A stretch of 53,542 nucleotides of DNA, from NCBI GenBank assembly GCA_007694125.1, contig RECH01000175.1, forward strand, positions 1 to 53,542, read 5' to 3'. Source of the DNA: Leptolyngbya sp. DLM2.Bin15. GTDB lineage: Bacteria > Cyanobacteriota > Cyanobacteriia > RECH01. The notes beneath the pieces are model-generated. The model searched no databases and had not been told where the DNA came from. It worked only from the letters and a program-made list of their open reading frames with translations. Each line of letters starts with the position of its first letter. Within the stretch, counting starts at the first letter, position 1. The position numbers and the translations under genes were made by a program. Positions 1 through 53,542 of the stretch are shown here, one piece after another.

Positions 1-530
1 GAGATACCCAGGGGCATACCGTCGGAGAAGGAACCTTGACCAATCGGGTAGATCAAGAACACAGAGGTAGCAGCAGCCAAGGGAGCGCTGTAAGCAACGC
101 AGATCCAAGGGCGCATACCCAAGCGGTAGGAGAGTTCCCACTGACGTCCCATGTAGCAGAAGATGCCAATCAGGAAGTGGAAACAAACCAACTGGTAAGG
201 ACCACCGTTGTACAACCACTCATCCAAGGAAGCAGCTTCCCAGATGGGGTAGAGGTGAAGACCAATGGCGTTGGAGGAAGGCACAACCGCACCGGAGATG
301 ATGTTGTTGCCGTAGATCAAGGAGCCTGCAACGGGCTCACGGATGCCGTCGATGTCAACGGGAGGAGCTGCTACGAAGGCGATAATAAAACAGATGGTAG
401 CGGTGAGCAGGGTAGGAATCATCAAGACACCAAACCAGCCTACATAGAGGCGATTGTCGGTGCTGGTGACCCAGTTGCAAAACCGCTCCCATACATTAGC
501 GCTATCGCGCTGCTGTAAGGTTGTAGTCAT
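1..530 (-). CDS. psbA: Photosystem II D1 protein, 5' part (Q130 form)
   Basis: D1 is the photosystem II reaction-centre protein in the thylakoid membrane; it carries ligands for the primary electron-transfer cofactors and the Mn cluster. The minus strand encodes 176 residues from [20 protein letters not shown] up to [10 protein letters not shown], and the gene then leaves the window. The match to D1 is collinear throughout. Residue 130 lies in [10 protein letters not shown] and is Gln, the residue of the D1:1 (standard or low-light) type; Glu130 marks the high-light D1:2 type. An AAGGAC Shine-Dalgarno lies about 11 nt before the ATG. No gene neighbour is seen downstream because of the window edge. 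Confidence 0.98.
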
Positions 531-540
531 AATGCAATAA

Positions 541-546
541 GTCCTT
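541..546 (-). promoter_or_regulatory. psbA ribosome binding site
   Basis: The minus strand reads AAGGAC about 11 nt before the psbA ATG at 530. It fixes the psbA start together with the conserved MTTTLQQR N-terminus. Confidence 0.6.
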
Positions 547-605
547 GTTGAGGTATGTAATTCAAGAAAAATGATGCGCCAAGCCAATGGCTCGACGTGT
601 TAATC

Positions 606-635
606 ATCATATTTGTTGATCCGTGTTTTTCTGAA
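606..635 (-). promoter_or_regulatory. Possible psbA promoter
   Basis: On the minus strand TATGAT (606-611) could be a -10 box. An 18-nt spacer separates it from a poor -35 (TTCAGA, 630-635). It would give a leader of about 65-70 nt, a plausible length for psbA. The -35 match is weak, so this is a guess from position and the -10 only. Confidence 0.3.
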
Positions 636-943
636 CTAAACTACATTGTTTTTGATAAAGGTTTATATTCAGAAACATGAACCTCGGTGAGTTCTTGATA
701 CTGAATTAACGGAATTTCGTGGTTATAGCATCAGGTTATTAAGGGGGCGATCGCTTCTATGTTAATCAATTCAAGTAGTTAACAAGCTCCATGTTCTTTG
801 TTAAGAACAAATGCCAACGCTGCAATATTCTGCAACATATGTTTACCTCCTCGGAATGAGGATGAGCTAGGCGTTGAAGACGATGGCATCCCCTGTGGCT
901 TAATGCTCCAATCCTCATAAACAGAGGGTTGAGCGTAATAAGA

Positions 944-978
944 AGAGGGTTGAGCGGAGTCGAAACCCGGCAACCTAG
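944..978 (+). repeat. 35-bp direct repeat, copy 1
   Basis: This 35-bp unit begins AGAGGGTTGAGCGGAGTC and ends CAACCTAG. It is identical to 1099-1133, and the two copies flank the 109-bp element at 978-1086. A shorter third match to its first bases (GAGGGTTGAGCG) lies just upstream at about 924-935. Confidence 0.85.
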
Positions 979-1086
979 TACCGCAAGACAGAAGAACGAA
1001 GACAGAAAAACGAAAAGGAATTCTAGGACACACAAGGTTTCCCACCTCAGCACATAGGCGGGTTACTTACGCTTCAGAGTACTAGC
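978..1086 (+). repeat. 109-bp dispersed repeat, copy A
   Basis: The element starts GTACCGCAAGA and ends GAGTACTAGC. It aligns without gaps, in inverted orientation, to 7176-7284; I count 14 differences in 109 positions. It has no coding potential. It sits between two identical 35-bp direct repeats, as if inserted into or grown from that repeat. Confidence 0.85.
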
Positions 1087-1098
1087 TGCATGACGAGC

Positions 1099-1133
1099 AG
1101 AGGGTTGAGCGGAGTCGAAACCCGGCAACCTAG
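1099..1133 (+). repeat. 35-bp direct repeat, copy 2
   Basis: Identical to 944-978. It lies 12 bp beyond the end of the 109-bp element, so the element is bracketed by the two copies. Confidence 0.85.
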
Positions 1134-1157
1134 GTTCATTAAGTTAAGTCCACCTAC

Positions 1158-2132
1158 TTAAGACCCTTGATTGCGTTGATCCAAAAACTGCAGTTGCTGA
1201 TAAAGCATATGTATCAACGGTACTGGCACCTGTTTAGCTTGAGCCGCTGTTATCGGCTGTTTGAAAATGGCCTCCAACTCCAGCGGACGCTGTTCGTCAT
1301 AGTCAATTTTCATGCTGGTGCGGTAGGGTTTCATCTGCTCCGTATGGTCAATATTTTGCTGAATATAATGGTCATCCAGAACTCGACCATAGGCAGCAGC
1401 CACGGCAATCACTTCCTGCATCAACGCGATCGCTAATTGACGTGCATGGGGGTCACCAATCATCTCGCTGGTGCTGGCATTGAGAACAACAGAAAGACCA
1501 TTGAAGGGAATATTCCAAATCAGTTTCTTCCAGCGAGCCCAGAGCAAATCTTCCGTTTGATCAATAGGAATTCCCGCCTGTTCAAAATCTTGAGCGATCG
1601 CTTTCAATCGCTCCGTGATCCCCCTAGCGGCATAGTTTGGCCCATAGTCACCTAGGGCAATCTTTTTGTAATCCAAATGGCGAATGTGCCCCGGCCCAAC
1701 CTTGTTGGAGCAGATGAAACAAAGCCCGCCCATCACCCGATCGGCCCCGACAATCTCTGCCACGTAGGGCTCTACGCCCAGTCCATTTTGCAGAACCAGA
1801 ACCACACCATCGGGCTTGAGGACGCTGGGAAGCCACTGGGGAAGTAGGTGATTCTGAGTGGTTTTCAGCGCCACAACCACCACATCGCAGGGAGGCATAG
1901 TGGCTACCCTGGCATGGGCCTGTACCTCAGGGAGAATCACATCACCATCGACAGACTCCACAACTAAACCATGCTGCCGAACATGGTCGTAGTCGCGGTG
2001 CAGCAGGTAGTGAACCTCCAGACCAGATTGCTGCAACCGTGCTCCATAAAATCCGCCTAGGGCACCCGTCCCCAGAATGGCATATCGACGCTTAGACTGT
2101 GGCATACCTGCGATCGCTGAACAACAACCCAT
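1158..2132 (-). CDS. panE: 2-dehydropantoate 2-reductase family protein
   Basis: Ketopantoate reductases reduce 2-dehydropantoate to pantoate with NADPH in the cytosolic pathway to pantothenate and CoA. The 324-residue product has the N-terminal Rossmann motif GTGALGGFYG (residues 21-30). In the C-terminal half it has the family pattern ARWKKLIWNIPFNG, with the probable catalytic Lys, and TSMKIDYDEQRPLE. The start at 2132 has AGGA 9 nt upstream. An in-frame ATG at 2105 (MPQSKRRYAIL) would remove nine residues encoded partly by a HIP1 octamer and is a real alternative. Cyanobacteria carry several paralogues of this family, so pantoate synthesis is likely but not certain. The gene stands alone, 24 bp downstream of the 3' end of the repeat block. 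Confidence 0.8.
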   Translation of the reverse strand: MGCCSAIAGMPQSKRRYAILGTGALGGFYGARLQQSGLEVHYLLHRDYDHVRQHGLVVESVDGDVILPEVQAHARVATMPPCDVVVVALKTTQNHLLPQWLPSVLKPDGVVLVLQNGLGVEPYVAEIVGADRVMGGLCFICSNKVGPGHIRHLDYKKIALGDYGPNYAARGITERLKAIAQDFEQAGIPIDQTEDLLWARWKKLIWNIPFNGLSVVLNASTSEMIGDPHARQLAIALMQEVIAVAAAYGRVLDDHYIQQNIDHTEQMKPYRTSMKIDYDEQRPLELEAIFKQPITAAQAKQVPVPLIHMLYQQLQFLDQRNQGS

Positions 2133-2176
2133 CTTCTATATCCTAGGTGTTGCTATCGCTAGGAGTAGAAGGTGCG

Positions 2177-2881
2177 CTAGTTTTTAGGGTAATCGAGTTC
2201 TTGGCGCACACTCAAGGCGATCTGCAGGGCATCGTTCAAAAACTGTTGATAGTCGCTGGCTTCTGCTGGTAATTGGACGGACTGTAGGGCGATCAGATTA
2301 TTCTCAATGTTTTCAAGCAGTTCTTGTCGTCGCGCCAAAAAGCGCTGGTTTTTGCGAAGAATTCGATCGGTCATCATCGCACAGACCAGGTTTTCACGAG
2401 TAATGGTCAGTGCTTGTAGAAGTTGGGATTGTTGCTCAAGAGACTGGCGAGACGCATGATGAGACTCTAGCTCTTGAAAGATTTGAATCGATTGAATGAT
2501 GTCGTTGTAGCGATCAACATCGAGCAAAATGCGATCGAGGGATCGATAGATGCGCGATCGCCACCAAAATAATCCATTCATTCCTAGAAATACAGCCAAC
2601 GCTGTACCAAAACCCACGGTGAAGAAGGCGATCGCATCCTGATTGTTCACCAATAGCCAGCGCGTATTGCGCAACACAATCAACACAATGGGTATGCAAA
2701 AAATAGAGGTAATAATCAGCAAGATTACCTCAGTGATCACGAGGTCGAAAAAAGCTCGAAACGACCTTAGACTCGACAACCGAAATGAAAAGTTAATCCA
2801 AGCTTGCGAGAAATGAAGTTGCGTGAGAGTTTCAAGTTCATCCTGGGTGAGCTGTAACTCTTTTAAATTCAGCGTGTCCAT
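2177..2881 (-). CDS. Two-TM membrane protein with coiled-coil tail
   Basis: I do not recognise a named family. The 234-residue product has a polar N-terminus, two hydrophobic segments (about 46-70 and 83-106), and then a long polar region rich in Gln, Leu and Arg. Heptad-like spacing in that region (about 120-225) suggests a coiled coil. It is probably an inner- or thylakoid-membrane protein with both ends on the same side. The ATG at 2881 is the only early start. It lies 44 bp upstream of panE on the same strand, so the two may be co-transcribed; no shared function is implied. Confidence 0.7.
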   Translation of the reverse strand: MDTLNLKELQLTQDELETLTQLHFSQAWINFSFRLSSLRSFRAFFDLVITEVILLIITSIFCIPIVLIVLRNTRWLLVNNQDAIAFFTVGFGTALAVFLGMNGLFWWRSRIYRSLDRILLDVDRYNDIIQSIQIFQELESHHASRQSLEQQSQLLQALTITRENLVCAMMTDRILRKNQRFLARRQELLENIENNLIALQSVQLPAEASDYQQFLNDALQIALSVRQELDYPKN

Positions 2882-3226
2882 AGTTGCGCTGCCTAGGATG
2901 TCAAGGAATAGTTACGGATGCAAGCATGAGGAGATCAACTCTCAAATGGGTTCAATTTAAGGTGCTTGAAAGATAGGATGATCCCACATAGATTGCGATG
3001 CCTTGTAATCAAAGTCTCTATTGCTTTGTAGGATGCGTTAGCACCCAAGCTTGAAAAGCCGAAATCTTAGCGCTACAGCTAACAGCATCCTACAACAGGA
3101 TTGATCTAGATTTATCTAAACAGAACAGATGCTCTATCTGTGCAAACAAGATGTCTGGTCTACATTCGCAAACCCATTCAGATTGCTATAGATCTGCCAG
3201 CAGAAGACATGCGTTGCTTGAGGTGT
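2882..3226. other. Spacer with one inverted-repeat element
   Basis: This 345-bp gap lies between two minus-strand membrane-protein genes. Apart from the stem-loop element at 3026-3095 I see no gene, tRNA or clear promoter. Confidence 0.5.
3026..3095. repeat. Inverted-repeat (MITE-like) element
   Basis: Left arm TTGTAGGATGCGTTAGC (3026-3042) and right arm GCTAACAGCATCCTACAA (3078-3095) are complementary except for one inserted base and one change. They enclose about 35 bp. The arms resemble the short GTAGG...GTTAGC palindromic repeats scattered in many bacterial intergenic regions; a relative may be at 12024-12051. Confidence 0.6.
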
Positions 3227-4057
3227 TTAGTTGTTGAATAGAAACCTGAGAAGTGTCTGAATAACATTGATATAAAAGTTGCCGCCAATATCAGGGCGAA
3301 AAAGTTGGAAAGGTTCTCCGGGAGCCCCAAAAAAGGGACGCAATGTCCAAGCCAGTTGACTACCGACAAGACCATAGAGGATTAACCAAGCTTGCAAGAG
3401 TTTTCTGCGGCTATCTTGCAACGTACTGGTGCCAGATTCCTTAGCCTTAATTCTTTTATCTATAGTATCTTCAACAGCAATCACCTCATCGGTAAAATCA
3501 TGGTGATCATCCGATGGTGTAGATTGAGATGCAGGCAGGGGAGCGATCGCCTTTTCTGCTGTAGATGGCAACGTTTGAGAAGCGGTTAGAGACAGCATGC
3601 CTTCATAGAAAAGCTTGACGCCTACAAAGCCAGTCACCCCAAAAAATGCCACGTTGAGCAGAAGAAAAAAGGCATAATCTGGTACTGAAATCAGAAAGAA
3701 TAGCGTGACGGGTGCAAAACTAAAGAGCAGAACGCTAATGACGGCCATATTGGTGAGCATCAGCGTTATATATTGCCCAAAGGATAGTCTTGAGCCAAAC
3801 AAAATATCGAAAAAATAGAGCGTTGGCAAACAAATAACCAGCGTAATTAAGTAGAGAGCTGGCAATTTTATAGCGGAAGCAATCAACTGTAGCCAACTGC
3901 TTGATGATCCAATAATGGCACCATAAACTGCAAAAAAGATGCAGCTTGATACTAGCAAAGCAATGATTTTTCTTTCTAAGCGAACTTCGTTTTGAATGTC
4001 GTTTAAAAAAGCATCGCGATCGCGCAAAAGTCCCAGCAATACCGCAAAGTACTTCAC
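3227..4057 (-). CDS. Conserved multi-pass membrane protein
   Basis: The 276-residue product has about five hydrophobic segments (near residues 31-50, 65-83, 98-124, 129-155 and 222-240). A polar loop of about 65 residues separates the fourth from the last. The N-terminus (FLNDIQNEVRLERKI) is charged and probably cytoplasmic. The end carries an aromatic, Gly/Pro-rich stretch (LRPFFGAPGEPFQLFRP) that looks conserved rather than random. The layout is like Yip1-type or similar small integral membrane proteins, but I cannot assign a function. It has no operon partner: 345 bp separate it from the next minus-strand gene. Confidence 0.7.
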   Translation of the reverse strand: MKYFAVLLGLLRDRDAFLNDIQNEVRLERKIIALLVSSCIFFAVYGAIIGSSSSWLQLIASAIKLPALYLITLVICLPTLYFFDILFGSRLSFGQYITLMLTNMAVISVLLFSFAPVTLFFLISVPDYAFFLLLNVAFFGVTGFVGVKLFYEGMLSLTASQTLPSTAEKAIAPLPASQSTPSDDHHDFTDEVIAVEDTIDKRIKAKESGTSTLQDSRRKLLQAWLILYGLVGSQLAWTLRPFFGAPGEPFQLFRPDIGGNFYINVIQTLLRFLFNN

Positions 4058-4218
4058 CCAGGCATCCTCTAAAACTAGGTTTCTCTTCTCGGATGATCCG
4101 GCAGATGAGCTGACATGATCGCCGTAGAGTTGCTCATGACTACATTCGGCGATCCTCTGCTTCCGGGGAACGTCTCAAAAAAGCTGGCTGTTTGGACAGA
4201 ATGCTCTTGGGAACTAGC

Positions 4219-4746
4219 TTAGAGCGATCGCGCCTTGGGGGTACGTAGGCCCTGCCAGAGATACAAGCCGCCGGAAATCCAAGTGAGGAGGACGGCTATC
4301 CAGAATACTCCCATTGACAGGGAATGCCATACTAAAGGTAGAGGTGCAATTAAAAGGGCGATCGCCACAATTTGGGTCACGGTTTTGAGTTTGCCCCAAA
4401 GATTGGCTCCAGAGACTTGGGCTTGATTGACCCGCCACCCAGCAATGGTCAACTCACGGGCAAGGATCAGAAAGACTCCCCAAGCTGGCACCTGACCTAG
4501 CTCAACCAAGGCTAGGAGGGGCGCTAAGACCAAGAGTTTATCAACCAATGGATCTAAAAACTTCCCCATTTCACTGATTTGATTCAAGCGGCGAGCTAGG
4601 TAGCCATCTAACCAATCTGTCCCTGCGGCTACTAGAAAAATGCCGAGGCTAATCCATCGCAGCAGTTCTGTGGGCTGATGCAGGGTATACAGCAGGAGGG
4701 GAACACCCAACAAACGTGACACAGTGATCCAATTGGGGAGGGTCAT
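4219..4746 (-). CDS. pgsA: CDP-diacylglycerol--glycerol-3-phosphate 3-phosphatidyltransferase
   Basis: PgsA makes phosphatidylglycerol-phosphate from CDP-diacylglycerol and sn-glycerol-3-phosphate at the membrane. It is the first committed step to phosphatidylglycerol, an essential lipid of photosystem II. The 175-residue product starts MTLPNWITVSRL, typical of the family. It carries the CDP-alcohol phosphotransferase signature as DWLDGYLAR followed by GKFLDPLVDK, and has several hydrophobic helices. Length is normal. The ATG at 4746 matches the family N-terminus. It stands alone, with 161 bp to the next gene downstream on its strand. Confidence 0.93.
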   Translation of the reverse strand: MTLPNWITVSRLLGVPLLLYTLHQPTELLRWISLGIFLVAAGTDWLDGYLARRLNQISEMGKFLDPLVDKLLVLAPLLALVELGQVPAWGVFLILARELTIAGWRVNQAQVSGANLWGKLKTVTQIVAIALLIAPLPLVWHSLSMGVFWIAVLLTWISGGLYLWQGLRTPKARSL

Positions 4747-5218
4747 AGAGTAATGGGGGAAGACCGGTAAAAGACTAACGATGCTCGATCGATGCAGGGT
4801 GTGGCGCTGAATTCTATAACGTTCTGCCTCAGAAGTATCAAGAAACTCGAAGAATTGTCAAATGTTGCCCAATACCCATAGGAGTGCCCACTCTCCCGTG
4901 ATAGATGTGTAGGAGACGGATGAAAACGTGGCTGAGATTCTAGATGCAACCGATGGCTAATCGCCCTGTCCTCATCCCCATTGAGCGTTAGGTGACTCGA
5001 CTATCGACCTACGTCTCAGGCTATTTTGAACCAGTAATCATCACTATTCCCGTCCAAGCCAATGTATAGGATGGATGACCTCTAGCAGGTAAATGTCCTG
5101 CGTCGTCCGTCGCGCCATAGAGATTTTAGTCCACACCATCGCACTCAGCTCTTAGCGATAGGGGCTCGATGTTCGATGTGTTCGCGTTTCAGACCTACTG
5201 CAACTTTAGGATCGCCTC
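4747..5218. other. Spacer between pgsA and a small gene
   Basis: This 472-bp divergent spacer must contain the promoters of pgsA (minus) and the 61-codon gene (plus). I see only a short hairpin (GCAGG, 7-nt loop, CCTGC, near 5085-5101). There is no tRNA, repeat or convincing promoter hexamer pair. Confidence 0.4.
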
Positions 5219-5404
5219 ATGAATTATAAAGAACGACTTAACCCTTGGCTCTTGGTGGAACTGCTACCCGGTCACCGCGTTCCGGTGGGGCGCTTCCGCA
5301 GCCAGTCTGATGCAGAGGGGCATCTCAAATCGATTCGCAATCGAATGCCGAGTAGCGATTTTGCCGTGATTTTTGATTGCCACCCCAAGCCTGAGGCTCA
5401 GTAA
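5219..5404 (+). CDS. Small conserved cyanobacterial protein, 61 aa
   Basis: The product begins MNYKERLNPWLLVELLPG and ends in a short polar tail. It looks like a compact alpha/beta fold: a strand with LLVELLP, a basic segment VGRFRSQSDAEGHLK, and a final strand FAVIFD. Small cyanobacterial proteins with this plan are common and uncharacterised. AGGA lies about 9 nt before the ATG, which supports the start. There is no signal peptide or membrane segment. Function unknown. Confidence 0.7.
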   Translation: MNYKERLNPWLLVELLPGHRVPVGRFRSQSDAEGHLKSIRNRMPSSDFAVIFDCHPKPEAQ

Positions 5405-5473
5405 GCTTCTACGCTTCAGGGCCAGCCCTGTTCATCTCGTTGCATAACCTGCTGATGGACTGACCAATCTTTT

Positions 5474-5573
5474 CCCCTCATCCTCATCCTCTTCTTCCAC
5501 AAGCGGAACAAGAAAGTTGCAGGTATTTTCAAAGCCCCTCTACCGTCCTGGGAGAGGGGTTTGGGGTGAGGGG
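5474..5573. repeat. CCCCTCA...TGAGGGG dispersed repeat, copy 1
   Basis: A 100-bp GC-rich element has perfect 7-bp terminal inverted repeats (CCCCTCA / TGAGGGG). Inside are CAAGAAAGTTGCAGGT and a GAGAGGGGTTTGGGG end. Related copies are at 10874-10969 and, more diverged, at 33377-33469. All three are intergenic. Confidence 0.7.
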
Positions 5574-5696
5574 CCGTTGTGTCTTTCAACTAGGGATTGC
5601 CCGGCTGAGAGACCTAGATCTCTCAATCCCTTTCCTATAGGTCGGGCAACGCTCAGATTATGGCCACCTTAGGTCAGTGGAACGGTACTGCCTGGT

Positions 5697-6962
5697 TTAG
5701 ATCAGGGAAGCGATCGCTCGACGGACGGCGTTGAGAGCCTGATCGATCTCGGCTTCGCTGACGATCAAGGGCGGCACAAACCGCACCACCTTAGGCCCGG
5801 CTGGCACCAGCAGCACACCTTCATCAATGGCAGCCTTGACGACAGCTACGGAGGTCAAGTCGCTGTCATCGGTAATCTGCAAACCGTTGATCAGCCCCCA
5901 GCCACGTACCTCATGGATGAGATGGGGATAGGTTTGGGCGATCGCTCTTAGCCCTGACCGCAACTGCTCACCCCGCTCCACCACATTGGCGAGAATATTG
6001 TTTTGCTCTAGGGTTTGGCAGACGGCGAGGGCCACCGTGCAAACCAAGGGATTGCCGCCAAAGGTGCTGGCATGATCTCCGGGCTGGAATACATCACAGT
6101 GGGACTTGCAGAGCAATGCACCGATGGGCACACCACCGCCCAAGCCCTTGGCTGAGGTGAAAATATCTGGCTCAATCCCTAGGTTTTCGTAGCCCCAGTA
6201 GCGGCCCGATCGCCCCATGCCCACCTGCACTTCATCCAAGATCAGCAGGATGCCTTTTTGATCGCACAATTCTCGCACGCGTTGGAAATAGGCCAGGTCT
6301 CCAGGGCGCACCCCACCTTCTCCTTGTAGGGCCTCCAGCATGATGGCTGCCACCCGCCGCTCGCCTTGATCGAGGTCAGCGATCGCTTGCTCTAGGGCCG
6401 GAATGTCGTTGTAGGGGACGTAGTGGAAGCCAGGGACGAGAGGGCTAAAGTTCTTTTGATATTTGGGCTGTCCTGTGGCGGTAACGGTGGCTAGGGTACG
6501 ACCGTGGAAGCTGGCTTGGGCTGTGAGAATCACCGGTTCCTCAATGCCTAAGACGGTATGGGCATATTTGCGGGCGAGCTTAATGGCTCCTTCGTTGGCT
6601 TCGGCACCGGAATTGCAGAAAAAGGCGCGATCGGCGCAGGAATGCTCCACCAACCATTGGGCAAGCTGCCCCTGGGATGGCACATAGTAAAGGTTGGAAA
6701 CGTGGTGCAGCGTGCGAATTTGCTGACTGATGGCCTCCACCATGGCTGGATGGGCGTGGCCCAGGGTGCAGGTGGCGATGCCGGCCACAAAGTCCAGATA
6801 CTCTCGCCCGTCGGTGTCCCACACGCGACACCCCTCACCTCGCTCTAGGGCTAATGGAAAGCGCCCGTAGGTGGACATGACGTACTGATCGAAGCCATCC
6901 GACGTAAAGGGGATCTGGGCAGTGCCGAGCGATGGCACAAGGGTTTCTGGACTCACGGGCAT
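5697..6962 (-). CDS. argD: Acetylornithine aminotransferase
   Basis: ArgD is a PLP enzyme of cytosolic arginine biosynthesis. It exchanges the amino group between glutamate and N-acetylglutamate semialdehyde to make N-acetylornithine. The 421-residue product is a class-III aminotransferase. It shows FCNSGAEANEGAIK (116-128), the PLP-ring Asp in LILDEVQVGMGR (Asp243), the Schiff-base Lys272 in TSAKGLGGG, and HASTFGGNPLVC. Full length is normal for the cyanobacterial enzyme. The N-terminal extension before DQYVMSTYGRFP is about 25 residues and also usual. It is transcribed alone; the dispersed repeat at 5474 lies downstream. Confidence 0.95.
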   Translation of the reverse strand: MPVSPETLVPSLGTAQIPFTSDGFDQYVMSTYGRFPLALERGEGCRVWDTDGREYLDFVAGIATCTLGHAHPAMVEAISQQIRTLHHVSNLYYVPSQGQLAQWLVEHSCADRAFFCNSGAEANEGAIKLARKYAHTVLGIEEPVILTAQASFHGRTLATVTATGQPKYQKNFSPLVPGFHYVPYNDIPALEQAIADLDQGERRVAAIMLEALQGEGGVRPGDLAYFQRVRELCDQKGILLILDEVQVGMGRSGRYWGYENLGIEPDIFTSAKGLGGGVPIGALLCKSHCDVFQPGDHASTFGGNPLVCTVALAVCQTLEQNNILANVVERGEQLRSGLRAIAQTYPHLIHEVRGWGLINGLQITDDSDLTSVAVVKAAIDEGVLLVPAGPKVVRFVPPLIVSEAEIDQALNAVRRAIASLI

Positions 6963-7288
6963 TTCCTCAACAATGTTCCATGCTTGCCAAGTTGGCAGGC
7001 CAGTTAATCATTGATCTTAGGGCAAACCATCGGGAAACCGCTATCCGTCTACCTACGACTTTTGCAATGTTTGTGATGAATTTGTGATGAAATGGTTATT
7101 TTCCTGGACTAGTTTGCCCAAAAACTTGGGTTAGATCGGGCGGGGGATGCAGAGGGCGATCGCCTCCTTCGTTGCGCTAGTACTCCGAGGCGGAAGCAAC
7201 CCGCCTAGTTGCTCAGGTGGGAACCCTTGTGTGTCCTGGACATCCTTTTCGTTTTTCTATCTTCGTTCTTCTATCTTGTGGTACCAGT
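6963..7288. other. argD-mtnP spacer
   Basis: This 326-bp stretch holds the argD upstream region and repeat copy B, which ends 4 bp from the mtnP stop codon. Apart from these I see no gene or RNA. Confidence 0.5.
7176..7284 (-). repeat. 109-bp dispersed repeat, copy B (inverted)
   Basis: The reverse complement of this segment begins GTACCACAAGA and ends GAGTACTAGC. It aligns without gaps to 978-1086, with about 14 differences in 109. Here it is not flanked by the 35-bp direct repeat. It directly adjoins the mtnP 3' end. Confidence 0.85.
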
Positions 7289-8161
7289 CTACAGATACTT
7301 GTCCAGCAATAGCCCTAGGCGCTGCTTAGCGGCTTCAGGGACATGGTCTAAGGGCGTGAGAATGGCGTATTTTAAGGCGGAGTGAGCGTCTGATCCGGGT
7401 GGATCTTGCGCCAATCGCCGCACGGTTTCTTGAATCACCCGCTGGGCATTCTGGGCATTTTTGGTTAAATTGCCGATCACCATCTCCACGGTGACGCTGT
7501 CGTGGTCGGGATGCCAGCAGTCGTAATCGGTGACCAAGGCCAGGGTGGCGTAGGCAATCTCGGCTTCGCGGGCCAGCTTGGCTTCTGGCAGGTTGGTCAT
7601 ACCAATCACCGATGCGCCCCAACTGCGATAGAGGTTGGATTCTGCCTTGGTGGAAAAGGCGGGCCCTTCCATGCAGACATAGGTGCCGCCTTGATGGAGG
7701 GTGACGTTCTCAAGCTGCAGACTGGCGATCGCCTCTGCCAACACCTGGGAAAGCTTCGGGCAAATGGGGTCGGCAAAGGCCACATGGGCCACAATGCCGT
7801 CGCCAAAAAAGGTGGATGCTCGGTTTTTGGTGCGATCGATAAACTGATCCGGGAGCACCATATCCAGGGGTTTCATCTCAGCCTGCAAGGATCCCACCGC
7901 TGACGCCGAGATCAGATACTCGACCCCCAGTTGTTTCATAGCGTAGATATTGGCGCGAAACGGCAGTTCCGAAGGCAGTAGGTGATGGTGGCGGCCATGG
8001 CGGGCTAGGAAGGCCACAGGGGTTTGGTCGAGGGTGCCCACTCGGATCGCGTCGGAGGGTGCTCCGAAGGGAGTTTCTATGTGGATCTCTTGGAGATCGG
8101 TGAGGGCATCCATTTGATAGAGCCCGCTGCCGCCAATAATGCCGATCGCTGCACGCACCAT
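7289..8161 (-). CDS. mtnP: S-methyl-5'-thioadenosine phosphorylase
   Basis: The enzyme splits methylthioadenosine with phosphate to adenine and 5-methylthioribose-1-phosphate, the entry to methionine salvage. From the ATG at 8161 it is 290 residues, the normal MTAP length. It starts [18 protein letters not shown]. It carries [12 protein letters not shown] and [16 protein letters not shown], patterns of the MTAP/PNP family, with the Asp in VTDYDCWH. The open frame extends upstream to 8248, but that would overlap the end of holB and adds residues foreign to the family. It follows holB on the same strand after a 76-bp gap and may be co-transcribed with it. Confidence 0.93.
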
Positions 8162-8237
8162 AGTTGCTTCTTGGGTTAAATGATTGGGTTGAAGGGTCAA
8201 GCGGTGTGAACCTGTCCAGACCTTGCCTAAACTCTGG

Positions 8238-9218
8238 CTATTGTACAAGCTCTAGGAGATTGAGCAAGGTGACATCCCACACCAATCGAGGCTGGACGAA
8301 GGTGAGTAAACAGCGGCGGGCCTGTTCTAGGTGAGGGAGAGCGGCGGCCTGCTGATGGGTGTACCAAAGTTTTTGCTGCCAATAGTCCACTAGCCATAGC
8401 TGAGTCTCGGGGGGCTGGGCGGCCAGGGTGCGGGCCAGCTCCAAGGCGGATCGCATAGTGGTAGGCAGGGTGGCGATCGCCTCCAGAATCTCGGGGGGAA
8501 TCGTTTGCAGGTGCTGCCAGTTGGCGATCGCTTCCCCAGGACTGCCCTGGGCGAGGGCGAGAATATCCGGTTGCTCTAGCAGCTCCGTCTGGCCCACCTG
8601 GGTCAACACCTGGGCGATCGCTGCGGGCTCTAGCCGCCGAAAGGGAATGGTCTGGCAGCGGGAGACCAAGGTAGGCAGCAGCGAATCTAAGCTGGGGGCA
8701 ATCAACATCAACGTAGCTCGACCGGGCTCTTCTAGGGTTTTGAGCAGGCCATTGGCGGCCGCTTCGGCCATGGTATTGGCGTCATCAAGGACGATCACCG
8801 AACGAGGTGCTTCCAAGGGCGGGCGACCGAGAAACTGAGCAATGCGGCGAATTTGTTCGAGGCGAATCTGAGGCGGGGTACGACGTTTAACGCCCTGCTC
8901 CTCCGCTTCTGCCGCCGTCAGCAATTGTCCTTGGTGGAGATAGGTCGGCTCCACCCACAGCAGGTCAGGATGGTTGCCCTCAGCAATGCGCTGACGCAGG
9001 TGTTGGCCGCGATCGCTGCCATCTTGGTTCTGTAACCCTCCCTGGAGCAAGCATTCGGCAAAGGCCCGCGCCGCCAAGCGCCGACCAATGCCCGGCGCAC
9101 CCACAAATAAATAGGCCGGCGCAACTCGCTCTTGGGCGATCGCTGCGGTCAGGAGTTGAACAGCTTGGGGTTGTCCGATCAGCCCGGAAAATGGGTCGGA
9201 TACCATTGGCGTAACCAT
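8238..9218 (-). CDS. holB: DNA polymerase III delta' subunit
   Basis: Delta' is the stator subunit of the clamp loader that places the beta clamp on primed DNA. The 326-residue product has an AAA+ layout: [14 protein letters not shown] in place of a Walker A (Lys replaced by Arg, as expected for a non-ATP-binding delta'), LLKTLEEPG, and the SRC motif in [10 protein letters not shown]. The four-cysteine zinc module of the E. coli protein is absent. The start at 9218 overlaps tmk by 40 bp; a second ATG at 9206 ([12 protein letters not shown]) is equally possible. The overlap indicates a tmk-holB operon. Confidence 0.9.
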
Positions 9219-9862
9219 GGCAACATGGCGGATTGGATGTGCTGGGCAACGGTCACTTCATCCGGAATGGCATCAATGCGTTCCACCGGGTAGGTCGCCT
9301 GGGCAAACACCTGGCTAAAGCCCTGGCGCACCCGGTGGTGAAACGCTAGACTAGCCTGCTCCATGCGATCGCTCTTACCCCGAGCCTGGGCCCGACCTAA
9401 GCCAACCTCAACTGGAACATCCAGCCACAGGGTTAAGTCACTAACTAGGCCGCCCGTAGCGATCTGATTGAGTTGATCAATCAAAGCCAGGTCTAACTCG
9501 CGCCCATAGCCTTGATAGGCCACCGTGGAAGCACTATAGCGATCGCATAAAATCCAAGCTCCCGCCGCTAATCGAGGCTTGAGCCAATGGTCTACATGCT
9601 GGGCCCGGTCGGCTGCATAGAGCAACAGTTCTGTGCGATCGCTCAGGGACTCCTCTAGAGATGCATCCAGAAGGAGTTGGCGAATACGTTGCCCCGTGAG
9701 GGTGCCCCCTGGCTCCCTGGTCACCACAATATCGGTGATCTGCCCCTCTGCTTGCAGAGACTGCACCGCCGGTAATTGACATAACCAACGATGGAGGTAG
9801 TGAAGCTGCGTCGTCTTGCCGCCACCCTCTCCCCCTTCCATCACAATCAACTTGCCTGTCAT
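9179..9862 (-). CDS. tmk: Thymidylate kinase
   Basis: Tmk phosphorylates dTMP to dTDP with ATP in the cytosol, on the path to dTTP. From the ATG at 9862 the protein has 227 residues. It shows the P-loop GGEGGGKTT (9-17), TREPGGT, and the DRY segment of CDRYSASTVAYQGYGR. The frame is open to a TTG at 9886, but nothing supports the longer form. The C-terminus ([12 protein letters not shown]) overlaps the holB start, so the two are probably translated in a coupled way. The fusion of supply (dTTP) and use (clamp loader) in one operon is common in bacteria. Confidence 0.93.
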   Translation of the reverse strand: MTGKLIVMEGGEGGGKTTQLHYLHRWLCQLPAVQSLQAEGQITDIVVTREPGGTLTGQRIRQLLLDASLEESLSDRTELLLYAADRAQHVDHWLKPRLAAGAWILCDRYSASTVAYQGYGRELDLALIDQLNQIATGGLVSDLTLWLDVPVEVGLGRAQARGKSDRMEQASLAFHHRVRQGFSQVFAQATYPVERIDAIPDEVTVAQHIQSAMLPWLRQWYPTHFPG

Positions 9863-10411
9863 GCCGCGCTGTGCAATTTCCGCCAATCGTTTGAAAAATG
9901 AGCTCGTCTATAATACTCTAAGGCCACACAGACCACGTTGAATGAATCCTGAATGGTCTCCTGAATAGTCTACCGACCGAACAGCTAAACAAATTCAACT
10001 GAATTAAATAGACGAACTATCCCGGCCAGGTCTCTGTTGCGGTGAACGGTCTACTAACGATTCACTATTCAATCCTTATATCGACCCTTGAGGGATCCCC
10101 TGTTTTAGCAAAACTCGTTAAGGTGGAGTCAGAGGGCATGGCTGCTCCACCCCCTTCGGCATCCTGGGGAACCGTAACGCAGACCATGCTTACACTAAAT
10201 GCCCGGTGCAACGCCACCTCCTGATTTCATTCCCCTAGACGGTTCCTGTTGATCATTGGTTGAGGTCTCTCGTGTTAGATTCTATGGGCGCTGAACGGTG
10301 ACATCTGCATCTCCTCGCGAACAATTATCCCGTTGATTAGTTGCTCTTGCCCTTAGCAAATGCTTGCATAGAGCTAGATCCAGTTTTTAGTCCGCTTAGC
10401 CGGAGTCACTT
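9863..10411. other. tmk to small-gene divergent spacer
   Basis: This 549-bp region must contain promoters in both directions. TATAAT occurs on the plus strand near 9908-9915, but I see no matching -35. A 60-codon ORF from a GTG at 10042 has no ribosome site or recognisable product, and I do not accept it. There is no tRNA-like sequence. Confidence 0.4.
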
Positions 10412-10765
10412 ATGGCACGTTATACAAGTTTATTTACTCTTGAAACCCCCGCAGAACGCTTCTCCGCGATGCTGGCGGAGGTGCTGATGATATGCAACTT
10501 CGATATTATTTACGACACGGGTGACTATTTGATGGCCCGGGAAGTGCCGGGCTCCGTGGTCTTTGGCAAGCTGGTGACCGTGGAGGCTTTAATCGATCGC
10601 AACGTGACGACGGCGACGGAAGTTCGCCTCAAACTGGTCATTAAAAACGAAGAATTGCCGCTGCACACTCAAAACCATTGCCGCGATATGTTTGATCATG
10701 TGAATCAAGCGATCGCCGATCATCGTCAGTGGAAATTGGTGGAGCACGCCTCAACCCCAGCCTAG
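10412..10765 (+). CDS. Conserved cyanobacterial protein, 117 aa
   Basis: The product begins MARYTSLFTLETPAERF and contains a mixed alpha/beta region with ICNFDIIYDTGDYLMAREVPG and FGKLVTVEALI. It has no signal peptide, membrane segment or metal-binding cluster. The pattern of alternating hydrophobic strands suggests a small globular cytosolic protein. I recognise it as the kind of short conserved protein found across cyanobacteria but cannot name a function. It appears to be a single-gene unit; a 9-bp stem-loop at 10801 follows. Confidence 0.75.
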   Translation: MARYTSLFTLETPAERFSAMLAEVLMICNFDIIYDTGDYLMAREVPGSVVFGKLVTVEALIDRNVTTATEVRLKLVIKNEELPLHTQNHCRDMFDHVNQAIADHRQWKLVEHASTPA

Positions 10766-10800
10766 GCGCAACGACTGAGAAGCCGATAGTCAATCTGTTT

Positions 10801-10832
10801 GGGTGCCGTTGTTCTAATCCATGACGGCACCC
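10801..10832 (+). terminator. Stem-loop after the 117-aa gene
   Basis: GGGTGCCGT (10801-10809) and ACGGCACCC (10824-10832) form a perfect 9-bp stem with a 14-nt loop, 36 nt after the stop. No U-run follows on the plus strand, so it may stabilise the 3' end rather than be a classic terminator. Confidence 0.45.
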
Positions 10833-10873
10833 ATTGTCCTGTCAGTTGAGGCTGATGGGCGGGCCCATCGCTT

Positions 10874-10969
10874 CTCCTCATCCCCCAACCCCTGCTCATG
10901 TTGTAGAAGAGAAGGAGCAAGAAAGGGGTGCAGGTGCTTCCAAAGCAAGGCAGGAACTTTGGGGGAGGG
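10874..10969. repeat. CCCTCA-type dispersed repeat, copy 2
   Basis: This GC-rich block shares the plan of 5474-5573. It starts CTCCTCATCCCCCAACCCC, has GGAGCAAGAAAG and GCAGGTGCTTCCAAAGC inside, and ends TTTGGGGGAGGG. It is intergenic, and its ends are less perfect than in copy 1. Confidence 0.55.
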
Positions 10970-11012
10970 TCTTTTGATCCATCAACCAACATGGGAGGGC
11001 TAGAGGGCTGGT

Positions 11013-11034
11013 CGTTCAGCCTTGATGCTGAACG
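11013..11034. terminator. Perfect 8-bp hairpin
   Basis: CGTTCAGC, 6-nt loop CTTGAT, GCTGAACG. The loop and stem resemble the strong terminator at 37961-37993 (CTCAGC, CTTGAT, GCTGAG). No U-run follows in either direction. It lies 152 bp past the FHA gene stop on the minus strand and may end that transcript. Confidence 0.35.
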
Positions 11035-11185
11035 TCACCTCCCCCATCAGCATGGCTGACCTCAACGTCAACGCATAACCCTGACGTCTGCGGGCAACCT
11101 TAGGCTTGGCGATCGCCCCTAGCCCAGATTATCGTGACAAGAACCCTTTAACCCTGGCCCACAGGTGGCTTAGGTCTCTCGCCAG

Positions 11186-11662
11186 TCATATAATTCTCAG
11201 ATCCGTATCCGGTTCATCGGAGTCATCATCATCGTCATCATCATCTCCATCCACCATATTGGGGCTGATGAGGGTGATGTCAAACTCATCGGGAGGCACG
11301 GTGGAAATAGCATCCCGCTTCAACGAGTAATAAATGGCATAGACTTGCGGGCCAAAAACCACCTTATCTTCATCTTCAAGGTCGTGGGCCTGCACTTTGC
11401 GGCCATTAATCAGCAGCCCATTGGCACTGGGCTTTCCCTTAAGGTTGCCATCGACAATGCGATAGTAAAAACTGCCATCGTCATTTGGCAGTTGCACAAG
11501 GGTAGCGTGGCGGCGTGAGACAAATTGAGAGACTAACCGAATATCACACTTAGGATCACGACCAATCGAATACACCGGACTATCCAAAGTGAACTCTCGC
11601 CGTCCTTTATTGTCTTCTATAATCAGCAGATGGTTTTGGTGAGGTTCTGAAGGCATGGACAA
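11186..11662 (-). CDS. FHA-domain protein with polyaspartate tail
   Basis: FHA domains bind phosphothreonine in partner proteins, usually targets of Ser/Thr kinases. The 158-residue product has one FHA domain (about 15-115). Its motifs are YSIGRDPKCDIRL, then VSRRHATLV with the conserved Ser-Arg-x-His, and SANGLLINGRKV with the conserved Asn-Gly. The last 20-odd residues are VDG followed by eight Asp, then SDEPDTDLRII, an acidic disordered tail. The tail is coded by a GAT/GAC run that could slip in replication. Another Met codon is two residues after the first. The gene is isolated. Partner unknown; a kinase lies at 50742 in this window, but no link is shown. Confidence 0.85.
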   Translation of the reverse strand: MSMPSEPHQNHLLIIEDNKGRREFTLDSPVYSIGRDPKCDIRLVSQFVSRRHATLVQLPNDDGSFYYRIVDGNLKGKPSANGLLINGRKVQAHDLEDEDKVVFGPQVYAIYYSLKRDAISTVPPDEFDITLISPNMVDGDDDDDDDDSDEPDTDLRII

Positions 11663-12391
11663 CTGGTAGTGCGACTACTAACTAAACGTAGGTTTTACTT
11701 GAAAGGCATACTTATAATAGACACCCCGTGAGCGATCTGCACCCTCCTAGGACAACGGAAGTACATCAAGATCGGAGATAGGGCATCGTATATCAGAGGT
11801 TTCTGGATTCTAACCTCTAAATTCTCTTTTCTAACTGTACTCCTAGTCCCGGTGAAGAGATCAAGATGTACCGATTATTTATGATCTTGCTCGAACAGCA
11901 TTACAGCCTAGGGAGCATTTTGGGCAGATGGAGAGATAGAACTCACATTTGAACCGATGGTTGACGGGTTTAAACCTAGCACCCCTGATTGACGGACAAA
12001 ACTCCTGCGATCTTGACTCTCACGTAGGTTGGGTTAGCGTCAGCGTAACCCAATGAAATCCAGGCTGGTACTGGGTTTGACGTTGCTCAATCTAGCCTAG
12101 GCAAAAAGATTTGTCAGTCAACCAGCCTAGCACCCTCATGTCAGAGTCAAATCTGAGAATGGCACCCGCTAGATGGTCTAACGTGCCCAATGCTTACCCT
12201 GCTGGCTATCCCTGCTCCGATTGAATGGGAGATCAAGGGTCTGGCTCAAGGACTGGGAAGGTTCTCTAGTCCTACCTAATCTTCCATCAGCATAGCCTAC
12301 TCCAATCGCTGCCCTGCCCCATCTAACTTGACTATTACAGCAGCCAGAATCGTCATCTGGACTAAAGTTCTAACCCATCCTGAACGCATAC
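11663..12391. other. Long spacer, FHA gene to ctaA
   Basis: I find no convincing gene in this 729-bp gap. A 28-codon frame from 11876 has no good ribosome site. At about 12024-12051 the sequence GTAGGTTGGGTTAGCG, then GCGTAACCC, forms a short interrupted palindrome of the dispersed GTAGG/TTAGC type. The rest shows no tRNA, structured RNA or promoter that I can defend. Confidence 0.45.
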
Positions 12392-14782
12392 CTAATCCAC
12401 AGTGGAATGGCGGTACAGCAGGAGTGAATTGGACACTACCGTGACTGAACTAAATGCCATGAGGGCTCCGGCCGCTGCTGGACTGAGCAAAATGCCGAAC
12501 CCTGGCAGCAACGCTCCCATAGCTAGGGGAATGCCGATTAGATTATAGGCCAAAGCCCAACCTAGGTTTTGGCGGATCGTGTTGAACGTGGCTTGGCTTA
12601 GGCGGATGGCTTCCACAACGTCCATCAGGCGATCGCGCATGAGGATAATGTCGGCGGTTTCGATCGCCACCTCGGTGCCAGAATGCAGGGAGATACCGAT
12701 ATCGGCTTGGGCGAGGGAGGGGGCATCGTTGATTCCATCGCCAATCATGGCAACCCGCTGCCCTGTGGCCTGCAACTGAGCGATCGCGTCGGCCTTGGCA
12801 TCGGGGCGAACACCAGCCAGAACTTGGTGGGGTTCTAGGGCGAGTTGCTGGGCGATGGCCTGGGCTGAGATGGCGCGATCGCCGGTCATCATCATGACGG
12901 TTAAGCCCATCTGCCGCAGGCGATCGAGGGTGGCTCGGGCATCGTCCCGCAGTGCATCGGCTACGGCAATTAGCCCCACAGTGCTTTGATCTAGGGACAC
13001 ATACACCACTGTTTTACCCTGGCTGGCAAGCTGATCGGCAAGTTGCTGGGTGGCAGGGGCGATCGCCACCTGTTCTTGGCTAAACCAATCGGCGGTGCCT
13101 AAACGTACGACCTGATCGCCCAAACGAGCGACGACGCCGGAGCCGGGATAGGTTTGAACATCCTGCACGGTTAAGTGGGATAGGGCTTGGTGATGGGCGG
13201 CATTGCCAATCGCTTCGGCAATGGGATGACGGGTGCCGGCTTCCACGGTGGCGGCCAGTTGCAGCAGGTGCTCGGCGGTGATATCTGCGGTTTGGGGGAG
13301 GCAGTCGGTGAGGATGGGATGGCCGGTGGTCAGGGTTCCAGTTTTATCAAACACCAGGGTGGTGAGCTGATGCACCTTTTCCAAGACATCCCCGCCCCGC
13401 AACAGCAAGCCGCGCTCGGCTCCAATCCCCGATCCCACCAATAGGGCCGTGGGGGTGGCTAAACCAAGGGCACAGGGGCAGGCGATCACCAAGACTGCGA
13501 TCGCTAGTTTGAGGCTCAGCAATAAGGGAGAGGCGGCGGTGGGGGCGATCATGGAGGCTAGCCCATGGTGCATCATGGGGTCTGAACCCTGTAAGACCAT
13601 GGGCCAAAGGCGCGTGCCCAATCCATACCAAAAGAGGAAGGTCAGGCTAGCGATCGCCATGATCCCGTAGGTGAAGTAGCCCGCCACCGTGTCGGCCAAG
13701 CGCTGGATCGGAGCTTTACGGGTTTGCGCTGTTTCGACGAGCTGAATAATCTGCGCCAGGGTGGTGTCCTTGCCAATGCGGGTGGCTTGAATGGCGATCG
13801 CCCCCGATTGGTTGAAGCTACCTGCAACGACGCGATCCCCCGGCCGCTTGACCACGGGCATGGCTTCTCCCGTGAGCATGGACTCATTGACCGTGGTTTG
13901 CCCTAGGATCACCTCGCCATCCACGGGCAGTTTATCCCCCGGCAACACCTGCAGCCATTGCCCCACCTGCACCTGCTCCGCGGGCACTTCTTGATGACTC
14001 GCCGTAAGCGATCGCGCTGGATCGGAGCGATCGACCACCAGCCTGGCCACAGTCGGCCGCAGTGCTAACAGGGCTCGAAATGCCTTGGCAGCCCGTTGCC
14101 TTGCCCGCTGCTCTAAGGTGCGTCCCAGGACAATAAAGCCCACCAGCATGACAGGCTCATCAAAAAAGCATTCCCAGCCAAGCTGTGGTAGCAGGAGAGC
14201 CAACACACTCGTGCTGTAGGCCGTGACGGTGCCTAAGCCCACCAGGGTGTTCATATTGGGCATCAAGCGCCGCAGTCCTCGCCATCCATCCACCAAGATT
14301 GGCCGCCCAGGGCCAAGGAGTGCGAGGGTGGCTAACCCCCAATGAAAGCCAATGCTGCTCAGCCCCGGTAGGCTAGGCAATCCTAGATGGTCAAAGTGTC
14401 CTAGGGTAGACAGCAGGAGCAGGAGAGTGGCGATCGCCAAGTGCCAAGAGGAGCGATCGGGCTCAGTTGGGCTGGAGGATTCACTAGGCGTGGCGTCAGC
14501 TTGGCGCACCTGGCTAGGAAACCCCGCCTCCGTGAGCTGCGTGGCTAGGGTCTGCTCTACCATGTCCCCATCACATTCCACCAACGCCGTTTCGGTGACG
14601 AGGTTCACCGTGGCGCTGACCACTCCCTCACACTGCTGGAGTTGGTGTTCCACCGCTCGCACACAGCCTGCACATTTCATGCCGCCGACATCCAGCACAA
14701 TGGTTCGGAGCTGGGCGGTGGGCAAGGGTTGGTCAGTGGGCAAGGTTTCAGGCAATTGGGCAGAATTGGGAGCTGTTTGCAT
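12392..14782 (-). CDS. ctaA: Copper-transporting P1B ATPase (CtaA-like)
   Basis: P1B ATPases use ATP to move Cu(I) across membranes. In cyanobacteria CtaA imports copper across the plasma membrane and PacS moves it into thylakoids for plastocyanin and cytochrome oxidase. The 796-residue product has one N-terminal heavy-metal domain with GGMKCAGC (Cys37, Cys40) and eight membrane helices. The transport motif IACPCALGLATP lies near residue 435, phosphorylation site DKTGTLT near 477, and GDGINDAPSLAQADIG in the hinge. The N-terminal domain (MKCAGCVRAVEHQLQQ) resembles CtaA more than PacS, so the symbol is likely but not certain. No metallochaperone gene is adjacent. Confidence 0.85.
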   Translation of the reverse strand: MQTAPNSAQLPETLPTDQPLPTAQLRTIVLDVGGMKCAGCVRAVEHQLQQCEGVVSATVNLVTETALVECDGDMVEQTLATQLTEAGFPSQVRQADATPSESSSPTEPDRSSWHLAIATLLLLLSTLGHFDHLGLPSLPGLSSIGFHWGLATLALLGPGRPILVDGWRGLRRLMPNMNTLVGLGTVTAYSTSVLALLLPQLGWECFFDEPVMLVGFIVLGRTLEQRARQRAAKAFRALLALRPTVARLVVDRSDPARSLTASHQEVPAEQVQVGQWLQVLPGDKLPVDGEVILGQTTVNESMLTGEAMPVVKRPGDRVVAGSFNQSGAIAIQATRIGKDTTLAQIIQLVETAQTRKAPIQRLADTVAGYFTYGIMAIASLTFLFWYGLGTRLWPMVLQGSDPMMHHGLASMIAPTAASPLLLSLKLAIAVLVIACPCALGLATPTALLVGSGIGAERGLLLRGGDVLEKVHQLTTLVFDKTGTLTTGHPILTDCLPQTADITAEHLLQLAATVEAGTRHPIAEAIGNAAHHQALSHLTVQDVQTYPGSGVVARLGDQVVRLGTADWFSQEQVAIAPATQQLADQLASQGKTVVYVSLDQSTVGLIAVADALRDDARATLDRLRQMGLTVMMMTGDRAISAQAIAQQLALEPHQVLAGVRPDAKADAIAQLQATGQRVAMIGDGINDAPSLAQADIGISLHSGTEVAIETADIILMRDRLMDVVEAIRLSQATFNTIRQNLGWALAYNLIGIPLAMGALLPGFGILLSPAAAGALMAFSSVTVVSNSLLLYRHSTVD

Positions 14783-15201
14783 AACGATAAAAAAATGTTC
14801 TTAGGAGTATCACAACTCCAGACTGGGCTTCTCAAGCAGTGCCGCCGGTGGAGCTGCCAATACATCAACCGCTGGGCAGCAATGGAGCTATGGTGTATCT
14901 ATCTTGAGCTTAAAAGATTTCGGGGTGTCTAGCCCAGGATCACCACGGTTTCTTCAGCCTTTGGCCCTGCCATACCCCCCTGAGGCACCCTGCTTACCTC
15001 CATCTGCCCCCGCACAGGCACATCACCTCGTACAATGAGAGTCTGTGTCGTTCTGCCTAGGATCCTGGACGCCCGATCAGGTTGATCCCCAGGTTGCCTA
15101 GGACAGGACGCGCTCCATGGATCCTCTCCAAACCCATCTCGGTCTGGCTCAGAAAGACCGATGGGCGAGGGCAATGCCCGTTATGCTGTTAAGTCGCGTT
15201 T
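14783..15201. other. ctaA-hisA divergent spacer
   Basis: This 419-bp region carries the promoters of ctaA (minus) and hisA (plus). TACAAT near 15034 on the plus strand is a possible -10 without a clear -35. An 81-codon minus-strand frame at 14929-15174 has no ribosome site and is not accepted. I see no CopY/CsoR-type operator that I can defend. Confidence 0.4.
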
Positions 15202-15975
15202 ATGGATATTATCCCAGCTATTGACCTGCTGAATGGACAATGTGTGCGCCTCTATCAGGGCGACTATAGCCAGTCAGAAGTGTTTGATGAACATCCGGTC
15301 GCTGTTGCCCAAGCCTGGGTCGAGCAAGGGGCCACCCGTCTCCATTTGGTTGACCTCGATGGAGCCAAGGCCGGACACCCGGTGAATCAAAAAGCGATCG
15401 CTGCCATCCTCAAGGCAGTAGACGTGCCGGTGCAGGTGGGCGGTGGCCTCCGCGATCGCCAAAGTGTAGAGCAGCTCCTTGATTTAGGCGTGCAGCAGGT
15501 GATTGTTGGCACCATCGCCGTTGAGCAACCAGACAAGGTTGCCCAGCTTTGCCAGGATCTTCCCCAGCGCATCATCGTGGGCATTGATGCCCGCAATGGC
15601 AAGGTGGCGACCCGAGGCTGGCTAGAAACCTCAGAAATTGACGCGATCGATCTGGTGACCCGCATGTCTGCTGCCGGTGCCAGCGCCATCATCTATACAG
15701 ATATTCATCGCGATGGCACGCTGCAAGGCCCCAACTGCGAATCTCTCCGAGAAGTCGCGATCGCCAGTCCTGTACCGGTGATTGCGTCGGGAGGCATCAG
15801 CCATACCCGCGATTTGCTCAGCCTGCTGGGGCTAGAGTCCCTAGGAGTCACCGGCGTGATTGTGGGACGTGCCCTGTATACCGGAGCGCTGTCCCTGCCC
15901 GAGGCGATCCGCGCTGTGGGTTCTGGTCGCTGGCAAGATGTACCGCCTGACTTGGGATCCTCTGCCCTAGCTTGA
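15202..15975 (+). CDS. hisA: ProFAR isomerase (histidine biosynthesis)
   Basis: HisA isomerises ProFAR to PRFAR, the fourth step of histidine synthesis, with a (beta/alpha)8 barrel. The 257-residue product begins [17 protein letters not shown]. The two catalytic aspartates are visible at Asp8 (strand 1) and Asp129 ([14 protein letters not shown]). The half-barrel phosphate-binding motifs VGGGLRD (80-86) and VIASGGISH are present. Length is normal. The start matches the family, although the ribosome site is weak. hisD is also in the window but on the other strand, so the his genes are scattered, as is typical for cyanobacteria. Confidence 0.96.
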
Positions 15976-16043
15976 TCCCCTGGGTGAGTCAGCATTCAAC
16001 TAGCCCCAACCAGGTCTCTCAGGCATCCTCAGGGAGCGATCGC

Positions 16044-16072
16044 TTACAGCACGCCAGCCAGAATGGTATGCT
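16044..16072 (+). promoter_or_regulatory. Possible promoter for candidate RNA
   Basis: TTACAG (16044-16049), a 17-nt spacer and TATGCT (16067-16072) would start transcription near 16080, just before the folded segment at 16084-16246. Both boxes are imperfect. Confidence 0.25.
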
Positions 16073-16079
16073 GAACGAA

Positions 16080-16250
16080 CTGTAGCCTAAGACACGGAAA
16101 TAGGCTGCCCCGCAGCATCCTTGGGGTGACCTAAAACGGTTGACCTCAAACTGTGGGCTGAGACCTGTTTTGCGGAATCCAGCAGGTTCCCTCACTGTTT
16201 GCTACGGTGTATAGAGGTTTTAGACGTGACCTGCCCTGCTGCAGACTCTT
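16080..16250 (+). ncRNA. Candidate rod-shaped RNA (6S-like fold)
   Basis: The spacer between hisA and the antiporter contains nested complementary blocks that fold into one long rod: 16112-16117 with 16237-16242 (GCAGCA/TGCTGC), 16131-16137 with 16217-16223 (CTAAAAC/GTTTTAG), 16147-16157 with 16189-16201 (CAAAC and GTG/GGG side with CCCTCACTGTTTG), and 16163-16167 with 16183-16187 (ACCTG/CAGGT). A large asymmetric internal loop lies between the second and third blocks. Rod shape, central bubble and about 170 nt recall 6S RNA, which binds RNA polymerase. I cannot match it to a known cyanobacterial 6S sequence. It could also be a long leader of the antiporter mRNA. Confidence 0.3.
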
Positions 16251-16468
16251 CTTATCTCCATCATTCAGATGGACTTAACGTCAAGACTCCCCCGTCTTGA
16301 ACAGGAGTCTGGGTCATCATTCAGCTCATGGGTACACAGCTTTACTAGTTCGGTTCATCGAGGTTCTCGGGTTCCGCACAGGATGCGTGGCCTGACTTGA
16401 ATCGCAATCTAGCTTGGGCCAACCTAGTGTCAAAGCTAGCAAGATGAACTATAAGGGAAGGAATAATC

Positions 16469-16585
16469 ATGGATGGTCTTGCTTTCCCTGACGTCATGCC
16501 TTTTGTTATTGATGTTGTTCAGGACAGCCACAGCATGTCACAGCGTTATCGACCTCATTACTTAACGGTTAGCCCGTTTGCCTAA
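16469..16585 (+). CDS. Possible 38-aa ORF upstream of antiporter
   Basis: ATG at 16469 follows AAGGAA by about 7 nt, one of the best ribosome sites in this region. The frame encodes 38 residues starting MDGLAFPDVMPFVIDVV and ends TAA at 16583-16585, 5 bp before the antiporter ATG and in another frame. The N-terminal half is hydrophobic; the C-terminal half is basic and polar. It could be a small protein or a translated leader that couples translation to the antiporter, whose own ribosome site is close and weak. No homology is recognised. Confidence 0.4.
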   Translation: MDGLAFPDVMPFVIDVVQDSHSMSQRYRPHYLTVSPFA

Positions 16586-16590
16586 GGTCT

Positions 16591-18681
16591 ATGGACGCAT
16601 CCTTTGAGATCACGATACAGATGGTGATGACGATCATCGCCGGCATCAGCGCCCAAGTGGTTGCTGATTATCTCAAGGTTCCTAGTATTGTCTTCCTGCT
16701 GCTGTTTGGCATTGTGCTTGGCACAGATGGCATCGGGCTGCTACACCCCCAAGTGTTGGGGACGGGGTTGGAGGTAATTGTTGCCCTCTCCGTAGCCGTC
16801 ATTCTGTTTGAAGGTGGTCTGAATCTGCAGCTTAAAGAGCTGGGGAAGGTATCGGGCAGTCTCCAAAACTTGGTGACGATCGGTACCTTGATTACCCTGA
16901 TTGGTGGAGGCATGGCCGCCCACTGGCTGGGCGAGTTTCCCTGGCCCTTGGCTTTTTTGTATGCGGCGCTGGTGGTGGTGACGGGCCCCACGGTAGTTGC
17001 ACCGCTGCTCAAACAGGTCAAGGTCGATCGCCAAATTGCTACCTTGCTAGAAGGGGAGGCGGTGCTGATTGACCCCGTGGGAGCTATCCTCGCGGTGGTG
17101 GTCTTAGATCTGATCCTGAATGGCGACGCAGATTTTCTCTCCATTGTGAACGGGCTGATTTTGCGCCTGGGCATTGGTGTCGTCATCGGCATGATGGGGG
17201 GATGGCTGCTGGGCTTCATTTTGAAACAGGCCAATTTTTTATCCGAAGAACTCAGAAACCTGGTCGTCCTCGCAGGCTTGTGGGGACTCTTTGGTCTAGC
17301 CCAAACCATTCGCAGCGAGGCTGGACTGATGGCAACGGTGGTGGCGGGGATTGTCCTGCGGGCCTCTTCGGTGCCGGAAGAACGGCTGATTCGTCGCTTT
17401 AAAGGGCAGCTCACCATCCTAGCGGTATCGGTTCTCTTCATCCTGCTGGCTGCAGATTTATCGATTGCCAGTATTTTTGCCCTAGGTCGCGGAGCAGTAT
17501 TCACCGTAGCCGTGCTGATGTTTGTGGTACGGCCCATCACGGTATGGACATGCACTTGGACGAGCACGCTCAACTGGCGGCAAAAGCTGTTTATTGCCTG
17601 GGTAGCCCCCAAGGGCATTGTTTCAGCCTCTGTTGCCTCTCTGTTTGCCATCCTGTTGACCGAGCGGGGCATTAGCGGTGGAGATGCGATTAAAGCTTTG
17701 GTTTTTCTGACCATTATTTCCACGGTGCTGTTGCAGGGGCTAACCGCACGCTGGGTAGCAAAACTTCTGCGGGTGAACTCAACCGAGGTGACAGGCGCAA
17801 TCATTGTGGGCTGCAATCCCATCAGTCGCCTGATTGCTCGATTGTTTCAGGAGCGGGGAGAAACCGTCGTGCTGATTGATACCGACCAGGAGGCTTGTCA
17901 AGAGGCTGAGCGGGAAAATCTAACGGTCTTTGCCAGAAGTGCCCTCGATACGGACGTGTTGGAAGAGGCCGGGCTGTCTACGGCAGGTACTTTCCTAGCG
18001 ATGACCAATAATGGCGAGGTGAACTCTGTCCTAGCTCAGCGGGCAGCGGAAGAGTTTCAGCCTCCGAGGGTGTTGGCGGTTGTCCCTGGGGATGGCAAAA
18101 CTAGTAATGCCGAGTCTCAACCGACTAAACCTGGCAAGGCGAATAAACCTCCGAACCCTACGACCAATAAAACGAGGGTTCAGACTGCGTTTATGGAATT
18201 CATGCCGTTTAAGACCTGGAATCGCTATGTGGACGATGATGCGGTCAAACTAGGGGAAACGACGTTGCGGGAGCCGGGCTTACTCTTTCAGCAAGCCCAC
18301 CTGCGAGCGCTGACTCGAACTGGAGAGCTTGTACCGCTTCTGTTAGAACGGCAAAATCAGCTGCAGGTCATCCCTGCTTCTGAAGAGTTCCAGGCGGGCG
18401 ATCGCATCATTTATCTTTTGCATGATCCCCGCCCTAAACTTCTGAAGCGATTATCGGGGGGCACAAGTCCATCACGTCTGGCCATTGAGAAGCTGCCAGC
18501 CGTGGAAGAAATTCCCATGCCCATCGCACCTCCTGAGCAGGAGAGTAGCCCGCCCGCCGCCCGCCTTGAGACGCCATCCAAGCCTGGAACAGATTCAGCA
18601 TCGAACCCAGCGGCCCCAAGCCCAGCGGATACGTCAGACTCAGTGGCGACGCCTCCCGACCCTAGTCCCCCTTCCCAATAA
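16591..18681 (+). CDS. Na+/H+ antiporter, CPA1 type, with TrkA-like C-terminus
   Basis: CPA1 antiporters exchange cytosolic Na+ (or K+) for H+ at the membrane, which matters for salt and pH homeostasis. The 696-residue product has about 12 membrane helices over residues 1-390, with ILFEGGLNL, VTGPTVVAPLL and the core motif LEGEAVLIDPVGAI holding the Asp of the ion site. A nucleotide-binding TrkA-N-like domain follows (about 402-500, IVGCNPISRLIARLF), then a TrkA-C-like segment (about 545-610). Two low-complexity parts stand out: an insert near 505-540 rich in Lys, Pro and Thr, and a 70-residue Pro/Ser/Ala tail. It resembles the cyanobacterial NhaS group; the member cannot be fixed from sequence alone. 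A 38-codon ORF ends 5 bp upstream. Confidence 0.9.
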   Translation: MDASFEITIQMVMTIIAGISAQVVADYLKVPSIVFLLLFGIVLGTDGIGLLHPQVLGTGLEVIVALSVAVILFEGGLNLQLKELGKVSGSLQNLVTIGTLITLIGGGMAAHWLGEFPWPLAFLYAALVVVTGPTVVAPLLKQVKVDRQIATLLEGEAVLIDPVGAILAVVVLDLILNGDADFLSIVNGLILRLGIGVVIGMMGGWLLGFILKQANFLSEELRNLVVLAGLWGLFGLAQTIRSEAGLMATVVAGIVLRASSVPEERLIRRFKGQLTILAVSVLFILLAADLSIASIFALGRGAVFTVAVLMFVVRPITVWTCTWTSTLNWRQKLFIAWVAPKGIVSASVASLFAILLTERGISGGDAIKALVFLTIISTVLLQGLTARWVAKLLRVNSTEVTGAIIVGCNPISRLIARLFQERGETVVLIDTDQEACQEAERENLTVFARSALDTDVLEEAGLSTAGTFLAMTNNGEVNSVLAQRAAEEFQPPRVLAVVPGDGKTSNAESQPTKPGKANKPPNPTTNKTRVQTAFMEFMPFKTWNRYVDDDAVKLGETTLREPGLLFQQAHLRALTRTGELVPLLLERQNQLQVIPASEEFQAGDRIIYLLHDPRPKLLKRLSGGTSPSRLAIEKLPAVEEIPMPIAPPEQESSPPAARLETPSKPGTDSASNPAAPSPADTSDSVATPPDPSPPSQ

Positions 18682-18733
18682 ATGAACCGGGAGAAATGAA
18701 CTGGGAGTAGGCAACCTGGGAGGCGATCGCTAC

Positions 18734-18749
18734 CCGCTCGGGTGAGCGG
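18734..18749. terminator. Short hairpin between convergent genes
   Basis: CCGCTC, loop GGGT, GAGCGG lies 53 bp after the antiporter stop and 7 bp past the hslO stop. It is a perfect 6-bp stem without a U-run; it may help separate the two convergent transcripts. Confidence 0.3.
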
Positions 18750-18755
18750 AGGAGG

Positions 18756-19658
18756 TCACACTGAGGACTCTGTTTTGAGCTCGGAGATCACCTGTTCGAG
18801 TTGGTGGCTATTGGCCCGGTAGACTTCGTTGCAGAAGTGACAGGTGGCCTCTGCGCCATCATCCTTGATAATCATGTCCTTAAGTTCGTCTTCACCCAGC
18901 AGCTTTAAGGCTCCCAACATTCGCTCAAAGGAACAGCCACAGTGAAAATTCAGCATTTGGGTGCCGGGCAAATGCACGAGCCCCATATCGCCTAGGAGCT
19001 CTTCGAAGATTTGCGGCAAGGTTTTACCTGCCCGTAGTAACGGTGTAAATCCCGATAGCGCAGAGACTCGTGCCTCTAGTTTTTCCACCAAGGCCTCGTC
19101 CCGAGCAGCCTTGGGTAAAACCTGGATCAGAATGCCCCCCGACGCAGTCACCCCTTCGGCGCTGACGAAAACGCCCAAGACCAAGGCGGAGGGGGTTTGC
19201 TCAGAGTTCACCAAATAGGCGGTGATGTCATCCCCAATTTCCCCTGAGACAAGATTAACGGTACTGGAATAGGGATAACCGTAGCCCACATCTCGCACCA
19301 CGTAGAGGTAGCCATTGCGGCCCACGGCGGTGCCCACGTCCAATTTGCCGCGATCGTTAGGAGGCAGCTCCACGGAGGGACAATCCACGTAGCCGCGTAC
19401 GGTGCCATCAAGCCCTGCATCAACGAAAATTCCCCCCAGGGGGCCATCGCCGTTGATGCGAATATTCACTCGGGATTCTGGACGCTTCATGCTGGAAGCC
19501 AACAAAAGCCCTGCAGACATGGTGCGCCCCAGGGCGGCTGATGCCACATAGGAGAGGTTGTGTCGCTGCCGTGCTTCATCTGCCAAACGGGTGGTGATAA
19601 CGCCAACGGCCCGAATCCCTCCATCGGCTGCGGTTGCTCGAATTAGCTGATCTGCCAT
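18756..19658 (-). CDS. hslO: Hsp33 redox-regulated chaperonin
   Basis: Hsp33 is a cytosolic holdase switched on when oxidation releases Zn from its C-terminal cysteines and unfolds that region. The 300-residue product has the N-terminal chaperone domain (VNIRINGDGPLGG, then GYVDCPSVELPP). The Zn site is complete, with Cys240-Gly-Cys242 and Cys273-x-x-Cys276 in HCGCS and CHFC. Length is typical. The ATG at 19658 gives the usual MADQLIRATAADGGIRA start. The gene is convergent with the antiporter and likely transcribed alone. Confidence 0.96.
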   Translation of the reverse strand: MADQLIRATAADGGIRAVGVITTRLADEARQRHNLSYVASAALGRTMSAGLLLASSMKRPESRVNIRINGDGPLGGIFVDAGLDGTVRGYVDCPSVELPPNDRGKLDVGTAVGRNGYLYVVRDVGYGYPYSSTVNLVSGEIGDDITAYLVNSEQTPSALVLGVFVSAEGVTASGGILIQVLPKAARDEALVEKLEARVSALSGFTPLLRAGKTLPQIFEELLGDMGLVHLPGTQMLNFHCGCSFERMLGALKLLGEDELKDMIIKDDGAEATCHFCNEVYRANSHQLEQVISELKTESSV

Positions 19659-19825
19659 AGGAACCCTACATAGTTCGTAACAATACTAGTTTTTATTCTA
19701 CGGTGTGAGTCTGGGTGTTCGCTGGAGAGATCTCCCTCTAGGATGAAATGAGGGAGCGATCGCCCTTGGGGCAATCTTCGCTCTAGGGCAGGTTGCCCCC
19801 TCAGTCCACCAAGACAGGAATCACC

Positions 19826-20227
19826 ATGCTCGGAACATTTCAGCACAGCGACCTCCGTATTGAGATCAATGCATCGGGTACCGCCATTCGCGACAGCCTG
19901 ATCCAAGGGGCACAACTGCGTCGGTGGCTCTATCCCCAATCGTTGTCGATCGGAGAAGCGGATACTCTCACCCTAGGCAGCACCTTTACAAGCTGGATTG
20001 GCCCGATCGCCATTCAGCATCAAGTCACCCTCTTGGGCGATCAGACCCTAGAACTGCTCATGAGCCAATCGATAGACGGTGTCCATGAATGGCAATGGGG
20101 CGATGGCTGGGTTCAGTCTAGTCTGGCGGGTGTCTCTATGCTGCCGATCAACCTGGGACAAACCCTGAGCCTCTGGCGGTTGCGGACGTTCCTGGAAACT
20201 CAACAGCAGGTTGCCAGCACCCCATGA
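19826..20227 (+). CDS. Hypothetical protein, 133 aa
   Basis: The frame is open from a TTG at 19793, but the ATG at 19826 has CAGGA about 7 nt upstream and is preferred. The product begins MLGTFQHSDLRIEINAS. It alternates short hydrophobic strands with polar turns (ITLLGDQ-like segments, LELLMSQS, EWQWGDGW), consistent with a small beta-rich globular protein. It has no signal peptide, membrane span or cysteine cluster. It is convergent with hisD, whose stop is 8 bp beyond. I recognise no family. Confidence 0.65.
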   Translation: MLGTFQHSDLRIEINASGTAIRDSLIQGAQLRRWLYPQSLSIGEADTLTLGSTFTSWIGPIAIQHQVTLLGDQTLELLMSQSIDGVHEWQWGDGWVQSSLAGVSMLPINLGQTLSLWRLRTFLETQQQVASTP

Positions 20228-20235
20228 GCGATCGC

Positions 20236-21552
20236 TTATGGATCTTGGGGATCGTCGGTGTCTTCAATTCGTCGTTTAACCGAATCTGCATGGGAGGGCA
20301 AGCCTTCACAGGTAGCCAGCAAGTCAATGGCATGGGCAACCTTACGCAGAGCTGCGGGGGAATATTGAATTAGGCTGGAATGCTTCATAAAGGTCTCAAC
20401 CCCTAGAGCAGAGGCGTAGCGCGCTGCACCGGAGGTGGGCAGGGTATGGTTGGGCCCAGCCAGGTAGTCGCCGATCGCCTCTGGGGTGGAGGAGCCGAGG
20501 AAAATAGCTCCGGCATGGCGAACCCCCTCCATCAGCCCCCAGGGATCGGTGACTTCTAGCTCTAAATGTTCTGGCGCAAACTCATTGGAAAGCTCCACCG
20601 CCACATCCAGGGAATCGACAACGATGACCAAGCCATAGTGGGCGATCGCTTTTTCCGTGAGCAGCCGCCGGGGATGGTTCACCAACTGCCGCTCCACTTC
20701 AGCAACCACCTGTCGCCCAAGGCTGACGTCTGTGGTGATCAAAATAGCGGCAGCCATGGGATCATGCTCTGCCTGAGCCAGGAGATCGGTGGCAACATAG
20801 ACCGGATTGGCAGACTGGTCAGCAATCACCAGCACTTCTGAGGGCCCGGCTAGGGAATCAATGCCCACGGTGCCATAGACCAGCTTCTTGGCCAGGGTCA
20901 CATAGATATTACCTGGCCCCGTAATCACATGCACATTGGGAATGGTTTCGGTGCCGTAGGCCAGGGCGGCGATCGCCTGGGCCCCGCCCACGCGATAAAT
21001 TTCCTGGACGCCAGCTTCCTGGGCCGCCACTAGAATGGCAGGATTCACGGCTTTCTCAGGCCCCGGCGGCGTTACCATGACGATGCGAGGCACCCCAGCT
21101 ACTTTGGCGGGAACAGCATTCATCAACACCGTGCTCACGTAGGACGCCCGCCCCCCTGGGATGTATAGCCCCGCTCGGTCTACCGGCGTATAGCGCTTGC
21201 CGAGCACCACATGGTCTTCCCCAAACTGCACCCAGCTCTTGGGTACCCGCTGGCGATGGAACGCTTCAATATTGCGACGGGCTAGCTGGATGGCATCCAG
21301 TAGCTCTTTAGAAACCTGCTGATAGGCCGCATCCAGCTCAGAGCCGCTCACCCGCAGGTCTTCTACCTTAAGTGTGCGCTGATCAAACTCTTCGGTGTAG
21401 TGGATCAAAGCGCGATCGCCTTGCCGCTGAACAGATTGGAGCACCTCTCGTACAGTGGCCTCTTTATGAACGATCTGCTCATCATGGGTGCGATCGCAGA
21501 TTCGCCGTAGTTCCGTTCGCGCTTCTGAAACCTGGTTGATAATTCGAAGCAT
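20236..21552 (-). CDS. hisD: Histidinol dehydrogenase
   Basis: HisD performs the last two steps of histidine synthesis, oxidising L-histidinol to histidine with two NAD+ and a Zn ion. From the ATG at 21552 it has 438 residues. Recognisable blocks are YIPGGRASYVSTVLMN, VTPPG, the NAD region VGGAQAIAALAYGTETIP, GPGNIYVTLAKK, and SLAGPSEVLVIAD. The catalytic His lies in NEFAPEHLELEV, and the Zn-binding His in GPNHTLPTSG. Another ATG two codons earlier (21558) is possible. rpsT diverges from it after about 295 bp. Confidence 0.95.
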   Translation of the reverse strand: MLRIINQVSEARTELRRICDRTHDEQIVHKEATVREVLQSVQRQGDRALIHYTEEFDQRTLKVEDLRVSGSELDAAYQQVSKELLDAIQLARRNIEAFHRQRVPKSWVQFGEDHVVLGKRYTPVDRAGLYIPGGRASYVSTVLMNAVPAKVAGVPRIVMVTPPGPEKAVNPAILVAAQEAGVQEIYRVGGAQAIAALAYGTETIPNVHVITGPGNIYVTLAKKLVYGTVGIDSLAGPSEVLVIADQSANPVYVATDLLAQAEHDPMAAAILITTDVSLGRQVVAEVERQLVNHPRRLLTEKAIAHYGLVIVVDSLDVAVELSNEFAPEHLELEVTDPWGLMEGVRHAGAIFLGSSTPEAIGDYLAGPNHTLPTSGAARYASALGVETFMKHSSLIQYSPAALRKVAHAIDLLATCEGLPSHADSVKRRIEDTDDPQDP

Positions 21553-21793
21553 TGCCATGCAGAGTTAAAACGGGCTAAGTGAAGACGGTTAGGGTTTGCC
21601 TTGACGCTCCTGCTAACGGGTCGCCAGGTAGCAAACATGCTGAAGGGGTCATCTAAACAATTCGGGCTCTAAATCACATTCACCAGTGATTGAGTACCTC
21701 CTCTGTTGTCTAGCTTAACTCGGATTTTCTCTCAATCATGGTCATTCCCTTGACAACCTTGACAGAATTTACGCGAGAAGGGGCATCTTTTGT

Positions 21794-21799
21794 TATGAT
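21794..21799 (+). promoter_or_regulatory. Extended -10 promoter for rpsT
   Basis: TATGAT is preceded by TG one base upstream (TGTTATGAT), the extended -10 form. It lies 50 bp before the rpsT start. TTGACA occurs upstream (about 21759), but the spacing of roughly 29 nt is too long for a -35. Confidence 0.4.
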
Positions 21800-21839
21800 A
21801 GATTTTCGCCAAAGTTGTGATCACTTACACCTAAATTAG

Positions 21840-22148
<309 letters not shown>

Positions 22149-22274
22149 AAGCCAAACCCTAGGGTGACGCTCTTAGGGGCTTCCCCATCTAGGGTGCCCA
22201 AACCTGCTGCTATCATCCCCTGAACGTGTGTCTCACACCGAGTTGTTCTCCACGGAGATCTTGCCAGTTCATCT

Positions 22275-23084
22275 ATGCAGTTGATCGACACCCACGTTCA
22301 CCTCAATTTTGAAAGTTTCCAAGACGACTTGCCTGAAGTAGCGCAAGCATGGCGCGATGCTGGCGTGGTTCGGCTCGTCCATTCCTGTGTTGAGCCATCA
22401 GAGTTTTCCAGAATCCAGGCGATCGCCAACTGCTTTCCAGAAATCGCCTTCGCCGTGGGTCTCCACCCCCTTGATGCTGATAAATGGACAGACCAGACCG
22501 CGGCCCAAATTCAGAACCTGGCCCAGTCTGATCAACGAGTCGTTGCCATTGGAGAAATGGGCTTGGATTTCTACAAGGCTGATGATCAAGAGCAACAGGT
22601 TGAGGTTTTTCGCGCTCAGTTAGCGATCGCCCATGCCCTTGGCTTGCCCATCATTGTCCATTGTCGGGATGCGGCTGTAGAGATGCAGCGCATTTTGACA
22701 GATTTCTTCAGCCAGGTGGGATCGGTTACGGGTGTGATGCATTGCTGGAGTGGCACCCCAGAGGAAACAGAAGCATTTCTTGCCCTAGGGTTTTACATCA
22801 GCTTTAGCGGCATTGTAACCTTTAAGAATGCGCATCAGGTTCAGGCTTCGGCTCAGGCTGTCCCCAGCGATCGCCTTTTGATCGAAACAGACTGTCCCTT
22901 TTTATCCCCGGTGCCAAAACGCAAGGAACGCCGCAACCAGCCGGCCCATGTGCGGTTTGTAGCCGAAAAGCTAGCGGAACTGAGAGGTGTTTCCTTGGAA
23001 GCGATCGCCACCCAGACAACGCAAAATGCCTGCCGTTTGTTTGGGGTGACTGTTCCGACACCCTGTGCGAGTTCAGGTCTCTAG
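22275..23084 (+). CDS. tatD: TatD family metal-dependent deoxyribonuclease
   Basis: TatD proteins are cytosolic metallo-hydrolases with 3'-5' exonuclease activity, linked to DNA repair and RNA turnover. The 269-residue TIM-barrel product shows the metal ligands: DTHVHLN (His-x-His), GEMGLDFYK (Glu), IVHCRDA (His), MHCWSG (His) and ETDCPFLSP (Asp). Length is standard. ATG at 22275 matches the family start MQLIDTHVH. It lies between rpsT and rpoB on the same strand, but 528 bp separate it from rpoB, so rpoB probably has its own promoter. Confidence 0.94.
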
Positions 23085-23612
23085 GAACATCTAGACGTTC
23101 GTCTTGCCTAGGCAGTTCTAGGAATCCCTCGCATATTTTTCGGTTAGAGTCAAGTTATTGGGGCATAATAGTAAAACCAGTTCATGTCTATATGACCCGG
23201 CTCAGTGATTGCATGGAGGGCTTGTCGTTCTAAGATCTCTTAGATCAGTGCCCGCTGTTACGTCTCGTGATAACGCCGTCGTCACGTTTGCTGTTAAAGA
23301 CCTTGATGCTAACCCAGGGAATGACCCAATTCCTAAACTTCTTCGTTAATCTATGGTTGGGATGCCCGTCCGATCTAAAGCCTACCTACGTGCCCTTGCT
23401 TATTACTGACCCAACTATTACCCGACCATTGCTTTTACGCCGTGAAAGTTGCTATTTATATTTGACCCGATTTGCTTGGCGATCGCATCATCCGTGAGTT
23501 TGACGAGATCAGTCTCTACAGGATTGTAGGGTCTGAATTTTTGTGTTGACGACACTCACCCACCAAGAGTAATCTTGACCACCCATAGGGCGTGACTTGC
23601 TTGAGGAGACGC
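23085..23612. other. rpoB upstream region
   Basis: A 528-bp spacer carries the rpoB leader. CATAAT at 23164-23169 is a possible -10 without a good -35. A small palindrome (CTAAGA-TC-TCTTAG, 23230-23243) might be a regulatory site. GAGGAG lies 9 nt before the rpoB ATG. A 76-codon frame at 23267 has no ribosome site. Confidence 0.4.
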
Positions 23613-26600
23613 ATGACTAATTTAACCCAGACTTCACCCGCCTTCACTCTACCAGACCTAGTTGAGATTCAGCGGGCTAGTTTCCGTTGGTTCCTTGAAG
23701 AAGGATTGATTGAAGAACTCAATAGCTACTCCCCAATTACCGACTACACCGGGAAGCTAGAACTTCATTTCCTTGGGCAAAACTACAAACTCAAGCGTCC
23801 GAAGTATGACGTCGATGAAGCTAAGCGGCGGGATAGTACCTACGCCGTACAGATGTATGTTCCCACTCGACTCATTAACAAAGAAACGGGTGAGATTAAG
23901 GAGCAGGAAGTCTTCATTGGCGATCTTCCCTTGATGACCGATCGCGGTACCTTCATCATCAACGGGGCAGAGCGTGTCATTGTTAATCAAATTGTCCGTA
24001 GCCCTGGGGTCTACTACAAAGCGGAAACCGACAAAAATGGTCGGCGTACCTACAATGCAAGTCTCATCCCCAACCGAGGCGCATGGCTGAAGTTTGAGAC
24101 CGACAAAAACGACCTGGTTTGGGTGCGGATTGATAAAACCCGTAAGCTGTCTGCCCAGGTCTTGCTCAAGGCCCTAGGCTTGAACGATAGCGAAATCTTT
24201 GATGCCCTACGCCACCCTGAGTATTTCCAAAAGACGATCGATAAAGAAGGGCAATTTAGCGAAGACGAAGCTCTCATGGAGCTGTATCGCAAATTGCGTC
24301 CCGGTGAGCCGCCGACGGTGTCTGGTGGGCAACAACTGCTGGAGTCTCGTTTCTTTGATCCCAAGCGCTACGACCTCGGACGCGTGGGACGCTACAAGCT
24401 CAATCGCAAGCTGCGCCTGAGTATTCCTGACACCATGCGGGTGCTGACGCCTCAAGATATTCTGGCGGCGATCGATTATCTGATCAACCTAGAGTTTGAC
24501 ATCGGCACCATCGATGACATCGACCACTTAGGCAACCGTCGGGTGCGATCGGTGGGCGAGTTGCTGCAAAACCAAGTGCGCGTTGGCCTCAATCGCCTAG
24601 AGCGGATCATTCGGGAACGGATGACCGTGTCGGATGCCGAATCGCTGACCCCAGCCTCTTTGGTGAACCCTAAGCCCTTGGTGGCTGCCATCAAGGAATT
24701 CTTCGGGTCTTCTCAGCTTTCCCAGTTTATGGATCAAACCAATCCCCTGGCAGAGCTGACCCACAAACGTCGTCTCAGCGCCTTGGGCCCAGGTGGTCTC
24801 ACCCGTGAACGGGCAGGGTTTGCGGTGCGAGATATTCACCCCTCTCACTACGGACGGATTTGCCCCATTGAGACGCCAGAAGGCCCGAACGCTGGTCTGA
24901 TTGGCTCCTTGGCCACCCACGCGCGCGTCAATGCCTATGGGTTTATTGAAACGCCGTCCTACCCGGTAGAAAATGGCCGGGTGCTGAAGGAGCAAGCGCC
25001 GCTCTATATGACGGCGGATGAAGAAGACGACCTGCGGGTGGCTCCGGGGGATATTCCCCTAGACGAAGAAGGCTATATTTTGGGTGAAACCGTGCCGGTG
25101 CGCTACCGACAGGAGTTTACCACCACCACCCCCACCGAGGTGGACTATGTGGCCATCTCTCCGGTACAGATTATTTCTGTCGCCACGTCCCTGATTCCCT
25201 TCCTAGAACATGATGACGCCAACCGAGCCTTGATGGGCTCGAACATGCAGCGGCAGGCCGTTCCCCTGCTGCGTCCGGAGCGTCCCCTGGTGGGCACGGG
25301 GTTGGAGGCACAGGCCGCCCGTGACTCGGGGATGGTGATTCTCTCGCGGGTTGACGGGGAAGTGGTCTACGTGGACGCCACCCGGATTGTGGTGCGCGAT
25401 GATCAGGGGCAGGAGATCGAACATATTGTTCAGAAGTACCAGCGCTCAAACCAAGATACCTGTCTCAATCAACGTCCCATTGTCTTTGAAGGCGATCGCG
25501 TCGTGCTTGGCCAGGTTTTAGCCGATGGTTCCGCCACGGAAGGGGGTGAGATTGCCCTCGGTCAAAACGTGATCATCTCCTATATGCCCTGGGAAGGGTA
25601 TAACTATGAGGATGCGATTCTCATTAGCGAACGCTTGGTGTATGAAGATGTCTACACCTCAATTCACATTGAAAAGTATGAAATTGAGGCGCGGCAAACC
25701 AAGCTTGGCCCTGAAGAAATTACCCGAGAAATCCCCAACGTTGGGGAAGATGCCCTGCGGCAGCTTGATGAAACGGGAATTATTCGGATTGGGGCATGGG
25801 TAGAAGCCAGTGACATCTTGGTGGGTAAGGTGACGCCCAAGGGCGAGTCTGACCAGCCACCGGAAGAAAAGCTGCTGCGCGCTATTTTCGGGGAAAAAGC
25901 CCGAGATGTGCGGGATAATTCCCTCCGAGTGCCCAACGGTGAGAAAGGTCGGGTGGTAGATGTCCGCGTCTTTACCCGCGAGCAAGGGGATGAACTACCT
26001 CCCGGTGCCAACATGGTAGTTCGGGTGTATGTGGCCCAGAAGCGGAAGATTCAGGTGGGCGACAAAATGGCTGGACGCCACGGCAACAAAGGGATTATTT
26101 CCCGGATCTTGCCGATTGAAGACATGCCCTATCTGCCTGATGGCACGCCCATTGACATTGCGCTCAATCCTCTAGGGGTGCCGTCTCGGATGAACGTGGG
26201 TCAGGTCTTTGAGTGCCTCTTGGGTTGGGCGGGTCACAACCTCAACACTCGCTTCAAGGTGACGCCGTTTGACGAAATGTATGGACAGGAAGCGTCCCGC
26301 AGCATCACCCATGGCAAACTGCTAGAAGCCCGTGAGGCAACAGGCAAAGACTGGATCTTTGATCCAGAGAATCCTGGCAAGATCCAAGTCTATGACGGGC
26401 GAACAGGCGAGCCATTTGATCGTCCGGTGACGGTGGGTACAGCTTATATGCTGAAGCTGGTTCACTTAGTGGACGATAAGATTCACGCCCGCTCAACCGG
26501 GCCATACTCCTTGGTGACTCAACAGCCCTTGGGCGGTAAGGCTCAGCAAGGGGGTCAGCGATTTGGAGAAATGGAAGTTTGGGCGCTGGAGGCCTTTGGT

Positions 26601-26921
26601 GCATCCTATACGCTGCAAGAGCTTCTGACCGTGAAGTCGGATGATATGCAGGGACGTAATGAGGCGCTCAATGCCATTGTTAAAGGCAAGGCAATTCCCC
26701 GTCCTGGCACCCCTGAGTCCTTTAAGGTTTTGATGCGAGAGCTGCAGTCCCTCTGTTTAGATATTGCTGCTCACAAGCTTGAAACCAATGAAGACGGCAG
26801 CAGCCGCGATGTGGAAGTGGATCTCATGGCAGACGTTAGTAGTCGTCGGGCTCCATCACGCCCCACCTATGAATCAGTGTCCCGTGAGGAAGACACTGAA
26901 GAAGTTGGAGAACAACTCTAG
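23613..26921 (+). CDS. rpoB: RNA polymerase beta subunit
   Basis: Beta forms one side of the polymerase cleft and, with beta', the active centre. From the ATG at 23613, preceded by GAGGAG, the protein has 1102 residues starting [16 protein letters not shown]. The rifampicin region is wild type in appearance ([20 protein letters not shown], then [17 protein letters not shown]). [25 protein letters not shown] and the C-terminal [11 protein letters not shown] are present. Length is normal for cyanobacteria. It starts the operon rpoB-rpoC1-rpoC2. Confidence 0.99.
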
Positions 26922-27074
26922 GGGAGAGGCGATCGCCCTCGGTTGCGATGATGTTCCATGGACTAGGAGCTCAGTTTCCTAACGCCACGGCTTAGCCCGA
27001 AGCGATCGCCTATCGTCCCACGATTCTCTCTGTCCCAGTTCCTCTGTCAGCACTATTAAAGGAAGTGATCACGG

Positions 27075-28949
27075 ATGCCCAAAATAGAGCAACGGTTCGA
27101 CTACGTCAAAATTGGGCTGGCATCGCCCGACCGAATCCGGCAGTGGGGTGAGCGCACCCTGCCCAACGGCATGGTAGTGGGTGAGGTTACCAAGCCTGAA
27201 ACCATCAACTACCGGACGCTAAAGCCCGAAATGGATGGCCTGTTCTGCGAGCGGATTTTTGGCCCCGCCAAGGATTGGGAATGTCACTGCGGTAAATACA
27301 AGCGGGTGCGCCATAGAGGGATTGTCTGTGAGCGCTGCGGCGTGGAGGTAACAGAGTCACGGGTGCGCCGCCACCGCATGGGCTATATCAAATTGGCTGC
27401 CCCGGTTGCCCACGTTTGGTATCTCAAGGGCATTCCTAGCTATATGGCGATCCTGTTGGATATGCCGTTGCGGGATGTGGAGCAGATTGTCTACTTCAAT
27501 GCCTATGTGGTGTTGAGCCCAGGTAATGCCGATAACCTGACCTATAAACAGTTGCTGACGGAAGATCAGTGGATCGAAATTGAAGATCAGCTGTACAGCG
27601 AAGATTCTGATCTGTCTGGCGTAGAAGTTGGAATTGGCGCTGAAGCCCTCCAGCGACTTCTAGAAGATCTAAACCTAGAAGCTGAGGCAGAGCAACTGCG
27701 GGAAGAAATTGCTGGTGCCAAGGGGCAAAAACGCGCCAAGTTGATTAAGCGCCTGCGGGTGATCGACAACTTTGTAGCCACCGGTTCTCGACCGGAGCAC
27801 ATGGTGCTCAACGTGATTCCGGTGATTCCGCCGGATCTTCGCCCCATGGTGCAGCTCGATGGGGGACGATTTGCGACCTCCGACTTGAACGATCTCTATC
27901 GTCGAGTGATCAACCGCAATAATCGCCTAGCCCGTCTCCAGGAAATTCTGGCTCCGGAAATCATTGTGCGCAATGAAAAGCGCATGCTCCAAGAAGCGGT
28001 AGATGCGTTGATTGATAACGGTCGGCGAGGACGTACTGTCGTCGGCGCGAATAACCGTCCCCTGAAATCCTTGTCTGACATTATTGAAGGGAAGCAAGGA
28101 CGATTCCGGCAAAACTTGCTGGGGAAACGGGTAGACTACTCCGGACGTTCGGTGATTGTGGTTGGCCCTAACCTCAAGATGCACCAGTGTGGGCTGCCGA
28201 AGGAAATGGCCATTGAGCTATTCCAGCCCTTCGTCATTCATCGCCTCATTCGTCAAGGCTTGGTCAACAATATCAAGGCGGCGAAGAAGCTGATCCAGCG
28301 CAATGATCCCAGCATTTGGGATGTGTTGGAAGAGGTGATTGAAGGACACCCAGTCATGCTAAACCGGGCACCTACGCTACACCGTTTGGGGATTCAAGCC
28401 TTTGAGCCAATTTTGGTGGAAGGACGAGCCATTCAGATTCATCCTCTCGTTTGTCCGGCCTTCAACGCTGACTTTGACGGAGACCAAATGGCGGTGCATG
28501 TGCCGTTGTCGTTGGAAGCTCAAGCGGAAGCGCGCTTACTGATGCTGGCATCCAATAACATTCTGTCGCCTGCTACCGGTCGTCCGATCGTAACGCCTAG
28601 CCAAGATATGGTGCTGGGCTGCTACTACCTCACGGTGGATAATCCCAAGCCGCAGTTGGGCAGTGGGCGCTATTTCTCCAGTATGGAGGACGTGGTGATT
28701 GCCTATGAGCAAAAGCAGGTATCTCTCCATGCCCATGTTTGGGTAAGGTTTGATGGCCCTGTGGATAGCGGTGAGAAGGAAGGCAACCCCTTAGAAGAGT
28801 CTCGCACTGAGGAGGGTATCATCACGCGGGTGTACAAATTCCGACGCGTGCGTGAGGATGCCGAGGGCAACATCATTTCTCAGTATGTTCGCACGACGCC
28901 GGGGCGAATCATTTACAACAAGACCATTCACGACGTTTTGATGACCTAG
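27075..28949 (+). CDS. rpoC1: RNA polymerase gamma subunit (N-terminal beta')
   Basis: In cyanobacteria and plastids beta' is split in two; RpoC1 (gamma) carries the N-terminal part with the catalytic Mg site. The 624-residue product has a zinc site near residues 70-90 (CHCGKYKR and CERCGVEV). It also has clamp and lid sequences such as [17 protein letters not shown], the [20 protein letters not shown] block, and the catalytic [12 protein letters not shown] (Asp466, Asp468, Asp470). AAGGAAG lies 10-11 nt before the ATG. The gap to rpoB is 153 bp and holds a HIP1 site. Confidence 0.99.
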
Positions 28950-29041
28950 GGGCTGTCGTACAGGGTTTGGCGACGGAGCGATCGCCCACCACCTAGGGGC
29001 GATCGCATCAGATGCATTGTTTTGAGGGGCAAGGGAGAACC

Positions 29042-32000
29042 ATGGCGGATCAACAACCAACTCAGCAGTTAGAGCAAAAACCGGTTTTTTATAACCGCGT
29101 GATCGATAAGAAGCAGTTGCGGAATATTGTGTCTTGGGCCTTTACCCACTACGGTACGGCTCGCACAGCCCAGATGGCCGATGAATTGAAGGATCTGGGG
29201 TTTAAGTATGCAACCCGAGCTGGGGTGTCGATTAGCGTCGACGATTTAGAAGTGCCACCTAGCAAGCGACAATTGCTGGAGGCTGCGGAGGAAGAAATTC
29301 GTACCACTGAGTCTCGATACACCCGCGGCGAGATCACAGAAGTTGAGCGCTTCCAAAAGGTGATTGACACCTGGAATAGCACCAGTGAGGAATTGAAGGA
29401 CGAGGTGGTGCGCCACTTCCGTTCTCGAAATCCTCTCAACTCGGTCTATATGATGGCGTTCTCCGGAGCCCGGGGGAATATCTCCCAGGTGCGTCAGTTG
29501 GTGGGCATGCGTGGTCTGATGGCAGATCCGCAAGGGCAGATTATTGACTTGCCCATTAAGACCAACTTCCGGGAAGGGCTGACGGTGACGGAATATATCA
29601 TTTCGTCCTACGGTGCCCGCAAAGGCTTGGTGGATACCGCCCTGCGAACCGCTGACTCGGGGTACCTAACCCGTCGTTTGGTGGACGTTTCCCAGGATGT
29701 GATTATTCGGGAGCTAGACTGCGGTACCCAGCGCGGTATTCCGGCTCGCAGTATGACCGACGGCGAACGGGTGTTAATTCCCCTGAAGGATCGACTGCTG
29801 GGTCGGGTGATGGCAGAAGATGTGCTGCATCCTGAAACCGGTGAGCTGATTCTGGCTCGCAACCAAGCAGTCTCTGATGAAATTGCCGAGTTGATTGGCG
29901 AGGCCAAGATTGAGCAGGTGGTGGTGCGATCGCCCCTCACCTGTGAAGCGACGCGTTCCGTCTGTCAACATTGCTATGGCTGGAGCTTGGCTCACGCTGA
30001 AATGGTGGATCTAGGTGAAGCCGTTGGGATTATTGCGGCGCAATCGATTGGTGAACCTGGCACCCAGCTCACCATGCGTACCTTCCACACCGGTGGCGTA
30101 TTCACGGGAGAAGTGGCTCAGCAAGTGCGGGCCCCCTTCAATGGTGTATTGCGCATCGACAAGAGCAAGAAATTCCGGGTTCGCTCCTTCCGCACCCGCC
30201 ACGGGGATGACGCCATGATTGTGGAAAGCAACATGGATGTGGTGGTTGAACAGGGCGATCGCAAGAAGAAATTATCGGTCGCCGCAGGCTCCATTCTCTT
30301 TAAAGATGATGGCGACCCTGTGAAAGAAGGGCAGATTATTTCGGAAATGTCGGCCACCGGCCGCACGCGTCAGATTACGGAGAAAGCAACCAAGGATGTG
30401 TCTTCGGATCTAGCGGGTGAAGTTCGCTTTGCGGACTTGATTCCGGAAGAGAAGAAAGACCGGCAGGGCAACACCACGCGCATTGCCCAGCGGGGTGGTT
30501 TGATCTGGGTGTTGGCCGGCGAGGTCTATAACCTGCCCCCCGGTGCAGAACCGGTGGTGAAAAATGGCGATCGCGTTGGCCGCAGCGATATTCTTGCCGA
30601 AACAAAATTGGTGACGGAGCAGGGGGGGATTGTTCGTCTACCCCAAGACCCCACCGGCAAGAACAGTCGGGAAGTTGAAATTATCACCTCATCGGTCTTG
30701 CTTGACCAGGCCAGTGTGACGGTGGAGAGCTTCCAAGGACGGGAGCATTACGTCATTGAAACGAACAGTAGTCAACGGTTTTCTTTGATTGCAACCCCGG
30801 GCACCAAGGTGATCAACGGTCAAGTGGTGGCGGAGCTGGTGGATACTCGCTACCGCACTCAAACCGGTGGGATTATCAAATATGCCGGCGTGGAAGTGGC
30901 GGCCAAGAAAGGAAAGGCCAAGCAGGGCTACGAGATCATTAAAGGTGGCGTGCTGCTGTGGATTCCTGAAGAAGCCCACGAGGTGAATAAAGACATCTCC
31001 CTACTGTTGGTGGAAGATGGGCAATACGTTGAAGCGGGTACAGAGGTGGTGAAAGACATCTTCTGTCAAAGCAACGGCGTGGTGGAAGTCACTCAGAAGA
31101 ACGACATTCTAAGGGAAATTGTCATCAAGCCCGGTGAACTGCATCTGGCCGACAACCCAGAAGAAGTGATGACGAAGGATGGTTCCTTGGCCCAGCCGGG
31201 ACAGGAAATTATTCCAGGTCTATCGGTTGATGAGTTGCGCTACGTAGAGTATGTGGAAACCCCAGAAGGTGCCGCGCTGCTGCTGCGTCCCGTGACCGAA
31301 TTTAACGTACCAGACGAACCTTCGGTACCCAGTCAAGAGTCTATCAACGAAGATTCTGGGCAGTCCATTCGCCTGCGGGCTATTCAGCGCATCCCTTATA
31401 AAGATGGCGATCGCGTCAAGTCTGTGGAAGGGGTGGAACTGCTGCGCACGCAGTTGGTGCTGGAAATCGATCAAGACGCATCCCAGCTAGCTGCCGATAT
31501 CGAGCTCGTGCCGGATGAAACCGATCCAGACGTCATGCGTTTGCAGTTGGTGATTCTAGAGTCCTTAGTCATCCGCCGCGATATTGTCGCCGACCAAACC
31601 CAAGGCAACACCCAAACCCGAATTTTGGTACAGGATGGCGATCAAATTGCTCCTGGGGCTGTGGTGGCCCGCACCGAGATTCAGTGTAAAGACGGGGGCG
31701 AAATTCGCGGGATTCGCCAAGGTGTGGAAGCGATTCGCCGTGTGTTGGTGGTACGCCAAGACGACCTCTTTACCGTGGATACCCAAGGACAATCTCCTCG
31801 GGTGAGCGTGGGCGACCTCTTGGTATCTGGTGCTGAGATTGCCGAAGGCGTCATCCTGGAAGAATCAGGACAGGTGATCGAAACCCGTGATTCAGCCATC
31901 GTCCTGCGCATCGCTCGTCCCTATCGCGTATCGTCGGGTGCTGTGCTGCACATTGACGACGGTGATTTGGTACAGCGGGGGGATAACTTGGTGATTCTGG

Positions 32001-33145
32001 TGTTTGAGCGCACCAAGACGGGAGACATCATCCAAGGGCTACCTCGGATTGAAGAACTGCTGGAAGCCAGAAAACCAAAAGAGGCCTGTGTCTTGGCCAA
32101 CCGCCCTGGCACTGCCCAGGTGATCTATAGCGATGACGACGTGGGTGAAGTCAAAGTCATCGAAGATGACGGGGTGATTGCGGAATATCCCATTCGTCCG
32201 GGTCAAAACGTGCTGGTGGTGGACGGGCAGCGAGTGGCGGCAGCAGAACCGCTAACCGATGGCCCTGCCAATCCCCATGAGATCCTGGAAGTCTTCTTCC
32301 GCCTCCACCGCGAATCGACGAGCACCCATGAATCGGCCATGATCAGCCTAGAGCGAGTACAGACGTTCTTGGTGAACGAAGTGCAGTCTGTATACCAGTC
32401 TCAAGGGATTGATATTTCAGACAAACACATCGAAGTGATTGTGCGTCAGATGACCTCCAAGGCGCGGATTGATGACGGGGGCGATACCACCATGCTGCCC
32501 GGTGAGCTGGTAGAAATCTACCAAATCGAGCAGGTGAATAGTGCCATGGCGATTACGGGTGGGGCTCCGGCTGACTACACCCCTGTGTTGCTAGGGATTA
32601 CCAAAGCCTCGTTGAACACCGACAGCTTTATCTCAGCGGCAAGTTTCCAAGAGACCACCCGGGTGCTCACTGAAGCTGCCATTGAAGGTAAATCTGACTG
32701 GCTGCGCGGTCTGAAGGAAAACGTGATTATTGGTCGTCTAATTCCGGCAGGGACAGGCTTCAATGCCTATGAGGATATGCCGGGTGTAGAGCCAGATCCC
32801 AGCCTAGAGCCCAGTGTCTTTGACGAAGGTCTCGACCTGCAGGATGTGGTACTCGACGATCGCACAGCCCGTACCTACGAACTGGAGGGTGGCTTAGATG
32901 TCTTCCCAGCGGATATTGGGCGCAACCGGGGGCAGTTCCCCTCAAATCGCCAGAACTACAACCTTGGGGGAGATTTACAAGACGATGACTATTCTCAAGT
33001 CATTGACGACAACTCCCAGGTGATCGATGACGGTAGCAGCACCTCTCAAATCATGGACGACGGTAGCAGCACCTTCCCAGTCATGGATGACGGTGGCAGC
33101 ATGGAACCTGACGTACCCATGGATATGGATACCGATGAGATCTAA
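29042..33145 (+). CDS. rpoC2: RNA polymerase beta' subunit (C-terminal part)
   Basis: RpoC2 completes the split beta' subunit and contains the bridge helix, trigger loop and the very large cyanobacterial SI3 insertion. From ATG 29042 (AAGGGAGAACC upstream) it is 1367 residues. [17 protein letters not shown] and [20 protein letters not shown] mark the active-site part. The middle (about 350-1000) is the beta-barrel-rich SI3. A second conserved part resumes with ALLEA-type [12 protein letters not shown] and [17 protein letters not shown]. The final 45 residues are an acidic low-complexity tail with repeated VIDD/MDDG(S/G)S units, outside the conserved fold. The frame at the open start extends 30 bp upstream. 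Confidence 0.98.
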
Positions 33146-33201
33146 GCTGCTGGCTAACGTTACGTTATGGATCGCGTCTTTGCCCTAGGGGCGATCGCAG
33201 T

Positions 33202-33244
33202 GAGTCCCTTCGACATACGGATGTAGTCGGAGGGACTCTTCTGT
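33202..33244 (+). terminator. rpoBC operon terminator
   Basis: GAGTCCCTTCGACATAC pairs with GTAGTCGGAGGGACTC, giving a stem of about 15 bp with one or two mismatches and a short loop, followed by TTCTGTT. It lies 57 bp after rpoC2 and is the likely operon end. Confidence 0.65.
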
Positions 33245-33301
33245 TGATGGGAGAGCGATCGCATTCCTAGAGACTCTGATGTACATCTACCACCTCTCAG
33301 A

Positions 33302-33315
33302 ATCGGTCAACCGAT
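33302..33315. promoter_or_regulatory. 14-bp palindrome, possible operator
   Basis: ATCGGT-CA-ACCGAT is a perfect interrupted palindrome 240 bp before the InrS-like gene. A regulator site is possible; distance and base content do not fit a known CsoR-family operator. Confidence 0.25.
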
Positions 33316-33376
33316 CGAGATCTCAAGTTACCCTAGAGCTAGAGTGACGATGATGGGGTGCATCCCAGTTTCGCAA

Positions 33377-33469
33377 CCCTCACCCTACATTCCTCTCCCA
33401 GGAAGAGCGAGGGACATTGAAGCCGCCTTCCCTTCTACCCTTTTGGGACAGGGGGCTGGGGAATGAGGG
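33377..33469. repeat. CCCTCA...TGAGGG dispersed repeat, diverged copy 3
   Basis: The block begins CCCTCACCCTACATTCC and ends GGCTGGGGAATGAGGG, keeping the 6-bp terminal inverted repeat and the internal CTCTCCCAGGA and TTTGGGACAGG that mark this family. It is less similar to copies 1 and 2. Confidence 0.45.
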
Positions 33470-33557
33470 ACAGACGTGAACGGATGCACCCCTATGAGTT
33501 CGGCATTCTGCCGCCGCTAGAGTCGAGTGTCCGCCTTCTATATGCTGCTTCATCCCT

Positions 33558-33920
33558 ATGACAACGTCTGAGTCTGCTTCATCCCAACGCCCTAAATCTT
33601 CCCAACCTCACTCATCAGAACCTGACCACGCCCACGCAGCCCATCCCCATGTGCATGATGAGGAATCCTTGCGCCGGATTATCAATCGACTTTCCCGTGT
33701 TGAAGGTCATATCCGTGGCATCAAGATGATGGTGCAGGAAGGACGCCCCTGCCCAGACGTGCTGGTGCAAATTGCCGCCATTCGCGGGGCCTTAGACCGC
33801 GTAGCGCGCATTATCCTAGATGAGCACCTCACAGAATGCGTGGGACGGGCTGCCCGCGAAGGCAACATTGACCTTGAGATCGAAGAACTCAAAGCAGCGC
33901 TCGATCGCTTTTTGCCTTAA
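33558..33920 (+). CDS. CsoR/RcnR-family metal sensor, InrS-like
   Basis: These all-alpha repressors release DNA when they bind a metal in the dimer interface. The 120-residue product has a disordered Ser/His-rich N-terminus (DHAHAAHPHVHDEE), then RIINRLSRVEGHIRGIKMMV. The putative ligands are His33, Cys65 (GRPCPD), His90 and Cys94 (DEHLTEC). Their spacing (Cys to His 25, His to Cys 4, His33 32 residues before Cys65) is that reported for the nickel sensor InrS of Synechocystis. Nickel sensing is therefore likely, by inference. No nickel exporter lies next to it; trmL follows 72 bp downstream. Confidence 0.88.
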   Translation: MTTSESASSQRPKSSQPHSSEPDHAHAAHPHVHDEESLRRIINRLSRVEGHIRGIKMMVQEGRPCPDVLVQIAAIRGALDRVARIILDEHLTECVGRAAREGNIDLEIEELKAALDRFLP

Positions 33921-33992
33921 AAGCAACCGAGCCTTGCGATAAAAATGTTGAAATGTTACCGATTCATAAGATAAACAAATATATCTAGGTTC

Positions 33993-34475
33993 ATGCCCCG
34001 TATTGTTCTAGTCCATCCACAAATTCCGCCCAACACCGGCAACATTGCCCGCACCTGTGCCGCAACGGGGACTGAGCTCCACCTCGTGGGGCCCCTGGGC
34101 TTTGAAATTAGCGATCGCCAGCTTAAGCGAGCTGGTTTAGACTACTGGCCCTATGTCAACCTGACCTACCATGAGTCTCTGGAGCAGTTTCAGCACCATC
34201 ACCAGCAGCAAGGTGGACGCTGGGTCGGCTTTAGCGTGTCGGGGTCTGTGAGCTATGCCCGCTTTCAGTTTAAGGATGACGATTGGCTGCTGTTTGGCTG
34301 TGAAACCGCTGGTTTGCCATCAGAGGTGCTAGAGGCCTGTGATGCTAGGGTGCATATCCCCATGTCGCAACCCCAAGTGCGTAGTCTCAATCTTTCGGTG
34401 AGTGTAGCGATCGGGCTATTCGAAGCTCGTCGGCAACTCGACTTGCTCCACGCAACGCCCCATGTTCGCCTGTAA
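33993..34475 (+). CDS. trmL: tRNA (cytidine/uridine-34-2'-O)-methyltransferase
   Basis: TrmL methylates the ribose of the wobble nucleotide in some tRNAs using SAM, with a SPOUT knot fold. The 160-residue product matches the family end to end: IPPNTGNIARTCAATG, GFEISDRQLKRAGLDYWP, FGCETAGLP, and the C-terminal knot IPMSQPQVRSLNLSVSVAIG. Length is normal. AGG lies a few bases before the ATG. It may share a transcript with the InrS-like gene but has no functional link to it. Confidence 0.95.
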   Translation: MPRIVLVHPQIPPNTGNIARTCAATGTELHLVGPLGFEISDRQLKRAGLDYWPYVNLTYHESLEQFQHHHQQQGGRWVGFSVSGSVSYARFQFKDDDWLLFGCETAGLPSEVLEACDARVHIPMSQPQVRSLNLSVSVAIGLFEARRQLDLLHATPHVRL

Positions 34476-34734
34476 GCCCCCTGCAGCGATCGCTGGTTGT
34501 GGGGAAGGAGAACCAGAAACTTCCCTTTGAATTTCTTCCCTTTAAATTTATTTATAGACCTAGGCGCTTAGAACCTCCGGACAGAACGACTGCACCTTGA
34601 AAAGGTCACTATGTTTTAAGCGTCTAGGTTTAAGCGTCTACGGATTGAGGTGATCAAACGAGTCTCAGGCGCGTCAAGCCGCTCTCCAACGTCAGGGGCA
34701 AGGATCAGGGAGTATCAGGCTAACTATCTTGAAC

Positions 34735-34782
34735 CTGTGAAATTCCTGCTGGACTTTTTGTTGTGCCCAGCAAGGTTCACAG
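34735..34782 (+). other. Long imperfect stem-loop
   Basis: CTGTGAA and TTCACAG pair at the base, and CCTGCTGG pairs with CCAGCA-A-GG above it, with a 3-nt and a 1-nt bulge and a 14-nt U-rich loop (34753-34766). No U-run follows, so it is not a standard terminator; an RNA element is likelier. Confidence 0.5.
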
Positions 34783-35077
34783 ACACAGCAGGATGCGATC
34801 GCATTTTGCTAAATCGGCCTTAGATCTTGTCCGTTGCCTAGACTACATTCAATGATCTTTTGCGATAAGAAATCTCTATATTGCACTCGATTGGAGGCAG
34901 CAGATCAAGATTAAATGCACCTTGGGGCATCTCATGATCAACCAATCCCAAATTTAAATTCGATAGCATCTAGGATTTTTGGGGTATGTTAGAGCAATCA
35001 ACAGATCTATTCCTTATGGATGATGATTAACCTCATAAGGTACTCTGTTCTGTTGCCCGCCCCCTGCATTCAGTCTA

Positions 35078-35091
35078 ATGACTTCAGTCAT
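35078..35091. promoter_or_regulatory. Palindromic site ATGACT-TC-AGTCAT
   Basis: A perfect 6-bp dyad with 2-bp spacer, about 490 bp before the M23 gene. It looks like a dimeric regulator site, but no regulator is known for it. Confidence 0.25.
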
Positions 35092-35117
35092 CGTTGTGAG
35101 AGAGTTTTCTGAAGGTC

Positions 35118-35137
35118 TCTAGCGCCTCATCGCTAGA
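35118..35137 (+). terminator. Perfect 7-bp hairpin
   Basis: TCTAGCG, loop CCTCAT, CGCTAGA, then ACAAAAATTAG. It could end a small transcript from upstream (for example one carrying the 34735 stem). On the plus strand no U-run follows; A-rich sequence follows, so on the minus strand U's precede it. Confidence 0.3.
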
Positions 35138-35582
35138 ACAAAAATTAGTGAACTAGCTGTAGAACCACCGATACACAAGAACTTCAGTCGCTTGATCCAT
35201 GTATTCAGATGTGGTTTATCGTTGTAATTCCAAACCCAATGGATGTTTGGCTTTATGGAGTGTTTGATTGATCCGTGCGGAAAAACGATGAATTATATAG
35301 TGGCAAAAACGCCACACAATCATTCCTAAAATTGCAGAAAGTGTCTCACAGACAGAGTTCAAGCGACCGCTTTTTGCAGCTATCGTTACCATTTCCCACA
35401 GATCCATCGGCTCAGGTTTTCTGATGCATTAGTTTTACTTAAGCCTACACAGTCTTGAATTTTTGTTGGACTAGTGTAAGCTTGTCTAAGCCATAGAAGC
35501 AAGGTAATCTTACCTAGGCATGTAGTTTGATTGGTGACCCTGCTCTCATTCTCAGTGTGATCCAAGTCATAGAAGGGCTAGA

Positions 35583-37880
35583 TTGCATCGGCTGAGTCAC
35601 TCAAAGACAGTTGAACGCTGGTCATTAGGAGGTCGTTCTTTGAAACGAGCATTTCCGCAGAAGGTTAAGCCTCTGCCTAGTTCGCTTTCCGTTGATATTA
35701 ATGCGATCGGGCAGAATCAAAAGGCTTCTGTCAGCGGTAGCCGTAGGTCTCGTACCTCTGCCGCGATGCTAGGGCTAGCACTCTCCATGGGTGCGTCCAG
35801 TATTTTATTACCCCGCCATGGGGATGAAGCAGCGGCGGCTGAACCCAAGCCGGCGGAGTCAACCACCGCAACCGCTTCCCCATCATCCCAGGACATGCAG
35901 TCCAACTCTGGGGCAGAAGCTGATCGTTCCGTTTTTCGTGCTGATGAGCCATTTGCAGAGCACGTTGTCCGAGAAGGGCAAACACTCTGGCAAATTTCAA
36001 GCTTGTATCAGGTAGACCTCAGTCTGATCACGGCGGCTAATGGGTTGACCCCCAATGCCACCCTGTATGTGGGGCAAATCGTCCGCGTTCCGGGTGCAGA
36101 AGCCGCGATCGCCGCCCCTAGCACCATCGGATTGAGTGAGTCGTCTCGCTTGAGCCAGACTCCATCTATTCCCACTGTCCCCCCCGCTGTTCGGGTATCG
36201 AGCCAGTTTAACGATGCCAGCGAGCAGGATCGTCGGTTGAAAGTTGAGCAAGATGAAGCACTCCAACTGCTACAGCAAAAGCGGGAGCAGCTCCGTACTA
36301 GCCTCGACAGCCTCTCCAGTCTTCCATCTCCCCAGATGACATCTGTCACGGCAGGTGAGCAACTTCCAGACCTCGTAGCAACGGCTCCTGGAACCTTGCC
36401 CCGCTCACAGACGTTTGAGTTTAACGATATTAAGTTAGATGCTCCATCTGATGTAGCCCAAGAGAGCAAGCGCGATGAGCAACCATCCATCGCGATCGCC
36501 TCGTTGCCGTCAGAGCAGCCTGAGCTGACCGACTCGCTCGATCTAGGACTGAGCAATCCAGACCCTAGCACCGCTATTTCCTTTAACCCCGAATCGATGA
36601 TGCCTTCATCGAGCGGTCGGCCGTCTGAGGTGATCATGCCAGACATGAACATCACCCATGAAGTGGCACCCGGTGACACCGTTGCCAGCCTTGCCAGGGC
36701 CTACAACGTTACCCCCGACACGCTGGTCGCGGAAAACCGCATTGCCAATCCAAACTTCATTTTGGTTGGGCAGGTTCTAAGAATCCCAACCCCTCCAGCC
36801 TCCTCGGTCACCCTCAGCGAAGAGCCTGTCTCTTTGATTGCAGCGGCTCCAACCACACCGGTATTTTCCAATCCATCTGGCTTGGGTAGCCCCCTGCCAG
36901 TGAACGACAACTTCCAGCTTGACCTAGGACAACCTCAACGTCCGTCGAGCGATTCCCTCCAACTCGATCTACCTGCAGATCTACCAGGAGTGGAGTCACT
37001 CAGCGTCGCGGATGAGCAAGCTGAAACGATCGCGGCTGTTCCTAGTGAAACGGAAATGGCTCCTCAGCCTATGCAGTTTTCGATTCCGCCCACAGAACAG
37101 TCTCCATCCTATTTGGATCAACTCTTGAGTGATGTCGTCTCACTGCGAGAGCAATCCCTTGATGGGCAAAACAGCACCATTGTTTCAGCACCCTCAATCC
37201 AACCAGAGGATGTTGCATCCGAATCTGCTTCATCAGATGAGTTAACGTTGGCAGCTCGTTTGACCAGCGTAAGTTCACCTGAGTTGCAGCTTGAACCCGT
37301 TACGACCGAACAACGTCCTCGGGTGCCGGAGAACTCTGAAGCATCTGATTCTGCCCCTGAACCAGATTTGGTCGCTGTGGCACCTCTTGGTGCTGAGAAC
37401 TATAGCCCGTTGATCGAACCCATCACGGGACGGATGGTTTCTCCTGAACTGCCTCCTTTGTCTAGTTCGGATCGTTTCCTACCGAGTGGAACGGAAGTCT
37501 TTAACGGCTTTATTTGGCCATCCACCGGAACGTTGACCTCTGGCTATGGCTGGCGTTGGGGACGGATGCACCGAGGAATTGACATTGCTGCACCAGTTGG
37601 CACCCCAATTGTGGCTGCTGCTTCTGGTGTGGTGGAATTCTCAGGTTGGAACTCGGGTGGATACGGCAATATGGTGGAAATCCGCCATGCCGATGGCAGT
37701 ATGACCCGCTACGCTCACAATAATCGCAACCTAGTTCAGTCTGGGCAGCGTGTGGAGCAAGGGCAGCAAATTGCGGAAATGGGCAGCACGGGCTACAGTA
37801 CCGGCCCCCACGTCCACTTTGAGGTTCACCTACCTAACCAAGGAACGGTTAACCCTATGGCATACCTATCCGGTCAATAG
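35583..37880 (+). CDS. LysM and M23 peptidase domain envelope protein
   Basis: M23 peptidases or their inactive relatives act on peptidoglycan in the periplasm, often at division or to control amidases. From a TTG at 35583, preceded by GAAGGG, the product is 765 residues. It has a basic N-terminus, one hydrophobic segment (about 58-77, AMLGLALSMGASSIL), LysM 1 (about 126-170, EHVVREGQTLWQISSLYQ) and LysM 2 (about 359-402, HEVAPGDTVASLARAYN). Long Ser/Pro/Glu-rich linkers separate these. The C-terminal M23 domain (about 642-765) has HRGIDIAAPVG and GPHVHFEVH, so its Zn ligands His, Asp and His are intact. It should be exported or membrane-anchored. A strong terminator follows. Confidence 0.92.
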   Translation: MHRLSHSKTVERWSLGGRSLKRAFPQKVKPLPSSLSVDINAIGQNQKASVSGSRRSRTSAAMLGLALSMGASSILLPRHGDEAAAAEPKPAESTTATASPSSQDMQSNSGAEADRSVFRADEPFAEHVVREGQTLWQISSLYQVDLSLITAANGLTPNATLYVGQIVRVPGAEAAIAAPSTIGLSESSRLSQTPSIPTVPPAVRVSSQFNDASEQDRRLKVEQDEALQLLQQKREQLRTSLDSLSSLPSPQMTSVTAGEQLPDLVATAPGTLPRSQTFEFNDIKLDAPSDVAQESKRDEQPSIAIASLPSEQPELTDSLDLGLSNPDPSTAISFNPESMMPSSSGRPSEVIMPDMNITHEVAPGDTVASLARAYNVTPDTLVAENRIANPNFILVGQVLRIPTPPASSVTLSEEPVSLIAAAPTTPVFSNPSGLGSPLPVNDNFQLDLGQPQRPSSDSLQLDLPADLPGVESLSVADEQAETIAAVPSETEMAPQPMQFSIPPTEQSPSYLDQLLSDVVSLREQSLDGQNSTIVSAPSIQPEDVASESASSDELTLAARLTSVSSPELQLEPVTTEQRPRVPENSEASDSAPEPDLVAVAPLGAENYSPLIEPITGRMVSPELPPLSSSDRFLPSGTEVFNGFIWPSTGTLTSGYGWRWGRMHRGIDIAAPVGTPIVAAASGVVEFSGWNSGGYGNMVEIRHADGSMTRYAHNNRNLVQSGQRVEQGQQIAEMGSTGYSTGPHVHFEVHLPNQGTVNPMAYLSGQ

Positions 37881-37960
37881 GTTACAGGTCATAGGTCCTA
37901 TAGCTCTCTGATCAGTCTCGCGCTTAACTGAGCGAGTATAACGACAGGAGAGATTGAACT

Positions 37961-37993
37961 AAAACGCTCAGCCTTGATGGCTGAGCGTTTTTA
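37961..37993. terminator. Bidirectional rho-independent terminator
   Basis: AAAACGCTCAGCC, loop TTGAT, GGCTGAGCGTTTTTA: a near-perfect stem with A's on one side and T's on the other, so it can work in both directions. It lies between the M23 gene (ends 37880) and lipA (ends 38032) and likely ends both. Confidence 0.9.
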
Positions 37994-38031
37994 TATGGCT
38001 GAATGAGGTGGGGTTGATGACTCGTTGATGA

Positions 38032-38928
38032 CTAGGAGGGAGCTTGCCCGGCGTGGTAGGAACTACGCACAAGGGGGCCAGACCGGACATGGGAGAAACC
38101 TAGATCGCGGGCGATCGCTCCCAGTCGATCAAAATCTTCCGGCAGCCAATAGTGTTGCACGGGCAGATGGGCTAGGGATGGACGGAGGTATTGCCCAAGG
38201 GTGAGGCGATCGCATCCCACCTCCCGCAAATCGTGCAACGCTTCAATAATTTCTGCCTCTGTTTCCCCTAGCCCTAGCATCAGCCCTGACTTGGTGGGTA
38301 CCGTAGCATCCATGGCTTTGACCTGGGCCAAGACCCGCAGCGATCGCTCATAGTTGGCCCCTCGTCGCACCGGCCCCTGTAAGCGCCGCACCGTTTCTAG
38401 ATTATGGTTGTAGCAAGCTGGCTGAGCTTGAACGACCGTGGCAATGCGTTGCGATTGGGTATCGGGGCCCCCTGCCCCGCCCCAGAAATCTGGCGTCAAG
38501 ACCTCAATCTGGGTTTGGGGATTAAGATGGCGCACGGCAGCCATGGTTTGCACAAACCAACCTGCACCTTGATCGGGTAGATCGTCCCGCGCAACGGAGG
38601 TGAGCACAACATACTGCAGGCCCAAAAGCTGCACAGATTCGGCTACCTTTTGCGGCTCTTGGGGATCTAGGGGCATGGGCGCATGGCCTTTATCCACTTG
38701 ACAAAACCCACAGGCACGGGTGCAGGTGGGGCCCATCAACAAAAAGGTGGCGGTGCCTTGGGCATAGCATTCGCCTCGATTGGGGCAGCGCCCTTCTTCA
38801 CAAATGGTGTGGATGCCGCGCTGTTTGATGATGCGTTGCACGGTGGATAGTTCGCTAGCTCGACCCAAGGGCGATCGCAACCAGGCTGGCATGGGCGTAA
38901 GGGGTGGAGAGGCAGGCTTTGAGTTCAT
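38032..38928 (-). CDS. lipA: Lipoyl synthase
   Basis: LipA is a radical-SAM enzyme that inserts two sulfur atoms into protein-bound octanoyl groups to make lipoate. The 298-residue product shows both Fe-S clusters: the auxiliary one as Cys43, Cys48 and Cys54 ([12 protein letters not shown]) and the SAM one as Cys69, Cys73 and Cys76 (CTRACGFC). The serine of the C-terminal RSSYHA that caps the auxiliary cluster is present. Length is usual. ATG at 38928 gives MNSKPASPP; the first family-like residues follow a few positions later. Single gene, sharing the terminator at 37961. Confidence 0.96.
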
Positions 38929-39324
38929 TCCAGTCGGATCTGTAGGGTGCCTACATTTTATCGAGGAATGCCGGAGCTTGCTTGGGTTGGCTTCTGTAGA
39001 TGCTAGGGGTGTTCACGCGGTATTCAGGCTAGGGGTGTTCAGGAGCGATCGCCCTCCTTGATGCTTGAGCTAGGCAGAACATCAGCGATCGCCAACCTAG
39101 TTTCTTTGAACGCAAAACCTATTGGCACCGCTTACGGCAGCTCCGACCCTCACCCATTCAAGACAAGCTTGAGATATTAGCGTTACGACACCCCCAAGTT
39201 TAGTTATCCTGCATTCGACCGGAGAAATTCTAGGGCTCCAGGATTTCTAAAAATACAAGACTCTCCACTTGGCAATCCAGATAACTTAGAAACCCAACAC
39301 TTCGGATAAACTTAGGGCATTAGC
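38929..39324. other. lipA to MFS spacer
   Basis: A 396-bp region with the lipA promoter and the MFS 3' end. GCTAGGGGTGTTCA occurs twice (39002-39015 and 39028-39041), a 26-bp period tandem. A hairpin (AGAAATTCTAGG with CCAGGATTTCT, 39233-39249) lies 76 bp past the MFS stop; no U-run follows on the minus strand. No gene is seen. Confidence 0.45.
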
Positions 39325-40710
39325 TTATTCAATATTAGCAGGACGTAGCGCCGATGGACTAGCCGCCTCAGAGGTCTGGGGCGATCGCTCCTGGGCCTGC
39401 TCTTCCTTGACGCGTAGGGTTAGGAGTGCTGCAATCAGCATCGAGGCACCGCCGACCACAACGGCCCACAGCCGGTTTTCGTGGAGCAGGTTAACCATCA
39501 CCCAGCCAAAGCCCAAGGATGCTACCACCTCCGGCAAGACAATAAAAAAGTTGAAAATTCCCATATAAATTCCCCCCTTACGCGGCGGCAGGGAACCCAC
39601 CAGCATGGCGTAGGGCATGGCTAGCATACTGGCCCAGGCAATGCCCACACCGACCATCGGAGCCAGTAGGAGATATTGATCGTGAATAAACATCAACGAC
39701 AATAAACCGATCGCCCCGCAGAGCAGACAGAGCGCATGGGTAAAGCGACGACCAATTTGTCGGGAAATCTTCGGGAGGGCAAAGGATATACCCACACATA
39801 CCGCATTATAGGCAGCCATACAAAGCCCTGCCCATTCAATCCCTTCGGCATAACGCAGCGAGTCTTCGTCCACTGCGCCGAAAATATTGTGGGCGACGGC
39901 GGGCGGGAAGTAGAGAAATAAACAGTACATCCCCAGCCAGCTAAAGCACTGCACCCAAGCTAGTTGGCGCATAGTTTGGGGCATATGGGCGATCGCTCGT
40001 TTGATAGAAATCAGGGTTTTCAGAACGCCAAGGCGGCGATTCTGCTGGCGATGAAAGGCCTCCATATCGACTGGTGGCTTCTCGGTGGTGCTGCAAACCG
40101 TCCACAGTACCGTTCCGAAAAAAACCGCCGACCCAACGTAAAACGACAGCGTCACCGAGGGAGGAATGGCATGACTCTCCGGAGGACTGATCACCTGCAG
40201 CCCATGGCTCAACACCCAGGGCAATGCCGACGCCGTCACCGCTCCCAACCCCACAAATAAACTCTGCATGGCAAAGCCTTGGGTGCGCTGCTCTGCGGGC
40301 AAGAGATCCCCCACAAAAGCCCGGAACGGTTCCATACTGACATTGGATGCCGTATCCAGCAGCCAGAGCATTCCGGCTGCCATCCATAGGCTAGATGCAT
40401 TGGGCATCCCGATCAGGGCAATGGAGCTAAAAATGGCTCCCACCAAAAAATAGGGGCGGCGGCGTCCTAGGGCACACCAGGTATTATCGCTAAGATTGCC
40501 GATAATCGGCTGAACAATCAGCCCAGTGAGGGGAGCCGCCAACCATAGAATAGGAATTTGGTGGGCATTGGCTCCCAAGTATTCAAAAATAGCACTCGTG
40601 TTGGCCATCTGAAGCCCCCAGCCAAACTGGATGCCAAAGAAGCCAACGCTCATATTCCACAGTTGCCAGAAATTGAGACGATTAGACTGAGACACAAACG
40701 ATACCATCAT
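39325..40710 (-). CDS. MFS transporter, sucrose/maltose (GPH/SLC45) type
   Basis: The 461-residue product has about 12 hydrophobic helices. The loop motif LGRRRPYFLVG after helix 2 matches the RxGRRRP(F/Y) signature of sugar:cation symporters of the GPH/SLC45/plant-sucrose type. These move disaccharides such as sucrose or maltose with H+. It lies 85 bp downstream of gpsA on the same strand, in the glucosylglycerol locus, so the substrate may be glucosylglycerol, sucrose or trehalose. This is inference from context; known GG uptake in Synechocystis is by an ABC transporter. Direction of transport cannot be read. No clear ribosome site precedes the ATG at 40710, and a second Met follows directly. 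Confidence 0.88.
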   Translation of the reverse strand: MMVSFVSQSNRLNFWQLWNMSVGFFGIQFGWGLQMANTSAIFEYLGANAHQIPILWLAAPLTGLIVQPIIGNLSDNTWCALGRRRPYFLVGAIFSSIALIGMPNASSLWMAAGMLWLLDTASNVSMEPFRAFVGDLLPAEQRTQGFAMQSLFVGLGAVTASALPWVLSHGLQVISPPESHAIPPSVTLSFYVGSAVFFGTVLWTVCSTTEKPPVDMEAFHRQQNRRLGVLKTLISIKRAIAHMPQTMRQLAWVQCFSWLGMYCLFLYFPPAVAHNIFGAVDEDSLRYAEGIEWAGLCMAAYNAVCVGISFALPKISRQIGRRFTHALCLLCGAIGLLSLMFIHDQYLLLAPMVGVGIAWASMLAMPYAMLVGSLPPRKGGIYMGIFNFFIVLPEVVASLGFGWVMVNLLHENRLWAVVVGGASMLIAALLTLRVKEEQAQERSPQTSEAASPSALRPANIE

Positions 40711-40795
40711 GCAGCGATACGGCGATCAGATCGGCTGGTGCTGATCTGATCGCCAACCCATCTCAACCCAGACGGGTCACCGAAGGGGCGATCGC

Positions 40796-41815
40796 CTAAG
40801 CATTGACTAGGGTATCGCAGCTTTCGGGTTTCAGATCGCGCTCCATGAGCGCTTCCACAGCTTGCTGGGGTGTAATCTTCCCATTTAGCAGGCGATAGAC
40901 CTGTCGAGAAATGGGGACTGGGATCATCTCACGGTTGGCTAGGTCAATTAGCACGTTGGTGGTATTCACCCCTTCGGCGGTGCTGTGCAGGTCTTCTAGA
41001 ATTTGCTCCAGGGCCTTGCCTTCCGCCAGCCCGTAGCCGACGCGGTAGTTACGGCTGAGGGGGCTAGAACAGGTGGCCAGCATATCGCCCAATCCGGCGA
41101 GACCAAAGAAGGTTTCTGGCTGTGCGCCCAGGTGCGTCCCCACCCGAATCACCTCGGTCAAGGCGCGGGTAATCAGGGCAGATTTGGCGTTGGTACCTAG
41201 GTTCAAACCATCACAAACCCCAACCGCGATCGCAATCACGTTTTTCAGCGTCCCGCCCAGTTCCGTACCAATCGGGTCATTGTTGGTGTAGACCCGGAAG
41301 CGATCGGAGGAAAAGAGCTGCTGGGCCCGTTCCGCCGCTGCGGTGTCCGAACTAGCGACCACGGTGGCAGCCGGTAGACCTGCATCAATTTCCTTAGAAA
41401 GATTGGGCCCCGACAGCACCACGATGGAATGCTGGGGAAAGGCATCCTGGAACAGTTGGGATGGGGTGCGGGTGGTGGATGGATCGAGCCCCTTCGTCGC
41501 ACTCACCAGCACCACATGGGCCGGCAACTGCATCGCTTTCAGCCGCTCAATCATCGTTGGCACACCCTTCATGGAAATGGCAGAAAGGATAATATCAGCG
41601 CCAGCGATCGCATCCTCTAAGCTGATGTCTAAACTCCGTGACCAAACTCGAACCTGATGGCCATTTTCGCGAGCCAGGGTTGCCAAGGCCGATCCCCATG
41701 CTCCTGCTCCCAAAACTGTCAGCGTAGCGGGTTTCGTTGTGATCATGGTCTTAATTTGCTGATGTGCTTCGTGGGCTAAACTGTCAGTGTGAGTCGAATT
41801 TGGTTCATGGCTCAT
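40796..41815 (-). CDS. gpsA: Glycerol-3-phosphate dehydrogenase, NAD(P)+
   Basis: GpsA reduces dihydroxyacetone phosphate to sn-glycerol-3-phosphate, the precursor of lipids and of glucosylglycerol. The 339-residue product has the Rossmann motif VLGAGAWGSALATLA, then VSATKGLDPS, SGPNLSKEIDAGLPAA and LGGTLKNVIAIAVGVCDGLNLG with the catalytic Lys. Length is slightly above the family norm because of a 23-residue N-terminus. The ATG at 41815 has AGAGGA 9 nt upstream and is preferred; 41746 (MITTKPATL) is the alternative. It lies 79 bp downstream of glpD and is likely in the same operon as it and the MFS gene. Confidence 0.95.
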   Translation of the reverse strand: MSHEPNSTHTDSLAHEAHQQIKTMITTKPATLTVLGAGAWGSALATLARENGHQVRVWSRSLDISLEDAIAGADIILSAISMKGVPTMIERLKAMQLPAHVVLVSATKGLDPSTTRTPSQLFQDAFPQHSIVVLSGPNLSKEIDAGLPAATVVASSDTAAAERAQQLFSSDRFRVYTNNDPIGTELGGTLKNVIAIAVGVCDGLNLGTNAKSALITRALTEVIRVGTHLGAQPETFFGLAGLGDMLATCSSPLSRNYRVGYGLAEGKALEQILEDLHSTAEGVNTTNVLIDLANREMIPVPISRQVYRLLNGKITPQQAVEALMERDLKPESCDTLVNA

Positions 41816-41894
41816 AGATTATTATCCTCTGGAACTCAATAGGTGAATGGGCGGGGTTCATGGTAAACCCCGTACTGGATGAGGACACCTGCGG

Positions 41895-43607
41895 CTAGGG
41901 GCGGTCTGCGGTGGACAGTGAAGGGAGGGGTTGGGTCTGATCCGAGGCAGCGATCGCATAGTCGGGGATACAGTTGTCGGTCATATAGGTGGAATAGTCG
42001 GCCAGTTGCTGATTGCACCGATCGTCATCCCAACCGCAGTGGGTCATCAAGGTTTCCACGATGGCAGGCAACACATCAAAGCCGTAGTTGCGGCGCATGG
42101 CCAGGGTGGTACGACGGCGACAAATATCCACCAAGGTATGGGCATATTCAGCTTGTACCGAGTACACAGCCTGGGCACGGATGTCGGGTAGCTCAGGAAT
42201 TAAGCGCTCTGCTAAATCCGGAGCATCGTCTACGAGGGCTAGCACCTCTGGTGCCAGTGCACCGTAGACCTTGAAGAGATGGTGGATCGACTCACGGGAT
42301 ACATAGGCTTCATAGTGAGCGATCGCTTCACCGATGCGCGGATCCTGGGGTCGGATAGCCCCTGGCAAGGGCACCGTACGGGCGGGCGAAGGCGGAATGC
42401 TGCGCTGTAGCTTGCGGCAGGCTTTATCCACCATTTCTTCACCCACTTGGCGATAGGTGGTGAGCTTGCCGCCGATTAGGGAAATTAGATTCTGGATACC
42501 ATCCACTTGGTGATCGAATAAAATGTGATCCCGCGTGATGCTACCCGCCTTGCTGCTTTCCTTATAAGGTAAAGGACGCACACCGGAGTAGGTGAACTTC
42601 ACGTCATCACGACACAGATCCGCAACGGGGAAAATTCGATTGGTTTCGTTGAGCAAATAATCAATTTCATCATTATCTGCCTTAACATGATCGAGATTAC
42701 CTTCATAGCGCAGATCGGTCGTACCAATTAGATACATCCCCAGCCAGGGCACAATAAAGAAGGGACGGCCATCCGTCCTTGCTTCCACATAAAATGCCGT
42801 ATCTGGGGCACCAGGAAAGGCATCAACCACAATATGGCTGCCCTTCGTCCCGCCAATTTTGCGTGCTTTGGTCATCGGTCGGGGGCGATCGCCCTGGCGA
42901 CCTAGTTGACAGACTTGATCCACCCAGGGGCCAGAGGTGTTGACCACCACAGTCTTCGGGCCAATGGGCACATCAAAGGTTTCGCCGGTGAGCTGATCTT
43001 CACAGGTCAAGGCAGAAATGCGATCGCCCTGGCAGGGAATCGCCGTTACGGCGACATAGTTCAACACCGTCGCACCGGCGGCCGCTGCAGAACGGATATT
43101 TTCTAAGCAAAGACGTTCAGCATATTCAGCTTGCCCATCATAATATTGAGCAGCACCCGTTAGCTGATCAGAGCTAGCCGTGCGAAAATGCTGCTGAAAC
43201 TTGGTAGCAGATAACATTCGGTGGGACAGCAGCGTCTTATCGAAACTAAGAATGTCATAGAGTAACATTCCCGCCTGAATTTCCCAGTAGCGCCGCGAAC
43301 CATCACGATAAATGGGGATGGTCATTTGAATCGGTTTCACCAAGTGGGGAGCCGCCTGCAGCAAGATTTCTCGTTCTCGCAGCGACTCGCGTACTAGGTG
43401 AAACTCAAAATATTCTAAGTACCTTAATCCACCATGCACCAGGCGAGTTGACCAACTGGTGGTGCCGCCAGCAAAGTCATTCTTTTCAATCAGGAGTGGC
43501 TTGAGACCCCGGAGGGCAGCATCTCGGGCCGTACCCGCTCCGTTAATTCCACCGCCAATGATGACGATATCGTAGGCTGTATTCTGAATGGCTTGAAAAT
43601 CGCGCAT
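41895..43607 (-). CDS. glpD: Glycerol-3-phosphate dehydrogenase, FAD-dependent
   Basis: GlpD oxidises glycerol-3-phosphate to dihydroxyacetone phosphate at the membrane and passes electrons to quinone. The 570-residue product has the FAD motif IVIIGGGINGAGTARDAALRG near the N-terminus, SWSTRLVHGGLRYLE, and TTDLRYEGNLDHVKAD. The C-terminal domain has a second conserved region (YGFDVLPAIVETLMTH). It lies next to gpsA, the enzyme for the reverse direction, and downstream of ggpS. This fits recycling of glycerol released from glucosylglycerol. No ribosome site is evident before the ATG at 43607. Confidence 0.95.
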   Translation of the reverse strand: MRDFQAIQNTAYDIVIIGGGINGAGTARDAALRGLKPLLIEKNDFAGGTTSWSTRLVHGGLRYLEYFEFHLVRESLREREILLQAAPHLVKPIQMTIPIYRDGSRRYWEIQAGMLLYDILSFDKTLLSHRMLSATKFQQHFRTASSDQLTGAAQYYDGQAEYAERLCLENIRSAAAAGATVLNYVAVTAIPCQGDRISALTCEDQLTGETFDVPIGPKTVVVNTSGPWVDQVCQLGRQGDRPRPMTKARKIGGTKGSHIVVDAFPGAPDTAFYVEARTDGRPFFIVPWLGMYLIGTTDLRYEGNLDHVKADNDEIDYLLNETNRIFPVADLCRDDVKFTYSGVRPLPYKESSKAGSITRDHILFDHQVDGIQNLISLIGGKLTTYRQVGEEMVDKACRKLQRSIPPSPARTVPLPGAIRPQDPRIGEAIAHYEAYVSRESIHHLFKVYGALAPEVLALVDDAPDLAERLIPELPDIRAQAVYSVQAEYAHTLVDICRRRTTLAMRRNYGFDVLPAIVETLMTHCGWDDDRCNQQLADYSTYMTDNCIPDYAIAASDQTQPLPSLSTADRP

Positions 43608-43960
43608 GATACTTGATTCAATTGACCCGTAACTGGGAGTTTGCTCAACCCTTACCCTGGCAATGAATAGGAGCCACTACCTCAGCGTCCCGCCCTTAGA
43701 GCATACCTCGTTAAATTCATAATGTCCTCTACTGAGAGGAGTATTTTGGCAGCATCTGACGACACCTAGATCGCTGTAACCAGCTCTCCCAGACCCAGTC
43801 ACCGATATCAGTATTGACATCCTCATTGACATCCTCACCACGCAAATCAGAGATTATGCGTAGTGATTCTCCGGATTGCTTCGAAGATTTCCTGCTTCAA
43901 AGCCAGGCAGGGTGGACTATGCCAGGGCAACGCCCACCCTTGTCTCTTCAGAGGCAGGTT
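43608..43960. other. ggpS-glpD spacer
   Basis: A 353-bp gap. ATTGACATCCTC occurs twice in tandem (43813-43824, 43825-43836). Near the ggpS stop, CAGGGTGG and CCACCCTTG (about 43908-43942) can pair and may form the ggpS 3' end. The glpD promoter should be here. No gene is seen. Confidence 0.45.
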
Positions 43961-45481
43961 TTAGACCAAAGCTGGCTCTTCTTGCTCCGCCGGCTCTTCG
44001 CCTAAGATCGCCGTGGCTCGGGCTTCCCGGAATAGGTGATTGGCCCACTGCTGCACGTCGTAGCGCTTAATAGCCTGATACATGCGTCCCATGCGCGCCT
44101 TCTGCTCCTCCGGCGACATCGCCAACGCTTCGTTAATCGACTCGTCCATGCGGCTAGAAGCATAGGGATTGGTGAGGACGGCATCAGGCAGTTCCACCGC
44201 CGAACCGGTAAACTCCGACAGCACCAAGACGCCATCCTGACCCTCATGGGCCACCACATATTCCTTGGCCACTAGGTTCAAACCATCCCGCAGGGGCGTA
44301 ATCCAGGCAATATCTGCCGCTTTGAAATAGGCGATCAGTTCTTCAAAGGGAATGGGTGTGGTAAACAGAATAATCGGCGTCCAGTTGAGCTTGGCGAACC
44401 GACCGTTAATCTTACCCACCAACTGCTCAATCTGTCCTTGGGCAGTTTTGTACACCCGCATTCCTTGATTGGGCTGCACCGCCGTGGTGATCAGATTAAT
44501 CTTGCCGTGCAGATCCGATCGCCGCTCTAGCAATCGTTCGTAGGCCCAGAGCATTTCTCGGGTACCTTTCACGTAATCTACCCGCCCTGCGGACATAATC
44601 AGCTTATTATCACCCACCTCACGGCGAATGTTGGCAATCCGCTCAGCCGTCTCTGGCTTTTGCAAAATGGACTGAATCAGTTGGGGGTTGGTGCCCACCG
44701 GGAAGGCATCTAAGTTCACCAAGCGATCGCCATAGCGAACTTGAGTGGTCACCTCAGGTTCAGCCAAAGCTGTGCCAAAGGGCGTAAAGGCTTGATCCAC
44801 CGGCACTCTGCGGGTAATTTCAACCGGCCGCAAACTGCGCGCCGCACTGACAAAGTTTTCGACATAGCGGGGAATGTGGAAGCCGCACAGGTCGCAGCAC
44901 AGTAGGCTATCGACGATCGCTTCTCGCCAAGGCAGAATGTTGAAAATATCCGCAGCAGGGAAGGGAGTGTGGTGGAAGAAGGCAATCTTAGCGTTGGGCA
45001 TCTTTTGCCGAATATAGTACGGCGTGAGCCACAGGTTATAGTCGTGGATCCAAATTAGGGCATCCTCTGCCGCATCTTCACAGGCAGCATCGGCAAACAT
45101 TTGATTAATATGCTGGAAGTTATCCCAATCCGATGAATCGTAGGTGAACTGCCAGGGGAAGGAGTGGAGAATCGGCCAAAATGCTTCCTTCGAGGTGATG
45201 TGGTAAAAGTTTTTCACCTGATCAGGCGTCAGGGGAATGCGGCGCACCACACAGCTGTCGCTGGCTCCGTCTGGGCTAATTTCAGCTTGAAACGGTTCTT
45301 TTTTGCGAGGGTTGACCTGCTTCCATGCAACCCAGGTGCTACGCTCTGCGTTGGCAAAAAAACTTTTTAGGGTCGGAACAATACCGTTAGGGCTCTTTTT
45401 CTCACGGTAATGGAGTGTTCCATTCTCATAAACCTCATCATAGGGTTCACGATGATACAGAATCACAAGGGAGGATTTCAT
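43961..45481 (-). CDS. ggpS: Glucosylglycerol-phosphate synthase
   Basis: GgpS joins glucose from ADP-glucose to glycerol-3-phosphate, giving glucosylglycerol-phosphate, the first step to the compatible solute glucosylglycerol. The 506-residue product is a GT20 retaining transferase like trehalose-phosphate synthase. It shows IWIHDYNLWLTPYYIRQK, FFHHTPFPAADIFNILPW, AGRVDYVKGTREML and RDGLNLVAKEYVV. The N-terminus MKSSLVILYHREPYDEV matches cyanobacterial GgpS rather than trehalose enzymes. It has no phosphatase domain, so GG-phosphate phosphatase must be elsewhere. AGGAGA lies 8 nt before the ATG at 45481. It is divergent from gghA. Confidence 0.95.
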   Translation of the reverse strand: MKSSLVILYHREPYDEVYENGTLHYREKKSPNGIVPTLKSFFANAERSTWVAWKQVNPRKKEPFQAEISPDGASDSCVVRRIPLTPDQVKNFYHITSKEAFWPILHSFPWQFTYDSSDWDNFQHINQMFADAACEDAAEDALIWIHDYNLWLTPYYIRQKMPNAKIAFFHHTPFPAADIFNILPWREAIVDSLLCCDLCGFHIPRYVENFVSAARSLRPVEITRRVPVDQAFTPFGTALAEPEVTTQVRYGDRLVNLDAFPVGTNPQLIQSILQKPETAERIANIRREVGDNKLIMSAGRVDYVKGTREMLWAYERLLERRSDLHGKINLITTAVQPNQGMRVYKTAQGQIEQLVGKINGRFAKLNWTPIILFTTPIPFEELIAYFKAADIAWITPLRDGLNLVAKEYVVAHEGQDGVLVLSEFTGSAVELPDAVLTNPYASSRMDESINEALAMSPEEQKARMGRMYQAIKRYDVQQWANHLFREARATAILGEEPAEQEEPALV

Positions 45482-45937
45482 GGAGTTCTCTCCTAATGGG
45501 TCAAGCTGATAGAGTCACGAGCGATAGACATCGAACGGATGCTCTTGGGGTCATGGCATCAGCCGGCACAAACCCTACTGCACGACAACGAAACATGGGT
45601 AGCTGATACACCGGCTCCATCTGGTTATTCCCTCAGCGTTTTTTAGCACCAGATGATGTAACAGTATCATCCGATCGCTTCCGCATCCTGTCATCATCCC
45701 AGGGAGAGGTTCTTTCCGATGAAGTTACCCCAATGCCCCCATTCACATCGCCTCATGACATCGCCTCATGACATCTTGCACGATTCCTGAACACCATCTC
45801 CCACGGGATAGAGGGCAAACAGGGATGAGCAGGGTACACTCAAGAACAGCATTCTAGACCCATATCAGTTCCACACTCTTGGTTCTCCTCGGTCTTAAAA
45901 GTCACTACCCAATCTGCATTCTTCAGAACATTGCTCC
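45482..45937. promoter_or_regulatory. ggpS-gghA divergent control region
   Basis: This 456-bp spacer must control both the synthesis and the hydrolysis gene. CATCTGGT (45618-45625) and ACCAGATG (45648-45655) form a perfect 8-bp inverted repeat. It overlaps a second dyad, GATGAT (45652-45657) with ATCATC (45666-45671). CATCGCCTCATGA is duplicated in tandem (45746-45771). No open frame resembling the repressor GgpR is seen. Salt control is expected from other cyanobacteria; the sites themselves are untested. Confidence 0.5.
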
Positions 45938-48484
45938 ATGGTCACCACTGCCACTCAGATTGCTTTAGTTGAAGACGAAACCCAAGCCCTCCTCGACTGG
46001 GCGATCGCCGTTAACGACTCGAATGAAACCTACTTTCATAAAAGTCAACAGTTGGCACGGCGACTGGGAGCCCATTACCGCTCAGACGGTCTTACCGAGA
46101 TTGGCTTCTGGACACCGCGACTCGCCAGCGAGGTCATTCAGTCGGAACGGGACATTTTCCTAGAAGTATTCACGCCCCTAGATCCCATCGACTTTCGATC
46201 ACCGGAGCAGACCGTGCGCTTCCAGTGCGATCGCATCCCGCTCATGCAGCAGGGGGAATACATTTGGGGCGTCCTGGCAGGAATGCAGCCCGGACGGCGC
46301 GATCGGGCCGGATCGTTCTACTGGCTGCGGGCCCTCAGTCCTCACCACTACCTGAGGATTATTCGCGATCCCCTGGCTGTCTCCATGCCCTACGGTGTAT
46401 TTGCGCCAGCCGAACTCTACGACATGGATTCCATCCAGCAGCAGCGCGCCGATCTCGACTACCTGCGCCGCACCTCTCAGTGTGACGAAGAGGGCACCAT
46501 TCCCCGCGTTCCGGCACCCCACAATATCCTGCAACTGCACATCACCACCGCCTCCCCCACCGGCTCCTTAGAAGGGTTGACGGAGTTGTATCGTCAAATT
46601 TCTGACAAGCTAGAGCAGGGGCTACCGCTCACCGGCGCAGAAGAAAACTACATTGGCTACGACGCTGTCCAGCTTTTGCCCGTCGAACCCACCATCGAAT
46701 ACCGCATTGAAGGCGATAACTTCACCCACGAATTTTTTGCGATCGCCTCCAATACCGACTCCGATGAACCCGATTTGACCATTGAGCTCACCTCTGATCA
46801 GGTGATCACCGATCAACATCCCATTTTCAAAGATCAGGAACAGCGCCAGGTCACCCTGCGCAAACCCAACACCCATAACTGGGGCTACGACGTTCCCATT
46901 CTCGGCTCAGCAGCCACCAATCCCGCCCTGCTTGGCAGTCTGCGCCCCGACGAGATGATTGACTTCATCGCCACCCTACACAACTTTTCCACCGGCCCCA
47001 TCCAGGTGATCTACGACTTGGTCTACGGCCATGCCGACAACCAAGGCGAGGAATTGCTCAACCGCCAGTTTCTCAAAGGGCCCAACATGTATGGGCAAGA
47101 CTTGAACCACCAGCTCCCCACCGTCCGGGCCGTCTTGCTGGAAATGCAGCGCCGCAAGATTAACACCGGAGCCGACGGCATTCGCGTGGATGGCGGGCAA
47201 GATTTCCGTTGGTTCAATCCCCTTACCGGCTTAGTAGAACAGGATGACGCTTATCTCCTGGCTATGAGCGATGTGGTGCAAGAGATCAACGGCTGCCAGC
47301 GCCTAATGTTCACCATTTTCGAAGATGGTCGCCCTTGGCCCCAAGAAGGCTGGGAAGAAACCTCCACCTACCGCGACTTAATCGAACTACAGCCCGCCTC
47401 CTACCAATGGGGGCCCCTGATTTTTGCCCACAATACCCCAGCCCTAGAAGGCTTTTGGGATAAAAAATGGCAGCGGGTCAGTGAGGTGCTGATCCAAGGC
47501 GACCATTGGATTACCGGCTGCGCCAACCACGACACCGTGCGCCGCGGCAACCAAATTCTCCTGGATGCCAAAATCAACTGGAATCTCGGCAAAACCCTGC
47601 CCCAAGTGCTGCGCAACGCCTACGATAATCCAGCGGTGAAGCTCTGGGTCTATGGCTTCAGTCCAGGACTGCCCATGGACTTCATCAACACCATGATGTG
47701 GGCTCCCTGGCTATTTTTCCGCAACACCGACGATCGCTACGGCGTCAAGGTGGCCGCCGAGGAAGTAGGCTTTTTGGATTGGCAGATTGAACCCGAACTC
47801 TATGACCAACCCTGGGCCTTTCTGCGGCTCAAGGAACTAGGGTTTAAGGATCTCAAAGCCCTGAAAACCTTTTGCACGGCCCTCAGCGAAGCCTTGCTGA
47901 AAACAGATTATGACCTTGAGGCGGTGGCGCGCATGTGTCAACGCTGCCTAGGCGACAACCCTGACTACTGCGAAGTATCGGCAATGTACGACCTGCAGCA
48001 TCCCGATCGCGCCCCCTTCCTCAACCATGTAGATGTTCCTGCCCTCAAATCCTTCGCCATGGGCTTTATGGAAGATGCCCACGATATCTGTAATGTCAAA
48101 TACTACATGGATGACGTGGATCCGGTTTTAACCCATTTTGGGCTACAGGTGCGGCAATATCGGCATCAGCATCCCTGGCTAGCGGAAAATCTTGGCGGCA
48201 GCGATCGCTTCAACCGAATTAGCGATAAACGCCGCACGGTATTCTACGGTCTACGCACCTGTGCAGACTGCGATGACGAGCTAGAGCAGGTGGCGCTGGT
48301 CACCCATATGGGCGGCAAACCCATTGACGTCACCCTAGGCGACTGGCTGCAGCTTGATCTCAGCGAATGGCGCATTGCCCTAGCCACGCCGGGGCTAGAA
48401 CTCGACGACAGCGACCCCGACGAACTACGCCTCTTTGAGCTAAAGGATAGCCAAGGGGTGCTGCTGGAGCGCATTCGAGACTAG
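45938..48484 (+). CDS. gghA: Glucosylglycerol hydrolase
   Basis: GghA hydrolyses glucosylglycerol to glucose and glycerol, so cells can drop the solute after salt downshift. The 848-residue product is collinear in length with Synechocystis GghA. It has a GH13-like barrel with GADGIRVDGGQDFRW (probable nucleophile Asp region), MFTIFEDGRPWPQEGW and TGCANHDTVRRGNQ. The N-terminal segment (DSNETYFHKSQQLARRLGAHY) and the C-terminal beta domain are family-like. ATG at 45938 is the first in frame. Divergent from ggpS, which makes the substrate; the last 45 bp overlap a small gene on the other strand. Confidence 0.9.
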   Translation: MVTTATQIALVEDETQALLDWAIAVNDSNETYFHKSQQLARRLGAHYRSDGLTEIGFWTPRLASEVIQSERDIFLEVFTPLDPIDFRSPEQTVRFQCDRIPLMQQGEYIWGVLAGMQPGRRDRAGSFYWLRALSPHHYLRIIRDPLAVSMPYGVFAPAELYDMDSIQQQRADLDYLRRTSQCDEEGTIPRVPAPHNILQLHITTASPTGSLEGLTELYRQISDKLEQGLPLTGAEENYIGYDAVQLLPVEPTIEYRIEGDNFTHEFFAIASNTDSDEPDLTIELTSDQVITDQHPIFKDQEQRQVTLRKPNTHNWGYDVPILGSAATNPALLGSLRPDEMIDFIATLHNFSTGPIQVIYDLVYGHADNQGEELLNRQFLKGPNMYGQDLNHQLPTVRAVLLEMQRRKINTGADGIRVDGGQDFRWFNPLTGLVEQDDAYLLAMSDVVQEINGCQRLMFTIFEDGRPWPQEGWEETSTYRDLIELQPASYQWGPLIFAHNTPALEGFWDKKWQRVSEVLIQGDHWITGCANHDTVRRGNQILLDAKINWNLGKTLPQVLRNAYDNPAVKLWVYGFSPGLPMDFINTMMWAPWLFFRNTDDRYGVKVAAEEVGFLDWQIEPELYDQPWAFLRLKELGFKDLKALKTFCTALSEALLKTDYDLEAVARMCQRCLGDNPDYCEVSAMYDLQHPDRAPFLNHVDVPALKSFAMGFMEDAHDICNVKYYMDDVDPVLTHFGLQVRQYRHQHPWLAENLGGSDRFNRISDKRRTVFYGLRTCADCDDELEQVALVTHMGGKPIDVTLGDWLQLDLSEWRIALATPGLELDDSDPDELRLFELKDSQGVLLERIRD

Positions 48485-48646
48485 GGGCAGCCTAACGATC
48501 GCCACCGGTGGACTCGATTCTTCTGTCATCGGGGCGGGTTTCATCTCGCCCCGAAAATCGAGCAGTTGCACAATCAGTAAATAGGCCACACTCAGCAAAA
48601 CAGCGACCGCTCCCGTGGCGATCGCAACTAGTTTTGAGCGATCCAT
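48440..48646 (-). CDS. Small single-TM protein, 68 aa
   Basis: The product starts MDRSKLVAIATGAVAVLLSV and has one membrane helix (about 7-28), followed by LLDFRGEMKPAPM and a polar tail. GGTGGAG lies about 8 nt before the ATG at 48646, a strong ribosome site. Short cyanobacterial membrane proteins with the N-terminal MDRSKLVAIATG pattern are familiar, so I accept it. The last 45 bp overlap the 3' end of gghA in the opposite direction, an unusual tail-to-tail overlap. Function unknown. Confidence 0.65.
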   Translation of the reverse strand: MDRSKLVAIATGAVAVLLSVAYLLIVQLLDFRGEMKPAPMTEESSPPVAIVRLPLVSNALQQHPLAIL

Positions 48647-48777
48647 GCCGTTTTCTCCACCTGGTTTGTCTCTGTTTTCATTATGAGGGAGTTGGGCAAG
48701 AACGGGGCGATTACCGCTTGGGCAAGGCTAGCCGATCCCATAGCGATGCCGCCCGTCACGATCCACAGCCGTTCGGG

Positions 48778-50109
48778 CTAAGCAAGGGGGCGATCGCCAT
48801 ACAGCGACTGAAAAATGAAGTCGAGATCCAGGCTCCAAGACTGGGGATCCTCCTCTGAGCGAATCAGGTGGATTTGGTCAATAAACTCTCGAAAATAGAC
48901 CCGCCGTTCCGACTCCGATAGATCGTGCCAAAACTGGGGAATCGACAAGGTTTGGGCGATCGCCTTCAGATTGGCAGGCGGCAGTTGGGCCTGGCGATCG
49001 CGCAGGGCCGACAGTTCGGTTTTGAGCGTATAGCTGCGCAGACTAGCGGTTTGGTCATCAAGAATGCCCTGCTCCACCAAGGTGGGTAGGCGCTGCAGAA
49101 TATCTTGCTTCACGGCAATCTGTCCACCGATCGCCTGCTGCAGTCCGTCGATATCCGGCAACTCTAGGGCAGCGATCGCCGCCGGTAAATCCTGACAAAT
49201 CCGGTGAATGGCCTGATCCAACACCTCACCATAGGCAATGGCGCTGCACTTAGACGATAGCCGCGGGCAAGCCATGGGGCGTAGATAGAGATAGTCCGTC
49301 GCGCTCTGTCGCCGGGTGACGCGGGTCACGGTCATCCCCGACTGGCAGGTCTGACAGGTCACCAAGCCCGCCAAAGAACGGGGGGCGCTGGCGGTTTTGG
49401 GCGGCAAACGGCGATTGCGACGCATGAGGCGATCAATTTGGGCCGCTTCATCGCGGGAAATCAGCGCTGCATGGGTATCGGAAATCACATCACCGGTGTG
49501 GTATTGCAAATCGCCGCGATAGATCGGACTGGTGAGCCAGCGCCGCCCGGTGGATACCGAAAATTTCTTGCCAAACTGTTGATTAATCTGACGGACACTG
49601 CCCCGCAGGGTACCGTAGAGCAAAAAGTGTTCCACCAAAGCTTTGACAATGGGAGCCGTGCTGCGATCGATCACATAGCGATCCTTGCCGCGCCGATAGC
49701 CGTAGGGCGCTTTACCGGGCGGCGGCAGGGCATTCACCCGATTTTTGGCATGGCCCCGCTGAATTGTTCGCCCGCGCTGCTGTTGCTGGAGCTGGCGAAA
49801 TAGTACGATCATCTGCGATCGCTCCAGCCCACCCGCAGGAGGCTGATCGTTGTCTAGGGGCGTGAGGGGAATCCCCAACTGTTCTAGCAGGGCGAGGCGA
49901 TCGCTCACCTCAGCTAAGGAATCCCCCAACTCTCCCAGATGGCGCACCAAAATTGACGTAATCAAACCGGCGCGGCAATCGGTGAATAATTGATCAAGCT
50001 GCAGGCGATCGCCCCAATCTTGGTAGAGACGATCAATGGAGCAGGGCCAATCGGGCGGCTCTGCCGAGTCAAGATAGGGATCGCCATACCAATAGGCTGC
50101 AGTGGTCAT
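48778..50109 (-). CDS. Serine-recombinase-related protein lacking the catalytic serine
   Basis: The 443-residue product resembles large serine recombinases of the XisF/resolvase kind. Its N-terminal part (about 1-110) keeps the fold sequence IDRLYQDWGDRLQLDQLFTDC and ILVRHLGELGDSLAEVSDRL. The usual first strand with the nucleophile (YxRVSTxxQ) is replaced by AAYWYGDPYLDSAEPPDW, with no serine in the expected place. The recombinase domain follows (about 128-236, APYGYRRGKDRY to SPIYRGDLQY). Then come a zinc ribbon (CQTC...CPRLSSKC) and a coiled-coil region (about 310-390). It may bind DNA without strand exchange. Flanking att-like repeats were not found. Confidence 0.8.
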   Translation of the reverse strand: MTTAAYWYGDPYLDSAEPPDWPCSIDRLYQDWGDRLQLDQLFTDCRAGLITSILVRHLGELGDSLAEVSDRLALLEQLGIPLTPLDNDQPPAGGLERSQMIVLFRQLQQQQRGRTIQRGHAKNRVNALPPPGKAPYGYRRGKDRYVIDRSTAPIVKALVEHFLLYGTLRGSVRQINQQFGKKFSVSTGRRWLTSPIYRGDLQYHTGDVISDTHAALISRDEAAQIDRLMRRNRRLPPKTASAPRSLAGLVTCQTCQSGMTVTRVTRRQSATDYLYLRPMACPRLSSKCSAIAYGEVLDQAIHRICQDLPAAIAALELPDIDGLQQAIGGQIAVKQDILQRLPTLVEQGILDDQTASLRSYTLKTELSALRDRQAQLPPANLKAIAQTLSIPQFWHDLSESERRVYFREFIDQIHLIRSEEDPQSWSLDLDFIFQSLYGDRPLA

Positions 50110-50148
50110 AGATCTTGCTTAGCACCTACCAGATCAGCGCCCTCCGGG

Positions 50149-50649
50149 TCAGTCGGTAATTTTGCGATATCCAGCATAGCCAATGCCAAGTACAATAGCC
50201 AGCAAAACCAGGAAGGTGGAAAATGGCACAAAGGAGAAAAAGATAATTCGTACCCTTGCGCCTAGCCAGGATAAGAACAAAAAGGCGGCTGCCATCATGA
50301 TCAACCCCTGGAAGGTACGAAAAGCCGGGATGAGGTGCAGGGGCAAGCGTCGCCGCGATAGCCACAGGGATACTAGCATGTGGTAGAGCGGTAAGACTAG
50401 GAGCAGCAGATCCGCTGTCGTCACCACCAGCCGCCAGCCACCTATATTGACAGCGTAGGATAAATAGCCAATCAACAATAAAAAGCCAGCGATCGCCAGC
50501 CCTAGATTGATACTGAGGAGCAGGGGTTCTTCTAACTTACCTGGAATAGCCACGCAGAGCAAATAGGTGATCCAGGGGGCCGCAAACACCAGCACGGCGA
50601 TGGGAATGCGCAAGTCTGTAAGCTGGACGTAAAACGCTTCAATGGTCAT
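50149..50649 (-). CDS. Conserved membrane protein, 166 aa
   Basis: From the ATG at 50649 the product starts MTIEAFYVQLTDLRIPIAVL and has four to five hydrophobic helices, ending in GYAGYRKITD. The frame extends upstream to 50694, but the added residues (MRRYRYCESVEILPI) look out of place. The tail motif FSFVPFSTFLVLLAIVLGIGYAGYRK could be a last membrane span. It lies 39 bp upstream of the recombinase-like gene on the same strand. No family is recognised with confidence; similar proteins are common in cyanobacteria. Confidence 0.65.
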   Translation of the reverse strand: MTIEAFYVQLTDLRIPIAVLVFAAPWITYLLCVAIPGKLEEPLLLSINLGLAIAGFLLLIGYLSYAVNIGGWRLVVTTADLLLLVLPLYHMLVSLWLSRRRLPLHLIPAFRTFQGLIMMAAAFLFLSWLGARVRIIFFSFVPFSTFLVLLAIVLGIGYAGYRKITD

Positions 50650-50741
50650 GATAGGCAGGATCTCAACGGACTCACAATATCGATATCTCCTCAAGACTAC
50701 AACCGCGAAACTAGGGAATTCAGATCAGTTGATGAAATCGC

Positions 50742-52637
50742 CTACTGATAGCGCCAGATTTTGATGGTGCGATCGCCACTACCGCTGATCAAGGTACGAT
50801 TATCGCGGCTAAAGGCTAGGGCATTGACACCCTTATGATGCCCATGACAATAGCTCGCCAAGGTATGGCGCAGCCGCCCGGTTTTGAGATCCCAAAGCTT
50901 AATGGTGCAGTCATCGCCGCCGCTGGCTAGGGTGCGGCCATCAGGACTAATGCACACCACCCGCACCCAGTCTAGATGCCCGGTGAGCGTTCGCCACAGC
51001 CGCCCCTTGCGCAGATCCCAAAGCTTAATGGTATTGTCGCTGCTGCCGCTAGCCAACATCTTGCTATCGGGGCTAATCGCCAGGGAATTAATATCCCGTT
51101 GGTGATCCGTGAGTTTGTGCATCAGTTCACCCGTACTGAAATTCCACAGCCAGATGATATTGTCATTACTGCCACTCACCAGAATCTTGCCATCGGGGCT
51201 AATGTCCACCGCCGACACCGCTCGGGGATGGCGAATACTGCGCAGGAGCCGCCCGGTTTGCAAATGCCAGATTTTCACCGTATGGTCATCACTGCCGCTC
51301 ACCAAGGCTTGACCATCGGGACTGATTTCCACCGACAGCGCCATCACCGAGGCCGCTGTATCCGTGAGGGTAGACGACTGCTGCCCCGTAGCCACGTCCC
51401 AGAGGCGAATGGAGTCGTCTACACTACCGCTAATCAAGGAGCGGCCATCTAGGCTAAATACCACCGACAGCACCGGCGAGAGATGCCCTTCAAAGGTGCT
51501 CACCAAGGCACCGGTACCCAAATGCCAAAGCTTAATGGTGCGGTCAAAACTACCGCTGGCGAAGAGCTTGCCATTGGGACTGGTGGCGATCGCGGCCACG
51601 GAGTTGGCATGACCCTCCAAGGTATAGACACAACGCCAAGCCAGGGGCGTTGTCGGCTGGATGTCGGGCAGTTGGGTGGTGGAATAGCGAGAGGGCGGCG
51701 GTGGCGGCGGCGGCAGTTTGGGGCCGAGGACAGCGTCTTCCCCCATATCCGGCAGCGTATTCACATAGCGCAGGGCAGCGATCGCTTCCTGGGCAGACTG
51801 ATAGCGCTGACTGATAGCAGGCTGCAGCATACGATCCAGCAACAGGCCTAGCTCACTATGGATAGGACTGCGCAGATAGTCGCGCCAGATCCAAGTTCCC
51901 TCGGTGAAGGAATAGAGATCAAAGGGAGGTACATCGGTCAGCAAATGAATACAGGTGACCCCTAGACTATAGAGATCGCTAGCGAACACCGCCTTGCCGC
52001 CCGTTTGCTCCGGCGCGGCATAGCCCGCACTGCCAATCACCGTCCCGGTTTGCTGTAGAGCGGCGGCGCTGGTGAGCTTGGCCGCCCCAAAATCCACCAA
52101 CACCAACTGACGATCCGATCGCCGTCGGATGATATTGGCGGGCTTGATATCGCGGTGGATCACCTGGGCCTGATGGATGAAAGCCAGCACAGGCAATAAA
52201 TCACCCAACACATGCCGAATTTGCGCCTCGGTGAACGGCCCCGACTGGGCGACCTCTTGCTCTAGGGTTTGGCCATCCACAAAGGACTGCACCAGGTAGT
52301 GATAGCGATCTTCTGAAAAGTGGGCCAGGAGATGGGGAATTTGGGGATGGGGCGATAGGTGATCCAGGCGGTTGGCTTCTTCGTGGAACAGGTGGGTGGC
52401 CTTGTCTAAGCGATCGCCCGATAGGTTGCCCGGAAAAAATTGCTTGATCACACAGGGCGGTCGGGATGGAATATGTTCATCCACCGCTAGGTAGGTTTTG
52501 CCAAATCCCCCATGCCCCAAGGGACGAATCGCCCGATAGCGATTGTTCACCTGCAGGCGCATACCGCAGCTTTGGCAGAACTGCGCTTCCGCCAAATTTT
52601 GCGGCGATAGACATAGGGGGTTGAGGCAATAGCTCAT
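50742..52637 (-). CDS. Ser/Thr protein kinase with zinc ribbon and WD40 propeller
   Basis: The 631-residue product joins three parts. Residues 1-30 are a small zinc ribbon (Cys4, Cys9, Cys21, Cys24). Residues 34-300 are a Hanks-type kinase with GHGGFGKTY (41-49), Lys65, HRDIKPAN (Asp163) and DFG (182-184), so catalytic residues are intact. A Pro-rich linker (seven Pro in PPPPPPP) leads to seven WD40 repeats (about 340-631), each ending in IKLWDL-like units, that should form a propeller for target binding. It is cytosolic, with no membrane span. Kinase-WD40 proteins are typical of filamentous and other complex cyanobacteria. Targets are unknown. It is divergent from tocopherol cyclase. Confidence 0.93.
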   Translation of the reverse strand: MSYCLNPLCLSPQNLAEAQFCQSCGMRLQVNNRYRAIRPLGHGGFGKTYLAVDEHIPSRPPCVIKQFFPGNLSGDRLDKATHLFHEEANRLDHLSPHPQIPHLLAHFSEDRYHYLVQSFVDGQTLEQEVAQSGPFTEAQIRHVLGDLLPVLAFIHQAQVIHRDIKPANIIRRRSDRQLVLVDFGAAKLTSAAALQQTGTVIGSAGYAAPEQTGGKAVFASDLYSLGVTCIHLLTDVPPFDLYSFTEGTWIWRDYLRSPIHSELGLLLDRMLQPAISQRYQSAQEAIAALRYVNTLPDMGEDAVLGPKLPPPPPPPSRYSTTQLPDIQPTTPLAWRCVYTLEGHANSVAAIATSPNGKLFASGSFDRTIKLWHLGTGALVSTFEGHLSPVLSVVFSLDGRSLISGSVDDSIRLWDVATGQQSSTLTDTAASVMALSVEISPDGQALVSGSDDHTVKIWHLQTGRLLRSIRHPRAVSAVDISPDGKILVSGSNDNIIWLWNFSTGELMHKLTDHQRDINSLAISPDSKMLASGSSDNTIKLWDLRKGRLWRTLTGHLDWVRVVCISPDGRTLASGGDDCTIKLWDLKTGRLRHTLASYCHGHHKGVNALAFSRDNRTLISGSGDRTIKIWRYQ

Positions 52638-52743
52638 AGTGTAGACCGGAGCGGCGATCGCCGTTGAGAAGGAACAGGCAAGGGACAGGCAGCCAAACCA
52701 TCAGCTCGCAAAGAGCATCCATCGATGAACCGTGGCACCATAA

Positions 52744-53542
<799 letters not shown>

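Follow-up and report, generated by a model that had tools for sequence, protein, structure and literature searches.

Catalytically dead large serine recombinases form a widespread family in cyanobacteria, a probable case of domestication as a DNA-binding protein

The window analysed here is a stretch of 53,542 nucleotides from Leptolyngbya sp. DLM2.Bin15 (contig RECH01000175.1). On its reverse strand, at positions 48,778-50,109, it carries an open reading frame which starts with ATG, has no internal stop and encodes a protein of 443 residues. Based on the reading frame, profile searches, a structural model and Foldseek matches, we describe its product as a catalytically dead, XisF-like homolog of the large serine recombinases (LSRs). 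The gene is preceded on the same strand by two genes, in an order that is also found in the congener locus L158. The closer one (50,149-50,694), 39 bases upstream, encodes a protein of 181 residues which looks hydrophobic by eye and matched nothing in Pfam or NCBIfam; the other (50,742-52,637) encodes a Ser/Thr kinase with a 4-Cys prefix domain and WD40 repeats. On the other side, a glucosylglycerol-phosphate synthase gene (43,961-45,481, reverse strand; TIGR02398, 821 bits) is divergent to the gene of an 848-residue glycoside hydrolase of family GHL5 (45,938-48,484, forward strand; 1384 bits), and these two genes probably form a compatible-solute locus adjoining the dead LSR gene. A tocopherol cyclase gene (52,765-53,541, forward strand) is truncated by the end of the window. 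In the immediate neighbourhood of the dead LSR gene, which L158 shares, we did not see any interrupted gene.

The protein can be divided into successive parts by means of the alignments and the model. The former catalytic domain, which is acidic across the family (residues 1-95; 49,825-50,109; delimited from the model and the charge), begins with strand beta1 and a loop that replaces both the catalytic serine and helix alpha-A (residues 1-26, with the motif AYWYGDP; 50,032-50,109); it also contains LGELGD (residues 58-63; 49,921-49,938), aligned with L66-D67-R68-L69-G70-R71 of gamma-delta resolvase. Helix alpha-E, the dimerisation helix of known serine recombinases, comes next in the model (residues 97-125; 49,735-49,821), followed by the linker PPPGKAPYGYRRGKDRY and the recombinase DNA-binding domain (residues 126-235; 49,405-49,734), which according to the alignment and the selection estimates are the most constrained part. 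A zinc ribbon (residues 236-315; 49,165-49,404; alignment and model) carries C252, C255, C281 and C288 and the hairpin tyrosines Tyr273 and Tyr275. It is followed by a coiled coil seen in the model (residues 316-375; 48,985-49,164) and by C-terminal helices and a hairpin which complete the zinc-ribbon domain (residues 376-443 and the stop codon; 48,778-48,984; model and alignment). In Pfam, the Recombinase domain PF07508 scored 37.5 bits, above its cut-off; the zinc ribbon PF13408 and the Resolvase domain PF00239 remained slightly under theirs, and the match to PF00239 begins no earlier than residue 34. The original prediction, made from the DNA letters, had described a gene undamaged by stops, with recombinase domain, zinc ribbon and coiled coil intact; the open frame, the match to PF07508, the model and the kept cysteines agree with this description.

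Modelling and comparison with a serine integrase had been proposed as a check of that prediction. We obtained an AlphaFold model from an alignment of 74 orthologs (one per group of about 80% identity, that is 77 representatives minus L043, L053 and L128, which are of unusual length), with a mean pLDDT of 92.8 and a pTM of 0.85. The zinc-ribbon strands are present in this model and the coiled-coil helices occupy residues 320-346 and 352-374. A Foldseek search of the PDB at E <= 0.001 returned 24 matches, 23 serine integrases (LSRs) and one Tn3 resolvase, and the best E value for the large serine integrases was 8e-18. With the VIA aligner, residues 114-434 matched the A118 integrase-DNA structure (Z 16.2, rmsd 5.3 over 277 residues) and the N-terminal part matched resolvase catalytic domains (Z about 11-12). 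Since the matches of the two programs cover both parts of the protein, the gene product is predicted to have the full-length LSR architecture, the start of the catalytic domain excepted: a Resolvase domain, helix alpha-E, a recombinase domain and a zinc ribbon with an inserted coiled coil are found, and helix alpha-A is missing. In the model, strand beta1 (residues 3-9) is followed by coil (10-26) and then by beta2 (27-32). A control model of the intact XisF-like protein L139 from the same class, although weaker (pLDDT 81.4, pTM 0.39), has helices at 12-16 and 20-30 where the model of the window protein has coil. In addition, the spacing between Tyr6 and the Asp36 position has a median of 26 residues in orthologs (23-41) and of 33 in intact relatives (32-44), with overlapping ranges.

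An active serine recombinase has a serine at the end of beta1 together with Arg8, Arg68 and Arg71, and this set is not found in the window gene. We counted the corresponding residues in 129 orthologs and 17 intact relatives, after exclusion of fragments or broken genes (L057, L058, L131, L134, L151) and of second copies of loci already counted (L152-L158); one ortholog, L132, has no N-terminal domain, which leaves 128 sequences for positions 8-10. A separate alignment of the intact relatives comprised 16 of the 17, without L136. Arg8, Ser10, Arg68 and Arg71 are all present in 17 of 17 intact relatives. In the orthologs, the Arg8 position is occupied by Tyr in 122/129 and never by Arg. When the family profile is aligned with gamma-delta resolvase, L-E-E-L-G-D falls over L66-D67-R68-L69-G70-R71; the Arg68 position is Glu or Asp in 121/129 orthologs and Arg in a single one (L054), the Arg71 position is Asp or Glu in 108/129 and Arg in none, and D67 is retained in 11/129. 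Two other positions are kept, D36 in 128/129 and R45 in 125/129.

The column of Ser10 is gapped in most orthologs, and positions 8-10 were instead read without gaps from Tyr6. Read in this way, position 10 holds Asp in 83 of 128 orthologs, Asn in 18, Glu in 15 and a Ser in L046 alone. Position 9, one residue ahead of the Ser10 position, holds Thr in 56 of 128 and Ser in 33; six have Gly there, the window gene among them. The family pattern at the site of the lost nucleophile is AYxYxDP, of which the window gene has the form AYWYGDP; such a conserved pattern in the former catalytic domain could mean an activity that is not recognised as such. The loss of the catalytic serine, the central claim of the original prediction, is therefore borne out and is wider than proposed, as it extends to the positions of Arg8, Arg68 and Arg71 and to helix alpha-A. 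The accompanying question, whether close homologues all lack the serine, gives one exception among 128 orthologs, L046, which is also the kind of homologue that had been named as a refuting case. As L046 lacks Arg8, Arg68 and Arg71 too, its serine would restore no active site.

By profile search (E <= 1e-30), we detected the dead LSR family in 240 of 388 genomes of a class-wide draw, corresponding to 207 of 334 good-quality genomes and to 122 of 160 genera. Among the matches listed, two or three copies per positive genome occur in nine genomes and one copy in the others, and none of these matches contains a stop. In an earlier phylum-wide draw, 138 of 386 genomes gave any match, including weak ones to intact recombinases; apparent stops in that draw, which had suggested broken genes, were read as alignments overrunning the end of the frame, and none is present in the listed profile-search matches. 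No family match was obtained in 148 of the 388 class genomes. The twenty of these that are listed belong to families f18, f20, f24, f27, f45, f49, f50, f51, f54 and f57; f18, f24 and f27 hold both genomes with and genomes without the gene, and f20, judging by its small genomes, probably represents the picocyanobacteria. In a few genomes the copy is broken or shortened: L131 is split over two main frames, L134 over three pieces, and L057 and L058 are fragmentary. Given these copies and the lack of a match in 148 genomes, some hosts can evidently do without the gene. The ortholog L132 (genome G014), and apparently L057 alike, lacks the entire former catalytic domain with the DNA-binding half open, which suggests that this domain can be dispensed with; L132 is a single case and may represent early decay. 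In genome G064, a second N-terminal fragment (L151, positions 2025-2252, reverse strand; residues 1-76), about 16 kb from the intact copy L083 and 98.7% identical to it, corresponds to a partial duplication.

We built a tree from 89 orthologs and 10 intact relatives, by a quick method without bootstrap; several of its branches are long. All orthologs group together in a single clade apart from the 10 intact recombinases, with an SH-aLRT of 100, and 38 changes suffice for the 35 host-family labels. Among plasmid and phage records, the best identity was 31%, and scanning viral contigs for two peptide patterns gave no confirmed relative. In these searches and in this tree, the family shows neither the plasmid or phage location nor the patchy horizontal spread of a mobile element; it is passed down with the host, and what is inherited is a gene whose catalysis has been lost. 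As there is one clade, as the loss is shared within it and as many host families are represented, the catalytic loss was presumably single and early. L055 (G395, family f50), an intact serine recombinase, is the best match from a lineage in which we did not detect the dead family; it is possibly near the ancestral form but sits on a long branch.

We then consider charge, conservation and selection along the protein. The mean net charge of the former catalytic domain is -9.1 in orthologs and -0.2 in intact relatives. Compared with the latter, basic charge is higher in helix alpha-E with the linker (8.8 versus 3.1) and in the recombinase domain (7.3 versus 3.9), but not in the zinc ribbon (5.8 versus 6.4). 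The mean top-residue fraction is highest in the linker and in the recombinase domain (0.78 for both), is 0.55-0.63 over residues 1-95 and is 0.59 in the coiled coil, which belongs to the less conserved parts. C252, C255, C281, Y273 and Y275 are kept in 129/129 orthologs and C288 in 127/129, and the invariant columns of the 74-sequence alignment include PPG..P.GY, T187, W191 and L192 together with C252, C255, C281, Y273 and Y275.

The study of A118 integrase describes DNA contacts made by the minor-groove linkers, helix alpha-H and a zinc hairpin; Tyr295 and Tyr297 touch thymine methyls, and zinc is bound by four cysteines (PMC3783163). Y273 and Y275 probably correspond to these two tyrosines, with the reservation that the printed alignment is offset by two residues. 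An equivalent of Tyr275 exists in only 6 of 17 intact relatives, so that this is no general LSR position.

Purifying selection had also been proposed as a check. With the Nei-Gojobori method we analysed 91 ortholog pairs of 85-99.9% identity, which are not independent of each other, and kept 81 with a Ks of 0.1-1.5; for these the median dN/dS is 0.133 and the maximum 0.230, and among the pairs dropped for their Ks one had 0.245. When the window gene was compared with those of two congeners, overall dN/dS was 0.100 and 0.116, with 0.195 and 0.318 over residues 1-115, 0.012 and 0.013 over residues 116-235, and 0.094 and 0.089 past residue 235. The family is under purifying selection, strongest over the DNA-binding recombinase domain, and its conservation peaks in the DNA-binding half.

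Large serine recombinases are familiar in two roles, as integrases of phages and as enzymes of developmental excision. Among named families the closest is XisF, the excision recombinase of the fdxN element (NF041201), to which the window protein aligns over residues 34-414 with 134.6 bits and an identical domain order; all 74 aligned family members match this model. However, the score is far from the equivalog cut-off of 375 bits and does not place the protein in XisF. It also differs from XisF by the lack of a match over its first 33 residues, by the absence of catalytic residues and by a descent that follows host families. XisF is reported to act on an element inside fdxN (PMC4874684). The A118, or Listeria, integrase (4KIS) is the best VIA match and is alike in its zinc cysteines and hairpin tyrosines, but it is an active phage enzyme; the window protein is only 14% identical to it and lacks an active site in its former catalytic domain. 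That domain resembles the catalytic domain of gamma-delta/Tn3 resolvase in profile (E 1.4e-4) and in fold, as given above; D36 and R45 are kept, whereas S10, R8, R68 and R71 are lost and alpha-A is absent in the model. TnpA of the IS607 family, a transposase that moves DNA, retains catalytic residues, and its serine-recombinase catalytic fold is alike (6dgc, Z 12.2, 86 residues within residues 1-115). It is reported to form a dimer in a chemically inactive arrangement and, unlike the dead LSR, to have an N-terminal DNA-binding domain (PMC6188088).

Within the host genome, the window gene is the sole match of its kind, and no second Resolvase-domain gene was detected at E <= 0.01. The only other recombinase-domain match is a small open reading frame without catalytic domain on contig C74 (L161, positions 1426-1818, reverse strand; about 130 residues; Recombinase domain 38 bits, profile positions 1-50), flanked by CBS-like and ferredoxin-like frames as judged by eye. 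A control genome, that of Synechococcus elongatus, has both Recombinase and Resolvase domain matches and contains a candidate ortholog.

We also searched for a DNA site. In 76 upstream regions taken without coding bases, only the octamer GCGATCGC, which we take to be HIP1, stood clearly over background among dyads; the best other dyad scored 12.3 and the best dyad of the shuffled null 10.8. A putative autoregulatory site, ATGAAAAT..TTGCCTA, was rejected, as it consists of the gene's own first codons, 20 coding bases having been included in the regions. HIP1 was rejected as a general target: it is enriched upstream but is found throughout the genome, and high or low counts are not tied to the presence of the gene, as G080 has the gene and 74 sites (control 174) and G193 lacks the gene and has 8811 sites. 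In the host genome (G000), GCGATCGC is present in 11648 copies versus 84 for the reversed control.

We consider it likely that, early in the history of cyanobacteria, an LSR was domesticated as a DNA-binding protein which recognises a specific sequence without cutting it and has a regulatory or architectural function. An ancestor of many present-day cyanobacteria would have recruited an XisF-like LSR as a chromosomal gene. The cleavage machinery, namely the nucleophile, the Arg8, Arg68 and Arg71 positions and helix alpha-A, would then have been lost once, and helix alpha-E, the minor-groove linker, the recombinase domain, the zinc ribbon and the coiled coil would have been retained. The protein most likely binds as a dimer to a particular DNA site, about 40-50 bp long by analogy with A118 integrase, leaves it uncut and acts as a regulator of transcription or of local DNA architecture, the acidic former catalytic domain possibly serving dimerisation or contact with another protein. 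Weighing against this reading are the upstream search, in which no site but HIP1 stood out, the charge of the zinc ribbon, the limited occurrence of Tyr275 in intact relatives, the lack of a conserved neighbour that points to a pathway, the genomes with a broken copy or no match, and the conserved pattern in the former catalytic domain. The original prediction had favoured a role other than recombination, for example that of a DNA-binding regulator. Its first part, a protein that is no recombinase but still binds DNA, is well supported, because the catalytic loss is family-wide, purifying selection acts and conservation is concentrated in the DNA-binding half; the regulator is a role that we infer. 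Only tentatively would we go further and regard the dead LSRs as a dedicated cyanobacterial DNA-binding system, with a long, near-fixed site and coiled coils joining distant sites, in other words a non-cutting regulatory or looping machine.

Other explanations were weighed against domestication as a DNA-binding protein. A chromosome-organising or bridging protein, whose site-bound dimers would be joined through their coiled coils as in integrase synapsis and would create loops instead of controlling a single promoter, seems rather unlikely to us. The coiled coil is retained in the model, the family is widespread in the class and usually in single copy, alpha-E with the linker and the recombinase domain carry more basic charge than their counterparts in intact relatives, and a promoter motif beside the gene was not found, all of which would fit; but a repeated site was not found either, HIP1 does not track the gene in G080 and G193, and the sequence of the coiled coil is one of the less conserved stretches (0.59). 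It is improbable that the protein is a regulatory partner of an active XisF-type recombinase, acting through inactive mixed dimers or by blocking sites. Although all 74 sequences of the alignment hit the XisF model and both kinds of protein coexist in some genomes, such as G245 and G174, this role is unlikely in the host studied here because no other Resolvase-domain gene was detected there at E <= 0.01, the remaining recombinase-domain match being the small frame without catalytic domain.

A guard protein, which would sit on attachment-like sites and hinder phage integration or element excision, appears quite improbable: host-family descent and a slowly evolving DNA-binding domain are unlike arms-race genes, and defence genes were not seen by eye among the repeated neighbours, even if the retention of the DNA-binding half and the loss of the cutting half are as expected for such a protein. 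Very improbable, too, is a recombinase still active with a shifted nucleophile, either the Ser or Thr of position 9 or Asp10. These residues are indeed frequent (Thr in 56/128 and Ser in 33/128; Asp in 83/128), but position 9 of the window gene is Gly, none of the 129 orthologs retains Arg8 or Arg71 and a single one retains Arg68, the domain is acidic and helix alpha-A is missing. Finally, a decaying relic of a mobile element is hardly credible; broken or shortened copies exist in a few genomes, but the matches listed contain no stop, dN/dS is about 0.1 and the tree follows host families, and this reading is contradicted by the selection estimates.

The finding is larger than first noted: it concerns a widespread cyanobacterial family. 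Among open papers in PubMed Central, a scope in which subscription journals are mostly outside, we found no description of a dead LSR family. If domestication as a non-cutting DNA-binding protein is correct, the family represents a clear case of it in the LSR class. It would also correct the annotation of these genes, which automatic pipelines can be expected to label as recombinases and perhaps to include among mobile-element genes. If the S. elongatus gene is an ortholog, a deletion and a map of binding sites would be practical in this species.

Concerning the gene neighbourhood in the family, the repeated neighbours in 84 stretches include no conserved gene pointing to a pathway. In 53 of 127 loci (15 of 35 families, 33 of 77 genera), a gene of the VOC (glyoxalase) fold, identified by Pfam, is found upstream on the same strand, no more than 700 bases away; the gap does not exceed 100 bases in 39 of these 53 loci, and nine times the genes overlap by 4 bases. 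In the window genome, the VOC relative is on another contig and not adjacent to the dead LSR gene. The VOC gene is present in 6 of 8 examined genomes with a dead LSR and in 5 of 18 without one, absence of the dead LSR being taken from the class-wide draw, or from the phylum draw for G147 and G183. An obligate partnership was rejected on these grounds. The link looks old and loose, and we keep it as an association without a mechanism. The VOC-fold genes located downstream in family f13 look by eye like a different protein, of the glyoxalase-I type.
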